This document shows positions 1-63,663 of a DNA stretch of 63,663 bases, piece after piece. Source of the DNA: a virus. Made by a program: the position numbers and the translations under genes. The stretch lies in the IMG/VR virus record IMGVR_UViG_3300047471_000403, positions 1-63,663 of that record, one strand, 5' to 3'. Position 1 is the first letter of the stretch; each line of letters starts with the position of its first letter. A model generated the notes under the pieces. The model was not told the DNA's origin and made no database searches. It was given only the letters and a program-made list of their open reading frames with translations.

Positions 1-127
1 AGCGTCGGGTTAAGATCGGCACCGACCTGGGTAAGCCGGTGTTCTCGGACGAGCGGGACCCGACGATCACGGACCACGGCTACGACCCGACGCGGTATTT
101 CATCGCGTCGCGGCCGGCGGCGCCACC
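1..127. repeat. Left copy of 127-bp exact terminal repeat
   Basis: Bases 1-127 are identical to bases 63537-63663 and in the same orientation. The repeat lies inside the terminase large subunit reading frame, which continues across the joined ends without interruption. An exact overlap of 127 is a common largest k-mer length in short-read assembly, so this is most simply a circular-contig overlap rather than a biological terminal repeat. Confidence 0.97.
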
Positions 128-212
128 GACCAAGCGGATCGTGGCGCCGGGCTCGTTCCAGGCGGTGCAAAAGCTCATTCGGCAGATCAAGCGGCAAGGG
201 AGGGTTCGATGA
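1..212 (+). CDS. terL: Terminase large subunit, C-terminal end (gene continues from 62096)
   Basis: This is the 3' end of the gene that starts at 62096. The open frame uses codons starting at position 3 and stops at TGA 210-212. It carries the C-terminal nuclease segment with the DHGYDPTRYFI signature, in which an acidic residue near an aromatic pair is typical of the third metal-binding position of the RNase H-fold terminase nuclease. After joining the ends the protein is about 550 residues. The stop overlaps the ATG of the next gene (209) by four bases, indicating translational coupling. Confidence 0.93.
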   Translation, partial: RRVKIGTDLGKPVFSDERDPTITDHGYDPTRYFIASRPAAPPTKRIVAPGSFQAVQKLIRQIKRQGRVR

Positions 213-514
213 CTGACACGCGCGGCGGCATCTTCGCCTTCATCGATCAGATCAAGATGGGGCGGTTCCTCTGCACCAAGACGGTGTGGGCAGAGCAGAT
301 CACGGGCATTCGGTTGGGAGCGCCGGGCGTGGCGTGGCTCGAGTTTCGTGAAGGGCACGAACGCCTCATGGTCGCGACGAAGTGGGTCGAAGAGAAGCAC
401 GCAGAGCCGGGCGGCTACTTCGTGGTCTATCAGGACGGCTACACGTCGTTCTCGCCGGCTACACCGTTCGTTGACGGCTACGAGCGCATCGGGGAAGGGA
501 CAGGCCCGCGATGA
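209..514 (+). CDS. Small conserved phage protein next to terminase (101 aa)
   Basis: A 101-residue soluble protein starting in the ATGA overlap with the terminase stop. Its second half contains the run EEKHAEPGGYFVVYQDGY followed by SFSPATPF, a pattern I recall from small uncharacterised proteins of many tailed phages; no function is known to me. No membrane segment or cysteine cluster is visible. The position directly after terL and before portal suggests an accessory role in packaging or head assembly, but that is inference from location only. Confidence 0.85.
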   Translation: MTDTRGGIFAFIDQIKMGRFLCTKTVWAEQITGIRLGAPGVAWLEFREGHERLMVATKWVEEKHAEPGGYFVVYQDGYTSFSPATPFVDGYERIGEGTGPR

Positions 515-801
515 TCAACTACGACGACGTGCTCAACGCCGGCCTGCCGTTTCCTATGCGCGAGTTCCCTGAGCGGCCCAAGGTCGAGATCCTGCAAGGC
601 ATCAGCGTGGAAGAGTTCCTACGACGCTTCGCGCCGATCAGTCGAGAGGCGGTGTCGAACCTCGAGACGCTCTGTCGGAACGAGCCGTCGATGATCAGTG
701 ACGTGATCCGCTACGCGATGGTGCTGGCGGGCCGAGAGATGTTCGCACGTGGGTTCACGGGTGACACGCGACCAGACTACTTGAAAGGCATCACCGAATG
801 A
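511..801 (+). CDS. Hypothetical protein (96 aa)
   Basis: Starts at ATG 511 overlapping the previous stop by four bases and ends overlapping the next start. The product is 96 residues, mixed charge, probably helical (residues about 30-85), with no cysteine pairs or membrane segment. I do not recognise a family. High G/C at third codon positions and tight coupling to both neighbours support it as a real gene of the terminase-portal operon. Confidence 0.75.
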   Translation: MINYDDVLNAGLPFPMREFPERPKVEILQGISVEEFLRRFAPISREAVSNLETLCRNEPSMISDVIRYAMVLAGREMFARGFTGDTRPDYLKGITE

Positions 802-1121
802 GTGAACCAGAGGCCGACGACATTCCGATCGAAGAACCCGCGGACTTGGCCCTGCGGAACGAGATCGCCGAGAAGGTGATCGCGCTGCTGTTCCACCTAC
901 GCCCGCAACAACACGAGATGGCCGGCCATGCGTGGGCACTCGATGCCGCGTGTCTCGTCGTGGCTCGAGCCGTGCTGGCGGCGAACGGGCACCTCGAGAA
1001 TGATCCGAAGGACCTCCTGAACGACGCCTTCGAGAACATCAAGGCGAGGGTGGAGGCCCGACGGTCGCAGTACTTCGCGCAGAAGATCTCGATGAGCCAG
1101 GCGAAAACGGGGGTCATGTGA
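798..1121 (+). CDS. Hypothetical protein (107 aa)
   Basis: A 107-residue product with an acidic N-terminus (EPEADDIPIEEPADL) and a predominantly helical remainder. The start ATG overlaps the upstream stop; its own stop TGA (1119-1121) overlaps the GTG start proposed for the next gene. No recognised domain. The early acidic stretch could mediate binding to basic partners, which is speculation. Confidence 0.75.
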   Translation: MSEPEADDIPIEEPADLALRNEIAEKVIALLFHLRPQQHEMAGHAWALDAACLVVARAVLAANGHLENDPKDLLNDAFENIKARVEARRSQYFAQKISMSQAKTGVM

Positions 1122-1570
1122 GGGTGCCGGCGGCGGAAGGGCTAATGACGCTCGACTTCCTCGTGAAGCGGTTGCGCTCGATGGTGCAGCGGCAGGGGAA
1201 GCGGGACCGCGAGACGATCGTGATGGCGGTGCAGGCGTTGACGCAGCTCGCCAACCGGTGCCGCGACCTCGAATTGCAGCAGGGGGGCCGGTTGCAACAG
1301 GTGAAGGAGCCGAACCCGACGTTGCAGGAGACGATGCGCGCGATGGCCGGCGACCCGGTGGACCTGCAGCACCGTGTCGACCAGGGCGAGTTGCTGAGCG
1401 ATCGGGAGAACGACGTGCTGCACTCCGCCTATCACGGGTGGATGCGACAGGAGCGGAAGCAGAACCACGAGAATTCATGGGACGCCTTCGTGGTGGCGCT
1501 GCGGGCACTCTACAAACAGTCGCAGGTTTCCCCCCAGCAGACCGGCGTGTTGACGGACATTCAGGAATGA
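1118..1570 (+). CDS. Hypothetical protein (150 aa, or 141 aa from ATG 1145)
   Basis: The frame opens at GTG 1118, which overlaps the upstream stop, but ATG 1145 preceded by GGAAGGGC is an equally plausible start and would give 141 residues. The protein is rich in Q, R and E and helical, with a coiled-coil-like middle region (residues about 15-75). Unknown function; sits between two other short genes directly upstream of portal. Confidence 0.75.
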   Translation: MRVPAAEGLMTLDFLVKRLRSMVQRQGKRDRETIVMAVQALTQLANRCRDLELQQGGRLQQVKEPNPTLQETMRAMAGDPVDLQHRVDQGELLSDRENDVLHSAYHGWMRQERKQNHENSWDAFVVALRALYKQSQVSPQQTGVLTDIQE

Positions 1571-1782
1571 GCGATCTGTTCGACCAGATGCAGTGGGGCC
1601 ATTGCCCGTGCGGCGGGACGATCAAGCAGCTCTCAGGCTCGCCGATGTGGCAGTGCGAGCGATGCGCGTTTGGCTTCACGCAGCACGAACGGATGAACGA
1701 CTACCGCTCGATGAGCGTCGAGCAGGGGTTCGCGGCGAAGTGGCACCAATACGAGACTGAGGCGCGGCAGGAGTCTGACTGA
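1567..1782 (+). CDS. Small zinc-ribbon protein (71 aa)
   Basis: The real start is ATG 1567, overlapping the previous stop; the frame is open far upstream but that part is a shadow of the preceding gene. The 71-residue product has CPCG at residues 13-16 and CERC about 17 residues later, a classic CxC/CxxC zinc-ribbon arrangement. Function unknown. The stop TGA overlaps the A of the portal ATG, so it is likely translated together with portal. Confidence 0.75.
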   Translation: MSDLFDQMQWGHCPCGGTIKQLSGSPMWQCERCAFGFTQHERMNDYRSMSVEQGFAAKWHQYETEARQESD

Positions 1783-3989
1783 TGGCAAAAAAGAAGGCAC
1801 CGCCAACGAAAGCGGCCCGACCGCCGGCCAAGGGAAACGGCCAGATGGACGCCCGCACCGAAGCGGTCGCGCGTCAGATGGGCTCCGAGTTCGAGCCGAA
1901 CGCCCCGTCGCGAGCCAAGGGCGGCCGGAAGAAGAACAAACCCGACCCGCCCGACGGTCCTCGAGAGAAACAAAGCCGGAAGGCGCGGATGCTGGACAAC
2001 CGCATCATGCGCGCCGACAAGCGTTACAAGAAGTGGAGCGAACGGTTCGAGTGTAAACACCTCGACGACTACTACGAGGGTGAGCAGTGGCGCGGCGTCC
2101 CGGAAGAACAAGCGAAGATGAAGTACGTGATCAACATGATCTTCGCCACGGTGGAGACGCAGCTTCCGTCCCTGTTGTTCTCGAGGCCGCGGGTGGAGTG
2201 CGAAGCGCGGCCCGACCACCAGTGGACCGACCGCAGTAAGGCGTCCGCCAGGGCGACATTGATCGAACAGACGCTGCAAACGCGCGTCGACGATCCTAAG
2301 ACGTTCTTCACGCACGAGACGAGCCTCGCGTTGCGCGACGCCTACAGCCGGTTCGGCATGGTGGAAGTGGGCTACTCGGCGGAATGGCTCGACAACCCGA
2401 ACGCCGGCAAGCCGATCCTCGACGACGAGGGCAAGGCGATGCTGGACCCGGACGACGACAGCGAGGACGAAGTCTATCTCTCGGAGGCGGAGAAGAAGCT
2501 CGCGCCGGGCAGCACCGAGATGCTCTACCTTGTGCGGGTGCCGGCCTGGGCGTTCCGGGCCAGCCCCGGCACCAACCGCCTCGATCGGAATGACTGGGTT
2601 GGCTACTACACGTGGGAGCGCATCGCCGACCTGAAGTCGAACCCGGACTACGAGAACACCGACACGTTGAAGTCGAGCGCGTCGTTTTGGGCCGAACGGG
2701 ACGACGACTACGACAGCGACGAGCACGATCACGAACGCGGCAGCCGGCGGGGGATGTGTCGCGTGTGGCGCATTTGGGACCTGCGCCAGCGGACGCGCAT
2801 CGTGCACGCCGAAGGGCACACCAAGTTTTTGCAGGAGCGGCCGTTCGACTTCCTCCCCCTGGCCGGCATCAAGTTCTTCGAGCGGAAGGACGACTACTAC
2901 CCCCTGCCACCGATCTACAACTGGATGAGTCCGCAGGACGAGATCAATGAGACGCGCGAGATGCAGAAGGTGCATCGGCGTCGCGCGCTGCGGCGCTACA
3001 TGGTGGACCCCAAGGTGAAGCCAGAGGAACGCGAGAAGCTCGAGACGGGCGAGGACATGGTGATGATCGAGGTGCCGGACATCGGCACCGGCCATAAGCC
3101 TATTCAGCCGATCGAGGACGCGCCGCTCGACGCGCAGAACTGGCGGGAGCTGGCGGAAACCGAGAAGGACCTGAACACGATCGCCGGGGTGACGGGCGAG
3201 GACCGCAACCAACCCTCGAGCCCGACGGCGACGCAAGCGAACATCGTCAACACGAAGGCATCGATCCGGGAGTCGCACGCGCGCACCATTGTGGCGAACT
3301 GGCTCGGCGAGATCTGCCGGCTGATGTTGTTGACGATGCGTGAGAACTTCAAGGGCGAGTTCATGGTGAAGCAGGGCGTCGACCCGTTCACCTTCGCCAA
3401 CGCGAAGCAGACGGAGGAACAGGCGGAGCTGTGGCGGGAGATCGACACGGAGGACATCGACGATCTCGACGTCGACGTGAGTATCGACGTGTCGTCACTC
3501 TCGCCGGTCGCAGAGGACGCGCAGCGGAACGCCTGGAACGTCGTGCTGACGCTGTTGACGAACCCGAACCTCGCCAGCTTGCTGTTTGTGCCGAACCCGA
3601 ACGCCCCGGACGATCCGAGTCCGTTGCTGCGAAAGACGCTCCGGCTGAACGGCGTACGGAGCGACCAGGAGATCCGGGAGATCTGGCGCGTCGGGCAAGA
3701 GCTGTTGAAGCAGGCCGCCGCGGCGGAGCAGGCCAAGGCCGCGCAGGCGAAGATGCCGGAACCGATGAAGCTGTCGTTCGCGATCAAGGGCGACGACTTC
3801 GCCAACCCATCCCTGCGACCGATCCTGATGGCGATCCTCATGCGGGAAGAGAACTTGTCCGGAATGGCCGCACAAATAGCCACGCCCATGCCGCCGATGA
3901 TGGGCGACGGTGGCGACGCGAACGCGCTCGAGATGCCGGGCCCTGCTACGGGCCGTGCGGCCGGCAACCCGACGCCAGGAGTGCAATGA
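1782..3989 (+). CDS. Portal protein (735 aa)
   Basis: Forms the dodecameric DNA channel at the capsid vertex that docks terminase and later the tail. The 735-residue length matches P22-type portals. The N-terminal about 75 residues are lysine-rich and disordered. The portal-typical helix-sheet region VINMIFATVETQLPSLLF starts near residue 117, and acidic loops near residues 215-240 and 305-325 separate beta-rich clip/wing regions. The C-terminus has an alanine/glutamine-rich helix (residues about 640-665) and a methionine/glycine-rich tail. Position downstream of terminase and upstream of scaffold and capsid supports the call. ATG 1782 overlaps the upstream TGA. Confidence 0.88.
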   Translation: MAKKKAPPTKAARPPAKGNGQMDARTEAVARQMGSEFEPNAPSRAKGGRKKNKPDPPDGPREKQSRKARMLDNRIMRADKRYKKWSERFECKHLDDYYEGEQWRGVPEEQAKMKYVINMIFATVETQLPSLLFSRPRVECEARPDHQWTDRSKASARATLIEQTLQTRVDDPKTFFTHETSLALRDAYSRFGMVEVGYSAEWLDNPNAGKPILDDEGKAMLDPDDDSEDEVYLSEAEKKLAPGSTEMLYLVRVPAWAFRASPGTNRLDRNDWVGYYTWERIADLKSNPDYENTDTLKSSASFWAERDDDYDSDEHDHERGSRRGMCRVWRIWDLRQRTRIVHAEGHTKFLQERPFDFLPLAGIKFFERKDDYYPLPPIYNWMSPQDEINETREMQKVHRRRALRRYMVDPKVKPEEREKLETGEDMVMIEVPDIGTGHKPIQPIEDAPLDAQNWRELAETEKDLNTIAGVTGEDRNQPSSPTATQANIVNTKASIRESHARTIVANWLGEICRLMLLTMRENFKGEFMVKQGVDPFTFANAKQTEEQAELWREIDTEDIDDLDVDVSIDVSSLSPVAEDAQRNAWNVVLTLLTNPNLASLLFVPNPNAPDDPSPLLRKTLRLNGVRSDQEIREIWRVGQELLKQAAAAEQAKAAQAKMPEPMKLSFAIKGDDFANPSLRPILMAILMREENLSGMAAQIATPMPPMMGDGGDANALEMPGPATGRAAGNPTPGVQ

Positions 3990-3990
3990 G

Positions 3991-4242
3991 ATGTGGAAAG
4001 TGACCCTGCGCGGCAACCCTGCTAACGAGTTCGACGTGATCATGGGGCTCGAGACAGTTCCGGCGGTCGTTCGCCATAACAAGCGCACCCTCGAGAGCGG
4101 GGCTGTCGTCGTCGACACCTACGTTGTGAACAAGGTGAACGAAGTGCAGCGGATCGCGTCGGCGGACTTCATGGCGGTCGACGTGCTCGAGGGTCCGTGG
4201 CAGCAAGTCACCGACCTGAAACAAGTGAAACCGCGGACGTGA
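3991..4242 (+). CDS. Hypothetical protein (83 aa)
   Basis: Start chosen at ATG 3991, preceded by AGGAG nine bases upstream; the frame is open further left but within portal. The 83-residue product is beta-rich (residues 1-75) without cysteines or membrane segments. It may be a small head protein given its place after portal. The stop overlaps the GTG start of the next gene at 4239. Confidence 0.75.
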   Translation: MWKVTLRGNPANEFDVIMGLETVPAVVRHNKRTLESGAVVVDTYVVNKVNEVQRIASADFMAVDVLEGPWQQVTDLKQVKPRT

Positions 4243-4736
4243 GCCTGCTCGATAAGCGGACAGACGCCGCGCGCCGGCCGGCCAAGCGAGCCCTACTCGA
4301 CTTCGACCTGGGCGACGACGCGATCGTGATCTACGAACACGCCGACAAGAACTTCACGGTCGACGTGGGCAGTGAGCGGTGCATCCTCGAGCCGGTCGAC
4401 TTTGAACGGTTCGTGAAGCGCATCATGGCGATCGGACAGCGGAAAGGGTGGACAGTCGATGACAACGCGGCAATACCCATCACGACCGACGAAGAAGAAA
4501 CGCACACGGCGACCGACCCAGCTCGAGGTGTTGATGACGTTGCATCAGGCGATGGAGAACCGGCTGCGGTTCATCGCGCAGGACGTGTCGAACCTGAAGG
4601 CGCAGAACGCGAGCGAGCAGGGCGGCAGCCTCAACGCCCGCGTCGAGCGGTTGGAAAAGGAACAAAACGTCGCCGCGTGGTTCCGGCAGGAGATCCTGTT
4701 CGGGCTGCGGGCGATGCAAACGAAGGTGTGAAGTGA
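4239..4736 (+). CDS. Hypothetical protein whose C-terminal half overlaps the next gene (165 aa)
   Basis: Starts at GTG 4239 in a GTGA overlap. Residues 1 to about 90 look like a normal protein with GC-rich third positions. From about residue 91 onwards the codons resemble a shadow of the gene in the +1 frame at 4459-4731: third positions drop in GC and the composition becomes G/A/R-rich. No stop occurs until 4736, so the translated protein should carry a long unconstrained tail. Unknown function; see the finding on overlapping tails. Confidence 0.6.
   Translation: MSLLDKRTDAARRPAKRALLDFDLGDDAIVIYEHADKNFTVDVGSERCILEPVDFERFVKRIMAIGQRKGWTVDDNAAIPITTDEEETHTATDPARGVDDVASGDGEPAAVHRAGRVEPEGAERERAGRQPQRPRRAVGKGTKRRRVVPAGDPVRAAGDANEGVK
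4459..4731 (+). CDS. Coiled-coil small protein (90 aa)
   Basis: Lies wholly inside the upstream open frame but in another phase, with clearly better codon third positions. The N-terminus is basic (KKKRTRR near residue 12). Residues 20-70 form a likely coiled coil, with heptads around AMENRLRFIAQDVSNLKAQN and NARVERLEKEQN, followed by an amphipathic C-terminal helix containing WFRQEILFGLRAM. A peripheral membrane or oligomerisation role is possible but unproven. Confidence 0.75.
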   Translation: MTTRQYPSRPTKKKRTRRPTQLEVLMTLHQAMENRLRFIAQDVSNLKAQNASEQGGSLNARVERLEKEQNVAAWFRQEILFGLRAMQTKV

Positions 4737-5152
4737 GAGAGTTCATCCTGAAGTGCCCGCGTTGTGGGTCGGACGGTGAGTTCCGCGAGGTGGAAGGAAC
4801 GCACGAAACATGGTTCTGTTCGACGACCTGTCAGCAGGAGTTTTCGTACTGCCGTGCGTGCCAGACAGCGTGGACCTCCCCGATGTCCCCGTTCTGCCGC
4901 GACCGACACGAACCGCCGACGACCTATCACCCGTTCATCCCCTACTTCGACTTTGCGCTCGGCAAGCAGATCGACTCGCTCGCGCAACGCCACCGGGAGA
5001 TGCGGAGCGCGCACGTCGACTACCGGGACAAGCCGAGTAAGGCGACGCTCGGCGAGCGCGCGGAGCGCCGGCAACACGAGAAGCAGGAGCGGGACCGCGG
5101 GCACGCGCCTGGGGGCGACCACCGCTCGAGCGGACGGGTGTTTAGCCGGTGA
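4733..5152 (+). CDS. Zinc-ribbon protein of head region (139 aa)
   Basis: GTG 4733 overlaps the tail of the previous frame. The first 60 residues hold three cysteine pairs (CPRC, CSTTC, CRAC), consistent with one or two zinc ribbons. The middle part, FIPYFDFALGKQIDSLAQR, followed by MRSAHVDYRDKPSKATL, is a pattern I associate with phage zinc-ribbon proteins encoded close to portal genes; their role is unknown. The C-terminal 40 residues are highly charged and probably disordered. Confidence 0.8.
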   Translation: MREFILKCPRCGSDGEFREVEGTHETWFCSTTCQQEFSYCRACQTAWTSPMSPFCRDRHEPPTTYHPFIPYFDFALGKQIDSLAQRHREMRSAHVDYRDKPSKATLGERAERRQHEKQERDRGHAPGGDHRSSGRVFSR

Positions 5153-5355
5153 GCCGAATGACGCCGCGGGAGTTTCGTACTCGGCTGATCTCGCTGCGGC
5201 GAAGTATCGGTCGGGAGCTTCAGCGGCATCCAGCGTGCGCGGCGATGGAACACGTCGACCTCTTAAAGCTCTGCGCGGAGCTGCTTGACGAACTCGAGGA
5301 ACCGCTCGAGCGGTTCGTGATGACCTCGCCTGGAGGGATGCGGACCCGTGACTGA
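5149..5355 (+). CDS. Hypothetical protein (68 aa)
   Basis: GTG 5149 overlaps the upstream stop; ATG 5158 is an alternative start that shortens the product by three residues. The protein is helical and charged, with no recognised motif. It is tightly coupled to both neighbours. Confidence 0.65.
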   Translation: MSRMTPREFRTRLISLRRSIGRELQRHPACAAMEHVDLLKLCAELLDELEEPLERFVMTSPGGMRTRD

Positions 5356-5611
5356 GGCGCTAACGTTCAAAGGCCACAAGCCGGTGTGGGACAACGACGT
5401 GAAGTTCTTTCGGATGTTCTATCGGTCAGAGGTTCACGTGACACGGTCGATGGTGCCGGCTCACGGTCGCTACTACGAGTTCATTGGGATGCTCGTGGAG
5501 GAAGCCGACGACATCATCGACGTGCAGGTGTACGGCTGGTGTCCCCCACCGTTCCGGTTGGTGTTCCGTCGCAAGGCCATGCCGACACAGGAAACGAAGT
5601 GGCGCTTGTGA
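5348..5611 (+). CDS. Hypothetical protein (87 aa)
   Basis: GTG start inside the end of the previous gene. The sequence alternates hydrophobic and polar residues, suggesting a small beta fold (residues 10-75), and includes the motif YGWCPPPFRLVFRR near residue 60. No family recognised. The stop overlaps the GTG start of the following gene. Confidence 0.7.
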   Translation: MTEALTFKGHKPVWDNDVKFFRMFYRSEVHVTRSMVPAHGRYYEFIGMLVEEADDIIDVQVYGWCPPPFRLVFRRKAMPTQETKWRL

Positions 5612-5787
5612 CGGACCTCGAGCGCGCGGCCAAGGACGACCACGTGATGTACCTGCTCGTGCAGCTCGTGAAGGCAATGGGCCTGCCGGTCTACCCGGCG
5701 TCGATCGAGATCCATTTCAGCCCGGACGGGAAGCCACAGAAGGTGGAAGCCCACGTCGTCCCGTGGCGCCGTCCGGGAAAAGCCTAG
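5608..5787 (+). CDS. Hypothetical protein (59 aa)
   Basis: Starts at GTG 5608 in a GTGA overlap; the same frame is open further upstream as a shadow. The N-terminus is helical and the second half a beta hairpin. The gene ends tail-to-tail with the only minus-strand gene: the two stop codons overlap within 5784-5787. Function unknown. Confidence 0.65.
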   Translation: MTDLERAAKDDHVMYLLVQLVKAMGLPVYPASIEIHFSPDGKPQKVEAHVVPWRRPGKA

Positions 5788-5963
5788 TGCGGCAGGACGT
5801 TTGGCAGGTGGACAAACCGAGTCAGAAGGAACAGCACCAGCACGATGAGTGTGCCGATCTGAATGGTTTGCGCCCAGCCTGGTGGCATGGGGATCTTGGT
5901 TGTCAACAGCCACACGAAGAAGCCGATCGCGACCAAGACGAGCACGAGAAGGATGAGATCCAT
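5784..5963 (-). CDS. Two-helix small membrane protein, Thivi_2564-like (59 aa)
   Basis: This is the only convincing minus-strand gene in the genome. The ATG is at 5963-5961. Residues 2-22 (DLILLVLVLVAIGFFVWLL) and about 37-54 (IQIGTLIVLVLFLL) are membrane-spanning, joined by a loop with IPMPPGWAQ. The arrangement and the IPM loop match a small membrane-protein family named Thivi_2564 that is common in bacteria and phages, function unknown. No good ribosome binding site is visible; TATAGT lies only about 10 bases upstream of the ATG, so a leaderless transcript is possible. A minor holin or superinfection-exclusion role is speculation. Confidence 0.72.
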   Translation of the reverse strand: MDLILLVLVLVAIGFFVWLLTTKIPMPPGWAQTIQIGTLIVLVLFLLTRFVHLPNVLPH

Positions 5964-6063
5964 AGGCTGAACTATAGCAAGGACCGCTCCACCGCTTGAC
6001 GCCGGACGAGCTTTAGCGCATTCTGTAGCGCAGTTTTTGCTATAAACCACCGCAGGGTGTATC

Positions 6064-6113
6064 GGGGGGCGGCTGCCGCAGACTTCTGGCAACCACCAGA
6101 CAGCCGCTCCCCC
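6064..6113 (+). other. Long two-storey hairpin upstream of the scaffold operon
   Basis: Bases 6064-6075 (GGGGGGCGGCTG) pair with 6101-6113 (CAGCCGCTCCCCC) with one bulge, enclosing an inner TCTGG/CCAGA stem at 6085-6089 and 6096-6100. It could be part of an RNA leader or a transcript-processing site. No poly-T follows, so it is not itself a canonical terminator. Confidence 0.6.
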
Positions 6114-6142
6114 ACTATTCGCCGGCCCACCGGAACCACCGC

Positions 6143-6180
6143 AGCCGGATCGTCCCTCACGGGATGGTCCGGCTTTTTTC
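6143..6180 (+). terminator. Rho-independent terminator
   Basis: A 14-bp stem starting AGCCGGA and ending TCCGGCT (arms 6143-6156 and 6161-6174, two weak positions), with a four-base loop, is followed directly by a T run. This is the clearest intrinsic terminator in the window. It sits 16 bases before the ATG at 6196, so it would attenuate transcription entering the scaffold/capsid operon unless antitermination occurs. Confidence 0.8.
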
Positions 6181-6195
6181 GTTTCAGAGGATGTT

Positions 6196-6297
6196 ATGAA
6201 GCCAAGGATGCCGTTCGGGAAGAAAGGCAGCAAGCTCCGCGGCACCATCGGCAAGATGAAGGCGGCCGGCGCGTTCAAGAAGAAGGCGGGCTATTAG
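6196..6297 (+). CDS. Tiny basic protein (33 aa)
   Basis: ATG 6196 is preceded by AGAGG at good spacing, and TAG 6295-6297 abuts the GTG of the next gene. The 33-residue peptide has about ten Lys/Arg residues plus glycines (FGKKGSKLRG, FKKKAGY), consistent with nucleic-acid binding or a disordered head peptide. Too short for family assignment; the ribosome binding site and close packing are the main support. Confidence 0.6.
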   Translation: MKPRMPFGKKGSKLRGTIGKMKAAGAFKKKAGY

Positions 6298-6579
6298 GTG
6301 CCCGCGGTTTCTAAGGCGCAACGGCGTCTGTTTGGGGCGGCCGAACACGGCGCGACCTTCCCGATGGCGGAGAAGCTCCGGTCGACGATGAGTCACCAGC
6401 AGCTCCACGACTTCGCCGCGACGAAAGAGAAGGGACTGCCGGGCCACGTGAGCACGCAGCACCCGCACCGGAACCTGAAAGGGTTCCTGCATCCGCCGAA
6501 GGGCGGGCTCGGGACGCGCATGAGGGGAATGCGTGCCGCCGGATCGTTCAAGCCCCCTGTGCCGCGCGGCACCTACTGA
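6298..6579 (+). CDS. DUF3008-like small phage protein (93 aa)
   Basis: GTG 6298 follows directly after the preceding stop. The N-terminus MPAVSKAQRRLFGAA and the later DFAATKEKGLP resemble the DUF3008 family of short basic proteins found near phage head genes. The rest is basic and glycine-rich. Function is unknown; it may be a DNA- or scaffold-associated head protein. Confidence 0.7.
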   Translation: MPAVSKAQRRLFGAAEHGATFPMAEKLRSTMSHQQLHDFAATKEKGLPGHVSTQHPHRNLKGFLHPPKGGLGTRMRGMRAAGSFKPPVPRGTY

Positions 6580-6587
6580 GGTAGCAC

Positions 6588-7853
6588 ATGAAGCGACTGA
6601 TGGCAGACCCGCTCTACGCCCCGGCCACGGCCGGCGGTTCCGACATTCGCAGCGCGTTCCGCAGTGCGATCGCTTCGGCGACGGCCGGCGGTGCGGTCAC
6701 GGTGCCCGCCCGATCGGGCCGTGACGCCGACACCGATGACGACGACGAGGCTGCGGAGGCTGGCGACGAGGGCGAAGAAGAGGATGAGGACGAGGACTCA
6801 GCGGCTGGTGAGGGTGAAGACGACGCGGACGAAGACGACGCAGAACCCGCCGATGATGCTGACGAGGAAGAGGACGACACCAAAGAGGACGACGAAGCCG
6901 ACGAGACAGAGGACGAGGATGAGGACGCAAAGCCGCCCGCCAAAGCTGCGGAGCTGCTGACAGACAAGGAAATTAAGGCGATCCAACGGGCCCATCCTAA
7001 CGACCCGCAGGCCCAATTAAAAGCGTTCCAGGCGTCCTACACGAAGAAAACGCAGGAGATCGCCAAGCAGGCCAAGAGCTACAAGGGGCTGCTGTCCTAC
7101 CTGCCGCTCGTCCAGGCGTACGAGAAGGACCCGGTCGACACCATCAAGCGGCTCGCGCGGATGAACGGCATGGACCCCGCGGAGCTGGCGGCGGAGATCG
7201 CGCCGAAGGGGAAGGCCAAAGGCAAGCCCGCGGCGGCCGACGAGGACACGACCGACTTCGTCGCCACGATCATGGACGAGTTCAAGAAGGACCTCGGGCC
7301 CGAACTTGAGTACATGGCCGACCAGCTCGGGCCGGCGATGACCAAAGCGCTGACCAAGATCGCCGGGCACACCGTCGAGAAGCGCGTGAAGGGGCTCGAG
7401 GATGCGACGGTGACGCTGACCCGCGGCAACGCGGAAGCGGAGTCGGATCGGGTGATGGAGTCGTTCTACACCAAGCACCCGGACGCGCAGGACGAGGACT
7501 TTACGACCGAGATGGACGATCTCGCCGCGACGCTCGTGGGTGGACGCAACGGCGAACCCTTCCGCAGCGTGCCGATGAGTGAGAAGGACTTTCTCGAGTT
7601 TCTGTACGACACGGTGAGTAACAAGCGGGCCGCGGCCACCTCGAAAGAGACGATCGACAAAGAGGCCCGACGCTTGATGAAGAAACGGCTGACGAAGTTG
7701 AACACCGCGCGCAGCGGCGAGCGCCGCGCCACGGGGCCAACCGTCACCGACGAGCACATTCGCCGACGCCCTCGCGGGCCGGTGAGTATCCGCGACGCCT
7801 ACAAGGCAGCCGTCCGCGGTGTGAAATTCGACGACGGCGACGACGACGAGTAG
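6588..7853 (+). CDS. Probable scaffolding protein (421 aa)
   Basis: Expected to guide procapsid assembly. After a 45-residue N-terminus comes an extreme acidic block, residues about 46-112, made almost wholly of D, E, A and G, then a helical, charged region (residues 120-380) and a basic C-terminus with RRRPRGPVSIRDAYKAAV ending in a DDGDDDE tail. Its place immediately upstream of the major capsid gene, its charge pattern and lack of catalytic motifs fit scaffolding proteins. No protease signature is visible. Start ATG 6588 has GAGGTAGC upstream. Confidence 0.72.
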   Translation: MKRLMADPLYAPATAGGSDIRSAFRSAIASATAGGAVTVPARSGRDADTDDDDEAAEAGDEGEEEDEDEDSAAGEGEDDADEDDAEPADDADEEEDDTKEDDEADETEDEDEDAKPPAKAAELLTDKEIKAIQRAHPNDPQAQLKAFQASYTKKTQEIAKQAKSYKGLLSYLPLVQAYEKDPVDTIKRLARMNGMDPAELAAEIAPKGKAKGKPAAADEDTTDFVATIMDEFKKDLGPELEYMADQLGPAMTKALTKIAGHTVEKRVKGLEDATVTLTRGNAEAESDRVMESFYTKHPDAQDEDFTTEMDDLAATLVGGRNGEPFRSVPMSEKDFLEFLYDTVSNKRAAATSKETIDKEARRLMKKRLTKLNTARSGERRATGPTVTDEHIRRRPRGPVSIRDAYKAAVRGVKFDDGDDDE

Positions 7854-7889
7854 CGGGACAAATTGTCCCGGTCGGGGCAATTTGTCCCG
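7854..7889 (+). repeat. Near-perfect 17-bp inverted repeat after scaffold stop
   Basis: The arm CGGGACAAATTGTCCCG (7854-7870) and the arm CGGGGCAATTTGTCCCG (7873-7889) are separated by two bases. Each arm is itself palindromic and each is the reverse complement of the other apart from one G:T position. As RNA this gives one very long hairpin; as DNA it gives two tandem operator-like sites. It begins at the base after the scaffold stop codon. No T run follows. Confidence 0.85.
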
Positions 7890-8064
7890 ACGTAGAGACG
7901 TTCGGCCGACCCAAACGCCACGAGCAAGCGCGCAGGCCAGCGACAAGGACCCTCTTCGGAGCAAGTTCCTCGCAGCGCCCGCGGCCAGAGCCCTCGACCC
8001 AGGTGGATGGTGGAAGTGCCGGTAGTAGGCGCGTTCATCTGTCTGTGAGAAGGAGCTTGTTCCG
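7890..8064 (+). other. Leader of the major capsid gene, no gene seen
   Basis: About 175 bases between the inverted repeat and the capsid ATG. I see no supported reading frame. Its end carries AGAAGGAGC, a strong ribosome binding site spaced suitably for ATG 8065. The length suggests a dedicated 5' untranslated region for high capsid expression, but no convincing promoter is visible. Confidence 0.5.
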
Positions 8065-9120
8065 ATGGCCACACCATCCAGTTTGACCCTCAATTACGAC
8101 GCCGTTCTGTCGACGACGCTGTTCAATTACCGACGAACACTCGAGGACACGATCAGCACGGCGAACGCCTTCATGTACACCCTGATGCGGCGCGTCAAGG
8201 GCGGCTACAAGAAGGTGTCCGACCTCGGCGAACGTATGGCGATGCCGCTCATGTACGAGCTGGGCAACGCCGACGTGTACAGCGGCTACGACGTGTTGGA
8301 CACGCAGCCGGCCGACGGCATCACGATGGCGTTCTACGACTGGCGGCAGGCCGCGGTCCCGATCTCCATCAGTGGGCTCGAGATGAAGAAGAACCGCGGC
8401 GAGGCCAAGTTGCTCGACCTGCTCGAGAGCAAGACGCAGCAGGCGGAACTCGGCATCCAGACGTTCTTCAACCAGCGCATGTTGCAGGGCGCGGGCGGAT
8501 CGACGATCGACACGGCGTACACCTCGACCATCAACGGCGCGGTGTTCATCGACCCGATCGCCAAGCAGGTCGCGTTCAACCCGGCGTCCGCCCTCACGAT
8601 CGGCAACATCGATCAGGTGGCGAATACCTGGTGGCGCAACAAGACGGCCGACGGCACCAACGACACCACGTACGCGAAGTTCTTGCAGAAGCTGCGGCAC
8701 CTTCGCAACGACTGCTCGAAGGGTCCCGGTGGGCCGCCTGATCTCCATTTGCTTGATCAGGGCACCGCGGAACTCTACGAGGCGGCGTTGGCGGCGGCGC
8801 ACCGCAACCCCTCGTACCAAGTGGCGGACATCCCGTTCGACAACGTCGCGTTCTACGGGAAGCCGGTGACCTGGGATGAGTTCGTGCCCGATGCGGGCGA
8901 CGGCACGGTGACGCAGACGAAGGGCTCGTGGTACATGCTGAACTCCAAATTTTGGGGGATCAAGGTGGACCGCGAAACCAACTTCGCGCCTGGCCCGTTC
9001 GTCAAGCCGGAAAACCAAGACGCGAAGGTCGCGCACATCCTGTGGCTCGGCGCAATGGGCTGCTCGAACCGGCGCAAGCAGGGCGTCTACGGCAAGATCG
9101 ACACGACCATCACCTCGTAA
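8065..9120 (+). CDS. Major capsid protein (351 aa)
   Basis: Forms the icosahedral shell, presumably HK97 fold. It follows the scaffold gene and has a strong ribosome binding site and long leader, as expected for an abundant product. The sequence has a long helical segment GLEMKKNRGEAKLLDLLESK (near residues 105-124) followed by QQAELGIQTFFNQRM, and later beta-rich P-domain-like stretches (YGKPVTWDEFVPD, YMLNSKFWGIKVD). The length and pattern GLE-KN-GE-LLDLLE resemble capsid proteins of several siphophage and podophage groups. No other gene in the window fits better. Confidence 0.82.
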   Translation: MATPSSLTLNYDAVLSTTLFNYRRTLEDTISTANAFMYTLMRRVKGGYKKVSDLGERMAMPLMYELGNADVYSGYDVLDTQPADGITMAFYDWRQAAVPISISGLEMKKNRGEAKLLDLLESKTQQAELGIQTFFNQRMLQGAGGSTIDTAYTSTINGAVFIDPIAKQVAFNPASALTIGNIDQVANTWWRNKTADGTNDTTYAKFLQKLRHLRNDCSKGPGGPPDLHLLDQGTAELYEAALAAAHRNPSYQVADIPFDNVAFYGKPVTWDEFVPDAGDGTVTQTKGSWYMLNSKFWGIKVDRETNFAPGPFVKPENQDAKVAHILWLGAMGCSNRRKQGVYGKIDTTITS

Positions 9121-9136
9121 CGCTGAACGCGGGTTG

Positions 9137-9161
9137 TCCGGCGAGCTGCTGACTCGCCGGA
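9137..9161 (+). other. Hairpin downstream of capsid gene
   Basis: A perfect 9-bp stem (TCCGGCGAG / CTCGCCGGA) with a 7-base loop, 16 bases after the capsid stop. No T run follows, so it may stabilise or partly terminate the capsid transcript rather than act as a strong terminator. Confidence 0.55.
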
Positions 9162-9241
9162 TCGCGTCAGGGAGATCTTAGGACACGAAGGGAAGCGCGG
9201 CACCTTCACTTCTGTCAACCCGTTTGAAGAGGGCTGTTCAC

Positions 9242-9829
9242 ATGAACCCCATGCTTGGTTTGTTTTTCGCCACACTCGTGCTGATCTACTTCGCGTTCAA
9301 CCCGAACGTGCTCTTTCGCGCCGGGTTGAGTGTCGCGCACGCCTTCGGCCGTCTGCTCACCTTGCAAGACGGCTTGCTGGCGCAGCGCGTCAACCGCACC
9401 GACCCGGAAAAGCTGTTCGTGACCGTGTTCCAGTCGTACTCGACGGCGGCGGGCACGAACGGGCAGGCGTACATTTGGGACTTCGGCACGGATAAGGACG
9501 GCCTGGGCGTCACCCGACCGACTGCGCGTGCCACGAATGCGGGCATGGCGACGGCCGGCATCTTGGCTGAAGCGGTCGCGGCCGGCGGCTACGGACTGAT
9601 GCAGGTCTACGGCTATCACTCCGCGGTGCGCTGCCGCACGGTGACGGGTGGCACCCCGGCGATCGTGGCCGGTCGTCCGCTCATCATCAACATCGCTGGA
9701 TCGTTGTTCTGCCTCGAGTCGATCTCGACGGCGTCCAAGACGATCGTGTCCTTCCCCTGCGGCTTCGCGTTCGGCGCGACCTCGGGGTTCACTACCGCGG
9801 CGATCGCCGCGTTCATCAAGTCGCTGTAA
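9242..9829 (+). CDS. Membrane-anchored head-region protein (195 aa)
   Basis: ATG 9242 is chosen because AGAGGG lies eight bases upstream; a TTG at 9224 would add six residues. Residues 2-24 (PMLGLFFATLVLIYFAF) form a membrane segment or signal anchor. The remainder is alanine/glycine/threonine-rich beta sequence with two cysteines. Genes right after the major capsid often encode decoration or minor capsid proteins, but a hydrophobic N-terminus is unusual there, so an internal or membrane-interacting virion role is also possible. Confidence 0.65.
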   Translation: MNPMLGLFFATLVLIYFAFNPNVLFRAGLSVAHAFGRLLTLQDGLLAQRVNRTDPEKLFVTVFQSYSTAAGTNGQAYIWDFGTDKDGLGVTRPTARATNAGMATAGILAEAVAAGGYGLMQVYGYHSAVRCRTVTGGTPAIVAGRPLIINIAGSLFCLESISTASKTIVSFPCGFAFGATSGFTTAAIAAFIKSL

Positions 9830-9862
9830 CACTCGTTTCACACACTCTCAAGGAGCGCGGCC

Positions 9863-10249
9863 ATGAGAAGTTCATCAACCGGCGAGATGGGTCAGCAGCA
9901 AGCCGAGGCGTTCGGCAAGCGGCTGGCCCGTCACCGGCCCTACTACGAGAAATACGATCGAGGGTCCGACTGGATCATGCGGTGCAAGGACTGCGGCCGG
10001 ATCGTGACCCACACGCAACTCTTCGGCGACGGGAAGGAAGGCACGACCCCGTGCTGCGGCACCCGGTCACTGCGCGAGATCCGCGTCCTGAGCGTCTGGG
10101 AATGGATCAAGGTGCGCCTGGGCATCATTGACTTCCCGCACCGGGACGAGTTCCTGCAAGAGTTCGGCTTTCCGCTGTTCGGGTTCAAGGTCCGGCCACC
10201 CGGCACCGCCGCGGACGAGCGGATGATCGGAGGCGACGATGTTCGGTAA
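9863..10249 (+). CDS. Zinc-ribbon hypothetical protein (128 aa)
   Basis: Start ATG 9863 after AAGGAGCGCGGCC. Residues about 40-70 contain CKDCG and, 22 residues later, CCG, consistent with a zinc ribbon. The C-terminal half is aromatic-rich (VWEWIKVRLGIIDFP, FPLFGFKV). Unknown function. The stop overlaps the start of the glycosyltransferase-methyltransferase gene by eleven bases. Confidence 0.72.
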   Translation: MRSSSTGEMGQQQAEAFGKRLARHRPYYEKYDRGSDWIMRCKDCGRIVTHTQLFGDGKEGTTPCCGTRSLREIRVLSVWEWIKVRLGIIDFPHRDEFLQEFGFPLFGFKVRPPGTAADERMIGGDDVR

Positions 10250-11702
10250 GAAGCGCGCCGACAGCGCCGACCCTCGACGACCGCTTATTCTCGTGGGCAT
10301 CCCCTGCTACGGGCCGGTGCCACCCAAGATCCTCGAGGAATACATGCGGTTCGCGTTCCACCTGGGACGCCGGTTGCCGCAGTTCGACTTCAAGCTCGGT
10401 GTTCGGAGCAAGAGCGAACAGTTCCGGGCCCGGCATCACCTGGCGGAGTGGTCGATCAAACTCGGCGCCGACTATTTACTGATGATCGACGACGACATGA
10501 TCTTCAACGTGCTGAACACCCAGGGCGCGACCGACGCGTACGGGTTCGTCGAGAAGCTCGTGGCGCACGACAAAGATATCTGCGGGGTCCTGTACTACCA
10601 GAAGGAAGGCGCCTGCGCGCCGGTCCTGATGACCCAAACCACGGAGCGCGGCTATCGGTTCCTCCGAGACGAGGAAATTGAGCACACGCTACAAAAGGTC
10701 GACGTGGCCGGCGGCGGGTGCCTCCTGGTCAAGATGAAGGTGTTTGAGCACCTGTCGTATCCGTACTTCGGGCCCGAGTTCGAGTGGGGCACCGACGTGC
10801 AGCTATGTCGGAAGGCTGCTGAAAAAGGCTACGAGACGTGGGCGGACACCTCGATCGAGTTCGCCCACCTCAAGGTCGAACAAGCGGAAGTTTCGAGCCG
10901 GAACCGGCACCAATTCCAGGTGGAGGACCAGATCCCCGGCGAGTACAAAACCCAGTTCATCACGGCGGCCGTGTACGACGACCTGGTGAAAGACGCGCTG
11001 CTCTGGACCGGCTACACCGACTACGACGAGATGATGACCTACTCCCAACAGTTCCATCAGCATTGGGACACGCATCGCGCGGCCGGTGGGACTGACGCGG
11101 AGTGGTATCGCCTTTTTCCGAAAGAGCGAGTCGCGCGGCAGGTCTGGTTCAACACGCAGTCGCGCGACAAGCGGAAGGCCACGGAGTTCATTCTGAACAC
11201 GGTGAACCACAGCAGCCCGAAGGACATTCTCGACTTCGGCTGCGGCATCGGCATTCCGGCGTTCTACTTTGCGATGAAGGGCCACCGCGTGATGGCGGCC
11301 GACATCGAAGGGACGGGCACGCTCGAGTTCCTGAAGTGGCGGGCGAAGCAACATCACGTCCCGCTGTCGTTCTACGAGTCGCGTGGCGGGGTGCCGGCAT
11401 TCGGTGACCGGATGTTCGACATCGTCGTGGCGATGGACGTGCTCGAGCACCTCCCGGATGGGGAGTGGCAGATCGCGCTGTACGAAATTGCCCGGCGCAT
11501 CCGGCCCGGTGGCGTGTTGTTTGCCAACAACGCCGTACTGGATGACCCGAACCACGCGGAACACTATTGGGCCGACCGCGCGAAGTTCGTCGCGGAATGC
11601 ATGAAGGTCGGGCTGATGCCGTTCAACCAAGTCTGCTACACGAAGGCGGATCTGACGCAGGCGGCGCCGTCGTCGCTGGAGGACAAGCTGGCCCATGCCT
11701 AA
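10239..11702 (+). CDS. Bifunctional glycosyltransferase-SAM methyltransferase (487 aa)
   Basis: Residues 15-215 resemble a GT-A family glycosyltransferase: VGIPCYGPV at the N-terminus, the metal-binding DxD at residues 84-86 (MIDDDMIF) and VAGGGCLLVK near residue 156. Residues about 315-470 are a class I methyltransferase: motif I DFGCGIGIPAF at 332, acidic ADIEG end of strand 2, DVLEHLPDG near 400 and RIRPGGVLFANN. Expected to transfer a sugar from a nucleotide donor and a methyl group from S-adenosylmethionine. The acceptor is unknown. Its position among head genes suggests virion-protein glycosylation, or alternatively modification of host surface or DNA. Confidence 0.82.
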   Translation: MFGKKRADSADPRRPLILVGIPCYGPVPPKILEEYMRFAFHLGRRLPQFDFKLGVRSKSEQFRARHHLAEWSIKLGADYLLMIDDDMIFNVLNTQGATDAYGFVEKLVAHDKDICGVLYYQKEGACAPVLMTQTTERGYRFLRDEEIEHTLQKVDVAGGGCLLVKMKVFEHLSYPYFGPEFEWGTDVQLCRKAAEKGYETWADTSIEFAHLKVEQAEVSSRNRHQFQVEDQIPGEYKTQFITAAVYDDLVKDALLWTGYTDYDEMMTYSQQFHQHWDTHRAAGGTDAEWYRLFPKERVARQVWFNTQSRDKRKATEFILNTVNHSSPKDILDFGCGIGIPAFYFAMKGHRVMAADIEGTGTLEFLKWRAKQHHVPLSFYESRGGVPAFGDRMFDIVVAMDVLEHLPDGEWQIALYEIARRIRPGGVLFANNAVLDDPNHAEHYWADRAKFVAECMKVGLMPFNQVCYTKADLTQAAPSSLEDKLAHA

Positions 11703-11994
11703 GCCGCCCCTCGTGTCGCGGTCGTTGCTCTACGAGCTGCTCACGGACGGGACGATCCATCAGCTCGACTTCTGCCTGGTGACGCACCAGACCCTCGGGC
11801 AGATGGTGGAGTGGCGCAGCATCACGAAGCGGCCCGGCGACGACATCAAGGACGAGGACCTGTTCGACAGCAATTTCACCGACATCCTGCGGGTGTCCGC
11901 GGCGACACCGACCGGAAACTACGCGCTCGATCAACTGTTGGAACGGGGTTCGCAGTGGCCGCATTACCGGGCCAACGACCCAGGAGTGAAGTGA
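11695..11994 (+). CDS. Hypothetical protein, paralogue of the next gene (99 aa)
   Basis: ATG 11695 overlaps the end of the glycosyltransferase-methyltransferase gene. The product shares a pattern with the following protein: T..TLGQMVE, then EDLFDSNFTDI near residue 60, compared with T.SLGQMLE and EDVYETDFTDI downstream. This indicates a tandem duplication with divergence. Unknown function, probably structural. Confidence 0.7.
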   Translation: MPKPPLVSRSLLYELLTDGTIHQLDFCLVTHQTLGQMVEWRSITKRPGDDIKDEDLFDSNFTDILRVSAATPTGNYALDQLLERGSQWPHYRANDPGVK

Positions 11995-12344
11995 TGCCGA
12001 AAGCACCGATCTTGACCCGTACGGCTGTCTACGTGCCCGTTCGTGCCTCTGGCGGCGGCCAGGGCGATCGGTTCCACGTGCGGGGCGTAGGCTCGCCGTC
12101 GTACCGGCGCTACGAGTGGAACATCGTGACCACGAGCCTCGGCCAAATGCTCGAACTCGCGGGCGACCATCTGCGGGCCGGCCTGACGCTGCCGCTCGGG
12201 CTGACGAACGAGGACGTGTACGAAACGGACTTCACCGACATCAAGATCCTGACCCACGATCAACTCGCTGCGATGGGTGCCGCGGGCGCCTTGGGCGGCG
12301 GGGACACGCTGCCCCGCGACTTCGGTAAGGCCGGGCTGGCGTAA
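11994..12344 (+). CDS. Hypothetical protein, paralogue of the previous gene (116 aa)
   Basis: ATG 11994 overlaps the preceding TGA by one base, with CAGGAG upstream. Residues about 45-85 hold LGQMLEL and NEDVYETDFTDIKIL, matching the previous gene. The N-terminal part is beta-like and the C-terminus glycine-rich. Likely a small head or head-tail joining protein by position; not proven. Confidence 0.7.
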   Translation: MPKAPILTRTAVYVPVRASGGGQGDRFHVRGVGSPSYRRYEWNIVTTSLGQMLELAGDHLRAGLTLPLGLTNEDVYETDFTDIKILTHDQLAAMGAAGALGGGDTLPRDFGKAGLA

Positions 12345-12384
12345 CAACATTCCGGCGGAGGGAGCCGCGCCCCAACGACGGATA

Positions 12385-12408
12385 GGGCCGGGTGTAGCAG
12401 CCCGGCCC
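12385..12408 (+). other. GC hairpin between head genes
   Basis: The stem GGGCCGGG/CCCGGCCC (8 bp) has an 8-base loop, and flanking ATAGGG and CCCTAT bases can extend it with a bulge. Only TTT follows, so any termination would be weak. It lies 30 bases before the start at 12438. Confidence 0.55.
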
Positions 12409-12437
12409 GCCCTATTTCCGCGGCAGGAGTTACCTAA

Positions 12438-12827
12438 ATGCGCTATCAGACCGCGATGAGCGAGAGCCCGACGGGCGGTGGCACGGCCGGCGGGATGGTC
12501 GGCAGCCGGCGGAAGCCCAAAGTGAGCCGCATGAGCATCGAAACGACGGAGAACGGCGGGTACGTCGTCGAACACCACTACGACAACAGTGGGTCCGGTG
12601 AGTCCTACATGCCGTCGAAGAAGCACGCCTTCGGCAACCACTCGGCGATGATGGGCCACGTCGATCGGACGCTCGGCGGCATCAGCAACGCGGTCGGGAA
12701 GCCGGTGCCGCGGCACGAGCCGTTCTCCGGGCAGAAGATGATGAAAGGGTGGGGCGGCCAGAAACCCGTGGCGACGGCCGCGATGGGCCGGGCCGCGTCT
12801 CGGAAACACGGCCGCGGCGTCGACTAA
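12438..12827 (+). CDS. Hypothetical protein (129 aa)
   Basis: ATG 12438 follows GCAGGAG. The protein is polar and basic, with glycine/methionine-rich patches. A central beta segment, NGGYVVEHHYDN, followed by an AFGNHSAMMGHV stretch, resembles short uncharacterised phage proteins that carry an IxTxxNGGYxVxH pattern. No catalytic motif. Probably structural or assembly related. Confidence 0.68.
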   Translation: MRYQTAMSESPTGGGTAGGMVGSRRKPKVSRMSIETTENGGYVVEHHYDNSGSGESYMPSKKHAFGNHSAMMGHVDRTLGGISNAVGKPVPRHEPFSGQKMMKGWGGQKPVATAAMGRAASRKHGRGVD

Positions 12828-12864
12828 AGACGAGCGCATCGCGGCGGTGGAAGGAGTTAGAGCA

Positions 12865-13395
12865 GTGCTCAAACTGAGTGCGCGTTATAGTCTCGGGCTT
12901 TTCTTCGCGCTCGCCTTAACGGTAGTGATCGTAGCGCAGCAACAAGCACCAAGTACGAGCAGCACCACTGACAGTCGGGTGTGGGGCCAAAAGACATCGG
13001 GCACGTACATCCCCGTTCCTGTTGACGATCTCGGGAAGCTCGTGGTGTTGCCGTACGCCAGTCCCCAGGATCTCGTGAGCGGCGCGATCACCGTCGCCAT
13101 GACCGGCACGACATCCACGAGTTTGATCCAGGCGCCGCCGGCTAGCCAACGCAACTATGTGACCGCCTGCACCGTATCCAATTCACACGCCACGGTCGGT
13201 ACAGATGTCGTGCTCCAAGACGGGAACGGGGGTACTACGTTCTGGACCTTCCCAGCCGGCATCAACTACGGGGGCACGGCGCAAGCGTTTCCCGCTCCCC
13301 TCCGGCAACCGACGGCGGCCACCGCGCTATTCGCCGCCGACGTGACATCAGGCGCGAGCGTGAAGATCAGTTGCAGCGGCTTCAAAGCGCCATGA
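12865..13395 (+). CDS. Secreted or virion beta-rich protein with signal sequence (176 aa)
   Basis: GTG 12865 is chosen because AAGGAG lies eight bases upstream; GTG 12847 is less well placed. Residues 1-25 form a signal-like segment (SLGLFFALALTVVIVAQ). The rest is beta-rich and S/T/G-rich, with two central CxV-type strands suggesting an Ig-like or jelly-roll fold. A signal sequence on a late phage protein is uncommon. The stop overlaps the ATG of the next gene. Confidence 0.65.
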   Translation: MLKLSARYSLGLFFALALTVVIVAQQQAPSTSSTTDSRVWGQKTSGTYIPVPVDDLGKLVVLPYASPQDLVSGAITVAMTGTTSTSLIQAPPASQRNYVTACTVSNSHATVGTDVVLQDGNGGTTFWTFPAGINYGGTAQAFPAPLRQPTAATALFAADVTSGASVKISCSGFKAP

Positions 13396-14915
13396 GTCGA
13401 ATGCTCGCGCTGATCGGTGGAGCGACGGCGCTCTGGTTCGCGCTCGACCCGTTGTCTGGACAGCTCCCGTTACTTGGCGCCGGGACGACACGATCAGCGA
13501 GTCAACCTGTGACGCTGGGCGTTCACGCCTTCACCGATAACAACACGACGACCGCCACCACGGTCGCGGTCGCGCTCGGCACGCCAACTGCTGGTAGCAC
13601 GGTGGTCTGCGCCTTTAAGTACCCAAACGCGAGCACCTTCACGTCCCTCGCGGACAACGTCAATGCAGGAGTGTATCAACCGGCCGCGACGCTGATGCGG
13701 GAACAGAACCACAATTATCGGGGGGGCATTTTCTATCGAGAGAACGTGGCGGCGTCGTCGACGACGGTAACCTTGACCTACGCGACGACCGGGACTCACG
13801 CGCAAATGGCCTGTGTGGAGGTGAAGGGGGCCGCGACCGCGTACGCCTTCGACTCCACGTTTGCCGCGACGAAGGCGCTCACCGGGACCAACCCTACGAG
13901 TGGCAGCACGTTGACTCCCTTTGGAAACGGCCGCTTCCTCTACGGCGCCCTTTTATTCGACACGGGCACCACGACGGCAGGGGCGAACTTCACCTTACTC
14001 GACCAGGCAGGAGCGGTGGCCAGCGCGGCGCTCTACCCTGAGTACTGGATCCAGACCACGGCCACTGCCACCACGACGCCCTACGCGAACGTCTCGTCTG
14101 CCAACTACGGCGTCTGGACGACGGCCTTTGCGCCCTCATCGGCGGTCGGCTTCTGTAACGCCACGACGGTCATTGACTGGTCTGGCGGCACGAACGGCGT
14201 CGTGCCGGCCGCGAGTGATCTTCAGCTCTCCACGAAGGGTGGGCTCAACCAACCGAACGCCGACAGCAACCTGGGATCCTTTGTTGTCGGCTGGGTGGCG
14301 AACTCAACGGGCGTGACCTATTCGACCCTCGGGTACGCGCCGTTGGTGACCACTCGGACGTGCCCGTTCTACACCGGCACCGGGACCGGCACGCTTGGCG
14401 TGCGTCGTCCAACAGGCGACAACATCGGCGGCTTGGCCTATCAGTACTACACCACACAGAACACGGTGACGACGTGGACCTGTCTGCAAGCCGACTTTTC
14501 CCCGACGCTGAACAGCGGCACGGCCGACCTCATCACCATCGGCAGTATCGACGGAAACGACTTCCTCAATTTACAAATGAACTCGAACCTCGTGCTCGGG
14601 TCATTTCTGGCAGAACTCAAAAGTGGAGCCGTCTCGTCGCCGACCGTGAATTGGGTGGCGAACACCTGGTACGGCGTTCGCATGACGTACGTGGCCGGCG
14701 GCACTCACAGCATCGCGTACTACAGCTTCTCGGGAACTCAATGCACCGGAACGCCGACGCTGATGGGGACACAGTCCGGAGCCTCGACCGGCACCAACCA
14801 AGCTAACCACACCGTGATCTTCGGCGGCGGTTCGAATAGCTATACCGTCGGGAACAACTTTTACATGGGGGCCTTCGTGCAGGACGCCCTGTATGGCGCG
14901 GCGCTTGCCCCATGA
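13392..14915 (+). CDS. Large beta-rich structural protein with lectin-like C-terminus (507 aa)
   Basis: ATG 13392 lies in an ATGA overlap; an upstream TTG in frame is less likely. Residues 4-28 are hydrophobic (signal or anchor). Residues about 40-260 are T/A/S/G-rich beta sequence, and about 270-500 show a concanavalin/LamG-like pattern (TWTCLQADF, WVANTWYGVRMTYV, YYSFSGTQC, GNNFYMGAFV). Such domains bind carbohydrate on phage heads or tails, so this may be a decoration or adhesin protein. No enzymatic motif seen. Confidence 0.65.
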   Translation: MSRMLALIGGATALWFALDPLSGQLPLLGAGTTRSASQPVTLGVHAFTDNNTTTATTVAVALGTPTAGSTVVCAFKYPNASTFTSLADNVNAGVYQPAATLMREQNHNYRGGIFYRENVAASSTTVTLTYATTGTHAQMACVEVKGAATAYAFDSTFAATKALTGTNPTSGSTLTPFGNGRFLYGALLFDTGTTTAGANFTLLDQAGAVASAALYPEYWIQTTATATTTPYANVSSANYGVWTTAFAPSSAVGFCNATTVIDWSGGTNGVVPAASDLQLSTKGGLNQPNADSNLGSFVVGWVANSTGVTYSTLGYAPLVTTRTCPFYTGTGTGTLGVRRPTGDNIGGLAYQYYTTQNTVTTWTCLQADFSPTLNSGTADLITIGSIDGNDFLNLQMNSNLVLGSFLAELKSGAVSSPTVNWVANTWYGVRMTYVAGGTHSIAYYSFSGTQCTGTPTLMGTQSGASTGTNQANHTVIFGGGSNSYTVGNNFYMGAFVQDALYGAALAP

Positions 14916-15571
14916 ACAAGCTCGAGCTACGTGCCAAGACGAAGCAACTGATCCGTGAGAGCGGGTGCCAGGGCGTCTTTTTCGCTGATGAGGACGTGGA
15001 CACCGCGAACAACGACGGCTACATGGAGCTGTCGGACGAGACGGAGTGGTTCGAGGAATATCTCGACATCGACCTGCTGAAGAACCGGCCGTACTACGAC
15101 CTGTTCAACATCATCGGGCCGTTCTTTTTGAGTCTGAAGCCGGCGTTCGAGCGGCAGTCGAACCGCTGGCTGTTCCCGTCGACGGTCCCGGCGCTCGACG
15201 ATGGCGATCGGCGCTGGGAGCGGAGCATCAACCTTCCGCAACGCTTCTTCATGCGGGGCCTGCGCTGGCTCGGGCTCTGGCCGAAAACGAACGCCGACGG
15301 CGACGGCACCTACCCGACGAAGCTCTATTACACGCGGCTGCCGGAACCGATCTGCGACGACACCGACGAGCCGGGGTTCCCGGACACCTTCCACCTCGGG
15401 ATCTGCTACTACGCGGCGGCGACGCTACTCGCCAGCGACGGCGAGTCGAAGCTAGCGGTCCTGATGTGGGCGAAGTATCAGGAGAGCGAACAAGACCTTA
15501 ACGCGTGGGTGCAGAAGCGGGTGCAGCGGCCGAACGCCCCGGTGATGGGCCATGCAAGGGCGCCACGATGA
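14912..15571 (+). CDS. Probable head-to-tail adaptor protein (219 aa)
   Basis: The N-terminus LRAKTKQLIRESG and the region YLDIDLLKNRPYYDL, then LPQRFFMRGLRWLG and the C-terminal GICYYAAATLLASDGES followed by a long helix with KYQESEQDLNAWVQKR, resemble connector proteins that dock under the portal in podovirus-like phages: helical, about 200 residues, one per portal subunit. It starts in an ATGA overlap. The later gene at 20479 has a similar pattern. The call rests on pattern and context. Confidence 0.55.
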   Translation: MNKLELRAKTKQLIRESGCQGVFFADEDVDTANNDGYMELSDETEWFEEYLDIDLLKNRPYYDLFNIIGPFFLSLKPAFERQSNRWLFPSTVPALDDGDRRWERSINLPQRFFMRGLRWLGLWPKTNADGDGTYPTKLYYTRLPEPICDDTDEPGFPDTFHLGICYYAAATLLASDGESKLAVLMWAKYQESEQDLNAWVQKRVQRPNAPVMGHARAPR

Positions 15572-15669
15572 GAGTCGCGGTGCGGTGCCCACGCTGCAAC
15601 ACGGTGATCACGAAGTGCTGCAACCCTCGCGTCGGCAGTGGGTGTAAGCGTTGCGCGGGAGCGACATAG
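15568..15669 (+). CDS. Tiny cysteine-rich protein (33 aa)
   Basis: A 33-residue frame starting in an ATGA overlap and ending directly before ATG 15670. It holds CPRC, CC and CKRC, enough for a single zinc knuckle. Perfect head-to-tail packing supports it as real, but evidence is limited to length and cysteines. Confidence 0.6.
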   Translation: MRVAVRCPRCNTVITKCCNPRVGSGCKRCAGAT

Positions 15670-16734
15670 ATGGCGGTCAAACGCGCAGACGGGATCGGGC
15701 ATTTCACATCCTCATCGGACTGGTCCGCGAAAGGCCACAACGTCGGGGGCGGCAATGTGACGTGGTCGCCAACCGGCGGGCGCGGCGGGCGAGGCGGGTT
15801 CACGATCGGGCTAAACACGATCGTCCACTACGTGCTGCCGGTGGCGCAGGTGACGACGTACCACCACTTTGCATTCAATGCGGCGTCTCGGTCAGGTCAG
15901 CCGGGGCTCTGCGAGTTCCGGAACGCGAGCTGCACGCAGATCATCATCAAAGGCAACGAGGTGGGCCAACTCGTCGTCTACCGCGCGGACAGCCTGTTCG
16001 GGCAAAACTCATTCACGTTGACCGGCGCGGTGACCCTTGGCGCGACGGCCCCAGGCGTCTACTACGCGGGCGTCGACCATCAGATGCAGGTGAAATGCAC
16101 GATCAGCAACACCGTCGGGGAAGTCACGATCCTCGTGGACGGGGCACAGGTCCTCAGCCTGACTAACCAAGACACCTACAATGGCACGGGCAACGCGGAA
16201 ACGGCGCAGGTCGGGTTCACGGACTCGAATGGAGTGGCGTCGAACACATATAGCGACGTGCTCGTGGACGACGCGAAGTTGTGGGGCGATGTGGCCGTCT
16301 TTGAAATTGTGAGCCCGATCGACGGCGACGAACTGCAATGGGCCCGATCGACCGGCGCCGGGACGTGGTCATCGCACATCAACGCCAACCCGCAGACGGG
16401 CGACACGAAATACCTGCGGAGCACGGCGAACGGCGAGCGGAATTGTCATTTCTTCCCGAACATCGACGCGGCGGGCGGCACGATCATCTGTATTAAGGCG
16501 ACGATGTGCCATCGCAAAGAGGACCCCGCGTACGGCGCGGTCAAGATCTACAGCAGAAGCGATGACGACATCGACCATGACACCGAGACGCAGATCAGCA
16601 CGGAGTCCTACCACTTCTCGGAGCGCATTTTCGAGACGGACCCGAAGGACGGTGTCTCGTTCGCGTCACTGGCGAGCGCCGCCGCGGAGGCGCGGGTCGA
16701 TGCGACGCAGTTCGGCCTCCTGAACGTCTCGTGA
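15670..16734 (+). CDS. Beta-sandwich structural protein (354 aa)
   Basis: The sequence has a LamG/concanavalin-like jelly-roll pattern in residues 1-215 (FTSSSDWSAKG, VYRADSLFGQNSF, YAGVDHQMQVKCTI, VTILVDGAQVL, SDVLVDDAKLWGD). A second domain (215-330) contains DTKYLRS and IKATMCHRKEDPAYGAVKIY and is typical of a further beta domain. Proteins of this type are commonly placed among phage tail or head-decoration genes. No enzyme motif. Ends four bases before the next start. Confidence 0.68.
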   Translation: MAVKRADGIGHFTSSSDWSAKGHNVGGGNVTWSPTGGRGGRGGFTIGLNTIVHYVLPVAQVTTYHHFAFNAASRSGQPGLCEFRNASCTQIIIKGNEVGQLVVYRADSLFGQNSFTLTGAVTLGATAPGVYYAGVDHQMQVKCTISNTVGEVTILVDGAQVLSLTNQDTYNGTGNAETAQVGFTDSNGVASNTYSDVLVDDAKLWGDVAVFEIVSPIDGDELQWARSTGAGTWSSHINANPQTGDTKYLRSTANGERNCHFFPNIDAAGGTIICIKATMCHRKEDPAYGAVKIYSRSDDDIDHDTETQISTESYHFSERIFETDPKDGVSFASLASAAAEARVDATQFGLLNVS

Positions 16735-16737
16735 TGT

Positions 16738-17769
16738 ATGAGTTTTATTCGCGTACAAGCGGGCGCGCACGGCTCAGCGGGGACGACCTTCAACTTGCCG
16801 GCGATGGGCGCGATCCCGACGGCCGGCAACATGATCGTCCTGTTGCTGTCGTGGAGTTCCGGTACCTCTGGCATTCCGGCGATCACCGACGATACGGGCG
16901 GCCTGCTGACGTGGAACGTGGCCGTGTCCAGTCCATACAACACCGGGTCGCGGGCGGGCATCGCCTACGCGTACAACATCCCGACGCTCTCCGCTATTCC
17001 CACGATCACGGCGACGCGGGCGAGTACCACCATCGGCGGCTCGGCGGAAGAGTGGTCGGGGTTCGGCAGCAACGATCCCTTGAGCGCCACGGCCTCGCGA
17101 TCGATGGTCAACACCGCCAACCCGACGACCAACACGACGGGGGCGGTGGGCGAGCTGGACGCGGTCGTCTTTGCGGTGATGCAGGAGGCGCTCGTCAACG
17201 CCAACTCGGTCACCGTGGAAACCGTCGTTCCCCCGTGGACGGAGATCTGGGACGCCTCGATCGTCAGTCTCAAAGGGGAGGCCGACTACAAGATCGTCAC
17301 GGCTGGCGGGACGCAGATCTGCCGCTGGGTCCTCGGGAACAACAGCGATACGGTGGCATGTATTGCGGCGTTTGTCTCTGGCAACACGCCGACGGCTGGC
17401 GTGCGGGCGAACCAACTCGTGCAGTCCGTGGCGACGGTGCAAGCGCCCTCACCGCTGAGGTTCAACCAAGAAACACAGTCGGCCGTCATTCAAGCGCTCC
17501 CGGTTCTGAAGTGGAACCAAGTCGTGCTGACGTTCGTGGTGGCGATCCCGAACCGCTGTCCACCAGAGACGTTACCGAATATCTCGGGCGTCGATGCAGG
17601 CGGGCCCGCGCTGCTCGAGGCGACCGTGACGCCGCCCGTGTGCGACGATCCGGGTTCGATGCCGGCGATCACAGCCGGTGGCGCGGCGGCCCTCCCGATC
17701 AGTGTGGAGACAACGACGCCAGCGCCGTGCGATACGGGCGCGATCGAATTGGGCCCGTTTGAGGACTAA
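16738..17769 (+). CDS. Beta-rich structural protein (343 aa)
   Basis: ATG 16738 follows the previous stop; a GTG-initiated frame in another phase over the same bases is a shadow (poor codon pattern, R/G-rich). The protein is T/A/G/V-rich, with alternating strands (MIVLLLSWSSGTSG, EEWSGFGSNDPLSA) and resembles the first half of the 13392 protein in style, including an AMGAIPTAGNM element like its AVALGTPTAGST. The C-terminal 60 residues carry cysteines and prolines, probably an extended stalk. Putative virion decoration. Confidence 0.65.
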   Translation: MSFIRVQAGAHGSAGTTFNLPAMGAIPTAGNMIVLLLSWSSGTSGIPAITDDTGGLLTWNVAVSSPYNTGSRAGIAYAYNIPTLSAIPTITATRASTTIGGSAEEWSGFGSNDPLSATASRSMVNTANPTTNTTGAVGELDAVVFAVMQEALVNANSVTVETVVPPWTEIWDASIVSLKGEADYKIVTAGGTQICRWVLGNNSDTVACIAAFVSGNTPTAGVRANQLVQSVATVQAPSPLRFNQETQSAVIQALPVLKWNQVVLTFVVAIPNRCPPETLPNISGVDAGGPALLEATVTPPVCDDPGSMPAITAGGAAALPISVETTTPAPCDTGAIELGPFED

Positions 17770-17773
17770 CCCT

Positions 17774-18223
17774 ATGCCGTACTACGCCGTCGTCGTGAAC
17801 GATGCCCAACGGGCGCACGAGCGAGAAATTTACCGGAACGTGGAACATAACGTCGCGGTACATGGAGAGCGCCACCGAGTTCAGGTCGAGCGGGCGGTCC
17901 GCGCGCGCTATCAGCACGGCCCGCGGCCGGCCGGCACGCTGCATTGTCACGGTGAGCGTGGCTGTCCCGATGGAGCGTCGTGGTGTGAGCACTGCGGCGA
18001 CCCGGCGCACGTGGAGGCGTGCCTCGCCGCCGGGCATTGTGAAGCGTGCGTACGGTTGCGCCACGGCGCGGTCGCCCATCCGGCGGTCCTCGAGGCGAAC
18101 GGCTACACCCTCGTGGAAGTGGGCATCGAGGCGCTCGAGCCGCACCCGGTGGATGTGGGCCAGGTGCGCGTGAACCCGTCACATATCTGGGACGCGACCG
18201 CTCGCGCGTTTGTGAAGGGGTAG
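17774..18223 (+). CDS. Histidine/cysteine-rich zinc-finger-like protein (149 aa)
   Basis: ATG 17774; the frame is open to the left only as shadow. Residues about 55-95 hold eight cysteines and several histidines (CHGERGC, CEHCGDPAHVEAC, GHCEAC), suggesting a two-metal finger. The C-terminal 50 residues include NPSHIWDATARAFV, a short phage structural tail motif. Unknown role amid beta-rich structural genes. Confidence 0.68.
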   Translation: MPYYAVVVNDAQRAHEREIYRNVEHNVAVHGERHRVQVERAVRARYQHGPRPAGTLHCHGERGCPDGASWCEHCGDPAHVEACLAAGHCEACVRLRHGAVAHPAVLEANGYTLVEVGIEALEPHPVDVGQVRVNPSHIWDATARAFVKG

Positions 18224-18225
18224 GA

Positions 18226-19131
18226 GTGGCGTTCTATCCGGTCAATGCGACGGGCCTTAACTACGTGGCCTATCCGCCGGGGCCCACAGCCACCGGGACG
18301 GATACGACCTCAAGCGGCAGCGCGAACACGAAGGGCGCGTACGTCCAACTCTCGGCGTCGTCGTCGTTTGCGTCGAATTGGGCTCACGTCGTGTTTCATG
18401 GGGCGACGACTGGTGTTGCGGCGCTGCGGCATCTGGTCGATATTGCCACCGGAGCGGGCGGGGCAGAGGTGGACGTGCTGCCGAACCTCGCCACGGATAT
18501 GGCGTCGGCGGCGGGGTCGTCGGTGCAGCTCGGCGGGCTCTATGGCCTGCCGCTCGCTATTGCGATCAGTACCCGCATCGCGGCGCGGAACCAGTCGTCA
18601 GGCACGTCGCGGTCTGTCGTCGTGAGTGTGGAGGTTCGAGCGGCCGGGTCGATGCCTGGGATCACAACGTTCACGAACCACGGGTCGGACACGAGCACGA
18701 GCGGTGGGCTGTCGCTTGATCCTGGCGGCACGGCGAACACGAAGGGCAGCTACACGCAGCTCACCGCGAGCCTCGCCGCGGTGGCACAGTTTCTCTTGAT
18801 GATGGCGACGCACAACGCGAGTTCGACGAGTGGCGCGTCGTCGACGTGGGCGATGGACATCGCGACGGGTGCGGGCGGATCGGAAGTGGTTTTAGTGTCC
18901 GATATGCGGTTCATCTGGCCGTTCTCCACCAACGCGTACATTATGACGCCGCGTAGTCAGGGCGTCGGCACCTACATCGCCGCGAGCACGCGCGTCGCGC
19001 TGCGGGTTTCGTGTAGCACGAACACCGCGACGTTGCGACTCGTCCATGTGGCCGCGCTCTACGGGACGGCGTCCGCGGAAAGTGGCGGCGGGGCTGGTGT
19101 ACAGGGCTCGCGCATTTATTCGGGGTTCTAA
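18226..19131 (+). CDS. Tandem-repeat beta structural protein (301 aa)
   Basis: GTG 18226 follows GGAG. The protein contains two copies of one domain. Copy 1 (residues about 20-140) has GSANTKGAYVQL and LVDIATGAGGAEVDVL; copy 2 (about 170-290) has GTANTKGSYTQL and AMDIATGAGGSEVVLV. Both are A/S/T/G-rich and beta-like. This points to an internal duplication in a tail or decoration protein. No catalytic residues visible. Confidence 0.7.
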   Translation: MAFYPVNATGLNYVAYPPGPTATGTDTTSSGSANTKGAYVQLSASSSFASNWAHVVFHGATTGVAALRHLVDIATGAGGAEVDVLPNLATDMASAAGSSVQLGGLYGLPLAIAISTRIAARNQSSGTSRSVVVSVEVRAAGSMPGITTFTNHGSDTSTSGGLSLDPGGTANTKGSYTQLTASLAAVAQFLLMMATHNASSTSGASSTWAMDIATGAGGSEVVLVSDMRFIWPFSTNAYIMTPRSQGVGTYIAASTRVALRVSCSTNTATLRLVHVAALYGTASAESGGGAGVQGSRIYSGF

Positions 19132-19811
19132 TGACACGCATCCCTAAAGCTGTTGCGATCCGCGTCGCGCTCAAAGCGTACGACTCCACCGATCACATCA
19201 CAGCCAAGACAGGTCTGACGCTGGCGATCGTGATCAGTCTCAACGGCGCCGCGTTTGGGAACCCCCACATTGGCGCCACGAATGCGACGGCGATCGGCAA
19301 CGGCTGGTACTATGTCGACCTCGACACGACCGACACTGGCACTGAGGGTCCGTTGATCGTGCGTGGGACTGCGGCAGGCGCCGACGACGTCGAGACGCGG
19401 TACCAGGTCGTGAAGGCGACCAATGGCGGCTGGACCGGCATCCCTGATGCCGCGGCCGATGCCCCCGGCGGCCTCCCGATCAGCGATGCGGGCGGGCTCG
19501 ACCTCGACACCAACTTCTCGACGCTGGCGTCGGGCGAGCTGAGTATTCTGAACCGGCTGTCCACGATCGTCACGAAGACCGGGACGGTGTCGGCCGACGC
19601 CGGGAATACTGCGCTGACGTTCAAAACGAGCCTCACGGAAGCGGTCGACGACTACTACAAGGACTGTCTCATTAAGATCACGAGCGGAACGTTGAAAGAA
19701 CAGGTGAAGAAGATCCGGGCCTACAACGGCACCACGAAGTTTGTCACCGTGACGGGCGGGTTTACCTCGGCGCCTGTGGCCGCGGACGCCTTTGAGATCG
19801 TGAACGACTAA
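19131..19811 (+). CDS. Tail appendage / baseplate-like protein (226 aa)
   Basis: The N-terminal 85 residues follow the pattern of phage fibre-associated domains: AIRVALKAYDSTDHITAKTG, then NGWYYVDLDTTDTGTEG and GADDVETRYQVV. This Ig-like module occurs in BppU-like and tail appendage proteins. Residues 140-226 form a separate beta domain (SLTEAVDDYYKDCLIKITSG, TSAPVAADAFEIV). Likely part of the tail periphery. ATG overlaps the upstream TAA by one base. Confidence 0.6.
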   Translation: MTRIPKAVAIRVALKAYDSTDHITAKTGLTLAIVISLNGAAFGNPHIGATNATAIGNGWYYVDLDTTDTGTEGPLIVRGTAAGADDVETRYQVVKATNGGWTGIPDAAADAPGGLPISDAGGLDLDTNFSTLASGELSILNRLSTIVTKTGTVSADAGNTALTFKTSLTEAVDDYYKDCLIKITSGTLKEQVKKIRAYNGTTKFVTVTGGFTSAPVAADAFEIVND

Positions 19812-20482
19812 TGAGCCGGCTCCTGTTCGACTTCTTCGACCGTTACTCCACGTTGACCCGTGACGGCACGTTCGTGGTCCCGTCGACCGACTGGACGCGG
19901 GCGACGTGGACGTTTCTTGATGTCGCGTCGATCGTGGCCGGCGAGGACTTCACGGTGTGGGAACTGCGGTCGGCTGACACCCGGACGGCCGCGCGCCTCT
20001 TCACCTCGTTGGTCGCGAGCGTGCTGACGTTGCAGCTCGAGGCACGGCTCAACGGCGTGATCGTGGCCTCAGTCTCGACGCCCTTCGAGGCGGAGAGCTG
20101 GTTTATGGTGACGCCGCGCTACACGGCTTCGACCCATACACTCGACGTGTACCTCGACGACGCTTTGGCGGTGACCGGCACGATGGACCTGTCGGCGTTC
20201 CCGGTCCTGGCGGTGGACTCACTGCTGCAAGGCACCTTACCCTCCGAGATCACCATCCGCGGGTGTCGGGATCGGTGGTGGCAACAGGCGTTGAGTGAAA
20301 CGGCGATCGGGTTCGAGTTTGAGTCGACGCGCGCGGTGGTACAGAACGCCCTCTTGGCGGATACGCCCTTGACGGGCCCAGCGGACCTATCGGATGCCAG
20401 CGGAAACGGGCACAATTGGACGCTGGCCGGCACCGCGTTCGGGGTTGCGGGCCCTGGCCCAGCGATCGGGGGAGTGGCATGA
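19811..20482 (+). CDS. Lectin-like (LamG/ConA) structural protein (223 aa)
   Basis: Start ATG 19811 overlaps the preceding stop. The strand pattern FTVWELRSADTRTAARLF, LQLEARLNGVIVAS, SWFMVTPRYTASTHTLDVYL and an Asp/Asn-rich C-terminus (DLSDASGNGHNWTLAG) is characteristic of concanavalin A-like folds, the last being a common LamG-type ending. Probably a carbohydrate-binding virion component. Confidence 0.65.
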   Translation: MSRLLFDFFDRYSTLTRDGTFVVPSTDWTRATWTFLDVASIVAGEDFTVWELRSADTRTAARLFTSLVASVLTLQLEARLNGVIVASVSTPFEAESWFMVTPRYTASTHTLDVYLDDALAVTGTMDLSAFPVLAVDSLLQGTLPSEITIRGCRDRWWQQALSETAIGFEFESTRAVVQNALLADTPLTGPADLSDASGNGHNWTLAGTAFGVAGPGPAIGGVA

Positions 20483-21825
20483 TCCGGTCAGGGATCTCGA
20501 CGCCGCAGCGCGTCATCATCACCGGCACACAGTTTCCGACCGGGGCGCGGGTGCTGATCACGGCCCCCACCTGCGACGACGCCATCCTGGTGACGCCAGA
20601 CAGCGTGACGGCCACAACGATCGCCTTTTCGTTCGTGTTCTTCACCGCCGGGTCCTACACCATCGAAGTCACGGATGCGACGGGACTCTGCGACACGTGC
20701 CCCTCGCCGCCGTTCACGCTGACGACCACGCCGGTTCCGTGTCCGGACATTCGAGCGTTCAAGACGTTCGGGCAACTACTCGACGAAACGCAGCACCTGC
20801 TCGGCGACGACGACGGGGTGATCTGGACCCGCGCGCAGGTGCTCGTCGACGTGCAGGACGGCTACCAGCAGATCGCCAACAAACTGCCGGTGTTTTGGGA
20901 CGCCGTCTATCTCGAGAACCTGCCGCGGGGCTTCAGCGTCACGCAGCCGTGGGAACTCGAGCATCTGCAGGCGTCGGGAGGCTTCAACTATGGGGTGGCG
21001 AATTTCACGGCGGAGTTTGAACGCCGCGCGGGCCAAAGTCTCGGCTGGGACGAACGTGATCGTTACGGCCCCGGCAACCATACATCTCCGTTCGAGGCCA
21101 CTGATGGTCTACTTGCCAGAGCCCACGCGAGTACAGATATCCCTGCCGTCGCGGAAGTCCCGGACACGGTCACGTCGCTGGACCGGGTGACGTGGGACGG
21201 CCGCGGGCTGGACGTGCTCGAGCCCCGGTCGTTCCAACTGCTCGACAGCCGCTACGAGATCACCAAGGGCGAGGTGTACGCCTACATGTGGCAGAAGGAC
21301 GGCCTTCGGACGCTGCGAAAGGTCCGCGTGCCGGCGGCGCAGTGCGAGAGCTACACCGTGAACGGCTCCTGGGGCATCATGCGAACGCCCGCGGACCTCT
21401 CGAGCGACGTGCCGACGGGCACATGGGGCGTCCCGCGCATCGTCGAAAGCCAACACGCGCTCGGCCCGGAGGGCTTCGGCTTGCCGCGCCGGTACTACAA
21501 GGAACAGAAGAACGTCCGCGTGGAGCACTTCCGGCAGGGCCGTCGTTATGTGAACGACCTGACGGTCTGCGAGCTCCCGCCGCGCTACGCGACCTACCTG
21601 CGGGACTACGCGCTCTCGAGAGCCTACGCGGTGCCGGGACCGGGGTTCGACCTCGACCTCTCGAAACACTACGAGCTGCGGTGGAAGCGGGATCTGGCGC
21701 GCGTCGAGCGGCGGACGCAGACGGTCGATACAGAGCACGTATACGTGATGGGCGCCGGCCGGCCGAACCTCGTCGGGCCGCCCCGTCCGAAATACCCGTG
21801 GCAGTACGGCTCGCGGGTGAGGTGA
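20479..21825 (+). CDS. Tail adaptor-like protein with N-terminal Ig/IPT domain (448 aa)
   Basis: ATG 20479 in an ATGA overlap. Residues 1-88 look like an IPT/TIG Ig-like domain (QRVIITGTQFPTGARVLIT, TIAFSFVFFTAGSYTIEVTD). From about residue 95 the protein has a connector-like pattern: TFGQLLDETQHLLGDDD, DVQDGYQQIANKLPVFWD, ENLPRGFSVTQPWELE, and later RYATYLRDYALSRAYAVPGPG with a long helix. This second part resembles adaptor proteins between portal and nozzle. The fusion of an Ig-like domain to such an adaptor is notable. Confidence 0.55.
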   Translation: MIRSGISTPQRVIITGTQFPTGARVLITAPTCDDAILVTPDSVTATTIAFSFVFFTAGSYTIEVTDATGLCDTCPSPPFTLTTTPVPCPDIRAFKTFGQLLDETQHLLGDDDGVIWTRAQVLVDVQDGYQQIANKLPVFWDAVYLENLPRGFSVTQPWELEHLQASGGFNYGVANFTAEFERRAGQSLGWDERDRYGPGNHTSPFEATDGLLARAHASTDIPAVAEVPDTVTSLDRVTWDGRGLDVLEPRSFQLLDSRYEITKGEVYAYMWQKDGLRTLRKVRVPAAQCESYTVNGSWGIMRTPADLSSDVPTGTWGVPRIVESQHALGPEGFGLPRRYYKEQKNVRVEHFRQGRRYVNDLTVCELPPRYATYLRDYALSRAYAVPGPGFDLDLSKHYELRWKRDLARVERRTQTVDTEHVYVMGAGRPNLVGPPRPKYPWQYGSRVR

Positions 21826-21829
21826 GCAC

Positions 21830-22123
21830 ATGGCAGTGACCTACGAGAAGATCGTCGCGGAAGATCTCGATGTCGGAACGGGCACGGTCGTGCGCCACAT
21901 GCCAGGCGGCGGGACGGCGAACGCGCAGCAGGTGAACATCGGGTCCTTCGCTGACCCCGGTGTCACCGTGGCGGCGATCGGGCTCGCCAGCGACCATCCG
22001 GGGCAGCTCCGCGTGGTTAGCGACCTCACGACCACCACGACGGGGATCGCGGCGGTCGGCGGTGGCGCGAACCGTGGCGTGGTGTTCTCGAACGGCACGA
22101 CCTGGAAAGTGGTGATGGCGTAA
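21830..22123 (+). CDS. Small beta structural protein (97 aa)
   Basis: ATG 21830, four bases after the previous stop. The sequence is T/V/G-rich with likely beta strands and ends FSNGTTWKVVMA, a pattern of tail-fibre head-proximal or decoration modules. The stop shares a base with the next ATG. Function unknown. Confidence 0.65.
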   Translation: MAVTYEKIVAEDLDVGTGTVVRHMPGGGTANAQQVNIGSFADPGVTVAAIGLASDHPGQLRVVSDLTTTTTGIAAVGGGANRGVVFSNGTTWKVVMA

Positions 22124-25100
22124 TGGGGTTCGTGGCCCGCGGGCACTTTGACGCCGGCTGGACGCCGAACGTCGATAAGGTCAACGGCCCGCCGAACGCG
22201 CTGCTGCGCGCAGACAACCTGATCCTCGACGAGAAGGGCGTGATCAGCCTGCGGCCGGGGTGGGATCTCCTGAGCACCCTCGGCGGAGACGTGCATTCGC
22301 TGTTCACGACCTACATCGGCGGCACGCGGTATCGGATGGCCGGCGTCTCGAACGCGGTCTATGCGAACGGCGCGTCGATCCAGTCGGCGTTGGCCGGCAC
22401 GAACGACGTGTCCTTCGGCTTTCAACTCGGCCAGATCCTCTTCGCGCGCTCCACGTCGAAATTCAAGTTCGACGGCACCACGGTGCGAAATTGGGGCATC
22501 AACATGAACGGCGCGAAACCGACGGCCACGCCGGTCGCGTCCGACGGCAAGACGTTCGCCACGGGTGCGGAGAACGGCGGGGGGCTCACGCCGCCGGGCC
22601 CGACGTGGTTTGCGGTGGAGAAGGCGGCGCCGAACGGGGTCACACATTGGGGTCCGAACCACTATCAGACGAGCGACCCGCTCTACAGCGCCGTCGGTGC
22701 GGTGCAGCTCGAGTTGGCGCCGACCAAGCGGGCGGTGTACGAGCTGGACTACACCAGCGAAAAGGACTTCACCGCGTACGACACCGGCAGCGTCGGCGAT
22801 GACGAGGACATCGTCGAAATGTGGCTGTGGATGAGCGACCCGAAGCAGATGACCAGCTTCCACCTCGAGTTCACGGCGAACACGGCGTGGTGGGACAAGG
22901 ACATCTTCGTGTCGCCGGACGGCGCGGCCGGCATTCTGCACAACGACGACCCGCACCGCATCCTGCCGGCCCCCGGTCAGACGTTGCCCTCGCTGCCACC
23001 TGGGACGGTGACGGCGACGGATCTCGGGACCGCGGTGCCGCGGCCGGCCGGCCAAGCGCCCGCCACGAAGCTCAGTCACAAGGGACTCGCCAACCCGAAG
23101 GGCGGCTTGGGCTCCGGAGGCAGCTCGTATCCGAACGCCGGCTGGATGCACTTGCAGTGGACGCGCAGTCAGTTCACGCGGCAGATCGTCACCGCGGGGA
23201 AGGGCTGGAACACGATCCGTGGCGTGCGGCTCGTCGTTGAAGCCACGACGGCCGACTTTCTCGCGCGAGCGGACACCATTCGCATCTTCGGCGGCGCGAT
23301 CATCGGTTCGGCGCGGTTCCGTTACCAGTATGTGAACGACAACGGCGTCTATCAGGCGAAGAGTGCGATGTCGCCGGCCTCCGATCAGGTGACGTTCGAC
23401 CATCAGGCGGCGCAGGTGTCGATCCCGTCGGACGCCCAGCGGGACTCACAAGTCAACCAGATCTGGCTGTTTCGGTTCGACGAGCAGACAGGCGCGTACC
23501 TACGGACGCAGGTGAAAACGGGCGTCACGGGGACCGGCGGTTATCTGATCACGGACTCGTTGCGGTCGCGCGACGCGCTCGAGGCGAACATCCAACTCGA
23601 ACTCGACAACGTCGTGCCGCCGAATAACATCATCGGCATTCAGGGCCCGCACTACGACCGCACGCTCGTGCTCACGAGTGGCGGTTTGTTATGCCCCTCG
23701 CGTCGGTTGGACCCTGACGCCTTCTCGGAAGGCCAGAAGATCCAAGTCTGCGGCAGCGACGACACCCCGCTCTGGATCTATAAGGCCGTCACGGAAGTGT
23801 TCATCGGGACGACGAAGGACATCTACCGGCTCGAGGGCACAGGCGCGGAGAACCCGGACGGCTCGATCGACTACACCCTGCGCGGCTTAAACATGGATCA
23901 CGTGCCAGTGAGTGAAGCGGTCGCGCACGAGGGCAACCAGATCGTGTACTTCAGCGATGACGGTTGGCGCGCGTTCGATGGGTCTGGCGGCTCGACGTTG
24001 CTCACGGCCGAGACGAGCCTGCTTTATCGTGGGTACACCCGCTACGGCGTGTCGCCCGTCAATATCGCGACGGGTCGGTTTCGTGCGGTATTGGGCCGCG
24101 GCAAACTGCTGGCCGTAACGGCAGAAGGGGCGTCGACGACCAGTTCTGCCGTGATCTATCGGTACGAATTTGCCTCGGGCCGATGGCTGCGCCACGTGTA
24201 TCCGACCGCACTCCGGTCCCTGTTCCGCGAGCGGGATGGCACCGTGATCGTGGGCACGCTGGGTGGATCAGTGCTGACGCTCGATAGCAGTCCAGCCGGC
24301 GGCGACAGCGGCGCGGCGATCCCCGTGACGTGGTGGACGGTCGCCGATGCGCTCGAGATGCCGTACCAGCGGAAGAAGATCGGCGAAATGACGTGGCGCT
24401 CGGACAGTGGCGGGGTGGCGGAGAGTATCGCGCTGCACCTCAATGGTTCCGACGCGGCGACGGTTTCTGTGGCCGCGGCCAACAACGGCGCGGCCGCGCG
24501 GTCGACGTTCGACGTGGGGAACGACTTTCTCACCGATGGCGTGACGCCAAACCCAAACGCCATTCCGATCCTGCGGCACATGCAATGCCGCGTGACCGGG
24601 TCGTTTCTGACGTACCGGCTCTACGACTTTAGCGTCCAGTTCCGTGAGCGTCCGGTGCCGATCATGGCACGCGTGCCAATGGTGCTGGCGGGTAGCCAGG
24701 GCGTGAAGATCATTTCAGGGTTCATGTTGCGGGCCTGCACGTTGGGGGTCGCCCGTCGCATTACCGCGATCCTCGACGGTGTGGCCGATACTGAGACGTT
24801 CGACATCACCACGAGCGTCGAGGAACCGAAGACGGAACCGTTACTGTTCACGCTGACCGGACGACGGGCCACAGACGTGCAGATCGCCAGTGACGGCGAG
24901 ATCGAGATCGATAGCTGGACAACCATCACGACGCAGGACCAACCACTCGGCGTCAAAATTTGGGACAGTGGGCCCATCCTCGACAACCCACAAGACCTGT
25001 CATGGCTCCGTGGGCTCAAATTCAAAGTGCGGGCGACCGCGGACCTCGTCGTGACGCCGTACTTCGACGGAAACTCGTTCCCGCCGTTGCACATCACGGT

Positions 25101-25287
25101 GACGCCTGACGCAGACACGGTGTACTACATCCAAGTGGGACGCCGGTACGTCGGCTGGCAGCCGCGCATCGTGGTCGAGAGCTGCGACGTGTTCTACCCG
25201 TATTGGGTGCAACCGATCCGCCGGGATAGCGGCGCTCCCTCGCAGAAGTCGAAACCGCGGCAAGGGATGAAGGTGACGGCGCGATGA
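22123..25287 (+). CDS. Probable tail nozzle/tubular protein (1054 aa)
   Basis: The N-terminus GHFDAGWTPNVDKVNGPPNALLRADNL followed by ISLRPGWDLLSTLG is the usual opening of podovirus nozzle and tail tubular B-type proteins, where a strand run of beta-propeller blades builds the tail tip. Propeller-like segments recur (IGTTKDIYRLEGTG, IVYFSDDGWRAFDGSGG, AVIYRYEFASGRWLRHVYP). The extra length compared with T7 or P22 proteins lies in residues 140-360 and the C-terminal 400, both beta-rich insertions. Context between adaptor and fibre-like genes agrees. The assignment to a short-tailed virion depends largely on this gene. Confidence 0.65.
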   Translation: MGFVARGHFDAGWTPNVDKVNGPPNALLRADNLILDEKGVISLRPGWDLLSTLGGDVHSLFTTYIGGTRYRMAGVSNAVYANGASIQSALAGTNDVSFGFQLGQILFARSTSKFKFDGTTVRNWGINMNGAKPTATPVASDGKTFATGAENGGGLTPPGPTWFAVEKAAPNGVTHWGPNHYQTSDPLYSAVGAVQLELAPTKRAVYELDYTSEKDFTAYDTGSVGDDEDIVEMWLWMSDPKQMTSFHLEFTANTAWWDKDIFVSPDGAAGILHNDDPHRILPAPGQTLPSLPPGTVTATDLGTAVPRPAGQAPATKLSHKGLANPKGGLGSGGSSYPNAGWMHLQWTRSQFTRQIVTAGKGWNTIRGVRLVVEATTADFLARADTIRIFGGAIIGSARFRYQYVNDNGVYQAKSAMSPASDQVTFDHQAAQVSIPSDAQRDSQVNQIWLFRFDEQTGAYLRTQVKTGVTGTGGYLITDSLRSRDALEANIQLELDNVVPPNNIIGIQGPHYDRTLVLTSGGLLCPSRRLDPDAFSEGQKIQVCGSDDTPLWIYKAVTEVFIGTTKDIYRLEGTGAENPDGSIDYTLRGLNMDHVPVSEAVAHEGNQIVYFSDDGWRAFDGSGGSTLLTAETSLLYRGYTRYGVSPVNIATGRFRAVLGRGKLLAVTAEGASTTSSAVIYRYEFASGRWLRHVYPTALRSLFRERDGTVIVGTLGGSVLTLDSSPAGGDSGAAIPVTWWTVADALEMPYQRKKIGEMTWRSDSGGVAESIALHLNGSDAATVSVAAANNGAAARSTFDVGNDFLTDGVTPNPNAIPILRHMQCRVTGSFLTYRLYDFSVQFRERPVPIMARVPMVLAGSQGVKIISGFMLRACTLGVARRITAILDGVADTETFDITTSVEEPKTEPLLFTLTGRRATDVQIASDGEIEIDSWTTITTQDQPLGVKIWDSGPILDNPQDLSWLRGLKFKVRATADLVVTPYFDGNSFPPLHITVTPDADTVYYIQVGRRYVGWQPRIVVESCDVFYPYWVQPIRRDSGAPSQKSKPRQGMKVTAR

Positions 25288-25937
25288 GAGTCCCTGTTGG
25301 CGCGACGCCGGAGGTGCAGCAGGCGATCCGCGAGCTGCATCGGCGCATCGATCAGTTCATTGGCAACCCGAATGCCGGCCACCCGAACGTGAAGGGCAAG
25401 CGCGTGACGAACGCCGGCGATGCGGTCGCGGACACCGACCTGGTCACCAAGCAACAGGTGAACGATGTGCTGGACCGGGCCGGCCTGCCGCTCATCGGCG
25501 ATACCTTCGTGGCGACGCCGGCCGATCTCGTGGCGGCAGCCGGCGACTCGAGCACGGGCGGCGGCGAGGGGGATCCTGGCACGTGCAACGCCACAAAGCC
25601 GGACTTCACCGCCTATGTCGCGGCGGCCAAAGCCACCCTGATCGGGCTCGCGGAGGACCTGACCGGGCCCTGCGGGGCGTTCAAGATCATCCGGCTGGCG
25701 GCGCGCAATATCCAGGCGGTCGATAACACGGTTGGGTGCCTCGCCAAAACGGGCGGGAACCACTGCGACTACAACGGGCAGGGCTACTCGACGGACATCA
25801 TCACGTTCATCGACGGCGCGCAGTACGACGCGCTCCAAGGAGCGGGGGACGGCGACGGCATCACGACCGGGAACACGCCGACGTGGACCTTTGTGCTCTG
25901 CGGTGACCCGACGTTGTACCGGGGGGTGCCGCCATGA
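25284..25937 (+). CDS. Tail fibre-like protein (217 aa)
   Basis: ATG 25284 in an ATGA overlap. The N-terminal helix VQQAIRELHRRIDQFIG is followed by KGKRVTNAGDAVADTDLVTK, a motif typical of phage fibre shafts where short strands register in trimers. The C-terminal half has a cysteine-containing compact domain (NHCDYNGQGYSTDIITFIDG). Likely a short tail spike or fibre. Confidence 0.6.
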   Translation: MRVPVGATPEVQQAIRELHRRIDQFIGNPNAGHPNVKGKRVTNAGDAVADTDLVTKQQVNDVLDRAGLPLIGDTFVATPADLVAAAGDSSTGGGEGDPGTCNATKPDFTAYVAAAKATLIGLAEDLTGPCGAFKIIRLAARNIQAVDNTVGCLAKTGGNHCDYNGQGYSTDIITFIDGAQYDALQGAGDGDGITTGNTPTWTFVLCGDPTLYRGVPP

Positions 25938-26311
25938 CGCACCGCGTGTTACCGCCTGGGGAGTACGCGAGGCTCAAAGGGACACCGCTGTTCACTGAGC
26001 TGAAGAAGCTCGCGCTGCAGGCGCCCGGCCTCACGGTGTTTGTTGCAGAGGACGACGCCGGGCAGATCGTGGCCCACTGGTCCGGGTTCGTCGCGCTGCA
26101 CGCGGAGCAGGTGTGGGTGTCGCCGGACCATCGCAAGCGAGGCGTCGCCGTCCGCCACCTTCTGCGTGCCCAAGCTGAGTTTGCGTCTACACTAGGGGCC
26201 ACGCACTACATCACGCATTCGGCGAGTGGTGAAGTGACCAAGCTGCTTGAGACGTTGGGGGCTGCGCGGCTCCCCGGCGACCCGTATTCGGTCCCGGTGC
26301 GAAAGGAGTAG
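25934..26311 (+). CDS. GNAT-like acetyltransferase-fold protein (125 aa)
   Basis: Residues 30-95 follow the GNAT layout: TVFVAEDDAGQIVAHW, then HAEQVWVSPDHRKRGVAV with the acetyl-CoA pyrophosphate loop (R/K-R-G-x-A/G) and helix RHLLRAQAEFA. The C-terminus SGEVTKLLETLGA fits the last strand-helix. It would acetylate a small molecule or protein using acetyl-CoA; the substrate is unknown. Position between fibre and ejection genes suggests the enzyme, or an inactive homologue, is used in virion assembly. Confidence 0.65.
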   Translation: MTHRVLPPGEYARLKGTPLFTELKKLALQAPGLTVFVAEDDAGQIVAHWSGFVALHAEQVWVSPDHRKRGVAVRHLLRAQAEFASTLGATHYITHSASGEVTKLLETLGAARLPGDPYSVPVRKE

Positions 26312-26315
26312 CGAC

Positions 26316-26993
26316 GTGCCTGCTGTGCTTCCATTTCTGCCCTACATTGGCATGGGCGCGTCGTTCCTCGGCGGCCTCGTCAAGAATAAAGGCAAGCAGA
26401 CGAGTACGACGACGCCGACGTTCGACCCCGCGTTTTCCCCGCTGAAGAACACCATCCTCAATATGACGATGCAGCGGTTGAACAGCGACCCGAACATGAG
26501 CGGGTATCAGGCCAACGGGATCCAGAACATCAACCGGATCTTCGGCAATTCGGCGATGGCGTCGAACAACGACCTCTCGGCCCGCGGCCTCTCTACCTCG
26601 CCGATCGCGGGCACCGTGGGCGCGACGCGCGAAAACGCGCGCGCGGGACAGGTCGCGGGGTTCGAGAACCAGATCCCGCTCTTGGCGCGCCAGCTCAAAG
26701 GCGAGGACCTCGCGCAAGCCGGGAACGTGCTGAATATGGGGCGCGGCTCCACCACGACCGGCACGGAAGAGGGCGGCGGCGGGCTGGCCGGCGGGATCAC
26801 GCAGCTTGGGCGGTTCCTGGGCTACGCCAGCGCGAACGGCGCGTTTGGCGGCAACACGGGCGTCTCAGGCGGTGCGGGGTTCTCGACGCCGGGCTCGCCG
26901 CTCCTGCCGTTCGGCGCCGGGCCTCGGATGGCCGGCTCGTGGGCCGCGCCGATGAACTACCAACCACAAGGCTTTACCGGATGGATGGGGTAA
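26316..26993 (+). CDS. Probable internal virion (ejection) protein (225 aa)
   Basis: GTG 26316, eight bases after GGAG. The N-terminus LPYIGMGASFLGGLVK is hydrophobic and glycine-rich, and the remainder is rich in G, A, N, S and Q with no cysteine. Such composition plus location upstream of a large transglycosylase-containing protein is typical of the smallest of the P22/T7-like ejection proteins. Four bases separate its stop from the next start. Confidence 0.55.
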   Translation: MPAVLPFLPYIGMGASFLGGLVKNKGKQTSTTTPTFDPAFSPLKNTILNMTMQRLNSDPNMSGYQANGIQNINRIFGNSAMASNNDLSARGLSTSPIAGTVGATRENARAGQVAGFENQIPLLARQLKGEDLAQAGNVLNMGRGSTTTGTEEGGGGLAGGITQLGRFLGYASANGAFGGNTGVSGGAGFSTPGSPLLPFGAGPRMAGSWAAPMNYQPQGFTGWMG

Positions 26994-26997
26994 GCAC

Positions 26998-28371
26998 ATG
27001 GCCGATGTGATGGGGGCCTTTCAGGAAGGCCGGCAGTTCGCGCAGCAGGAGCAGCTCCATAAGCAAGCGATGGAGGAAAACAAGCTGCGGACGATGGTCC
27101 TGAAGCACCAGATCGACGGGATGAAGATCGAGGACCGGCTCCGTCAGCGGGCGATCGAAGCGCAGAACCTTCAGATGATGGAGGGGCAACCCGAAGCCTC
27201 ACAGCCGGGCACGACGAGCTACACGAAGAATATCCCGTCGACGGGATCGACGGCCGGCGGGATGACCGGCCTGCCGAACGTCGTCTCGGGGATGATCCAA
27301 GCCCGCAACGCGGAGGCGGGCGGCCCGGCGGACGTGTCGCAGACCACGCCGGGCCCTTCAACCTTGCCAGCGCCGGCCGCACAGGCCACCGAACCGCAGT
27401 ACACGCCGACCCGGACCCGCACACCGATGAAGATCAGCGGCGTCCCGGAGATGGGGATCCCGGACATGAGCGTGCAGCCGCGCTCGGCGGAGGACATCAT
27501 CCGGGCGTCGATCGCGGCGAAGATGGCCGAACCCTACACCCTGAGCCGTGGGCAGGTCCGCGGCGTCGGCGGGCAGATCTTCGCCAGGGGAGAGCCGCCC
27601 GCGAAAACGCGACTCGATCTTGGTGAGGAAGTCGCCGCGGGCGGGCCGGGTGGCGCAAAAGCCCAAGCGACGCTCAACGCGGCCTACCCGCGGACGCAAC
27701 CGGCCGGTTCGACCCGGGTGACGACGGAGGACGTGCTGCTCGACGGCAAGCCGGCGAAGCTGAAGAAGGACGCGAAGGGCAACTACTTCGACCTCGAGGA
27801 CAACCCGATCAGGAACCCGACCGGCCGCATCGCCAAGGCGCCCAACCAGGGATCGCCGACCGCCGAACGGCGCGCGGACCAAGCGGACGAGGCCGCGCAA
27901 CGCTCCGAGTACTCGGACTTCTACCGGGACTGGACCCGGCGCTACCCGACCTTGTCGGCCACCGAACGTCTGCAACAGCTTCAGGCGAAGCAGTTCAACG
28001 CGACGCCGAACCTCAAGCCTGAGAATAAGGTGCAGGAATTGCCGGAACCGCCGTCGCCGCCGTCCCTGCCGAAGTGGAAGGTAATGACGCCAGAGGAACG
28101 GCAAGCGGTGTTACAGGACCCCACGGCGCGTATCACCGACGCGGAGATGGCGAAGCGCACGAAGGCGGCGGCGGCCGGCAAGGCGGCCAAAACGGCGAGT
28201 CCAGACGCCACGGCTCCCGGCGGCGAAGCGGCCCCGTCGAAGAAGTTCACGTCGGCGGACGTGGCCGGCTTCCTGAAGGGCAAGCCGACCGGCAAGCGTT
28301 ACCGGATGACCGACGGCAGCGTGTGGGACCTCTATCCCGACGGGCAATTCTCCGAAGTCACACAGAAATAG
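26998..28371 (+). CDS. Probable internal virion protein (457 aa)
   Basis: Residues 5-60 form a long charged helix (EGRQFAQQEQLHKQAMEE), followed by extended P/T/G/A-rich linkers and a charged helical C-terminal third (RRADQADEAAQRSEYSDF). The last 45 residues form a small domain: FTSADVAGFLKGKPTGKRYR then TDGSVWDLYPDGQFSEV. No enzyme motifs. It sits directly upstream of the giant gene (start three bases later), so it may be part of the ejected complex. Confidence 0.55.
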   Translation: MADVMGAFQEGRQFAQQEQLHKQAMEENKLRTMVLKHQIDGMKIEDRLRQRAIEAQNLQMMEGQPEASQPGTTSYTKNIPSTGSTAGGMTGLPNVVSGMIQARNAEAGGPADVSQTTPGPSTLPAPAAQATEPQYTPTRTRTPMKISGVPEMGIPDMSVQPRSAEDIIRASIAAKMAEPYTLSRGQVRGVGGQIFARGEPPAKTRLDLGEEVAAGGPGGAKAQATLNAAYPRTQPAGSTRVTTEDVLLDGKPAKLKKDAKGNYFDLEDNPIRNPTGRIAKAPNQGSPTAERRADQADEAAQRSEYSDFYRDWTRRYPTLSATERLQQLQAKQFNATPNLKPENKVQELPEPPSPPSLPKWKVMTPEERQAVLQDPTARITDAEMAKRTKAAAAGKAAKTASPDATAPGGEAAPSKKFTSADVAGFLKGKPTGKRYRMTDGSVWDLYPDGQFSEVTQK

Positions 28372-28374
28372 CCG

Positions 28375-31300
28375 ATGCCGGACCCGCAGATCGGCGTCGC
28401 GTCCGTCGAGGACATCCCGGAGCTGGTCGACTATCGCGCGTTCGCCCGGAGCGCAGCGACAGCGGCCGGTGTGGACCCGGACCTTGTCCATCGGTTGATC
28501 GACGCCGAGTCGAGCTGGAACCCGCACGCCAAGTCACCGAAGGGCGCGATCGGGCTGATGCAGCTCATGCCGGACACGGCAGCCGGCTTGGGCGTCGACC
28601 CGGAGGATCCGAAACAGAACATCCGCGGCGGCATCGGCTACCTCGCGTCGCTGATCGAGCACTTTGGGGGGGACACTCGTAAGGCCGTGGCGGCGTACAA
28701 CGCCGGCCCCGACGCCGTCGCACGCTATGGCGGGGTGCCCCCCTACAAAGAGACGCAGGACTACGTCGACAAGGTCGTGGGCGCCGGCATCGCCTCGTCG
28801 GAGGACATCCCGGTCGGCGCGCAGCAGGGCATTGCGTCGGTTGAGCCGATCCCTGGCTTCAAACCGCCGGTGGTCGCGGCGTCGGCCCTGCCGATGCCGG
28901 AAACCGAGAAGGTGAACGGCGTTCCGACGTGGAACGCGCTGCGGGCGATGCTCAAGACGGACCCGCAGAACCCGACCATCAGCAGCGGCCCTCCGGGGCT
29001 CGTAGAGGCCATTCAGAGCGGCGCGGACGACAACACGCTCGACACCTTGTCGCGCTTCTACGCGGCGGCTGGGCAGCAATTCAAGCCCACGCCGAGTGCG
29101 ATCCCGCCCCCGCCTGGCGAACTACCGGGCCAGATCCCGTCCCTGCGCGATGTCGCGCGCTCCGGGCTGCACCTCGCCGAAGATGTGGCGAGCCCCGTGA
29201 CACGGATGGTCAAAGGGGCGGCGACGCTGTCGCAGGTGCCGGCGGACGCGGAAACGCTCCAACCCGTCGAGGGCGGCAAGCAGCTCACCGGCACCGAAGC
29301 GATGCACGCGGCCAACGAGTTGGTCGAGGGGTTCTTTCAGGTCACGACCCCGCTCATCGGGGCGGCGGCCGTCGACAACCCGGTACCGATCGCCAAGGGC
29401 GTGCTGCAGGCGTGGTTGGCGCAGAAGGTCGGGGAAAAGGCTGCGTCTGTCGTCACCGACTCGAAGGAAGGGCAGCGGCTCGCCGGCAACCTCGCGGCGC
29501 TGCTGTCGGGCATCACGTCGGTCCACGACCTCGCCGTGGGCGCCGACAAGGCGACGTTCGACATTCAGGCGGGCGTGGCGGCCGTCCTGAAGAAAGCCGG
29601 CGAACAGGGTCGGTCTGCGGCGGTGGCGCTGAAGTTGAACCTCGGCACGCCGGAGCAGGCGACCTCACTCGCATCGGGCGGTTACAGCCAGAGCGCCCCG
29701 TATCCGGGCTACCGGGGTGCCCCGTTCGTCGACGAGGCGACCGCCAGGGCGTCGGAGGTGCCGCCGTCGGCGTCGGCGCTGCAGCTCGAGGAAGAGATCC
29801 GGGCGGAGGATCGCGCGCGCGCGGAGGCGGCTGCCGCCAGTCGGGCCGAAACAGCGGCTCCCGCTCCACCCACGTCCACACCGCTCCCGGCCGAGTTTGG
29901 TCCTGGGGCGTTTGCCGGACCCGTCATTCCGGGCGCGCAGGGCTCGAGGACCCCGGAGCAGCAGGCGCTGTACGAGAAGGCGCTCGCGAAGGGCGAACAG
30001 CCGCCAGAGAACCTCGGCGCATCGATCTCGACGGAAGCGCGGCCGCGCGGTGGGGAACCGATCGCTCAGGAGTCCTTCGTCGTCAATTTTGGAGATGGTA
30101 AAACGATCAACGTCGGGTCACTGGACGCTGCGGTCGAAGCGCACAACTCCGCCCGCGATGCGTTCGAAGACCACGTCGGACCAGGGGCTTCAGACCTGTG
30201 GCCTGTCGTTACGGCAACGAACCAGAACACCTGGCAGACGTATCGCATCCACTACAACGGCAGGCTGGAAGAACTTACAAGGCCTGGCATCGCCAGCGTG
30301 GAGGACATCCCGGAGCCCGTCAGCGGCACCGCGGGCGTGCCGAAGGGCGACTTTAAGACGAGTCCGCAGAACGAGAACGCGCCGTTCACCTACAACCTTG
30401 AGGGCTGGAAGCACGAACAGATCACGATGGGCGCGTCGCAGGACGAGGTCGACGAGGCCGTGAAGCAGGCGACCGAAGCCGGCATCGACCCGACGAACAG
30501 CGACGACCTGAACGACCTCGAGCACTTTATGAACGCGGTCGAGCAGGACGAGGACACCCGAAAAGAGCAAACCGATCTCGGCCATGTCGCGCACCCGGCG
30601 ATCCTTGAGTGGGCCAAGCAGCAGGCGGAACCGAAGGCCGCACTGTCAAGCGAAGCACCCCCTGAAGCCACGACAGAGTTCAAGCCGAACCACCTGTCGG
30701 CGACCGAACGCGAGCGATGGTCGGCGCTCATCAAGAAGGACAACAAGGGTAAGGCCACCGACGCGGAAAAGACCGAACTCGACGCGCTCACAAAGCGTGG
30801 GACCGACGACGCGTACCTCGCCTACCTCGAGTCGCATGACGACGAGCGGTTGCGGAGGGCGCTTGCGGAGAACCGCTCGCCAAGTAACAAGTCGCGGCAG
30901 ATCGGCCTGCCGTCCATTTACAAGCACGAGCAGATGATCCTCTACGTGATGCGCCAGCGTGGCATCACGCCAGAGGGCGAGCCGACCGCGGCCACCGCCA
31001 AACCTGAAAAGAAGCCCGTCACGCCGCAGCTCCCGCCGGCCGGTGGCGGGACGAAGTACGTGCTGCCGGACTTCGCCAGCACGCCAGGACAGCGTAAACC
31101 GGCGAAAGGGACGCTGCCGGAGACGACACCTGAGAACATCGCCGCCGTGGAGCGCGCGGTCGACGCAGCCACCCACGTCAGCGCGATGCAGGCGTCAGCC
31201 TCAGAGTTTTCACCGTTCAAGGAACTGGGCGACACGCAGCGGTACAGCATTAAGCTGAATTTGAAGAACGCCAGCAGCGTGCCTGGGATCACGAAGAAAA

Positions 31301-34300
31301 CGCACTGGCACATCGAGCAGGTCAACCAAGAGGGCGATGTCGTCGAAGTCCACGCGCGGACGTACGACATTAAGAGCGGGCAGCCGGTCGCGCGGACGGC
31401 GTCGATCTACCGCTTTAAGGTGCCGGCGGACTTCGTGTTGCACGCCCCAGGCATCGCGTCGGTGGAAGAGATCCCGGAAGGAGAAGGCAATGAACAACGT
31501 CCTGTGGCGGGAGGGGGAGAAACTCGACCCGGTGTCGCCACAAAACCCACTGGTGGGGCTCGAACAGCAGGTGTTGAAGGTGTGGGTGGAGAACAGCCCG
31601 CGTCTACGGAAACGGTGGCACCGGGACCCGAAAAGCCGGCAAGTACTGGAAAACGCGGTACGCCAAGCCGTCGAAAACCAAAGGGTGCAGGAGCTACAAC
31701 TGAGGGCGCAGGGCAAGAGCCTCGAGGAAGCGAAGGACCTGTCGACGCCGGGAATGTGGACACCGCCGACGTGGCCGACACAGAGGAAGAAGCCGACGCT
31801 CATGCGCGCGGGGAGGCTCCACGCTGGTTTAGCATCACGGCTGCATCGAGCCTCACGGAAGGCGGCTGGACCCAAAAGCTCGACGACAACCTCGCCGCCC
31901 TGAAGCTCCTGAAGCTGTTGCAGGCGGAAGGGCGGCCGGCGTCGGGCGAAGAACAGGCGGTGCTCGCGCGCTACGTCGGGTGGGGGCACACCGAACTCGC
32001 GTCGATCGTCGACCTGCGCGGCGGCGAGTCCCTCTCAGACCCGCGGAAGAAGCAGGCCCGGCAAGAGCTTGAACAGATCCTCACCAAAGCGGAGCTAAAG
32101 GAACTCGGCGAGTCGATCGCCAACGCGCACTATTCATTCTTCGAGCTGCCACGGGCGATGTGGGCGCTCGCGCAACGGCTCGGGTTTAAGGGCGGTTCCA
32201 TCCTCGAGCCAGCCGTTGGCAGCGGTCACTTCCTCGGCACCATGCCAGGGGAGCTACTGAACCAACGGCGCACTAAAGTCCACGCCGTCGACAAGGAACC
32301 GATCGCGTCCGGGATCGCGCGCCAGCTCTATCAGGGCGCGTACATTCAAACCTCGCCGCTCGAGGATGCGGTCATTCCCGACGACTACTTCGACCTGAAC
32401 ATCAGCAATGTGCCGTTCGGGAAGATCGGGATCTTCGATCCTCGAATGGCTGGCCCGGAGCACGCGGCCGTCACCAAGAGCGTTCATAACTACTACTTTG
32501 CCAAGGCGCTCATGGATGCGCGGCCCGGCGGGCTGATCCTCTTCGTCACCTCGCGCATGACGATGGATAGCCAGAGCGACGCGGTGCGGCGATACATCGA
32601 CCGGAGGGCCCGGTTCGTCGGGGCGATCCGGCTCTCGAGCCAAGCCTTTCAGAAAACCGCCGGCACCGAAGTCGTGACGGACGTGATCGTCCTGCAAAAG
32701 AAGGGGCCTGGTGTTGCGGCGACCTCGGAGGACTGGCTCACGTCGAACCAGCGCGAGGATCTTGGTAAAGTCTACGACCGCTACGAGAACGAGTACACGT
32801 GGGTCAACAGCAACGAGTACTTCGTTAAGCACCCGGAGCTGATCCTCGGCAAAGAGGACCGCTCCGGAAAGATGAACAAGCGGGCCAACGACTACAACGT
32901 CGTGGGACCCGTCACTGCCGAGATGCTGGCCGCAGCGGTCGCACGGTTCCCGGCCGACATCTACAAGCCGGCGAAGGCCGCCCCGCGCAAGGTTGCCACG
33001 AAGCAGGCGGCCGACACCCGCCAGGGCGCGTTCGTGCTTGAGGGCGGGAAACTCTACACGTTCGATCGCGGCACCCTGACGCCTACGAACCTGAAGGGCA
33101 AGTCGCTGGATCGGGCGAAGTCGTTCGTGCCGCTCCGTGACGCCTATCAGGCGGTCGTCGACCAAATGGTGCAGCACGCCGCCGATGAGGATCTGCGCGC
33201 GGCCCAAGCGACGCTGAAGAAGGCGTACGACACCTACGTCAAGAAGCACGGGCACCTGAATACCCGCGAGAACAAGCGCATCATCGACGCCGATCCCAAC
33301 GCGTCGCGCGTGCTGGCGCTCGAGAACGTCGACATCCTCAAAGGCGCGAAGGGCAAGCCGTCCACCATCGTCGTCACCGGGCTCGCGGACATCTTCAGTA
33401 AGCGGCTGATGAACCCACCGACGGAGCCGTCGGCGGCCGGCAGCCCGGCGGACGCCTTGGTGCAGAGCATTGCGTGGAAGGGCCGCGTCGACCTCGAGTA
33501 CATGAGCGGGCTCACCGGGAAGCCGGCCGCGGAGTTGACCGACGCACTCGAGGGAGAAGTCTTTCAGGACGTGGCAACGAAGGCATGGGTGGCGCGGGAC
33601 GAGTACCTGTCGGGCGATGTCGTCACGAAGCTCGCACAAGCACAGGCCGCGGCGAAAGCCGACAAAGCGTTCACCGGCAACGTCACGGCGCTCAAGGCGG
33701 TCCAGCCGACGCTCATCACGATCGACGACTTCAGCGGCGATCCCGCGGTGTCGCGCTCGGCGCCGTTCGGGGCCACGTGGGTGCCGCCCACGATGATCGA
33801 GTCGTTCTTGAACGCCAACGGCGGGTCCGTCGAGGTGCGGCTGGTCAACAGTAAGAGCCTGGTGACGTGGTATGTGGACGGCTACGGCAGCAGCGAGTTT
33901 CTGCCGCCCGGCGCAGGCTACGCCGAGTGGGTGCAGCAGTCCCTGAACGGCGAATTGCCGACCATTCGGACTAGGGACCCCGTCACCAAGTCGGAGGTGA
34001 TCGACCCGGCGGCGACCGAACGGTATCGGCAGTCGTTGGCGCAGCTCCGCGAACAGTGGGCGTCGTGGTGGAAGGGCGACCCGGACGCGAGCGAGCAGCT
34101 TGTAAACATCTACAACGCGATGTTCAACCGCGAAGTGGCCAGGTCGTTCGACGGCTCGCGGCTCGTGACGCCGAACAGCAACCCAGAGATCGTGCTCCGA
34201 GACGGCCAGAAGGACAGCGTCGTCGGTGCGATCCAACGCGGCAACACGCTGCTGGCACAAGCGGTTGGATGGGGCAAGACCTACGAGATGGTCGCGATCG

Positions 34301-37300
34301 CGGGCGAGTGGAAGCGCCTGGGGCTCTCGAACAAGCCGATGGTCGTGGTGCCGAACCATCTGACGGAGCAGTGGCGACGGGCGATCCAGTCGTTCTACCC
34401 GGCGCACCGCATCCTTGTCCCGGAGAAGGGCGACTTTGAGACTGGCAAGCGCAAGCGGCTCGTCGCGCGCATCGCCAACAACGACTGGGACGTGGTCGTG
34501 CTGGGAATGTCGCAGTTTCTGAAGGTCGCGGCGAAGCTCGAGTCGGTGCGGGCGTTCATTCAGGAGCAGGAAGATCAGCTTCTTCAGAGCGGAGCGGAAG
34601 AACTCGGGATCTCGGTCGAAGAGTTCAGCGACGCCGTCGAGTTGTACGGGAGCGACGACAAGGACGAACGCAAAGCCGGCGCGAAAGTTATCAGCGGGCG
34701 CGGCAAACCGCGCACAGCCAAGGACATCGCGCGCTCGATCTTGAACCTTCGCAAACGGCTGCGAAAGCGCACCGACCAGCAAGCCAAGGACCCGATCAAC
34801 TTTGAGGACCTCGGCGTCGACGGCCTGATCATCGACGAGGCCCACGACTACAAAAACCTCTATTTCTTCACGAAGAAGAACGATGTTGTCGGTTTGAAGG
34901 GCTCGGACTCCGACCGGGCGATGGATATGTACCTGAAGGTTCGGTACATCAACCAAGCCTCGAACAACCGCAACGTCGTGTTCGCGACCGGCACGCCCAT
35001 CACCAACACGATGAGCGAGTTGTTCACGATGTTCCGCTATTTGGCGCAGGACAGCCTCGACCGGCTGGGCATGGGCGGGTTCGACTCATGGGCGAACGCC
35101 TACGCAGAAGCGGTCGGCTCGATGGAGCCAGCGCCAGAGGGCGGCTACAAGGAGCGCAACCGCCTGTCGCAGTGGACGAACCTCGGCGAATTGTCGCGCA
35201 TGTTCAAGCGGTTCGCCGACGTGGTGACAACAGAGGACATTCTCAAAGAGAACGCCCGGCTTGAGGCGCTCGGCCAGCCGCCCCTCTTGAAGTTGCCGAA
35301 GGTGAAGAAGTTCACTATTCAGCTCGACCCGCACCCGGAGTTTGAAGAGTTCATGGAGGATCTCCGGGACCGCATTGCCCTGATCAAGAAGGGCGAGCCC
35401 CGCATCATCGGCTACAACAGCAAAGAAGATCGCAACATCATGGACGGGTTCCTCCCCGTCACGACCTCTGCGAGCTTGGCCGCGGTCGATATGCGGCTCG
35501 TGGCGCCGAACGCGGTCGACAACCCGCACGGGCGGATCCCCGTCGCGGCGCGCGAGATCCTGAAGCGGTACACCGCGTCGGCCGACATCCTCGGCACACA
35601 GATCGTGTTTCTCGACTCCGGGGTGCCGAAGAAGGGTCAGATCCCGCCGTTGCCGTCGGAATTCACGGACCCGGCGCCGCCGAGTGAAGAGGCGGACGAC
35701 ACCCCGGACGATGAGGACAGCGCCGACATCGTCGACCGCGAAGCTGAGGCCGAAAAGGAAATGGACGGCATCAACTCGCTGGCCTTCGATAAGGACCTTT
35801 ACGGCGAGCTCCGCAAGCTGCTCGTGGCCGGGGGCGTGAAGGATCACGAGATCGCCTACATCCATCAGGCGACGAACCCCAGCGAGCAACGCCGGCTGTT
35901 CGACGCGGTCAACAGCGGCAAGATCCGCGTGCTGCTGGCGAGTCGGTTTAAGGGCGGCACCGGCATGAACGTGCAGAAGCGCATCGTCGCGCTGCACCAC
36001 ATCGACGTGCCGTGGCGGCCCGATCAGCTCGAGCAGGCCGAAGGCCGGGCCGTCCGCCAGGGCAACGACAACGAGAGCGTCGACATCATTCGCTACGTCA
36101 CCAAGAAGTCGTTCGATGAGTACCGCTGGTATCTGCTGGCGAAGAAGCAAGGCTTCATCGCGGGGTTCTACCGCGGCGATGTCACGTCAATGGAGGACGT
36201 GGACACCACGCAGCTCGACATGCAGACGGCCGCGGCGCTCGCATCTGGCGATGAGCGCGTGATGCAGATGTTGCAGCTCGAGCGCGTGGTCCGTGGGATC
36301 GCGGCGCGGTCTGAGAACTTCCAGCGCCGACGCACCACGGCTGAACGTGAAGTCAAGCGAGCCGAAGAGGCGAACAAGACGCTCGAGCGCGACCTCACGG
36401 CTATGCGGTCGGTTGCCGGCCAGCTCCACACCTGGGGCGAGAAACCCACGGTGACGATCGCGGCCAAGATCGGGCGCTACGGCCAGGGGCTCGAGACTGA
36501 TCAAGGTCGGACCTACGACTTCCAAAGTACAGAGGACCGCAAAGCACTAAAGGAAGCGCTGATCCCGTTCCTCGAGCAAGAGGACTACTACGGCCGGCAG
36601 AGCCCCACGGTGGCAACGGCTGGCCCGTACGTCATCAAGCGCAACTACGTGACGCACGAACAGACGACGGAGATGGACGAGAACGGGAAGCAAACCGTCA
36701 TCGCCGGCCGTCACGCCGCCGTGCTGACCGTGTCGCTGCCATTGCCAGGGGGGAACGAAGTCATCATCGGTTCGTCGCCAGAGTGGGACGCGGACCACCA
36801 CCCGGACATCATTCGGAGCCTCGACAACCGGCTGGACCCAGGCTACGCGGACGACGCGATCCGCCGGTACGAGAAGTACATCAGGGAGAACAAGGGTAGT
36901 GTGGCCGCGGCGCGCACAGTGCTCGAGAAGCAGTTCGAGCAGGCCGATGAATTGGCCGCAAAGCAGAAGGAGTTGACCGACCTGCGCGTGGCGCTCGGCG
37001 TCGAGAAGGCGCAGTCGTCGGCAGCCAAGAAGGGACCTGAAGAGGAAGAACAGCACGAGATGCAGGTGCCGCAGGCGGTCGCGGCGCCGCTCCAACAGGC
37101 CGGCCAAACGCTCGCAGGCGCGCAGGCGGCCGTCCGCGCGACACTGACCGCCCCGGAAGTCAACCAGCCGTCGAGGCTCTCGGCCCGGATGCTGCGCCAG
37201 CGCGTCGCGCAGATGATCCACCTGATCGAGTACGCCCAGCACGCGCTGACGACCTATCGCAACAAGGTCGAGAAGCTGACCGTCGACCACGACGCGATCC

Positions 37301-40233
37301 TTGACCTCGCCGACGCCGTGGAGAACCCGCAGACCGGCCTGAAGGTCCCAAAGGACCTGCAGGGGTGGATCACGGTGCGCGACGAGGTGTACACGCACCT
37401 GAAGAAGCAGATCGCCGACCTGGGCATCGCGAAGCAGTGGCACGCGCACTACCTCGGCCACATTTGGGAGACGCAGTTTAAGCCAGGGAAACAGGGCGTG
37501 CTCGCCAGCATCATCGGCCGCAAGCCGTTGCAGGGGCCGAAGTCGTTCCTAAAGCAGCGCACCGTCCCGACGATGCGACAGGGCGTGAAGCGCGGGCTCG
37601 TGCCGAAAACGTGGAACCTCGTCGAAATTGACCTCTACAAGATGGAGGAAATGGCGAAGTTCATCATGGCGCACCAGTACCTGAACGACCTGAAGCGCGA
37701 GGGGCTCGCCAAGTTCCAGACGGCGCTGAAGAAAGCCCCGAAGGATATGACCGCGCTCCCGGACACGATGGGCGAGGTGTGGGCGCCGCCGCACATCACA
37801 GTCGCGGAGGCGTACGACAAGGTGTTAATGGAGGGGCTCGAGAACTACGTGCGGTCGCTCGGCGTGAAGTACGTGCGGAAACCGATGAGCGGCAAAACGT
37901 GGGGCTTCAGCGGCGCGACGAGCGGCGACATCACGATGGCGTTCGGCTCGCCAGAGTTCATGCTGATGCACGAACTCGGGCACACGCTCGACGCGCTCTA
38001 CGGCCTACATCAGCTCGTCCGACAGGGCGTGAAGAAGGCGATGTTCGAGGGGGAGAACTACCGGACGATCCTCAACGAGATGCGCGAGTTGGCGAAGCTG
38101 CGTTATGCCGGGCTCAAGGTCGACCCCGCCTACGAGAAGTACGTGCAGAAACCGACGGAGCGGATCGCGAACCTCGTCCATGCCTACCTGCACGCCCCGG
38201 AGTTGGCGAAGAAAGTGGCGCCGCACTGGTTCGACGCCTTCGACCACCTCGTGCTGTCGATGCCGGAGCTGGAACCGCTGATAGACCTTCAGCACATGCG
38301 GTCGCTGGTCATTGGGACGCGGGAAACCGAGAAAGCCCTACCGGGCCCGATCCTGCTCGGTCGCTACTACGTCGACCCGGCCGTGGCGCGGATCGTGAAG
38401 AACTATCTGACGCCGGGGCTCGGCGCCAACAAGCTGTGGGCGCTCGTTCGGGTGCCGGCGAACGCGCTGGTGCAGGCCAAGCTCGCGATCTCGGCGTTCC
38501 ACGCCTTCACCATCACGCAGGAGGCCGCGGCGCTCGAGGCGGGCCGCGGGATCACGGACGTGGCGCGCGGCCGGTTGAGTGGGGTGACACGTATCGCCAG
38601 GGCGCTCGCGGAGCCCGCGGCGGTCATTCGGCGGGGCCGTCGGGCCCGCTGGCAGTACCTGCACACGATGGACCCGATGTCACTGGCGGTCGACTCGGCG
38701 ACGAACCTGCTACTGGCCGGCGGCGGGCGCGTCAAACAAAGCCGGGAATTCGACAACCGCTCGATGCAGAAGTTCATGGATCATCTGCGACGGGCGAACG
38801 CGCAGTGGGCGCGGAAGCAAGCCGGGAAAGCCGGGGCGGAATACCTCGGGGCGGCGCTGCGGATCTTGCCGGCGGCCGTCGAAGCCGCCGCGTGGCCGAT
38901 CTTGGGCTGGCTCGTGCCGACGGCCAAAGCCGGTGCTGCGGAGTCCCAAATTCGCGCGGAGCTGGCCGGACTCAAAGGCGCCCCGACCGAACAGACACTG
39001 CTCGCCATCGCGTCGAAAGCCGTGAACCTCACCGACGCGACACTCGGCGAGGTCATTTGGGACAACTACTTTCTGCCGCGCGCGCTGATGTCGGCCGTCC
39101 ACATGCTGATCATGGCGCCTGGGTGGCGCGGCGGCTCGGCGATCATTCTGGCTCGAGGGCTGACTGATCCGGTACGACGGCTCGTGCCCGGTCAACGAGA
39201 GGAATACGAGGTCGTCGTGCCGGACACGACCGGACCCGTGCCACCCGGTACGCCCCCCAAGGTGCTGCCGGCGGGACAGGTCGCGCCGCAGGGCACGAAG
39301 ATCGTGAAGCAGAAAGAACGGTATTGGAGTCCCTACACGTCGCTGATGATCGCGACGGTGCTGGTGCAGGTGCTCGTGTCGGAGATCTTCCAGCAGATGC
39401 ACGGCGCCGGCCATGTGCACAGCCCGCTCGACGTGGCGTTCCCTCGCGACGGCGGCAAGGATGCGAACGGCAAGCCGACGCGCGTGCGGTTGCCCGGCTA
39501 CGCCGGCATCTTCTACGACATCGTCCGCGATATGCCGAAGTCCATTCTCGAGTACACGCTCGGCGGGACGGCCCCGATGCCGACGGCGGTGGGGCAGCTC
39601 TACGCGAACGAAACCATCTTTGGGGATGAAATAGCCGACAAGACGGACCCGTGGCGGGTGCAGTTGTGGGACTACGCAAAGTTTATGAAGGACCAGTTCG
39701 AGCCGATCTCCGTCTCGAGCTACGGGCGGCGGACGGGCACACCCTCAGAGAAGGCCGAGAGCGTGCTCGGCATTTCGCCAGCGCCCGCACGGGTGACACG
39801 CACGCCGCTCGAGGACTACCTGCACGGGTTGCAACCGCCCGCGCACCGGACGAAGGACCAAGCCGAGAAAGCGCAGGCGCGTCGAGACTTCAAGGTGGCG
39901 ACCCGCCAGGGCGATCCCGCGGCGGCGGCCGAAGCCGCTCGCGCAGGCGGCCTTTCCGCACGTTCGGTGATCGTGACGACGCGGAACCTGCTGTATCAGG
40001 GCCCGCAGCAGGCGTTCCAGGCCACGACGTTGCCGCAGGCCATTCGAGCCTACGAGATCGCGTCGCCAGAAGAACGGATCTTGATCCGGTCGCTCCTGCA
40101 ACGGAAGCAAGCGACGCAGATGGGGAGTATTCCCGTCGACCAACGGGCGGCCGTGTTCGCGCGGTACCAGAAGGCTCTACAATTACCCATCGGCCGAGAG
40201 CCGACTGCCGCCGCGGGCGCGCGAGGACGTTGA
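28375..40233 (+). CDS. Giant polyvalent protein: transglycosylase, N6 methylase, SF2 helicase, zincin peptidase (3952 aa)
   Basis: Visible domains in order: SLT lytic transglycosylase at residues about 20-137 (catalytic Glu45 in DAESSWNP; GLMQLMP 60-66); disordered linkers to about 1170; DarB-like adenine N6 methylase about 1170-1460 (ILEPAVGSGHF near 1276, SNVPFG at 1344); SF2 helicase about 1935-2610 (QAVGWGKT with Lys1968, IIDEAH at 2153, ATGTPITNT, QAEGRAVRQG near 2553); coiled-coil about 2610-2900; zinc metallopeptidase with HELGH at 3199-3203; C-terminal helical region with hydrophobic segments. Known relatives such as P1 DarB are packaged and injected to protect phage DNA from restriction. 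The transglycosylase suggests ejection through the cell wall. Five GIASVEDIPE-type motifs start at residues 7, 138, 152, 638 and 1026. Confidence 0.88.
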   Translation: MPDPQIGVASVEDIPELVDYRAFARSAATAAGVDPDLVHRLIDAESSWNPHAKSPKGAIGLMQLMPDTAAGLGVDPEDPKQNIRGGIGYLASLIEHFGGDTRKAVAAYNAGPDAVARYGGVPPYKETQDYVDKVVGAGIASSEDIPVGAQQGIASVEPIPGFKPPVVAASALPMPETEKVNGVPTWNALRAMLKTDPQNPTISSGPPGLVEAIQSGADDNTLDTLSRFYAAAGQQFKPTPSAIPPPPGELPGQIPSLRDVARSGLHLAEDVASPVTRMVKGAATLSQVPADAETLQPVEGGKQLTGTEAMHAANELVEGFFQVTTPLIGAAAVDNPVPIAKGVLQAWLAQKVGEKAASVVTDSKEGQRLAGNLAALLSGITSVHDLAVGADKATFDIQAGVAAVLKKAGEQGRSAAVALKLNLGTPEQATSLASGGYSQSAPYPGYRGAPFVDEATARASEVPPSASALQLEEEIRAEDRARAEAAAASRAETAAPAPPTSTPLPAEFGPGAFAGPVIPGAQGSRTPEQQALYEKALAKGEQPPENLGASISTEARPRGGEPIAQESFVVNFGDGKTINVGSLDAAVEAHNSARDAFEDHVGPGASDLWPVVTATNQNTWQTYRIHYNGRLEELTRPGIASVEDIPEPVSGTAGVPKGDFKTSPQNENAPFTYNLEGWKHEQITMGASQDEVDEAVKQATEAGIDPTNSDDLNDLEHFMNAVEQDEDTRKEQTDLGHVAHPAILEWAKQQAEPKAALSSEAPPEATTEFKPNHLSATERERWSALIKKDNKGKATDAEKTELDALTKRGTDDAYLAYLESHDDERLRRALAENRSPSNKSRQIGLPSIYKHEQMILYVMRQRGITPEGEPTAATAKPEKKPVTPQLPPAGGGTKYVLPDFASTPGQRKPAKGTLPETTPENIAAVERAVDAATHVSAMQASASEFSPFKELGDTQRYSIKLNLKNASSVPGITKKTHWHIEQVNQEGDVVEVHARTYDIKSGQPVARTASIYRFKVPADFVLHAPGIASVEEIPEGEGNEQRPVAGGGETRPGVATKPTGGARTAGVEGVGGEQPASTETVAPGPEKPASTGKRGTPSRRKPKGAGATTEGAGQEPRGSEGPVDAGNVDTADVADTEEEADAHARGEAPRWFSITAASSLTEGGWTQKLDDNLAALKLLKLLQAEGRPASGEEQAVLARYVGWGHTELASIVDLRGGESLSDPRKKQARQELEQILTKAELKELGESIANAHYSFFELPRAMWALAQRLGFKGGSILEPAVGSGHFLGTMPGELLNQRRTKVHAVDKEPIASGIARQLYQGAYIQTSPLEDAVIPDDYFDLNISNVPFGKIGIFDPRMAGPEHAAVTKSVHNYYFAKALMDARPGGLILFVTSRMTMDSQSDAVRRYIDRRARFVGAIRLSSQAFQKTAGTEVVTDVIVLQKKGPGVAATSEDWLTSNQREDLGKVYDRYENEYTWVNSNEYFVKHPELILGKEDRSGKMNKRANDYNVVGPVTAEMLAAAVARFPADIYKPAKAAPRKVATKQAADTRQGAFVLEGGKLYTFDRGTLTPTNLKGKSLDRAKSFVPLRDAYQAVVDQMVQHAADEDLRAAQATLKKAYDTYVKKHGHLNTRENKRIIDADPNASRVLALENVDILKGAKGKPSTIVVTGLADIFSKRLMNPPTEPSAAGSPADALVQSIAWKGRVDLEYMSGLTGKPAAELTDALEGEVFQDVATKAWVARDEYLSGDVVTKLAQAQAAAKADKAFTGNVTALKAVQPTLITIDDFSGDPAVSRSAPFGATWVPPTMIESFLNANGGSVEVRLVNSKSLVTWYVDGYGSSEFLPPGAGYAEWVQQSLNGELPTIRTRDPVTKSEVIDPAATERYRQSLAQLREQWASWWKGDPDASEQLVNIYNAMFNREVARSFDGSRLVTPNSNPEIVLRDGQKDSVVGAIQRGNTLLAQAVGWGKTYEMVAIAGEWKRLGLSNKPMVVVPNHLTEQWRRAIQSFYPAHRILVPEKGDFETGKRKRLVARIANNDWDVVVLGMSQFLKVAAKLESVRAFIQEQEDQLLQSGAEELGISVEEFSDAVELYGSDDKDERKAGAKVISGRGKPRTAKDIARSILNLRKRLRKRTDQQAKDPINFEDLGVDGLIIDEAHDYKNLYFFTKKNDVVGLKGSDSDRAMDMYLKVRYINQASNNRNVVFATGTPITNTMSELFTMFRYLAQDSLDRLGMGGFDSWANAYAEAVGSMEPAPEGGYKERNRLSQWTNLGELSRMFKRFADVVTTEDILKENARLEALGQPPLLKLPKVKKFTIQLDPHPEFEEFMEDLRDRIALIKKGEPRIIGYNSKEDRNIMDGFLPVTTSASLAAVDMRLVAPNAVDNPHGRIPVAAREILKRYTASADILGTQIVFLDSGVPKKGQIPPLPSEFTDPAPPSEEADDTPDDEDSADIVDREAEAEKEMDGINSLAFDKDLYGELRKLLVAGGVKDHEIAYIHQATNPSEQRRLFDAVNSGKIRVLLASRFKGGTGMNVQKRIVALHHIDVPWRPDQLEQAEGRAVRQGNDNESVDIIRYVTKKSFDEYRWYLLAKKQGFIAGFYRGDVTSMEDVDTTQLDMQTAAALASGDERVMQMLQLERVVRGIAARSENFQRRRTTAEREVKRAEEANKTLERDLTAMRSVAGQLHTWGEKPTVTIAAKIGRYGQGLETDQGRTYDFQSTEDRKALKEALIPFLEQEDYYGRQSPTVATAGPYVIKRNYVTHEQTTEMDENGKQTVIAGRHAAVLTVSLPLPGGNEVIIGSSPEWDADHHPDIIRSLDNRLDPGYADDAIRRYEKYIRENKGSVAAARTVLEKQFEQADELAAKQKELTDLRVALGVEKAQSSAAKKGPEEEEQHEMQVPQAVAAPLQQAGQTLAGAQAAVRATLTAPEVNQPSRLSARMLRQRVAQMIHLIEYAQHALTTYRNKVEKLTVDHDAILDLADAVENPQTGLKVPKDLQGWITVRDEVYTHLKKQIADLGIAKQWHAHYLGHIWETQFKPGKQGVLASIIGRKPLQGPKSFLKQRTVPTMRQGVKRGLVPKTWNLVEIDLYKMEEMAKFIMAHQYLNDLKREGLAKFQTALKKAPKDMTALPDTMGEVWAPPHITVAEAYDKVLMEGLENYVRSLGVKYVRKPMSGKTWGFSGATSGDITMAFGSPEFMLMHELGHTLDALYGLHQLVRQGVKKAMFEGENYRTILNEMRELAKLRYAGLKVDPAYEKYVQKPTERIANLVHAYLHAPELAKKVAPHWFDAFDHLVLSMPELEPLIDLQHMRSLVIGTRETEKALPGPILLGRYYVDPAVARIVKNYLTPGLGANKLWALVRVPANALVQAKLAISAFHAFTITQEAAALEAGRGITDVARGRLSGVTRIARALAEPAAVIRRGRRARWQYLHTMDPMSLAVDSATNLLLAGGGRVKQSREFDNRSMQKFMDHLRRANAQWARKQAGKAGAEYLGAALRILPAAVEAAAWPILGWLVPTAKAGAAESQIRAELAGLKGAPTEQTLLAIASKAVNLTDATLGEVIWDNYFLPRALMSAVHMLIMAPGWRGGSAIILARGLTDPVRRLVPGQREEYEVVVPDTTGPVPPGTPPKVLPAGQVAPQGTKIVKQKERYWSPYTSLMIATVLVQVLVSEIFQQMHGAGHVHSPLDVAFPRDGGKDANGKPTRVRLPGYAGIFYDIVRDMPKSILEYTLGGTAPMPTAVGQLYANETIFGDEIADKTDPWRVQLWDYAKFMKDQFEPISVSSYGRRTGTPSEKAESVLGISPAPARVTRTPLEDYLHGLQPPAHRTKDQAEKAQARRDFKVATRQGDPAAAAEAARAGGLSARSVIVTTRNLLYQGPQQAFQATTLPQAIRAYEIASPEERILIRSLLQRKQATQMGSIPVDQRAAVFARYQKALQLPIGREPTAAAGARGR
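31490..31903 (+). CDS. Probable overprinted gene inside the polyvalent gene (137 aa)
   Basis: A second frame with ATG 31490 preceded by AAGGAG at seven bases. Codon third positions are GC-rich in this frame from 31490 to about 31800, whereas in the main frame the same bases give a low-complexity G/A/E/T/P sequence with low third-position GC. The product begins MNNVLWREGEKLDPVSPQ and then has an amphipathic, ordered-looking helical stretch (LEQQVLKVWVENSPRLRKRW, VLENAVRQAVENQRVQELQL). The last 35 residues look like shadow. It may be a separate small protein or evidence that the giant gene arose by joining two genes across it. Unknown function. Confidence 0.5.
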   Translation: MNNVLWREGEKLDPVSPQNPLVGLEQQVLKVWVENSPRLRKRWHRDPKSRQVLENAVRQAVENQRVQELQLRAQGKSLEEAKDLSTPGMWTPPTWPTQRKKPTLMRAGRLHAGLASRLHRASRKAAGPKSSTTTSPP

Positions 40234-40235
40234 GC

Positions 40236-40532
40236 ATGGCGAATTGGATCGGGCTGGTCAGCTCCGCGGTGACCGTGGCGCTGTTCATTCTTGGCGTGAC
40301 CTACAAAATGGGCCAGCACTCCGCACGGCTCGCGGCGCTCGAGAAGGACGCCGTCTCACCAGAGCGTGTCGCGGCGCTCGAAACGTGGCGGGTGACGATG
40401 CGGGCCGATATGCACGAGATCTCCGATAAGTGGACGCTGGTGTCCCAGCAGCTCGCCGAATTGACGGTGCTAGTGCGGGAACGCACGGAACGGCGGTTCA
40501 GCGATCGGCCCCTCGAGGCGCGTCACCCATGA
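40236..40532 (+). CDS. Small membrane protein, holin or inner-spanin candidate (98 aa)
   Basis: ATG 40236 two bases after the giant gene's stop; the frame is open to the left as a shadow. Residues 4-24 (WIGLVSSAVTVALFILGV) span the membrane; residues 30-85 form a coiled coil (ARLAALEKDAVSPERVAALE, DKWTLVSQQLAELTVLVRER). An N-terminal membrane anchor with a long periplasmic or cytoplasmic coil beside a lysozyme gene fits an inner-membrane spanin or a class III-type holin. The stop overlaps the lysozyme ATG. Confidence 0.6.
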   Translation: MANWIGLVSSAVTVALFILGVTYKMGQHSARLAALEKDAVSPERVAALETWRVTMRADMHEISDKWTLVSQQLAELTVLVRERTERRFSDRPLEARHP

Positions 40533-41026
40533 CCGTCACCGACCTGATCAACGGCATCCTCGATCGCGAGGGCCAGGGCAAAGCACCCTACCTCGCCAAG
40601 AACGACAACGGCGGGCGCACCTCGTGGGGCATCAGTGAGCGCAGCCACCCGGCCGCGTGGGAGCAGGGTCCGCCGTCTCGAGCGACCGCGTTCAGCATCT
40701 ACCAGACGGTGTACGTGGAGCCGTTCAAACCCCTGTGGGCGGCCGGCTTGTCGGCGCGCGTGGTCGAGTGCCTCGTCGACGATGCGGTGATGCGCGGCGT
40801 GCCGGACACCATCAAGCGGTTCCAAGCGGTGCTCGGGTTCCTGCCGCCCGACGGCATCCTGGGCCCCAAGACGGTCACCGCGGCGCTGGCGTTCAACGCG
40901 ACCGTCCTGCTCAAGAAGTACGTGGTCGAGCGGTGCGTGCGCCTGTGCCGACTCGTCGAACGTGACCCGACGCAGGCGACGAATATCACCGGCTGGATCA
41001 CCCGAGTGCTCGGGTTTCTTCCGTAG
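40529..41026 (+). CDS. Endolysin, GH108-type muramidase (165 aa)
   Basis: Cleaves peptidoglycan at lysis. The sequence opens with ILDREGQGKAPYLAKNDNGG (catalytic Glu14) then TSWGISERSHPAAW, followed by IYQTVYVEPFKPLWAAGL and the C-terminal FQAVLGFLPPDGILGPKTV, which looks like a peptidoglycan-binding repeat. This is the TtsA/GH108 plus PG-binding arrangement of Gram-negative phage lysozymes. No signal peptide, so export depends on a holin. Start ATG 40529. Confidence 0.85.
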   Translation: MTVTDLINGILDREGQGKAPYLAKNDNGGRTSWGISERSHPAAWEQGPPSRATAFSIYQTVYVEPFKPLWAAGLSARVVECLVDDAVMRGVPDTIKRFQAVLGFLPPDGILGPKTVTAALAFNATVLLKKYVVERCVRLCRLVERDPTQATNITGWITRVLGFLP

Positions 41027-41042
41027 CGAAGGAGGACGCGGC

Positions 41043-42281
41043 ATGAAGCGATACATCTTTCCCGACCCGCCCGAACACCTCGACGCGCACTGCGAGCTGC
41101 AACCCGACTCGATGAGCACGCCGATCGTGGGCGTCCGCGACACCCATCCGGCCAACGGGGCGCCGTGCATCAGTTTCGATGTGCCGGCGGGCGTCCCGAA
41201 CCTGAACGGCGCAGCCCTTCGCATCGTGAAGAAGGGCTATGTGCTCTCGGGCGTGTTGCATGGCCTGCTCGACACCGTCACCCCTGGCGGCGGCGGGTAC
41301 GAGTGCGACGTGTTCACCCTCGTGAAAGTGGGGGGCGTCCGCCCTTTTAAGCTCGATGGGCAGTTTCCGCGCTATAGCGACGACGGAACCGAACTGCTCA
41401 TCGACAGCGCGACCGGGTTCCGTTTCTTTAACGACTTCGTCTACGCGCCGGGCCGTGCGGACGCCTTCGCGCAGTCGCTCGTCGACAACCACTTCAACAT
41501 GGTGCGGTTCGCCGCGGTGCAGGACACGACGTTGTACCTGAACGACCCACGGCTGCGCTACCGCATTCACCCGGCCGACCTGGGCGAGCAGTACTACGCG
41601 CTGATGGACAGCTTCCTGCACGAGTACCTGCCGTCCTGGGTGTTGTATCCCGACCTGATCGGGCTCACGCAGACGCAGACGATCATGCCGAACCCGGACG
41701 ATCAGGTGCGGCATACGCGGCGGCTGCTTGATCTGATGTGGGACGTGTACGGGTTCTACTCCGATGTGAACGAGAACGACGTGAACGACAACCGCATCGA
41801 CGTGCAGGTGCAGATGCTGCAAAAGCCGGCGGGCGCGGTGTTCCTCCACAGCTCCGGGAGCAACGGCGCCGGCAGTAAGCTCCCGACGATGCCCATTCGC
41901 GACTACGTCGAGTTCCACACCAACGACCTCTTCGAGTGGCAACGCAAGGGCAAGGACACGATGGACATCGCGAACTTGGCGCGAGCGGGCGGCTTCACGT
42001 CGGAGTCAACGCGCACGGACAAGGACGCGAGTAAGGCCCACTTCGAGGACAACGCGAAAACCGAAGCGGCAATGACGATGGGCGGCATGTTCCATTCGCC
42101 GGAGGGGAAGAACGGCGACCCGTTCGACTTCTCGCTGCCGCACCTCGCGGCACACCACGCGGGGCTCTACGACGGCGGCGTGAATTACCGGCGGGGGCAG
42201 TACGGCCGACAGGACTGCGAGTTCCTGCGGTGCTATAGCATGACCATCAACGGCCAGTACGCCTGGCCGGTGCGTTACTAA
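41043..42281 (+). CDS. Possible (beta/alpha)-barrel glycosidase-like protein (412 aa)
   Basis: ATG 41043 with strong AAGGAGG seven bases upstream. The N-terminal 100 residues are beta-like; then FKLDGQFPRYSDDGTE followed by NDFVYAPGRADAFAQSLVDNHFNMVRFA resembles the start of a GH5-like TIM-barrel, where a loop leads into a strand ending in R-x-A/V. Later strands include VFLHSSGSNGAG. I cannot identify the paired catalytic acids with confidence. It could be a depolymerase or lysis accessory enzyme; its place inside the lysis cassette is unusual for a tailspike. Confidence 0.45.
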   Translation: MKRYIFPDPPEHLDAHCELQPDSMSTPIVGVRDTHPANGAPCISFDVPAGVPNLNGAALRIVKKGYVLSGVLHGLLDTVTPGGGGYECDVFTLVKVGGVRPFKLDGQFPRYSDDGTELLIDSATGFRFFNDFVYAPGRADAFAQSLVDNHFNMVRFAAVQDTTLYLNDPRLRYRIHPADLGEQYYALMDSFLHEYLPSWVLYPDLIGLTQTQTIMPNPDDQVRHTRRLLDLMWDVYGFYSDVNENDVNDNRIDVQVQMLQKPAGAVFLHSSGSNGAGSKLPTMPIRDYVEFHTNDLFEWQRKGKDTMDIANLARAGGFTSESTRTDKDASKAHFEDNAKTEAAMTMGGMFHSPEGKNGDPFDFSLPHLAAHHAGLYDGGVNYRRGQYGRQDCEFLRCYSMTINGQYAWPVRY

Positions 42282-42308
42282 CCTCGCCGGCGCGGCGGGA
42301 GCAGATCG

Positions 42309-42695
42309 ATGAGCACACAAGTCGAGCAGGCGACGATCGAGCCCGTTCACGTGACGGTCGTGGGCGGCACCGGAGCCGGCGACTCGATGAAGCAGGAGAT
42401 CGTCACGCCGGCCGGACAACCGAACGTCATTGCGACGTTTATTCCGACGGCGACCGCGCTGCTGGTGCGCTGGATCGACACGTTCCTCACGACGTTTCTC
42501 GCTATTTCCGGTGTCGGGGCGGCGATCAGCATCGACGCGATCCGCAACCTTGTGCCGTCGCACACCGCGCTCGGCGGGGCGGTGATGGAAGAGGCCGTGT
42601 TCTACGCGTTCGTGACGGCGACGTTCTCGCTGCTAAAGGATCTGACGGTGATCGTGGGGCGGTTGAAGGCGAAGTTTCCGCTGTTGGATGTGTGA
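42309..42695 (+). CDS. Probable holin / membrane protein (128 aa)
   Basis: Residues 42-62 (FIPTATALLVRWIDTFLTTF) and 78-105 include two to three hydrophobic segments separated by short loops, with a basic C-terminus (GRLKAKFPLLDV). The length and layout resemble phage holin families. It is a stronger hydrophobic candidate than the 40236 protein but sits two genes downstream of the lysozyme. N-terminal 40 residues are polar. Confidence 0.55.
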   Translation: MSTQVEQATIEPVHVTVVGGTGAGDSMKQEIVTPAGQPNVIATFIPTATALLVRWIDTFLTTFLAISGVGAAISIDAIRNLVPSHTALGGAVMEEAVFYAFVTATFSLLKDLTVIVGRLKAKFPLLDV

Positions 42696-42742
42696 GGGGT
42701 ACAATGCGCGACGTCTCTTAACCCTCTCGAAAGGACGCGGCA

Positions 42743-43090
42743 ATGAACTGGATCGACATCTTGGAACACAGTCTCCCGATGGCGCTGGCCTTCACGCCGG
42801 CTGCGCCCTTCATCCCCGCCGTGCTCGCCGGTATCAAACTGGCGCAAGCGCACGGCGGCACGAAGGACGAGAAAAAGGCGCTCGCGGTCGAGACTGCGAT
42901 CAAGCTCGCACAAGGCACCGACGCGATCAAGGCCGGCACCGTCGACCCGGCGACGCTCGGCAAGGTCGTGGACGACGGCATCGAAACAGCGGTCGGCGTG
43001 GCCAATTTGATCCACAAGGGTCCCGATGCCGTGAAGGTCGTGCCGGTCGCGACGGCGCCCGTGGCCTCGGAGGCTGTTGCCCCGACGTGA
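42743..43090 (+). CDS. Hypothetical protein (115 aa)
   Basis: ATG 42743 after GAAAGGACG. A helical, alanine/lysine-rich protein: hydrophobic residues 8-35 (LPMALAFTPAAPFIPAVLAG) may be membrane associated, then an amphipathic coil and an alanine/valine-rich tail. Similar small proteins often lie next to lysis genes in phages, but I cannot assign a function. A -10-like TACAAT lies at about 42700, upstream of the start. Confidence 0.65.
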   Translation: MNWIDILEHSLPMALAFTPAAPFIPAVLAGIKLAQAHGGTKDEKKALAVETAIKLAQGTDAIKAGTVDPATLGKVVDDGIETAVGVANLIHKGPDAVKVVPVATAPVASEAVAPT

Positions 43091-43105
43091 CTGACTTCGG
43101 ATATT

Positions 43106-43498
43106 ATGTCGCGCGACATGCGAATTGACGTTCACCACCACATCGAGGGCGACGCACGGATCCTTCAGAAGCTGGATGATGTGTTGTCGGCTCTCGCCAC
43201 CCTCAGACGAATGGAGACACAGACTATGGCCGGACTTCAAGCTCTCAAAGATCAGGCAGACAAGGTCATGGCCGCGGTGACCGCCGAGTCCGATAAGGAC
43301 GACGCGATCATTGCGCTCGTGAACGGCAACACGGCGATGATCGCCTCGCTGAAGCAGCAGCTCGCCGACGCACTGGCCGCCAACGACCCAGCGGCGATCC
43401 AGGGCGTGCTCGACTCGTTGACCGCGGCTGAAACCTCGTCGCTGGCGAACGCGCAGAAGGTCGTGGACGCGATCAACGCCAACACCCCCACCCCCTAA
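43106..43498 (+). CDS. Coiled-coil protein (130 aa)
   Basis: Starts at ATG 43106 (an alternative ATG 43118 gives MRIDVHHHIEG). After a histidine-rich N-terminus (DVHHHIEGDARILQKLDD) the protein is almost fully helical with heptad repeats, ending AANAQKV-like and TPTP. Such proteins occur near phage lysis modules, some as trimeric fibres. Function unknown. It is the last gene before the first early promoter cassette. Confidence 0.65.
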   Translation: MSRDMRIDVHHHIEGDARILQKLDDVLSALATLRRMETQTMAGLQALKDQADKVMAAVTAESDKDDAIIALVNGNTAMIASLKQQLADALAANDPAAIQGVLDSLTAAETSSLANAQKVVDAINANTPTP

Positions 43499-43502
43499 GC
43501 GT

Positions 43503-43531
43503 TTGACAAGTAGTCCGCTGTCGCCTTAGAC
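43503..43531 (+). promoter_or_regulatory. Sigma70-like promoter, cassette copy 1
   Basis: TTGACA (43503-43508), a 17-bp spacer and TTAGAC (43526-43531, followed by T). The downstream leader GGAGGATAAGG precedes the start at 43554. The same layout recurs at 47244 and 57912. It would drive the KTSC to HNH-like operon. Confidence 0.82.
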
Positions 43532-43553
43532 TCTCGCGTGGGAGGATAAGGCG

Positions 43554-43784
43554 ATGGCGGTCAACCACGCACCTGTTACCAGTTCGTTCATTGAGTCCGT
43601 CGGTCACGACGGCACCACCCTCGAAGTTAAAACCAAAGCCGGCAAGACCTACGTGTGCCACGACTGCACACCCGACGAGCACGCGAAGCTCATTGGGGCG
43701 GAGTCGATCGGGCGCGCGTGGAACCAGATGTTCAAGGGCCGGATGCGGCTCATTGCGGCGGAGGATCCCAACGATGTTGACTGA
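43554..43784 (+). CDS. KTSC-domain protein (76 aa)
   Basis: The product has the KTSC layout: SSFIESVGHDGTTLEVKTKAG, then YVCHDCTPDEHAKLIGAES and GRAWNQMFKG. KTSC is a small domain, often C-terminal to lysyl-tRNA synthetase or standalone, of unknown biochemical function. ATG 43554 has GGAGG twelve bases upstream within the promoter cassette. Confidence 0.78.
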   Translation: MAVNHAPVTSSFIESVGHDGTTLEVKTKAGKTYVCHDCTPDEHAKLIGAESIGRAWNQMFKGRMRLIAAEDPNDVD

Positions 43785-43995
43785 CGAGGACATCACGCGG
43801 CTCGTGAAGATCATCGAGAAAGCGGTCGAGGGCGAGATCAACTTTACCCGGCGCGACATTGAGGCGTTTGTGAAGGGCGAGGTTCAACAGCAACTCCGTG
43901 AAATTGTCGAGGGCACGGCCGGTCAAATGATCGCGAAGGTCGTCGCGGAAAAGGTCCACGAGGGGCTTGTCGTCCGGCTCGAGGTGAAGGCGTGA
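43774..43995 (+). CDS. Helical hypothetical protein (73 aa)
   Basis: ATG 43774 lies inside the end of the KTSC gene; the frame is open further left as shadow. The sequence is mostly amphipathic helix (DITRLVKIIEKAVEG, DIEAFVKGEVQQQLREIVEG) and may dimerise. No recognised motif. Coupled to the next gene at GTG 43992. Confidence 0.68.
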   Translation: MLTDEDITRLVKIIEKAVEGEINFTRRDIEAFVKGEVQQQLREIVEGTAGQMIAKVVAEKVHEGLVVRLEVKA

Positions 43996-44228
43996 AGAAA
44001 CTGACTAACCCCGGCGGTCGGCGGCAGCCGTCGATCTTCCTCGACAAGAGCACGTATCGCGTCCAGGGCGTGCTGACGAAACCGGGATCGGAGCGGTTCG
44101 AGGCGGCACGGGCACGACTGACACGGCTAGCGAAGTGGCCGCGGCCGGCCAGCGATGGCGACACGATCGAGTACCTCGCCCGCGGGCACTACGCCACGAA
44201 GCAGTATCTGAAGGAGCGCGCGGCATGA
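43992..44228 (+). CDS. Hypothetical protein (78 aa)
   Basis: GTG 43992 overlaps the previous stop. Basic protein with short strands; contains SIFLDKSTYRVQGVL and a C-terminal helix GHYATKQYLKERA. I do not recognise a family. Its gene sits just upstream of the Acb2-like gene in the same operon. Confidence 0.68.
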   Translation: MKKLTNPGGRRQPSIFLDKSTYRVQGVLTKPGSERFEAARARLTRLAKWPRPASDGDTIEYLARGHYATKQYLKERAA

Positions 44229-44446
44229 TCGACAAACCTTACGCGTACCACAAACCCAGTGACGACGGCCTTGAGAAGATCAACCGCCTGCGGGCGCACT
44301 TCTCGGAGGGCGAGCGGCTGATGCGGGAGATCTGCCCGCAGTCGCGGCAGCTCTCGGTTGCGTTGACCGAGAACGAAACGACCGCGATGTGGGCGATCAA
44401 GGCGGTCGTGTTCAACGACCCGGCGAGTGTGGTCGACCCGGCGTAG
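44225..44446 (+). CDS. Acb2/Tad1-hairpin family protein, putative anti-CBASS sponge (73 aa)
   Basis: A 73-residue helical hairpin protein. Residues 7-70 match the Acb2 signature: YHKPSDDGLEKINRLRAHF, then ICPQSRQLSVALTENETTAMW. The core pattern cP-x-SR-x-x-S-x-A-x-T-x-x-E-x-x-x-MWA is visible, with AMWAIKAVVFN at the C-terminus, where many homologues have A-N-A-A-I-A-R-N. Acb2 proteins bind cyclic di- and trinucleotide signals as oligomers and so blunt CBASS and related defences. ATG 44225 overlaps the previous stop. Binding activity here is inference. Confidence 0.72.
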   Translation: MIDKPYAYHKPSDDGLEKINRLRAHFSEGERLMREICPQSRQLSVALTENETTAMWAIKAVVFNDPASVVDPA

Positions 44447-44541
44447 TACAGAAAAACGGCCGGACACTGGCGAAGGTGTCCGGCCCAACAGCGGAGGAAC
44501 AGGTGCGAAGCAGCTCCTGTTATCCCGCAAATAGGGGTTCG
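44447..44541. other. Structured leader between Acb2-like and Rad52-like genes
   Basis: About 95 bases without a gene. A perfect 10-bp stem (GGCCGGACAC / GTGTCCGGCC, 44458-44467 and 44476-44485) follows an A5 tract, so on the minus strand it reads as a terminator hairpin plus T run. A smaller AACAGG/CCTGTT stem follows. On the plus strand it may act as an RNA leader for the recombinase. Confidence 0.55.
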
Positions 44542-45570
44542 ATGTCAAAAAAGCACGTCAAACACGCCCAAAAGAAGAAGCCTGAGAAGATCACGGCGCT
44601 CGCGCTGCGGCCGAAACCGCTCCCGCCCGCGCTGGTGCTCGCGCCCGGCTTGCCGTCGGGCCCGCTGCCGTCGGCCGTGCAGCTCGGCGAAGAGGCGGTG
44701 CTCGGCGCGCTCGGCGTGGCCGAGATCCGGCTCACCAAGAAGGAAGAGACGATCCTCGCGCGTCCCGTCGACGGGAAACTCGTCCTCATCAAGCCGTCGG
44801 GCCAGCCGTATTTGAGTCACCCGGCGTACACCCGTTGGTTCAATGACGCCTTCGGGCGTCTCGGCTGGTCGATCGTCCCGGTCGGCAAGGCCCAATACAA
44901 CGGCAAGACCGTGGTGATGCCGCACATGCTCTACATCCACCGGACGCCCGCGGCGTTCGCCTACGGGGAGCAGGAGTACTACGAGAAGAACCGGGAGCAG
45001 AGCTACGGCGACGCGATCGAAGCCTGCACGGCGTCGGCACTGCGGCGCTGTGCCAAGCGGCTCGGGGTCGGGCTCGAGCTGTGGGATCGGGACTGGCTGA
45101 ATGCGTGGATGGTGAACAACGCCGTACGCGTAACGGTCAACGATCGCGGCGAGAGCAAGGAACGCTACCGACGGAAGCAGGACCCCCCACTCCGCGGCGA
45201 GATCGCCGTCCGCAAGGGCAAACAGCCGCAGGGCGCTCCGCCGGCCGGTGCCCCACCTGCGGCCACTGACTACCGGACCTTCGACGATCTCACGAACGCG
45301 ATCGACGCCGACTACCGGCACGAGGACGACGGCCCGAAGGAAGCGACGCACCCCAAAGAGAACGAGCCGATCGAGAAGGAGCAGATCAAGCGGTTTTGGG
45401 TGATCGCGCGCAAGACGAAGCGCACCGAAACCGAGATCCGCATGTGGCTGAAGGTCGTGTTCGGCTACGACAGCACGAGCCAGATCAAGCGCAAGGAGTA
45501 CAACACCATCATGCGAACGGTGGAGGCGCCGGGCCCGCTGCCGATGCGCGAGCCAGGGCAGGAGGGTTGA
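44542..45570 (+). CDS. Rad52-like single-strand annealing protein (342 aa)
   Basis: Expected to anneal complementary single strands during recombination-dependent replication. ATG 44542 is preceded by AGGGGTT. Residues about 90-200 carry the Rad52/MGM101-type core: YLSHPAYTRWFNDAFGRLGW, MLYIHRTPAAFAYGEQEY and the hallmark SYGDAIEACTASALRRCAKR then LGVGLELWDRDWL. The C-terminal 140 residues are charged and end with a small helical domain (KEQIKRFWVIARKTKRT). It is paired with a nuclease gene downstream, as in many phage recombination pairs. Confidence 0.85.
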   Translation: MSKKHVKHAQKKKPEKITALALRPKPLPPALVLAPGLPSGPLPSAVQLGEEAVLGALGVAEIRLTKKEETILARPVDGKLVLIKPSGQPYLSHPAYTRWFNDAFGRLGWSIVPVGKAQYNGKTVVMPHMLYIHRTPAAFAYGEQEYYEKNREQSYGDAIEACTASALRRCAKRLGVGLELWDRDWLNAWMVNNAVRVTVNDRGESKERYRRKQDPPLRGEIAVRKGKQPQGAPPAGAPPAATDYRTFDDLTNAIDADYRHEDDGPKEATHPKENEPIEKEQIKRFWVIARKTKRTETEIRMWLKVVFGYDSTSQIKRKEYNTIMRTVEAPGPLPMREPGQEG

Positions 45571-45794
45571 TGAATGTCGAGGTCTGCTATCTCCGCCCGG
45601 ACGGCACGATCGAACGGCTCGAAACGTACGCCAACTCCAAGAACGCGCTCGCGCGCTGGCGACGCTACTTCCGGGAAGATGCCGCGCATTGGAACATTGG
45701 TCCTAAGCGCGGCCGGATCTTCATTTGGCGGCCCGGAACTGCCTTTCCGGTTCGACGCGGCGGCCCACGTCTACACGGCGCTCGACACGGGTGA
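45570..45794 (+). CDS. Hypothetical protein (74 aa) with overlapping tail
   Basis: ATG 45570 overlaps the recombinase stop. Residues 1-53 look genuine (EVCYLRPDGTIERLETYANS, WRRYFREDAAHW); the last 20 residues overlap the nuclease reading frame and look like shadow. Function unknown. It may help couple translation of the recombinase and the nuclease. Confidence 0.6.
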   Translation: MNVEVCYLRPDGTIERLETYANSKNALARWRRYFREDAAHWNIGPKRGRIFIWRPGTAFPVRRGGPRLHGARHG

Positions 45795-46320
45795 GGAATT
45801 GCCGCACATCACGGGAATGCTCGAGCACGTCGGGCTCGTCGACAGCCGGTGGTACACGCTCGACTCGCAGTTTCGGGGCTCGTGCGTTCACCGGCTCACC
45901 GCCGACTACGATCTCGGCGCGATCACGGACGTGGCGACCGTCACCAGCGCGTTCAGTGGCTGGTTGCAGGCCCACGACGACTTCATGCGCCGGGTAAAGC
46001 CGAAAGTGATCGCGGTCGAGGAACCGTGTGTTCATGCGTACTACCGCTACGGCTGCCGGCCTGATCGCGTGGAGCGGCTCTACTCGCTGTTGTCGGTCGT
46101 CGAGATCAAGAGCGGGGTTCCGGAGTTCGCGCATCAGATCCAGACCGCGTTACAGGCGCTGGCCGTTGCCCAGGAGCACGGCGACGGAATGCCGGCGGAA
46201 ATGTGGGGGCGCTTCGCGCTCTATCTGAAGGAGAACGGGAAATGGTTCCTCGAGCAGCATCGCAACCTGAAAGACTTCGACCAGGCGCGGGAGATCATCC
46301 ACGAGTGCTGTCACCGATGA
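45679..46320 (+). CDS. PD-(D/E)XK exonuclease (213 aa, start uncertain)
   Basis: RecB/Cas4-like nuclease fold: RFDAAAHVYTALDTGEELPH, GSCVHRLTADYDLG, then the catalytic Asp129 in CRPDRVERL and E142-I-K144 in VVEIKSGVPEFAHQIQTAL. Such enzymes resect DNA ends and partner with annealing proteins like the one upstream. The frame opens at 45574; I propose ATG 45679 because residues before it look like shadow of the previous gene. TTG 45697 is also possible. About 210 residues fits small phage members. Confidence 0.8.
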   Translation: MPRIGTLVLSAAGSSFGGPELPFRFDAAAHVYTALDTGEELPHITGMLEHVGLVDSRWYTLDSQFRGSCVHRLTADYDLGAITDVATVTSAFSGWLQAHDDFMRRVKPKVIAVEEPCVHAYYRYGCRPDRVERLYSLLSVVEIKSGVPEFAHQIQTALQALAVAQEHGDGMPAEMWGRFALYLKENGKWFLEQHRNLKDFDQAREIIHECCHR

Positions 46321-46505
46321 GGCTGGTCCGCCGGCCGTTGGACCCCGGCGCCGCGCGGCTGTTGACGCCGGCTGAAGATGAAGAATGGCGGACGGTAAAG
46401 CACGAACCGCTCACGCGGGAGGACTGGCTCGACCTGATCAACACCCTCGAGGACTTCAAACGGCGGCGCATCGCGCGCCACCTGCAGGCGAAGGCGGAAC
46501 AATGA
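46317..46505 (+). CDS. Hypothetical protein (62 aa)
   Basis: ATG 46317 overlaps the nuclease stop. A helical, charged protein (EDEEWRTVKHEPLTREDWLD, LEDFKRRRIARHLQAK). Not recognised. Overlaps the next start at 46502. Confidence 0.65.
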   Translation: MRLVRRPLDPGAARLLTPAEDEEWRTVKHEPLTREDWLDLINTLEDFKRRRIARHLQAKAEQ

Positions 46506-46732
46506 TCCGCGACACGATGGAGAAGTGTTTGGACGTGCTACGGGCCAGCGGCGAGTCCGACGAGGATCTCGAGGTCGCCCGCCGAATGTTTATTGCCGGG
46601 GCGACGGCGGCGCAGGTGGCCGTCCTCGAGGTGTTCCTACTCGCGCCGGGCCCTGAGCGGCTCGCGCGTTTACATGAGGTTCGGCAGGAGCTGAAGGCAT
46701 TGTCGAGGCCACCTGGGATGATCCGGCATTGA
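46502..46732 (+). CDS. Hypothetical protein (76 aa)
   Basis: ATG 46502 overlaps the previous stop. Mostly helical (EKCLDVLRASGESDEDLEVA, ERLARLHEVRQELKAL) without cysteines or metal motifs. Likely a small regulatory or structural helper of the recombination operon, but no function is known. Confidence 0.65.
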   Translation: MIRDTMEKCLDVLRASGESDEDLEVARRMFIAGATAAQVAVLEVFLLAPGPERLARLHEVRQELKALSRPPGMIRH

Positions 46733-47106
46733 CCGAAGCGACGATCATTAAGCACGTGCGGCAGGCGTGCGTCCTGCGGGACGGCTACTGCCGCGTCGGG
46801 CGCATCCTACACGGCGTCGACCTGCACGCCTACAACTGCCAGGGCGGCAGCGAGTGGGCCCACTTCAGCCGGTGGCAACGCTGGAAAACGATGGGCCAGA
46901 AGGACCCAGCGCAGCGGCACTGCACGCAGGGCTCGCTGATGCTCTGCCACCTGCACCACACCCTCTACGATGGCAAGTACATCCAGTTCGCCGGCCACAA
47001 GGGCGCGCGGCTCTTGCTCGAGGCGCTGACCGACCAACACGCGAACGGGCCGCTCAGGCTCGTGATCAACGGAGTCACCTATGAAGAAGAACAGCCCGCG
47101 GCCTAA
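46729..47106 (+). CDS. HNH-like endonuclease (125 aa)
   Basis: Starts at TTG 46729, overlapping the upstream stop. The layout CVLRDGYCRVG, CQGGSEWAHFSRW, then GSLMLCHLHHTLYDGK fits a small HNH-type fold in which the HH pair and the aspartate supply the metal site and the cysteine pairs bind structural zinc. I do not see a canonical central asparagine with certainty, so the nuclease activity is inferred. It could act in DNA processing. Confidence 0.62.
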   Translation: MTEATIIKHVRQACVLRDGYCRVGRILHGVDLHAYNCQGGSEWAHFSRWQRWKTMGQKDPAQRHCTQGSLMLCHLHHTLYDGKYIQFAGHKGARLLLEALTDQHANGPLRLVINGVTYEEEQPAA

Positions 47107-47269
47107 CACGAAGGCGGAGATCGTGGCGCAGCTCCGACGGGTGCTGATCGCGGTGCGTGAGGTAGAACAGCTCGCCGGCATCATGCTCGATGCGCTCGAC
47201 CCGCCACGGTTCATCTCGGCGTGGACGCGGCCGGCCGGACTAATTGACAAACGGAAGCGCCGCCGGTAG
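47081..47269 (+). CDS. Hypothetical protein (62 aa)
   Basis: ATG 47081 begins within the end of the HNH-like gene. It is basic at both ends with a central amphipathic helix (EIVAQLRRVLIAVREVEQLA). Its final codons contain the TTGACA -35 box of the next promoter, so gene end and promoter are superimposed. Confidence 0.6.
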   Translation: MKKNSPRPNTKAEIVAQLRRVLIAVREVEQLAGIMLDALDPPRFISAWTRPAGLIDKRKRRR

Positions 47270-47272
47270 ACT
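47244..47272 (+). promoter_or_regulatory. Sigma70-like promoter, cassette copy 2
   Basis: TTGACA (47244-47249), a 17-bp spacer and TAGACT (47267-47272), then GGAGGATAAGG before ATG 47291. The -35 box and the first part of -10 lie within the 3' end of the preceding gene. It likely drives the 47291-57907 block. Confidence 0.8.
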
Positions 47273-47290
47273 GGCGCGCGGAGGATAAGG

Positions 47291-48430
47291 ATGATCAAGC
47301 GAAGCACCAAAGCCCGCGGGCCGGCGAAGCCCACGGACACCGACTGCACACTGGCGTCGCACCAGACGCTCGCGCGCACCACGCAATTCAAGGTCTGTCC
47401 CGAATGTGGCGAGCAGCTCGGGCCCCACCGGCAATTCCCCGTCGAGCCCGACATCGTCACGCAGGCGCTGACGTCGATGGCGTCAGAGGACGAGCAGTTC
47501 GTGGCGACGCTGACCGGGCAGGTCCGGGAGTTCATCAAGGGCATGGCCGGGTTCTTCCTCGAGTCGCAGGCGATCGAGAAGGACGCGCGAGCCACACTGG
47601 CGCAATTCACCGGCTACCAGCAACCGGAGAACCTCGAGGACGACGAGATCATCGTGTCGCGCATCCGCATGGCGCGCGTGCAGCTCGACGTCGCGACGAA
47701 GCATCACGAGCCCGTCACCTCGCTGTTCAACAAGCTCCATAAGCGGTTCGTCGCGGCGCGCAGCCGACCGCAGGATGCGCTCACGGACGCGATCAACCGC
47801 GGCAACCGGCTGCACAACGCCTGGGACCAGATCGCGGAGCAGCGGAAGCGGGACGCCGAAGCGGCGGAACGGCGTGAGAACGAGCGCGTGGCGCAGGCCG
47901 CACGGGACGCCGAGATCGCGGAGATGGAAGCGAAGGCGCTCCGGGCCGAGTCCGAAGCCGAGAGCCTGTCAGACCGCGAGCAGGCGTTCGTGAACCTGAT
48001 GTTGCAGAACTATCCACCCCACGTCGCGGCGACACGGGCGGGCTTCAGCAAGACGAATAACGGCAAGGATGCCGCTGACCGGCTGCTGGGGCTCGTCAAG
48101 ATCGTCAACGCGATCGAGGGCTACAAGAAGGCCGCGGCGATCCGCCAGCAGGCGGCGGCGGTCACGCACGCGCCGTTACAGACCAAGTCCGTCGAGCCGA
48201 TCAGGAAGGAAGTCGCCGCGGGCTCGAGAGGCACGCGGAGCGCGGAAGTCTACGACGTGAACGCGTTCATGGCGGCGCTGCTGGACCCGACCCAACGGCT
48301 GCACTTCGGCATCCCGGCGGAGCTGGCGACGTTCTCGCAGACGAAGTTGAACGAGCAGGCGCGAACGCTCGACGCGCAGATCAACCGTTGGCCGGGTGTG
48401 CGGCTGCACGTGGAAAAGAAGGTGGTGTGA
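47291..48430 (+). CDS. Zinc-ribbon / coiled-coil / HTH protein (379 aa)
   Basis: N-terminal CxxC zinc ribbon half (KVCPECGEQLG near residue 36), a long middle coiled coil (residues 170-225, AEQRKRDAEAAERRENERVA), then a region REQAFVNLMLQNYPPHVAAT plus RAGFSKTNNGKDAADRLLGL that resembles the HTH of terminase small subunits. The C-terminal 80 residues are mixed. The role is unknown: it could bind DNA in replication or packaging control. First gene of the second promoter block. Confidence 0.6.
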   Translation: MIKRSTKARGPAKPTDTDCTLASHQTLARTTQFKVCPECGEQLGPHRQFPVEPDIVTQALTSMASEDEQFVATLTGQVREFIKGMAGFFLESQAIEKDARATLAQFTGYQQPENLEDDEIIVSRIRMARVQLDVATKHHEPVTSLFNKLHKRFVAARSRPQDALTDAINRGNRLHNAWDQIAEQRKRDAEAAERRENERVAQAARDAEIAEMEAKALRAESEAESLSDREQAFVNLMLQNYPPHVAATRAGFSKTNNGKDAADRLLGLVKIVNAIEGYKKAAAIRQQAAAVTHAPLQTKSVEPIRKEVAAGSRGTRSAEVYDVNAFMAALLDPTQRLHFGIPAELATFSQTKLNEQARTLDAQINRWPGVRLHVEKKVV

Positions 48431-48639
48431 TGAGCAGTCGGGACCTGGACAAACGGATCGTGCGGGTGCTGAACATCATCGAGCGCGTGCGGATGGTGTC
48501 CAAAGAACGCGGCGATCGGGACCGCGGGCTCGCTGCGCTGACCATTCCGGAGTGCATCGCCGTGGCCGCCATCGTGGACCGAGAAGAGAGCGCGTTCGAC
48601 CTCGAGGCGTCGTTGCCTGGCGCGGGACGGGGGTACTGA
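48430..48639 (+). CDS. Hypothetical protein (69 aa)
   Basis: ATG 48430 overlaps the stop of the previous gene. Helical, charged, no motif (DLDKRIVRVLNIIERVRMV). It packs tightly against both neighbours. Function unknown. Confidence 0.68.
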   Translation: MSSRDLDKRIVRVLNIIERVRMVSKERGDRDRGLAALTIPECIAVAAIVDREESAFDLEASLPGAGRGY

Positions 48640-48848
48640 TGGAGATCGGCTTTCACATCGTGCATGTGCAGTGCCCGTATTGTCACTATCCGCTCGACCT
48701 GACGATCGGCCGGCACTTCGAGAGTTGGGACGCGCTCCGTGAAGGCCGTGTCGTCACCTGCGACGAGCCGGGCAACGGGTGCGGTAAGCAGTACTGGGCG
48801 CGGCCGATCCTTTTGCCGGCGGTGATAGACCCCAGCGGTTTTCAATAG
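48639..48848 (+). CDS. Small zinc-ribbon protein (69 aa)
   Basis: ATG 48639 overlaps the previous stop. CPYC (residues 12-15) and, about 30 residues later, CDEPGNGC form a zinc ribbon. Unknown role; immediately upstream of the helicase gene. Confidence 0.7.
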   Translation: MEIGFHIVHVQCPYCHYPLDLTIGRHFESWDALREGRVVTCDEPGNGCGKQYWARPILLPAVIDPSGFQ

Positions 48849-48850
48849 CC

Positions 48851-50650
48851 ATGAGAAACGAGCTGTACGACAAGCAAGTGCAGGCGCTCGAGGCCATCTG
48901 CGCGACGCGCGAGGCGGGGCTGACCCGCATCCTCGTGCAGATGGCAACGGGCACCGGGAAAACGACCGTGTTCTCTGAGCTGCCGGCCTGGACGCCGATG
49001 CGCGCGTGGGCCGACCCGCTCGGCGACAAGCGGAAGGGCGCGTTCCTGATGGTCCTCGCGCACCGGGACGAGATCATCGACCAGACCTGCGCGCGACTCC
49101 AACGGCAAACGCCGGGCTTGCTCGTCTCTATTGAGCAGGGCGACCGGCACGCCAACAGCTACAGCGAGGCGATCGTCGCGTCGGTCAACACGCTGGCGGC
49201 GCGCAATTTCTTCCGGGCCCGCCGGCTGGCGTTCCAGCATCCGAACCTGCGGGTGGTGATCGTGGACGAAGCGCACCACGCGGCGGCGAACAGCTACCGC
49301 GGCGTGCTGACCGTGCTCGGCTACCTGCCGCCCGGCCAGGGCGACGCCGTCGCGGCCGAATACGACGACCACGACCAGATGGAGCGGGCGCTCGCGGCGT
49401 GGGACGAGACGGTCACCAAGGACAAGCTCCTGCTCGGGTTCACCGCGACGCCGAACCGCACCGACGAGATCGGGCTCGGCTGCGTGTTCCAGACCATCGC
49501 GTTCAGTTATCCGGTGAAGCAGGCGATCGACGACGGCCGGCTCGTGCCGATCAAGCCGTGGATGGTCGAAACCGTCGAGCACATCGACAAGGTCAAGGTT
49601 CGTGCGGGCGACTTCGCACAGGGGGAACTGTCGAAGGCCGTCAACACGGAACGGCGCAACTGGCTCGCGGCGAAGGCGTATCAGGAGTACGCCCCCGGCC
49701 GCGCGGCCATTGCGTTCACGGTGGACGTGCAGCACGCCTTTGATGCGTACAAAACCTTTGAGTCGGCCGGCATTCGTTCGTTACCCGTCCACGGGGAGAT
49801 GCCAAAGGCCGATCGGGCGATGGCGTTGCGAATGTTCACGGACGGGCAGATCGACATCATCACGAACTGCATGGTGCTCACCGAAGGCACCGACCTGCCG
49901 CGGACCTCCTGCATCATCCACATGCAACCAACGAAGTCCGCGACCGCCTACGAACAGAAAACCGGCCGCGGGCTCCGGCTCTACCCGCAAAAGACGGACT
50001 GCGTCCTGATCGATCTCGTCGACATCGCCGGCAAGCACTCGCTGATGGCGGCGCCGATGCTCTACGGCCTGCCCCCGAACCTCAAGACGAAGGGGAAGGA
50101 TCTGCGCGAGCTGGCCGACGACGTGGAGCAGTTCCTCGAGCGGAACCCCGGCTTCAACATCGAAGGCGTCGGCCGGCTGTCGATGGATGACCTGTTGATG
50201 CGGGCCCGCAGCGTCGAGCTGTGGACCGTGTCGAAACCCGTCTGGAAGGACTGCAAGCTCGCCTGGGTGAAGGTGGGCGCGGAGGACTACCGTATTCAGT
50301 ACCCGTTCGCCGACGGGCTCGAGATCCTGCGGGTGACGAAGGATCTGCTTGGGCACTACGACGTGAGCGCGACGATCCGGCCGCGGGACGGCGGCGCGGT
50401 TCGCCAGCGGACGCTCGCCACGCGCGTCCACACCGCGGAGGCCGGCGCGAAGATCGCCGAGACGTTCGTCGACCAAGAGCGGCACCAAGCGTTGCGGCTA
50501 ATGCGGAAGGATGCGTACTGGAAAACGAAGCCGATGACGGAGAACCAGCGACGCGCGCTCGTGGCAAAGAACATCCCGACCCACCGACGGATGACGGCCG
50601 GCGAGGCGTCGGAACTGCTCGACCTGCACGCGGCCAGGAGGGGGCGATGA
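48851..50650 (+). CDS. SF2 DEAD/DEAH-box helicase (599 aa)
   Basis: ATP-driven DNA helicase/translocase: QMATGTGKT at residues 30-38 (Walker A Lys37), VDEAHH at 138-143, FTATPNRTDEIG, and motif VI AYEQKTGRGLRLYP. Residues 1-25 carry the Q-motif-like start (YDKQVQALEAI). The layout of two RecA domains plus a 200-residue C-terminal region matches phage SSL2/RadD-like helicases. It likely helps origin opening or recombination, since no replicative helicase is evident. Confidence 0.85.
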   Translation: MRNELYDKQVQALEAICATREAGLTRILVQMATGTGKTTVFSELPAWTPMRAWADPLGDKRKGAFLMVLAHRDEIIDQTCARLQRQTPGLLVSIEQGDRHANSYSEAIVASVNTLAARNFFRARRLAFQHPNLRVVIVDEAHHAAANSYRGVLTVLGYLPPGQGDAVAAEYDDHDQMERALAAWDETVTKDKLLLGFTATPNRTDEIGLGCVFQTIAFSYPVKQAIDDGRLVPIKPWMVETVEHIDKVKVRAGDFAQGELSKAVNTERRNWLAAKAYQEYAPGRAAIAFTVDVQHAFDAYKTFESAGIRSLPVHGEMPKADRAMALRMFTDGQIDIITNCMVLTEGTDLPRTSCIIHMQPTKSATAYEQKTGRGLRLYPQKTDCVLIDLVDIAGKHSLMAAPMLYGLPPNLKTKGKDLRELADDVEQFLERNPGFNIEGVGRLSMDDLLMRARSVELWTVSKPVWKDCKLAWVKVGAEDYRIQYPFADGLEILRVTKDLLGHYDVSATIRPRDGGAVRQRTLATRVHTAEAGAKIAETFVDQERHQALRLMRKDAYWKTKPMTENQRRALVAKNIPTHRRMTAGEASELLDLHAARRGR

Positions 50651-50820
50651 AACAAACGATCGGGCCTGAGCGTTGCCCTGCGAAAAGCCCAGGCGGCATG
50701 ACGCCAGATGGTGTGTTACCTCGAAAGGGCACACAGTGCGGCAACTACAAGGGCCACGCTGGCGATCACACGGTGTTGATCCCGACGGCCGCGCCGTGGT
50801 TCCCGAAGGCGAAACCATGA
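50647..50820 (+). CDS. Hypothetical protein (57 aa)
   Basis: ATG 50647 overlaps the helicase stop. Small protein with two cysteines and HxxDH (CGNYKGHAGDHTVLI), which may bind one metal. The same frame opens upstream only as shadow. Not recognised. Confidence 0.62.
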   Translation: MKQTIGPERCPAKSPGGMTPDGVLPRKGTQCGNYKGHAGDHTVLIPTAAPWFPKAKP

Positions 50821-51053
50821 ACTTTGTGATCTTCTCGCCGCGCGAGGTGGAACTGATCTCCCGCGCCAACAACGGCAGCGGGCAGAATGCCGCGGTGCTG
50901 CAAGAACTGCGGCTGAAGATCGACATTCGCGGCGAGGCGCAGCTCGACGACGACTTTGTGCAACGGTTGAAAGGCGCGGCGCGGAACTGGAAGGGCGGCT
51001 ACGAACAGAGTCTCCGGGGCGTCGTCGCGGCGCTCGAGCGACACCAATGCTGA
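50817..51053 (+). CDS. Hypothetical protein (78 aa)
   Basis: ATG 50817 overlaps the previous stop. Mixed alpha/beta, for example NFVIFSPREVELISR and a C-terminal helix SLRGVVAALERHQ. No recognised domain. Likely a small accessory early protein. Confidence 0.66.
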   Translation: MNFVIFSPREVELISRANNGSGQNAAVLQELRLKIDIRGEAQLDDDFVQRLKGAARNWKGGYEQSLRGVVAALERHQC

Positions 51054-51066
51054 AGGGAGTTGCGTG

Positions 51067-51504
51067 ATGTCTGAAGCCCACGAGCAGGAGCAGGTTGTTC
51101 AAGATACCTGGAAGGCTCAAGCCGAACGCGGCGTCGAACAGTTTCAAGCGTTGATGAGGGGATATCTCGCATTGCGGGACGCCCTCACCGCCAAGGACCA
51201 GCAGATCGACTACCTGAAAGAACGTGTGGAGTTCAGGCGATACGAAGAGGCCGAAACCGCTCTCGCGGAGGCCCGCCAGCAGCTCGCCGCGCTGCGCCAC
51301 GCCGTAGAAGGTTACGGGAAGATCATCGCGTGGGCGATCGGAGAGGCTGGAGAGTTCCCGGCACCGCCTGACGATTGGGCGACACGCAAGCACAAGCCGT
51401 GGTACTGGTGGCGTCAGGAGATGCGCGAACGGGCAACGGAAGTGATAGGGAAAGTGGCCGCCCTCTCCGCCTCCCGCGCCCCACAGGGAGAGACGCCGAA
51501 GTGA
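51067..51504 (+). CDS. Coiled-coil hypothetical protein (145 aa)
   Basis: ATG 51067 is preceded by AAGGGAG at seven bases. Residues 5-95 are a long coiled coil (EQEQVVQDTWKAQAERGVEQ and EEAETALAEARQQLAALRHA). The C-terminal part contains aromatic KHKPWYWWRQEMRER. No enzymatic motif. The last gene before the 51.5-51.96 kb stretch. Confidence 0.68.
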   Translation: MSEAHEQEQVVQDTWKAQAERGVEQFQALMRGYLALRDALTAKDQQIDYLKERVEFRRYEEAETALAEARQQLAALRHAVEGYGKIIAWAIGEAGEFPAPPDDWATRKHKPWYWWRQEMRERATEVIGKVAALSASRAPQGETPK

Positions 51505-51556
51505 TAGCCCAACATCTTGTGGCGTTGAAGGGGCGCAGCGGACAGGCTTATAAGAA

Positions 51557-51697
51557 GTGCCGCCTGATCGGGCGGTCAAGTTCCCGATCAGGCTCTACCG
51601 CGTTCGGGTGTCGGGAGGGACACTCGTGGACGGGCGCACTGCCGTCCATTTTACCCTCTCTTCCCCTCGAACCGGCGCGCGACGCCGGGAGCCATGA
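51557..51697 (+). CDS. Possible small protein (46 aa)
   Basis: GTG 51557 to TGA 51695-51697. The codon third positions are somewhat GC-rich, and a plausible beta hairpin (FPIRLYRVRVSGGTLVDGR) is seen. There is no strong ribosome binding site. It overlaps the palindromes of the same region, so it may be chance. Confidence 0.3.
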   Translation: MPPDRAVKFPIRLYRVRVSGGTLVDGRTAVHFTLSSPRTGARRREP

Positions 51698-51777
51698 CAA
51701 CGCCACCGGGGCGCCGCGCGAGCGTACGGGCCCGTACCGGGTACTGCACACGGGCCAGGGTGGAGCTGAACGACTAG
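51694..51777 (+). CDS. Possible tiny basic protein (27 aa)
   Basis: ATG 51694 overlaps the stop of the 46-residue frame in an ATGA junction, the usual arrangement in this genome, and runs to TAG 51775-51777. It is arginine-rich with one cysteine. Very short; listed only because of the junction. Confidence 0.22.
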   Translation: MTTPPGRRASVRARTGYCTRARVELND

Positions 51778-51958
51778 AGCCTGCAGGGGGCCCGTGCGAC
51801 GGGTCCAAGAGTCTGGTCGAGCGTTCGACGTGTCGTCACACGATCAACGTGCCCGCGACGGGGGCCGACCGGCCACACCGGACGCTTGGGCAACGGCTGC
51901 CCCTGCTTAGGGGAGCTTTGCCCGCTCAAGGAACCTCGCAGCCTCCCGGATCACGACG

Positions 51959-52303
51959 ATGAGAAACATGAGCTTCTTTCTCACAACGGAACAGGTACGG
52001 AACCGCTCGAAAACGGTCACGAGGCGTATGGGGTGGTGGAACCGCAACGTTGGGATCGGCACCGTCGTGCAGCCGATCGTGAAGGGACAAGGGCTCAAAG
52101 CCGGCGAGGCCATCGAAAAGATCGGCGGGCCGATCCGGTTCCTGTCGGTGACGCGCGAGCCCCTCGACCGCATCACGCCGGCCGACGTGGCGAAGGAAGG
52201 CTTCACGATGACGCCCGAAGAGTTCGTCAGCATGTTCGTGGGGCACAACGCGGGCTGCAACCGCTGCACGATGGTCACGCGCATCGAGTTCGAGTACGTC
52301 TGA
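51959..52303 (+). CDS. ASCH-like phage protein (114 aa)
   Basis: The N-terminal MSFFLTTEQVRNRSKTVTRR and the pattern LKAGEAIEKIGGPIRFLSVT followed by DVAKEGFTMTPEEFVSMFVG match a small phage protein family with an ASCH-like beta-barrel, thought to bind RNA or modified nucleotides. ATG 51959 is the longest start; ATG 51968 also possible. No clear ribosome binding site. The C-terminal CNRC and RIEFEYV end the fold. Confidence 0.7.
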   Translation: MRNMSFFLTTEQVRNRSKTVTRRMGWWNRNVGIGTVVQPIVKGQGLKAGEAIEKIGGPIRFLSVTREPLDRITPADVAKEGFTMTPEEFVSMFVGHNAGCNRCTMVTRIEFEYV

Positions 52304-52539
52304 TGTTTCGGTTTAGTACGTTGATGGAAATGGCGATCCGGTGTGTGAATAACCCCGGCCGGCGGGGGGCGATCGTGACGCGAGGCGGGGTGCTGTACAT
52401 GACGTGGGAGGCAGAGAATGACGGACGAGAACGCGGCGCGGCTCAGGGACGCGGCGAAGCTGCTCGAGAAGCTCCGCGAGGTGCAGGCACAAACGTACGC
52501 CATCACGGAGGAACTGGCCGTCATTCTCGGCGGCGGTGA
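52303..52539 (+). CDS. Small hypothetical protein with overlapping tail (78 aa)
   Basis: ATG 52303 overlaps the previous stop. About residues 1-40 look genuine (FRFSTLMEMAIRCVNNPGR, GGVLYMTWEAEN); from there the frame overlaps the next gene (start 52418) for 122 bases and reads as G/A/R-rich shadow to its stop. Unknown function. Fits the pattern described in the findings. Confidence 0.5.
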   Translation: MFRFSTLMEMAIRCVNNPGRRGAIVTRGGVLYMTWEAENDGRERGAAQGRGEAAREAPRGAGTNVRHHGGTGRHSRRR

Positions 52540-52948
52540 ACCGTGGGGCAAGGTGCTACGCCGGCTCGAGACGGCGTTCGACAGCGCGTGGTGCAGTCGG
52601 TACGCGCCAGGTCAGGCCGATCAGTACTCGTGGACGTTCCTCCGGGACCGGCCGCAACTCAAGAAGTTCTACAAACGCTACGGGGAAGCAGACCTGATCG
52701 CGCGGTTCGGGATGTACATCACGAACGATGAGCCGTTCTTTGTGAAGGCCCGGCATTCGTTCGGGGCGTTCGCGGCCAGCATCAACCAGCACGTGCCGGC
52801 GCAGCGGGCCAGCCGGCCTGAGTGGAAGTGCATCCATCGGCCGCCGTGTGGCAGTGCAGCGATCTGCGAGAAGAACCAGATCCTCAATAACGCCAGGCGC
52901 TCGAATGGCCGTCCGCTGCTCGTCGAGGAAGTGGAGCAACCGTTTTGA
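52418..52948 (+). CDS. Hypothetical protein (176 aa)
   Basis: ATG 52418 within GAGAATGACGG. The N-terminal 40 residues are a coiled helix (RLRDAAKLLEKLREVQAQTY). The rest includes KKFYKRYGEADLIARFGMYI and late cysteines (KCIHRPPCG). Family not recognised. Its stop overlaps a TTG start. Confidence 0.68.
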   Translation: MTDENAARLRDAAKLLEKLREVQAQTYAITEELAVILGGGEPWGKVLRRLETAFDSAWCSRYAPGQADQYSWTFLRDRPQLKKFYKRYGEADLIARFGMYITNDEPFFVKARHSFGAFAASINQHVPAQRASRPEWKCIHRPPCGSAAICEKNQILNNARRSNGRPLLVEEVEQPF

Positions 52949-53142
52949 ACCCCAAATTTGACGCCGACCGCGAGCTGGCGCTCGAGCACCAGATCATCAA
53001 CGCCGCCAAGGAGATGCGCGAGGGCTACCTCGAACGGCTCCACTACCCCTACGACTGGTCGGCCAGCCATCTGGTGACGTGTCGCCTGCGCGCGAAGGAG
53101 CTGCTCGAGATCGAATTCACGGTTCTGAGCTACCTGCGATGA
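52945..53142 (+). CDS. Hypothetical protein, TTG start (65 aa)
   Basis: TTG 52945 overlaps the TGA of the upstream gene, giving a TTGA junction as at 46729. The helical product (ELALEHQIINAAKEMREGYL, CRLRAKELLEIEFTVLSY) has no motif. Stop overlaps the following ATG. Confidence 0.6.
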   Translation: MNPKFDADRELALEHQIINAAKEMREGYLERLHYPYDWSASHLVTCRLRAKELLEIEFTVLSYLR

Positions 53143-53375
53143 CGATCGGCTCAATGCTCTACGTGTGGGCGGGTAAGAGCTTCACCTACCGCGGGCGCTG
53201 CCGGCGGTGCAAGCAACCGTTTCGGATGTTCACCCGGTTCGACACCGGCAAACCGATCCCGCTCAATATGGACGCCAAGCCGGTGAGAGCCACCGAACAC
53301 CAAGGCGACACCGGGCGGAAATACGACGTGTACGCCTGGTCAGACGTGCATCGTTGTGTCCCGAAACCTGACTAG
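53139..53375 (+). CDS. Zinc-finger-like small protein (78 aa)
   Basis: ATG 53139 overlaps the previous stop. GRCRRCKQPFRMF contains CxxC; the C-terminal VHRC supplies further ligands. A compact zinc fold is likely. Function unknown; upstream of the membrane-protein gene at 53391. Confidence 0.65.
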   Translation: MTIGSMLYVWAGKSFTYRGRCRRCKQPFRMFTRFDTGKPIPLNMDAKPVRATEHQGDTGRKYDVYAWSDVHRCVPKPD

Positions 53376-53390
53376 AATACGGAGTTCCCG

Positions 53391-53813
53391 ATGAGTCAAG
53401 GCGATCCCCCGTTCGGCCTGTACGCCGTCGTCACCCTCGCGCTGTTGGCGATCGTGATGGGCATCGGCATGGCCGGCTGCCCGCTCTACAACGTCTACAC
53501 GAGCGAGAAGCAGGGGCAGGCGGAGTTAGCGCAAGCGCAGTACAACCGGCAAGTCAAAACCCTCGAGGCGCAGCAGACCGAAGAGAGCGCCAAACACCTC
53601 GCGCAAGCGGAGATCGAGCGCGCGCGCGGCGTGGCGGAGGCGAACAAGATCATCGGCCAGTCGTTGAAGGACAACGAGGACTACCTCCGCTACCTCTGGA
53701 TCCATAACCTCGCGGAAGCCGAGAAGAACGGCGCGCAGGTGATCTATGTGCCGACAGAAACCAACCTCCCGATCCTCGAGGCGTCGCGCAAGCCCCTGCC
53801 GGCGGCCAAATGA
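53391..53813 (+). CDS. Lipoprotein-like, SPFH/prohibitin-C-like membrane protein (140 aa)
   Basis: Residues 11-30 form a membrane segment ending GIGMAGC, a plausible lipobox with Cys31. The rest is a charged helix typical of the C-terminal half of SPFH/prohibitin proteins (EKQGQAELAQAQYNR, IERARGVAEANKIIGQSL) and ends VIYVPTETNLPILEA. Homologous-looking short phage proteins are known; they may bind host membrane proteases or form lysis-related complexes. Role inferred only. Confidence 0.6.
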   Translation: MSQGDPPFGLYAVVTLALLAIVMGIGMAGCPLYNVYTSEKQGQAELAQAQYNRQVKTLEAQQTEESAKHLAQAEIERARGVAEANKIIGQSLKDNEDYLRYLWIHNLAEAEKNGAQVIYVPTETNLPILEASRKPLPAAK

Positions 53814-54328
53814 TCTATATCGGCATCGACCCAGGCAAGACGGGCGGCATGGCTTCGGTGAACGACGAGGGCACCGTGCTGCGCGTCGACCCGATGCCCA
53901 TCACGCCGCAGGACGTGTACCTCGCGCTGCTGGCCCACAAGGGCCCGATCGACCACGATCCGACGTGCGTGTCGTTCTCGGTTGTCGGCGGCATCCCCTG
54001 CAACTGCTCGCGGACGCGCTACCAGGCGTCCAAGTGCATCCTCGAGTACGTGAGCGCGAGCCCGCAGATGGGTGTCGTGTCCGCGTTCACGTTCGGCCGC
54101 GGCTACGGGAACCTCGAGGCGTTCCTCGTGGCCGCGGACATTCCCTACGACCAAACCACGCCGGCCAAGTGGCAGGACGTGATGCAGTGCCGCTCACGCG
54201 GCGATAAGAACGTCACGAAGGCACGGGCCCAACAACTGTTCCCGACCTTCAAAGTGACTCACGCGATCGCTGATGCGCTCCTGATCGCGGAGTACTGTCG
54301 ACGCAAGGAGCGCGGAGTTCTCAAATGA
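53810..54328 (+). CDS. RuvC-like Holliday junction resolvase (172 aa)
   Basis: RNase H-fold nuclease with first strand MIYIGIDPGKTGGMA (Asp7) and last helix THAIADALLIAEYCRR (Asp155), the usual active-site signature. The middle acidic residue of the four-acid site is not certain by eye. Would resolve branched DNA from annealing-type recombination before packaging. ATG overlaps the previous stop. Confidence 0.8.
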   Translation: MIYIGIDPGKTGGMASVNDEGTVLRVDPMPITPQDVYLALLAHKGPIDHDPTCVSFSVVGGIPCNCSRTRYQASKCILEYVSASPQMGVVSAFTFGRGYGNLEAFLVAADIPYDQTTPAKWQDVMQCRSRGDKNVTKARAQQLFPTFKVTHAIADALLIAEYCRRKERGVLK

Positions 54329-54810
54329 AGAAGCTAAAGCGCGGCAAGGTACCCAAGAGCAAGCACAGGTTCGACGCGGTGCGGAAAACGAAGAAGGCGA
54401 CCAATGGGTCCGGCAAACCGATGCAGGCCGGCAAGACGCTCCCGAAGCGGAAGAAGGCGAAGAAGCATCACACGCCGCGCAGTGTCCCGCTGCCGGGAAT
54501 GGAGCAGGTCCGTCACACGGCGCTCGACAAGTTCGCGCACTCCATCGGTGAGATCCTCGACGCCGAGGCAACGCACCGCGCGGACAAAGACAGCATTCGC
54601 CAGGGCGCGTTGAAGTACATGCACGACAACGACATCAGCTCGTATCGGTTTGCGAAGGTGGAATTCCTGCGCTCACCTGGTGAGGAAAAGCTGCGCGTGC
54701 GGACGGTGAAGGAAACCGGCCAGATGGCCGATATCGAGGACGATCTCGACAACGGCGCCGAGGACCTCGACGACGCGGGCGACGAGGCCGAGGATGCAGC
54801 AGAGGACTGA
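54325..54810 (+). CDS. Bipolar basic-acidic hypothetical protein (161 aa)
   Basis: The first 60 residues are very lysine/arginine-rich (KLKRGKVPKSKHR, KRKKAKKHH), the middle 80-125 an alpha/beta segment (LKYMHDNDISSYRFAKVEFL), and the last 30 extremely acidic (EDDLDNGAEDLDDAGDEA). A DNA-binding N-terminus with acidic tail is reminiscent of single-strand binding or chaperone-like proteins, but no fold is recognised. Confidence 0.62.
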   Translation: MKKLKRGKVPKSKHRFDAVRKTKKATNGSGKPMQAGKTLPKRKKAKKHHTPRSVPLPGMEQVRHTALDKFAHSIGEILDAEATHRADKDSIRQGALKYMHDNDISSYRFAKVEFLRSPGEEKLRVRTVKETGQMADIEDDLDNGAEDLDDAGDEAEDAAED

Positions 54811-55378
54811 TCCAGAGGCGTACGACGCGTACCGCGCGCAGCAGATGGCGAAGTCTGAGGTGTGGGACTCTCAGCAGGTCGCCAAGCTGCGCGCGTTCGG
54901 CGTCGACGACCTCGAGTACCTCATCGGCCGCGATCTTCAGTTCCGTCACGGTGACACGAACCGTGGGCTCGAGCTGAAGCACGACGAGGGGCTCGTCATT
55001 CACGGCAACCTCTATATCGAATACAACGAGCTGACGCGGGACGGGCGCGAGTTCGTGCCGTCCGGCATCTATTGCGCCGCCGACTGGCAGTGGTACGGCA
55101 TCGGCGACGATCGGCAATTCTTCGTGTTCCAGCGCGAGCGGTTGCACGAGGCGCACGGCATCATCGAGGACGGGCGACCGCTATACAAGCGGGTGCTCAA
55201 TAAGTACAAGAGCGGGCACGGCTTCCTGTTGCCACAAGGCGACGCCTTCTTTCACTACGAGGCTTTCTATTTTCCGATGTGGGATCACACCAAATGTCAA
55301 GACGCAGCACGCCGACTCTCGCAGACCCTGTGCGCCCCATTGTCCTTGGGCACTACACCCTTCACGAGACGGGAATAA
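54794..55378 (+). CDS. Hypothetical protein (194 aa)
   Basis: ATG 54794 overlaps the previous stop region. A mixed protein with aromatic-rich strands (GIYCAADWQWYGIGDDRQFF, FFHYEAFYFPMWDHTK). The last 28 residues overlap the methyltransferase gene in another phase and may be partly unconstrained. Not recognised. Confidence 0.6.
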   Translation: MQQRTDPEAYDAYRAQQMAKSEVWDSQQVAKLRAFGVDDLEYLIGRDLQFRHGDTNRGLELKHDEGLVIHGNLYIEYNELTRDGREFVPSGIYCAADWQWYGIGDDRQFFVFQRERLHEAHGIIEDGRPLYKRVLNKYKSGHGFLLPQGDAFFHYEAFYFPMWDHTKCQDAARRLSQTLCAPLSLGTTPFTRRE

Positions 55379-56322
55379 CCGTCACCGGCACACCGAAGTT
55401 CGCCGAACACGAGGGCGTCGGGCAGTTCATCGATCGCGCGGCGAAGGCGTCGCGGTGGTGGCGGGCCGACTGGATGCGCTACGGTGAAAGTCGCGGGGAC
55501 TGGCAGGACCGGATATCCCAAGTGTCCCATCACACCGGCCTGAGCGAAAAGACGCTGAAGAACGAGCGCGCCGTCGCGGCGATCGAGGGCTCGCGGCGGC
55601 GCACCGACGTGGAGTTTGAGCTTCATGCCGCGGTCGCGGGCCTGCCGGCGAAGGAGCAAAGCTACTGGCTCGAAGAAGTGGCCAGCCACGGGTGGGGGCT
55701 CCGGGAACTGCGGCTCGAGCTGCGCGCGGCCAAGCGGCGCCGCATCATCGAAGGGCAAGCGACGTTACTCGGGCAGTACCGGGTGTTTTTGTGCGACTAT
55801 CCGTGGCTCTACAATAACCGGCCGCCGTCGGGCAGCGGGCAAAAGGACCACTATCCGGGGATGACGATCGAGGACGGCTGCAAGCTCCCCGTCGAGGCAC
55901 ACGCGGCCAAAAACGCCGTGATGTTCTTTTGGGTGACGGCGCCGTTCCTCTACTACGCCAGCGACGGCATCACGCCGGACCCGTACCGCATCCTCACCGC
56001 CTGGGGCTTCACGGCGAAAACGGGGATGGTGTGGGACAAAGTCGACAACGCCTTCGGGAACTACGTGTCGATCCGGCACGAGCATCTCCTGATCTGCACG
56101 CGTGGGAGCTGCACACCGGATCGCCCGACACCGATGTTCGACTCGGTGTTCACGGAACGGCAAACATCGGAGCATAGCGGCAAGCCGGAGAGCGTCCGAC
56201 AGATGATCGAGCGGCTGTACGACGGGCCGTACTGCGAGCTGTTCGGGCGCGAGCGGCACGAGGGGTGGGACGTGTTCGGAAACGATGCGCGGCTGTGGGC
56301 CGAACAGAAAGTGAGCGCGTGA
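55294..56322 (+). CDS. MT-A70-family adenine methyltransferase with HTH-like N-terminus (342 aa)
   Basis: Transfers methyl from SAM to adenine N6. ATG 55294 chosen; GTG 55279 is possible. Residues 60-125 are ParB/HTH-like (QVSHHTGLSEKTLKNERAVA, HGWGLRELRLELRAAKRRR). The catalytic domain begins with FLCDYPWLYNN: DYPW (168-171) replaces the usual DPPW. Later VMFFWVTAPFLYYASDG, TAWGFTAKTGMVWDK and SIRHEHLLICTRG fit the family. It may protect phage DNA from restriction. The atypical tyrosine may affect activity. Confidence 0.8.
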   Translation: MSRRSTPTLADPVRPIVLGHYTLHETGITVTGTPKFAEHEGVGQFIDRAAKASRWWRADWMRYGESRGDWQDRISQVSHHTGLSEKTLKNERAVAAIEGSRRRTDVEFELHAAVAGLPAKEQSYWLEEVASHGWGLRELRLELRAAKRRRIIEGQATLLGQYRVFLCDYPWLYNNRPPSGSGQKDHYPGMTIEDGCKLPVEAHAAKNAVMFFWVTAPFLYYASDGITPDPYRILTAWGFTAKTGMVWDKVDNAFGNYVSIRHEHLLICTRGSCTPDRPTPMFDSVFTERQTSEHSGKPESVRQMIERLYDGPYCELFGRERHEGWDVFGNDARLWAEQKVSA

Positions 56323-56579
56323 TGAGTGACGACGAGATCGAAATGGACGACTACGGCGGCCCGCTCGTGATCCGCGAGGGCTCGACCGGCAAGCAGTACA
56401 CCTTCGTGGGCACCGACCCTCGTGAAGAACGCGTGGTGTGTCTCGACGACCTGCCGCGGGACGAGTTCGGCTCGATCGTCATGCCCAACGAACCGTGGGA
56501 CGGTGTCAGTCACAGCCCTGGCATCTTGTTCGCACCGCCAGAGGGCTACGTGGAACGGCCGCTGAAGCGGAGGCACTGA
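56322..56579 (+). CDS. Hypothetical protein (85 aa)
   Basis: ATG 56322 overlaps the methyltransferase stop. Acidic N-terminus (MSDDEIEMDDYGGPLVI) followed by strands. The pattern YTFVGTDPREERVV may form a small beta domain. No family recognised. Confidence 0.65.
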   Translation: MSDDEIEMDDYGGPLVIREGSTGKQYTFVGTDPREERVVCLDDLPRDEFGSIVMPNEPWDGVSHSPGILFAPPEGYVERPLKRRH

Positions 56580-56803
56580 TGCTGCGCGCCTTCGATCGGT
56601 TGCTGATGCGCTACCTGCGCCGCCGCGGGTGGATCGTGTTCTGGCTCGACGAGCACGTCCGGTGCGGCAGCGGGATCTGCTGGTTGGACATCTACCGAGA
56701 TGAGCGGAAGGGCGAGGTGCCACCCCTGTTCACGGTGACGCGTGGGTGGGCGGCCAGAACGGCGGAATACCGCAAACGACTCGAGCGGGGAGACTACGAC
56801 TGA
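56579..56803 (+). CDS. Hypothetical protein (74 aa)
   Basis: ATG 56579 overlaps the previous stop. Basic start RLLMRYLRRRGWIVFWLDEH, then a single CGSGICWLDIY beta unit with two cysteines, and a helical end. Could be a nuclease-fold fragment, but no catalytic motif is certain. Confidence 0.6.
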   Translation: MLRAFDRLLMRYLRRRGWIVFWLDEHVRCGSGICWLDIYRDERKGEVPPLFTVTRGWAARTAEYRKRLERGDYD

Positions 56804-57072
56804 TGACCGCACGTATTCACAAACGCGCCTGCCGCGGCTGCGGGTGGCGGTTCAGCCAGGGCAAGCACGGCTACTGCGTCCGCTGCGCGCGGGATGCGGG
56901 GGTGCCGATCGCCGGCATCGTCGAACAGGAGCGCGTCCGCGTCGACGCCCACCAGGCGAAGCTCGACGCGCTCCGCCGCGGGCCGATGAAGGCGCTGCCG
57001 CCGAAAGAGGTGCAGGTCGGGCGCCAACTCTACGAGGTGGTGTGGCCGACGGTGTTCGTGCCGGAGGACTAG
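56803..57072 (+). CDS. Small zinc-ribbon protein (89 aa)
   Basis: ATG 56803 overlaps the upstream stop. CRGCG and, 15 residues later, CVRC make a zinc ribbon at residues 9-30; then a helix with RVRVDAHQAKLDALRRG. Function unknown, but it is one of many ribbons in this region. Confidence 0.68.
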   Translation: MTARIHKRACRGCGWRFSQGKHGYCVRCARDAGVPIAGIVEQERVRVDAHQAKLDALRRGPMKALPPKEVQVGRQLYEVVWPTVFVPED

Positions 57073-57389
57073 TGAAGAAAGCCAAAGCCGCTCGCGCCGT
57101 AACATTCAAGAACGGGATGGGCAACCCGACGCCGGGGTTCGTGATCACGTGCATCAGCGAGCAAGACGTGCGGGACCTGAACGCCGGCAAGATCCCCGCG
57201 TGGATCGCCGACACCGTGCGGTTCTGGTGCCGGGACAACCCGACGCCGACCGACACGCAGGACCAGTTTGAACGCAGCGAGTTAGAGATGATGCGCCGGG
57301 CACTCGCGGACGGGCAGAAGAAGCTTGAGGCGCTACAGCAGGAACATCGCCGGGCACTGGCCTACAGCATTACGGGGAACCAGACATGA
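57072..57389 (+). CDS. Hypothetical protein (105 aa)
   Basis: GTG 57072 overlaps the previous stop. N-terminal strand region (VTFKNGMGNPTPGFVITCIS) and C-terminal coiled helix (MMRRALADGQKKLEALQQEH). Not recognised. Confidence 0.65.
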   Translation: MKKAKAARAVTFKNGMGNPTPGFVITCISEQDVRDLNAGKIPAWIADTVRFWCRDNPTPTDTQDQFERSELEMMRRALADGQKKLEALQQEHRRALAYSITGNQT

Positions 57390-57907
57390 TCACGAGACGT
57401 GAAGTCGACGAGTTCGTGCTCCAAACGATGCAGGCCGCTTTTCTGGCGTTGCGCGAGTCCAACCGCGCGGACGAGAGCCAAACCGTGCTACTTGAGATGC
57501 AGCAAGCGATGCAGATGTTGCCGGCGCCGATCAGCAACGACACGCCGTTGCTCGCGTTGTATCGGTTCTTCCAGCAGTGGCCGGCGAAGGAGCGGATCAC
57601 CACCGTGATGTGGCGCAAGCTCGAGAAACTGACCGAAAGCGAGCTGGCGATGGTCAACGCGGGTGCCGGCCTGATCACGTTCGCGGTCGCGCAGGAAGTC
57701 GAGACGCGCCGGCTGAAGCGACGCGACGAGGAACAAGCCCAGCGGACTAAGCAGCTTCAGATGGAGCGCCAGAAACGCCGGCAGCTTGAGGGGATGCAGA
57801 ACATCGCGACACCGCCACCACTGGACCCGCCCGTCACCGCGGCGGCCGTGCTCGATGCGGCGCCTGTTGTCGAACGTCACTGGATCAAGCGGTTGCTCGG
57901 CGACTGA
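57386..57907 (+). CDS. Coiled-coil hypothetical protein (173 aa)
   Basis: ATG 57386 overlaps the previous stop. Helical throughout: FVLQTMQAAFLALRESNRAD, then long charged coil EVETRRLKRRDEEQAQRTKQ, ending near HWIKRLLGD. No known motif. Ends directly before promoter copy 3. Confidence 0.65.
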   Translation: MITRREVDEFVLQTMQAAFLALRESNRADESQTVLLEMQQAMQMLPAPISNDTPLLALYRFFQQWPAKERITTVMWRKLEKLTESELAMVNAGAGLITFAVAQEVETRRLKRRDEEQAQRTKQLQMERQKRRQLEGMQNIATPPPLDPPVTAAAVLDAAPVVERHWIKRLLGD

Positions 57908-57911
57908 CTAC

Positions 57912-57940
57912 TTGACAAGTGCTTGCGTCCCGCCTTAGAC
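57912..57940 (+). promoter_or_regulatory. Sigma70-like promoter, cassette copy 3
   Basis: TTGACA (57912-57917), a 17-bp spacer and TTAGAC (57935-57940, then T), followed by AGGAGGAATAGG before ATG 57964. The copy begins four bases after the preceding stop codon. Confidence 0.82.
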
Positions 57941-57963
57941 TCCCGCACAGGAGGAATAGGCGA

Positions 57964-58266
57964 ATGTTCAAGGTTCACATCGTTCTGAATGAGAAGGGCA
58001 ACCCCCCCGGCAAGCTCGCAGACGCAGAACTCCATTTCACAGATGGCCCGTTGGCCGGTACGAAGCTGATCGGCTTCGCGGTGTGGGAGAGCACGACGCG
58101 CCGCAGCGTCACGTTTCCCGCGCGTCAGTACTCCGTCAACGGGGAGCGTCGATCGTTCGCGCTACTGCGTCCCATCGTCGACACGACCAGCACAGACACC
58201 GTCCGCCAGATGATCCTCGACGCCTACACGGCCGAAGAAGCCACCTTCGCGGCGGTGGCGAAATGA
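57964..58266 (+). CDS. Hypothetical early protein (100 aa)
   Basis: ATG 57964 follows the promoter cassette's AGGAGG. Pattern FKVHIVLNEKGNPPGKLADA then GPLAGTKLIGFAVWE and FPARQYSVNGERRSFALLRP is one I recall in small phage proteins of unknown role near early operons. Beta-rich, soluble. Being first behind a strong promoter suggests high early expression. Confidence 0.72.
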   Translation: MFKVHIVLNEKGNPPGKLADAELHFTDGPLAGTKLIGFAVWESTTRRSVTFPARQYSVNGERRSFALLRPIVDTTSTDTVRQMILDAYTAEEATFAAVAK

Positions 58267-58460
58267 AGCGCATGAGCATCTACATCACGCCGTCACACGT
58301 GTCCATCACCGTGGCGAACGGGACCTCGCGCGAAACCTCGGGCTCTGACTTGCGCCAAGTGCTCGACGCGATGCCGGCCGCCGACCGCGACGTCCTGGAG
58401 AAGTTCTGCTACGTCGTGCTGGGACTGCCGACGCTGACAACGTCGACGGAGGCGAAGTGA
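58263..58460 (+). CDS. Hypothetical protein (65 aa)
   Basis: ATG 58263 overlaps the previous stop. A small alpha/beta protein (MSIYITPSHVSITVANG, DLRQVLDAMPAADRDVLEKF). Family not recognised; size and early position suggest possible takeover or counter-defence, not shown. Confidence 0.65.
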   Translation: MKRMSIYITPSHVSITVANGTSRETSGSDLRQVLDAMPAADRDVLEKFCYVVLGLPTLTTSTEAK

Positions 58461-58750
58461 TGGCCGGCTACGGGTGGATCATCACAGCGGACGTGCTCGA
58501 AGGCACAACCGTGAACATCACTGGACCCCGCGACATCACGCCGGCCCACGAGGCACAGCTCGCAGCCGGCGAGGGCGCGCAGTTCCGCATGAAGGACGAC
58601 GACGGCGAGATCTACTTTGTCGGGCGGTTCGTCGGCGACGCCAATAGCGAGGATGCGTTCGGCCCGCTCGACGACTACGGCCGGCCCGACTCGGGCTGCA
58701 CCAGCATCGAGTACTTCAACCCCGCGAAAGAGAAATGGCAGGCGCTGTGA
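58460..58750 (+). CDS. Hypothetical protein (96 aa)
   Basis: ATG 58460 shares one base with the upstream TGA; GTG 58457 would add one residue. The pattern GWIITADVLEGTTVNITGPR then RMKDDDGEIYFVGRFVGD and SGCTSIEYFN resembles small phage proteins with a beta-barrel-like shape. Function unknown. Confidence 0.66.
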   Translation: MAGYGWIITADVLEGTTVNITGPRDITPAHEAQLAAGEGAQFRMKDDDGEIYFVGRFVGDANSEDAFGPLDDYGRPDSGCTSIEYFNPAKEKWQAL

Positions 58751-59142
58751 TGAGTCTCACGATCATCAAACGGCGTGAGCGCATCGAGCAGGTGACATAC
58801 GACCGCTATTTCGAGCGCGTTGACCTGCCCGGTGCCGGCTTCGGGTTCGACTGCCGCGAGGACGGCACGCTGTTGCCGTTCAAGCATCAGGCGTCGGCGG
58901 ACAACTACAAGGCGTGCGCGATGGGCGAGGTCAACGTCATTGACCGCGGCGTCCGCGTGTATCGCCACTCGTTCAGTGTGCCGGCCGAAGGGCGTTGCGC
59001 CTGCGGTCGGATCGTGGTGCTCGACGGCGATACCCGCGGCGAGGGCATCGACTGCGAGTGTGGCCGCATCTACAGCTCCACCGGGCAGGAGCTGGCCCCG
59101 CGTTCGCAGTGGGGCGAGGAAACCGGCGAGAGGTTCGCATGA
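58750..59142 (+). CDS. Zinc-binding hypothetical protein (130 aa)
   Basis: ATG 58750 overlaps the previous stop. The C-terminal half has RCACGRIVVLDGDT and IDCECGRIYS: two CxCG units forming one zinc ribbon. The N-terminal half has strands with a cysteine pair. Unknown role. Confidence 0.67.
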   Translation: MSLTIIKRRERIEQVTYDRYFERVDLPGAGFGFDCREDGTLLPFKHQASADNYKACAMGEVNVIDRGVRVYRHSFSVPAEGRCACGRIVVLDGDTRGEGIDCECGRIYSSTGQELAPRSQWGEETGERFA

Positions 59143-59405
59143 AACTCAAAGCCTCACAACTGCTCGACATCTTGTCGCGAGCCCGCAGCGTGATCGAAAC
59201 CTCAGAGGGTGCGGACGAACACGGCGAACTGATCTGTGAATGCAAGGGCGTGGAGGACGCCCTTGCGGACATCACGATGACCGGCGACGACGAGATCATC
59301 CACACGCACGACGACGAACCAACACAGGACACCGGCAGGTTTCAGGGCGGCTATCGCACGTTTCGAGACGGCTCGATGCGTGAGGACTTCGGAAGTGACC
59401 GATGA
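59139..59405 (+). CDS. Acidic hypothetical protein (88 aa)
   Basis: ATG 59139 overlaps the previous stop. N-terminal helix KLKASQLLDILSRARSVIET then an acidic, histidine-containing tail (GDDEIIHTHDDEPTQD). DNA-mimic-like acidity is a feature of some anti-restriction or anti-CRISPR proteins, but the similarity is only in charge. Confidence 0.62.
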   Translation: MKLKASQLLDILSRARSVIETSEGADEHGELICECKGVEDALADITMTGDDEIIHTHDDEPTQDTGRFQGGYRTFRDGSMREDFGSDR

Positions 59406-59650
59406 GCGGCACCGTCTGGATCGTTTCTCTCGAATGGAACTTTCCCCCGTCCGAGATAGTGGGGGACACCGGCATCGTGAGCGTGCACACCAACGAAGCC
59501 GACGCCAAGGCCGCCCAAGAGGCGGAGCAGACGGAGTGGGCCAGTAAGGACCGCAAGGTCTACGCCTTCCCCCACCTCGAAGACAACGACGAAGAGTGGG
59601 ACATCGACGTTCACTGTTCAGAACACGAGGTGCTCAATGCCACGTTGTGA
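59402..59650 (+). CDS. Hypothetical protein (82 aa)
   Basis: ATG 59402 overlaps the previous stop. A beta start, MSGTVWIVSLEWNFPP, then an acidic helix-strand (DAKAAQEAEQTEWASKDRKV) and DIDVHCSEHEV. Not recognised. Confidence 0.65.
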   Translation: MSGTVWIVSLEWNFPPSEIVGDTGIVSVHTNEADAKAAQEAEQTEWASKDRKVYAFPHLEDNDEEWDIDVHCSEHEVLNATL

Positions 59651-59960
59651 AGACTACCCGTGCTGCGGCCACGAGGCCGGCGACTGCCCATCCCGTCGAC
59701 GGGACGGCTCCGCGCAATGGCGCTGCGTGGAGTGCGGCCGGAACCTGCCGCGGGGCGCGACCAGCTCCATCTGCGCGCGGTGCCTCCGCTCAGCCCATCG
59801 TCGGTTCCATGAAACCGGCGAGATGTGGGGGGAAAACGGCCACATTCAGTCGCTGGCGCTCCTGTTTTTCAGCTTCGTGATCTCCGGGTTCATCGTGTTC
59901 GGCATCCTCACCGTCTACCACCTCGCCGACCTGGCCGCTACCCACTTCCCGCTCAAATAG
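59637..59960 (+). CDS. Zinc-finger membrane protein (107 aa)
   Basis: ATG 59637 lies inside the end of the previous gene. N-terminal MPRCEDYPCCGHEAGDCP and CVECG/CARC pairs form one or two zinc ribbons, and residues 72-100 are a membrane segment (LALLFFSFVISGFIVFGIL). A short zinc-ribbon start like this recurs in phage proteins. A membrane-tethered regulator is possible. Confidence 0.68.
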   Translation: MPRCEDYPCCGHEAGDCPSRRRDGSAQWRCVECGRNLPRGATSSICARCLRSAHRRFHETGEMWGENGHIQSLALLFFSFVISGFIVFGILTVYHLADLAATHFPLK

Positions 59961-59972
59961 CCTGCCAACGCC

Positions 59973-60012
59973 CGCCTGAGCCTTGCACACGAGCAGGGCT
60001 CAGGCGTAGTCT
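59973..60012 (+). promoter_or_regulatory. Weak promoter overlapped by a 10-bp inverted repeat
   Basis: CGCCTGAGCC (59973-59982) and GGCTCAGGCG (59997-60006) form a perfect inverted repeat. Between the arms lies TTGCAC (59983-59988), and TAGTCT (60007-60012) follows at 18 bp, a weaker variant of the three early promoters. An operator or a terminator-promoter switch before the packaging operon fits. Confidence 0.45.
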
Positions 60013-60044
60013 GTTCCCGTTCGCTTTTCTCAAAGGAGCGCGGA

Positions 60045-60428
60045 ATGGCCGGATCAGACTCCCCACGCCAACCGATCAAGACCCGGTGGCAGTGGAAACT
60101 ACGCTATAAGTCGCAGATGTCGCCCACCCGTGGCGTCTACGACGTCACCATCGAAAGCAACAGCGCCGACTACGATGAGGCCCGCTGGGTGGCGGAGGAC
60201 TACCTCAAGTCCAAGCTGGCACACCCCTCGACCAAGTTCATCATGCTGGAACCCGCTGTCGCCCACAGCCAGGACGAGGCTGCCAAGGAAGGTCGGTTCT
60301 ACCCGCGGCCTGTCCGCGAAGACGCCAGCCGTCCCGTTGACGGGAAAGACAAGGAACCATCAGGACCGCCACCCCAAGCCCCCTTCTCTGGTAGCTCGGC
60401 CGGTCGTGGCGAGCGCGTCGGTCAGTGA
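60045..60428 (+). CDS. Hypothetical protein before terminase small subunit (127 aa)
   Basis: ATG 60045 after AAAGGAGCG. Residues 10-75 are a small alpha/beta region (RWQWKLRYKSQMSPTRGVYD, EARWVAEDYLKSKL); the last 40 are proline/glycine-rich and probably disordered. Not recognised. Its stop overlaps the terminase GTG. Confidence 0.65.
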   Translation: MAGSDSPRQPIKTRWQWKLRYKSQMSPTRGVYDVTIESNSADYDEARWVAEDYLKSKLAHPSTKFIMLEPAVAHSQDEAAKEGRFYPRPVREDASRPVDGKDKEPSGPPPQAPFSGSSAGRGERVGQ

Positions 60429-60967
60429 CACCCAGGCGCGACGGACTGAGCGGGAAAGAAGCTCGGTTCGTCGCGGAATACCTCAAGGAGCACAACGGCA
60501 CCCAAGCCGCCATCCGGGCCGGCTATGCCAGGAACAGCGCCCACGTCACGGCGAGCCGCCTGCTAAACAAAGCTAAGGTTGCGGCGGCTGTGGAGGCCGG
60601 TGAGGAGCTGCTGCGCGTCGAGGACGAGGCGTATATCGCCCGCTTGCGGCGTGAGAACCGGCACGTAGCGCTGTTCGACCCGGTGTCGGTGCTCGACGAG
60701 CGGGGCAACCTGCTGCCTTTGCGGGAGTGGCCGCCAGAGGCTCGGTCGGCGTTAGCCGGCGTCGAATGGGTGATGAAGAACGCCAGGGCGGGCGACCGCA
60801 TCATTGACCGGGTGTTCAAAGTGCGGTTCTGGCCCAAGACGGAAGCGATCAAGTTGGACTACGAGGCGTATGGGCTCACGAAGCCGAAGGACCCGAACGA
60901 GGGGATGCCGGACGTGCCGGCGTTTATCCTGCCGCCTGGCTCGAAAGTGAAGATCACGAGTGACTGA
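60425..60967 (+). CDS. terS: Terminase small subunit (180 aa)
   Basis: GTG 60425. The N-terminus GLSGKEARFVAEYLKEHNGT then AIRAGYARNSAHVTASRLLN is the Terminase_2-type HTH that binds the packaging site, and the middle region RRENRHVALFDPVSVLDERG, with LPLREWPPEARSALAGVEWV following, is typical of the family. Recognises pac/cos DNA and activates the large subunit. Lies about 1.1 kb upstream of terL with small genes between. Confidence 0.87.
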   Translation: MTPRRDGLSGKEARFVAEYLKEHNGTQAAIRAGYARNSAHVTASRLLNKAKVAAAVEAGEELLRVEDEAYIARLRRENRHVALFDPVSVLDERGNLLPLREWPPEARSALAGVEWVMKNARAGDRIIDRVFKVRFWPKTEAIKLDYEAYGLTKPKDPNEGMPDVPAFILPPGSKVKITSD

Positions 60968-61214
60968 CACCATCATCGTGCGGTACTCCTGCCAGCAGTG
61001 CGGCGCGAAGAGTCGGCTGCTCGAGGTGCCGGCCCGCGGCGCGACGGAGCTGATCCGGGACTGGATGCCGAAGACGATCGGGTTCGTCGCGGCGGACCAT
61101 CGCAACCGCAGTCCGCAGTGCGAGGCGACGGTGCTGACGGAGCTGATGATCCCCGCTGGGGGACGCGACAACGGTATCGGTCGTGCCCCTGTTTCGGGGG
61201 GTGCTGGACATTGA
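60960..61214 (+). CDS. Zinc-ribbon hypothetical protein (84 aa)
   Basis: GTG 60960 overlaps the end of terS. CQQCG at residues 11-15, with a later cysteine, suggests a zinc site. The C-terminus is glycine-rich and perhaps shadow-like. Function unknown. Confidence 0.6.
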   Translation: MTDTIIVRYSCQQCGAKSRLLEVPARGATELIRDWMPKTIGFVAADHRNRSPQCEATVLTELMIPAGGRDNGIGRAPVSGGAGH

Positions 61215-61269
61215 CCCGTTCGGCGATCGTCGTTCCTGGGGCATCCTCGCAAGCCGTTTTGGAGCTGAC

Positions 61270-61464
61270 ATGCTGTTGATCGCGCAATTGATGGTTCAGC
61301 AGGTCTACCGGGACTTCTGGCTGCCGTGGCTGGCGGTGTCCGCCGTCGCGCTCCTGATCGTCGTCGTGCTCTTGGTGTGCATCTGGCTTGAGCTGCTCAC
61401 GCAGCGCCATCAGCGGGCCCAGTACCACGAGCTGACGAAGAACCCGAACGGCCCCATCCGATGA
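61270..61464 (+). CDS. Single-span membrane protein (64 aa)
   Basis: ATG 61270 has TTGGAG at good spacing; GTG 61183 is possible but adds 29 residues of shadow-like sequence. Residues 16-41 (FWLPWLAVSAVALLIVVVLL) span the membrane, followed by a charged tail. Function unknown, maybe exclusion or holin-like. Confidence 0.6.
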   Translation: MLLIAQLMVQQVYRDFWLPWLAVSAVALLIVVVLLVCIWLELLTQRHQRAQYHELTKNPNGPIR

Positions 61465-61749
61465 AGAGTCGGTCGCTGACCATCCAGCGGTTCACGGTGA
61501 CGGCCGGCGACAAGCTGCAGGTCGTTCCGCCCAGCTATGCGACGGGCTGCACGGGTGCAGAACGGGACGGCTGGGGAACTCGAGCTCCACTCGACCGACG
61601 ACGACGAAGCGCACTACGTGATCATCGGCGCCGGCTTTGAGCGGACGCTGCCCAAGCTCCACGAGAACGGCACCGCGTATTCCGAGAACCACATTGCGTT
61701 CTGGCTGCGAGCGGCACAGGACGGGACGGTGATCCTGTTATGGACGTAA
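61461..61749 (+). CDS. Small structural-like protein requiring a +1 frameshift
   Basis: ATG 61461 opens MKSRSLTIQRFTVTAGDKLQ then VVPPSYATGCT; that frame then degrades into arginine-rich sequence ending at 61640. The +1 frame continues sensibly with VQNGTAGELELHSTDDDEAH, GAGFERTLPKLHENGTA and AFWLRAAQDGTVILLWT to TAA 61749. Joined, the protein of about 95 residues matches the shape of small beta proteins found near phage capsid genes. The switch must occur around 61551-61555 (ACGGG). Programmed frameshift, mutation or assembly error are all possible. Confidence 0.55.
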
Positions 61750-62090
61750 TGACGAAGATGCGAATTGGCCGGTGGACGCTGATCACGTTCTGGCTGCTCG
61801 TGTTGTTGGCGACGTTGGCCCGGGCGCAGTCCGATGCGACGGCGAACGGCTCAGCGTCGACGGCCAGTCTTGCGAGCGGCGGGAGTGGCGGAGGCGGAGG
61901 TGGAGGCACCGTCACGCAAGGGCCATCGAATGGCGGCTCGGACCCGTGGAGTGTGACGTGCGCGAGCGGCTGCGCGGGCGGGACGAGTGACGTCGACGAT
62001 GGTAGTGTGGCGGCCGGACAAACCACCGGCATCAACATCGGACTGACGCAAGTGTTCGATGGCGCTGTAACCGCGTACTTCGCGCCGTAG
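61740..62090 (+). CDS. Secreted glycine-rich protein with signal peptide (116 aa)
   Basis: ATG 61740 overlaps the previous stop (ATG 61749 and 61758 are alternatives). Residues 5-30 (RWTLITFWLLVLLATLARAQ) are a classic signal peptide with ARA cleavage. The mature part has a GGGSGGGGG linker and a small beta domain ending DGAVTAYFAP. Six bases before terL. A virion or periplasmic role is possible. Confidence 0.62.
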   Translation: MDVMTKMRIGRWTLITFWLLVLLATLARAQSDATANGSASTASLASGGSGGGGGGGTVTQGPSNGGSDPWSVTCASGCAGGTSDVDDGSVAAGQTTGINIGLTQVFDGAVTAYFAP

Positions 62091-62095
62091 GACGT

Positions 62096-63663
62096 GTGCT
62101 CTCCATCTGTCTCGCGGCACTGACGGCGTTCACGCTTCCTGGACTGAAACGGGAGTCTCGCCCCGTCCAATGGGCCAGTGAGGCGCAGCTCGAGGGGTTC
62201 CAGCACGGGCCGACGCCGCTCTGCCTATCCGGTGGATGGGGGAGCGGCAAGACTTGGGATGCGGTCCTGAAGGGGCTGTACCTCTCGACGACCTACTACA
62301 AGAACCGCGGGTTCATCGCCCGGCACGTCGGCAGCGAGCTGCGCGCGACGACGATGTCCACGTTCTTCAAGGTGTGCCCTGCCGACCTCTACGACCCCAA
62401 ACGCGGCGGCCGTCGGAACGACCAGAACGGCTACGTGAAGCTGCGCCGGCCGTACGAGTCCGAGATCCTGTTCCTGCACCTCGACAAACCTGAGACGGAA
62501 GGCATCATTCGCGGGCTCGAGGTGAATTGGGGTGTGATCGACCAGGCCGAAGAGAACCCCGAACACATGGAGGAAGTGTTCGATATGCTGCTCGGCCGGC
62601 TGTCGCGGTGGGACATCAGCATCGTCCCACAGGCGGAGCTGAACTGGTGGCGCGAGGTGAGCGGCGGCAAGCCGTGGCCGTTCGTCCACCCGGAGAAAGG
62701 GACGCCCGTTCCCCCGCCGTACATGACGCTCTGCGTCAACCCGGACGTCGAGACGCATTGGGTCTACCGGCGCTTCCACGAGGAAAGCGAAGAGTTCTAC
62801 ATGAGCCAGGGCGTGAACGACGACGGATCGCCCCGGCCGTCCTACCAGGCGCGCGGCTACAAGATGATCCACATGCCGTCGACCTCGAACAAGTTCTTGT
62901 CGAAAGAGAACCTCGCGTTCTTGATGGCGCACGACGAGGCGTTCATCCGGCGGAACGTCAAAGGACTGTGGGGCCAACCGGAAGGCGCGATCCACGCCGT
63001 CGACAAGCGGTCCATCATCGAGGGCTCGTTCGAGCTGCAAGACTACCTGCGGCGGACCTGCACGTTGTTCCGGACGATGGACTATGGCGACTCGGCGCCG
63101 ACGTGCTGTCTGTGGTGGGCCGTCGACCGCAACGGGAATTGCTTCTGCTGGCAGGAGTACTACTACGCCCTGCCGATGATCTCGACGCACCGGGCCAACA
63201 TCAGCGGCTTGACCGACCTGCAGAGCGACCGCTACGAGGGCGACTACGCGGACCCGTCGATCTTCCACACGATGCCGACGAAGAAGGGCGGCCGGTGGAG
63301 TGTGGCGAGCGAATACAGCGAAGTGCTCGAGCAGCCGCGAGAGACGGCGATCTTCTGGACGCCGGCCGACAACAACGAGCTGGGGACACGGAACCGCATC
63401 AACGAGTACCTGCGCGTCGACCCGGAGCGCATCCATCCGTTCACGCGAGAGATGGGCAGCCCGCGGTTGTTCTTCCTGAAGCGCAACGATCGGTATCCAC
63501 AAGGCTGCGTCCACGCCATCAAGCAGATCCGGGCCCAGCGTCGGGTTAAGATCGGCACCGACCTGGGTAAGCCGGTGTTCTCGGACGAGCGGGACCCGAC
63601 GATCACGGACCACGGCTACGACCCGACGCGGTATTTCATCGCGTCGCGGCCGGCGGCGCCACC
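62096..63663 (+). CDS. terL: Terminase large subunit (ATPase-nuclease), continues at position 1
   Basis: GTG 62096 is the most upstream start compatible with the preceding gene. ATPase: Walker A GGWGSGKT at residues 46-53 (Lys52), Walker B VIDQAEE at about 147-153 with Asp149 and Glu152. Nuclease: MDYGDSAPT (Asp329) and DYADPS (Asp386). The frame is open to the contig end and finishes in 1-212, total about 550 residues. It pumps DNA into the procapsid through the portal and cuts concatemers. Confidence 0.93.
   Translation, partial: MLSICLAALTAFTLPGLKRESRPVQWASEAQLEGFQHGPTPLCLSGGWGSGKTWDAVLKGLYLSTTYYKNRGFIARHVGSELRATTMSTFFKVCPADLYDPKRGGRRNDQNGYVKLRRPYESEILFLHLDKPETEGIIRGLEVNWGVIDQAEENPEHMEEVFDMLLGRLSRWDISIVPQAELNWWREVSGGKPWPFVHPEKGTPVPPPYMTLCVNPDVETHWVYRRFHEESEEFYMSQGVNDDGSPRPSYQARGYKMIHMPSTSNKFLSKENLAFLMAHDEAFIRRNVKGLWGQPEGAIHAVDKRSIIEGSFELQDYLRRTCTLFRTMDYGDSAPTCCLWWAVDRNGNCFCWQEYYYALPMISTHRANISGLTDLQSDRYEGDYADPSIFHTMPTKKGGRWSVASEYSEVLEQPRETAIFWTPADNNELGTRNRINEYLRVDPERIHPFTREMGSPRLFFLKRNDRYPQGCVHAIKQIRAQRRVKIGTDLGKPVFSDERDPTITDHGYDPTRYFIASRPAAP
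63537..63663. repeat. Right copy of 127-bp exact terminal repeat
   Basis: Identical to bases 1-127 and in frame with terL on both copies, so the ends can be closed into a circle of 63,536 bp. See the left copy. Confidence 0.97.

Follow-up and report, generated by a model that had tools for sequence, protein, structure and literature searches.

Genomic organization of the small-gene cluster

The virus record IMGVR_UViG_3300047471_000403, analyzed here over its whole stretch of 63,663 nucleotides (the window), harbors a cluster of small open reading frames (ORFs), which is preceded by a promoter-like site and followed by the gene of a single-strand annealing protein. The features of the region are as follows:

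43503..43532 (+), sigma-70-type promoter-like site TTGACA-18-TAGACT, 5' of the small-gene cluster (match to the consensus only)
43554..43784 (+), 76-aa KTSC-domain protein, first ORF past the promoter-like site (PF13619, E=9.7e-7, 28.9 bits against a cut-off of 25)
43774..43995 (+), 73-aa small ORF with no confident family (nothing above the Pfam cut-off; PHROG 19738 reached just E=0.003)
43992..44228 (+), 78-aa small ORF whose end overlaps the start codon of the hairpin gene (no family match in Pfam or PHROG)
44225..44446 (+), 73-aa Acb2/Tad1-hairpin protein, putative nucleotide sponge (profile and structure comparisons)
44542..45570 (+), Mgm101-type single-strand annealing protein, next gene downstream (PF06420, E=5e-29)

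The original prediction had located a protein of 73 residues at 44225–44446 within an early operon. The ORF was confirmed on the plus strand, running from ATG to TAG, with the sequence GAAGGAG 8 nt 5' of the ATG and its start overlapping the stop of the preceding ORF as ATGA. The early-operon context also held as anatomy, as the promoter-like site is followed by the KTSC protein, two small ORFs, the hairpin gene and the annealase, with a helicase further on. The promoter-like site was the sole such match on both strands between positions 42500 and 47000, and was found once as against 0.5 expected in shuffled sequences. The small-gene cluster is presumably expressed early. The proposal that the neighboring small genes might be further counter-defense was not borne out, as one codes for the KTSC-domain protein and the others belong to no confident family. 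A perfect 10-bp hairpin (GGCCGGACAC...GTGTCCGGCC) was observed directly 3' of the 73-aa gene at 44458–44485; it is terminator-like solely when read on the minus strand, and no gene is apparent there.

A GH108-type endolysin is encoded upstream of the cluster at 40.4 kb. A terminase small subunit is encoded at 60.4 kb. A giant polyvalent protein of 3952 aa is encoded by a single ORF at 28375–40233 (+) and combines an SLT transglycosylase domain at its N-terminus with an SNF2-type helicase (PF00176, PF00271). A 487-aa ORF at 10239–11702 (+), preceding both the lysis region and the early region, carries a C-terminal methyltransferase domain (PF08241), and an MT-A70 adenine methyltransferase encoded at 55279–56322 (+) could possibly modify the DNA against restriction. 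The search of the window for further sponges revealed no match to the Tad2 family; the Acb4 search gave no match either, but as its control was silent everywhere this result does not speak for absence.

Sequence analysis and family assignment

The stretch ICPQSRQLSVALTENETTAMW, quoted in the original prediction as the helical-hairpin pattern of Acb2, corresponds to residues 36–56 of the 73-aa protein. The Pfam profile PF24729 (Acb2/Tad1 hairpin) matched residues 7–61 with an E-value of 1.1e-12 and 48.3 bits (curated cut-off 27). The pattern is therefore beyond chance, but it belongs to the joint Acb2/Tad1 family rather than to Acb2 specifically, and hence alone neither separates Acb2 from Tad1 nor names the ligand. 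The same profile was found at E<=0.001 in all 37 aligned family sequences (the window protein and 36 relatives), and PHROG 1454, which is listed as of unknown function, matched most of the length of the protein (E=2.6e-9).

Alignment of the window family by hhalign with a canonical Acb2 alignment (32 sequences, relatives of T4 Vs.4 and of PaMx33/PaP2 Acb2) gave 95% probability over 61 columns with a score of 42.8, while none of 100 column shuffles scored above 15.3 and the reversed alignment reached 12.0. Among the PDB sequences, the family profile retrieved ‘Acb2 homolog 43’ (9ptq) as the best match (E=0.009), followed by Vs.4 and two p26 entries, all of them weak. With a broader profile of seven sequences, 9ptq (1e-5), Vs.4 (0.006) and Tad1 (0.017) were ranked ahead of all others. 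Single-sequence phmmer comparison of the protein with the PDB gave nothing useful, Acb2 being reached by the family profile only. Sequence and structure comparisons independently give good support to placing the 73-aa protein in the Acb2/Tad1 hairpin family, and the identity proposed originally agreed with PF24729, hhalign, the PDB profile searches and the five top Foldseek matches. As judged from the sequence comparisons, homology to the validated Acb2 proteins (T4 Vs.4 and p26 of PaMx33/PaP2) holds directly.

Structure prediction

Tertiary structure prediction of the 73-aa protein using AlphaFold2 (pLDDT 88.9, pTM 0.73) confidently modeled a two-helix hairpin, with long antiparallel helices at residues 13–36 and 41–63. 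The short N-terminal helix of Acb2 was missing from the model. Comparison with solved structures, which had been proposed as a check of the Acb2 assignment, returned Vs.4/Acb2 structures at all of the ranks 1–5 in a Foldseek search of the PDB, with a probability of 0.99 and modest E-values (0.13–0.15) for the best two. VIA-align gave Z scores of 6.8 for Vs.4 and of 6.3 and 6.2 for Acb2, and unrelated helical hairpins reached equal Z; hence, the fold agrees with Acb2 but does not discriminate, and the case rests on the sequence profiles. The model showed 12 residues ahead of helix 1 and no N-terminal beta sheet. Identity with Tad1 was ruled out owing to the absence of the N-terminal beta domain of Tad1, and the protein is thus Acb2-like rather than Tad1-like.

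Conservation of the ligand-pocket residues

Three codons of the hairpin gene correspond in the alignment to the following residues of validated Acb2 proteins:

44246..44248 (+), Y8, aligned with T4 Acb2 Y8 and PaMx33 Y11 of the cyclic-dinucleotide pocket; invariant in 37 sequences
44291..44293 (+), R23, aligned with T4 K23 and PaMx33 K26 (basic, a conservative change); R in 37/37
44366..44368 (+), T48, aligned with T4 T68 and PaMx33 T74; invariant in 37 sequences

Together with R41, these residues were invariant in all 37 sequences. K26 and R67 of PaMx33 Acb2 are residues that we take to have a role in ligand binding. In T4 Acb2, cyclic-dinucleotide binding is disrupted by the Y8A substitution (PMC12657230, PMC12657218) and lowered by T68M (PMC12657230), and F82 makes a stacking contact with the ligand (PMC12657230, PMC12657218). 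The position of T4 F82 is occupied by V62 in the 73-aa protein, with the invariant F63 adjoining it, and by A88 in PaMx33, which indicates that this position varies among validated Acb2 proteins.

Across the alignment, 26 of the 73 positions were invariant, although this conservation is somewhat inflated since the relatives had been retrieved by exact short stretches of the query or family alignment, which favors conserved members. Invariance was concentrated where both chain termini meet (18/25 positions versus 8/42 in the 37 sequences; Fisher p=2.5e-5), and a review places the ligand pocket of Acb2 at this end of the hairpin (PMC10419184). The subfamily also has invariant ends of its own, IDKPYAYHKPS and VVFNDPxS, unlike those of canonical Acb2.

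Relatives, selection and apparent mobility of the hairpin gene

A first scan of viral contigs yielded 42 relatives and a second one 114, 80 of which were retained; the 36 aligned with the window protein showed 62–87% identity. The subfamily with the ends IDKPYAYHKPS...VVFNDPxS was found in more than 100 metagenomic virus contigs and in one apparent planctomycete prophage. Differences from the window across 81 loci numbered 1094, 902 and 3565 at codon positions 1, 2 and 3, respectively. As they fall mostly at third positions, the ORF codes for a real protein and is under purifying selection.

In the flanks of the 42 relatives of the first scan, no counterpart of any of 15 neighboring window proteins was detected. 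The other loci compared had no gene in common with the window beyond the hairpin gene, and most of them share genes among themselves; a gene of ∼548 aa, which on reading by eye is apparently a terminase large subunit, lies ∼2 kb downstream of the hairpin gene in 31/83 loci. The occurrence of the hairpin gene in many phages with no other common gene nearby suggests that it is mobile cargo that moves on its own.

A DNA-level search of named phages gave no match to the hairpin gene. At the protein level, the closest named relatives were Paenibacillus phage proteins, those listed having 33–38% identity; one such relative adjoins SSB and primase genes. The Paenibacillus phage relatives at L049:2989-3192 and L050:2989-3204 are annotated as ‘phosphomannomutase,’ apparently an erroneous label for a protein of the Acb2/Tad1-hairpin type. 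An ORF of a Deinococcus plasmid, near a terminase small subunit, was also identified as a relative. The chromosome of Limnoglobus roseus carries a relative with 54% identity (L052:4995-5219), which is closely followed downstream by terminase-like and phage-like genes, and the locus is apparently a planctomycete prophage. In this one cellular genome with a close relative, searches for the SMODS, TIR_2 and Cas10 families gave no match; SAVED and DncV searches of the same genome are uninformative, their controls having been silent.

Proposed function of the 73-aa protein

Members of the Acb2/Tad1 family bind differing cyclic di- and trinucleotides, and Acb2 itself is a homo-hexamer that binds such ligands without cleaving them. 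The 73-aa protein is probably an oligomeric sponge of the Acb2 type, sequestering a cyclic nucleotide with which a defense system signals alarm, and this is the most likely reading because the ligand residues Y8, basic residue 23 and T48 are kept. We infer that the hairpin protein would act in counter-defense by oligomerizing, as does the hexameric Acb2, and by tightly binding the alarm signal of the host without cutting it; with the signal sequestered, the effector would never be switched on and the infected cell would survive. From the history of the family, the most likely ligand would be a CBASS signal of the cyclic di- or trinucleotide type, a signal of a type III CRISPR, Thoeris or Panoptes-type system being possible but less likely. 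The designation ‘anti-CBASS’ is nevertheless less secure than ‘nucleotide sponge.’ Points against such a sponge are V62 at the position of T4 F82, a conservation of the subfamily that is unusually high for a counter-defense protein, the modest Foldseek E-values, VIA-align scores no better than those of unrelated helical hairpins, and the missing SMODS, TIR_2 and Cas10 matches in the L. roseus genome.

The loss of F82 also bears on which signal is bound. A sponge for a non-CBASS signal, i.e., a Thoeris ADP-ribose derivative, a cyclic oligoadenylate of type III CRISPR or an undescribed nucleotide, is possible though less likely; its mechanism would be the same and would overlap with the one above, only the defense being countered differing. 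The Pfam family unites Acb2 with Tad1, which binds gcADPR besides cyclic nucleotides (PMC12043709), and both the invariant ends peculiar to the subfamily and the failure to find SMODS in the single host genome searched point in the same direction. Against it stand the retained residues Y8, basic 23 and T48 of the Acb2 pocket and the absence of the Tad1 beta domain. A further step, by which the IDKPYAYHKPS...VVFNDPxS subfamily would be a sponge for a signal outside the known Acb2/Tad1 targets, belonging to an unrecognized signaling defense of uncultured hosts, is rather unlikely.

The vicinity of the Mgm101-type annealase, the SSB and primase genes beside the Paenibacillus phage relative, and the 26 invariant positions would also be consistent with a nucleotide binder in phage physiology, for example one that damps a housekeeping messenger of the host or aids the adjacent recombination and replication genes. 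The surroundings of the gene vary, however, with no window neighbor recurring in the flanks of the 42 relatives and a different gene, apparently the terminase, downstream in 31/83 loci, and such a role appears improbable. As two-helix hairpins are frequent and VIA-align scored many unrelated examples equally high, a small oligomeric adaptor or regulator having the fold but no ligand may be considered; it is the least probable of these explanations and quite doubtful, as the sequence profiles point specifically to Acb2/Tad1 and conservation is concentrated at the ligand end.

Taken alone, the 73-aa protein extends in an expected way a family whose wide distribution was known before. If it is a sponge, it would represent an Acb2-like branch in viruses of uncultured bacteria that is compact, strongly conserved and seemingly mobile, and its ligand would reveal a signaling defense used by those hosts. 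The protein is small, the residues to be mutated are clear and assays exist.

Comparison with known systems

Acb2 of the Pseudomonas phages PaMx33/PaP2 (p26; PDB 8h2j, 8h2x) shares with the 73-aa protein the two-helix hairpin and PF24729, and its residues Y11, K26, R67 and T74 are aligned with Y8, R23, R41 and T48. It differs in its low overall identity, in an inter-helix insert of ∼20 residues that is missing in the 73-aa protein, and in a C-terminal VAQPxxF in place of VVFNDPxS. The short loop is normal, as many canonical Acb2 relatives are only 73–75 aa long and lack most of this insert. T4 Vs.4 (Acb2; PDB 7uq2), the top Foldseek match, has in common Y8, the basic residue 23 (K/R), T68 (T48 in the 73-aa protein) and an MWA(C/I)(R/K)AV stretch, whereas its inter-helix loop is longer, F82 stands in place of V62, and R41 has no counterpart.

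‘Acb2 homolog 43’ (PDB 9ptq, 76 aa, six chains), the best match to the window family among solved sequences (E=1e-5, broader profile), is alike in its short-loop length and in the pattern R-x-x-S-x-x-x-T-x-x-E, but has F instead of M55 and W56 of the 73-aa protein. The hairpin domain is also common to Tad1 (PDB 7uav, 8kbe; E=0.017, profile positions 41–63), in which, unlike in the 73-aa protein, an N-terminal antiparallel beta sheet lies ahead of the hairpin.
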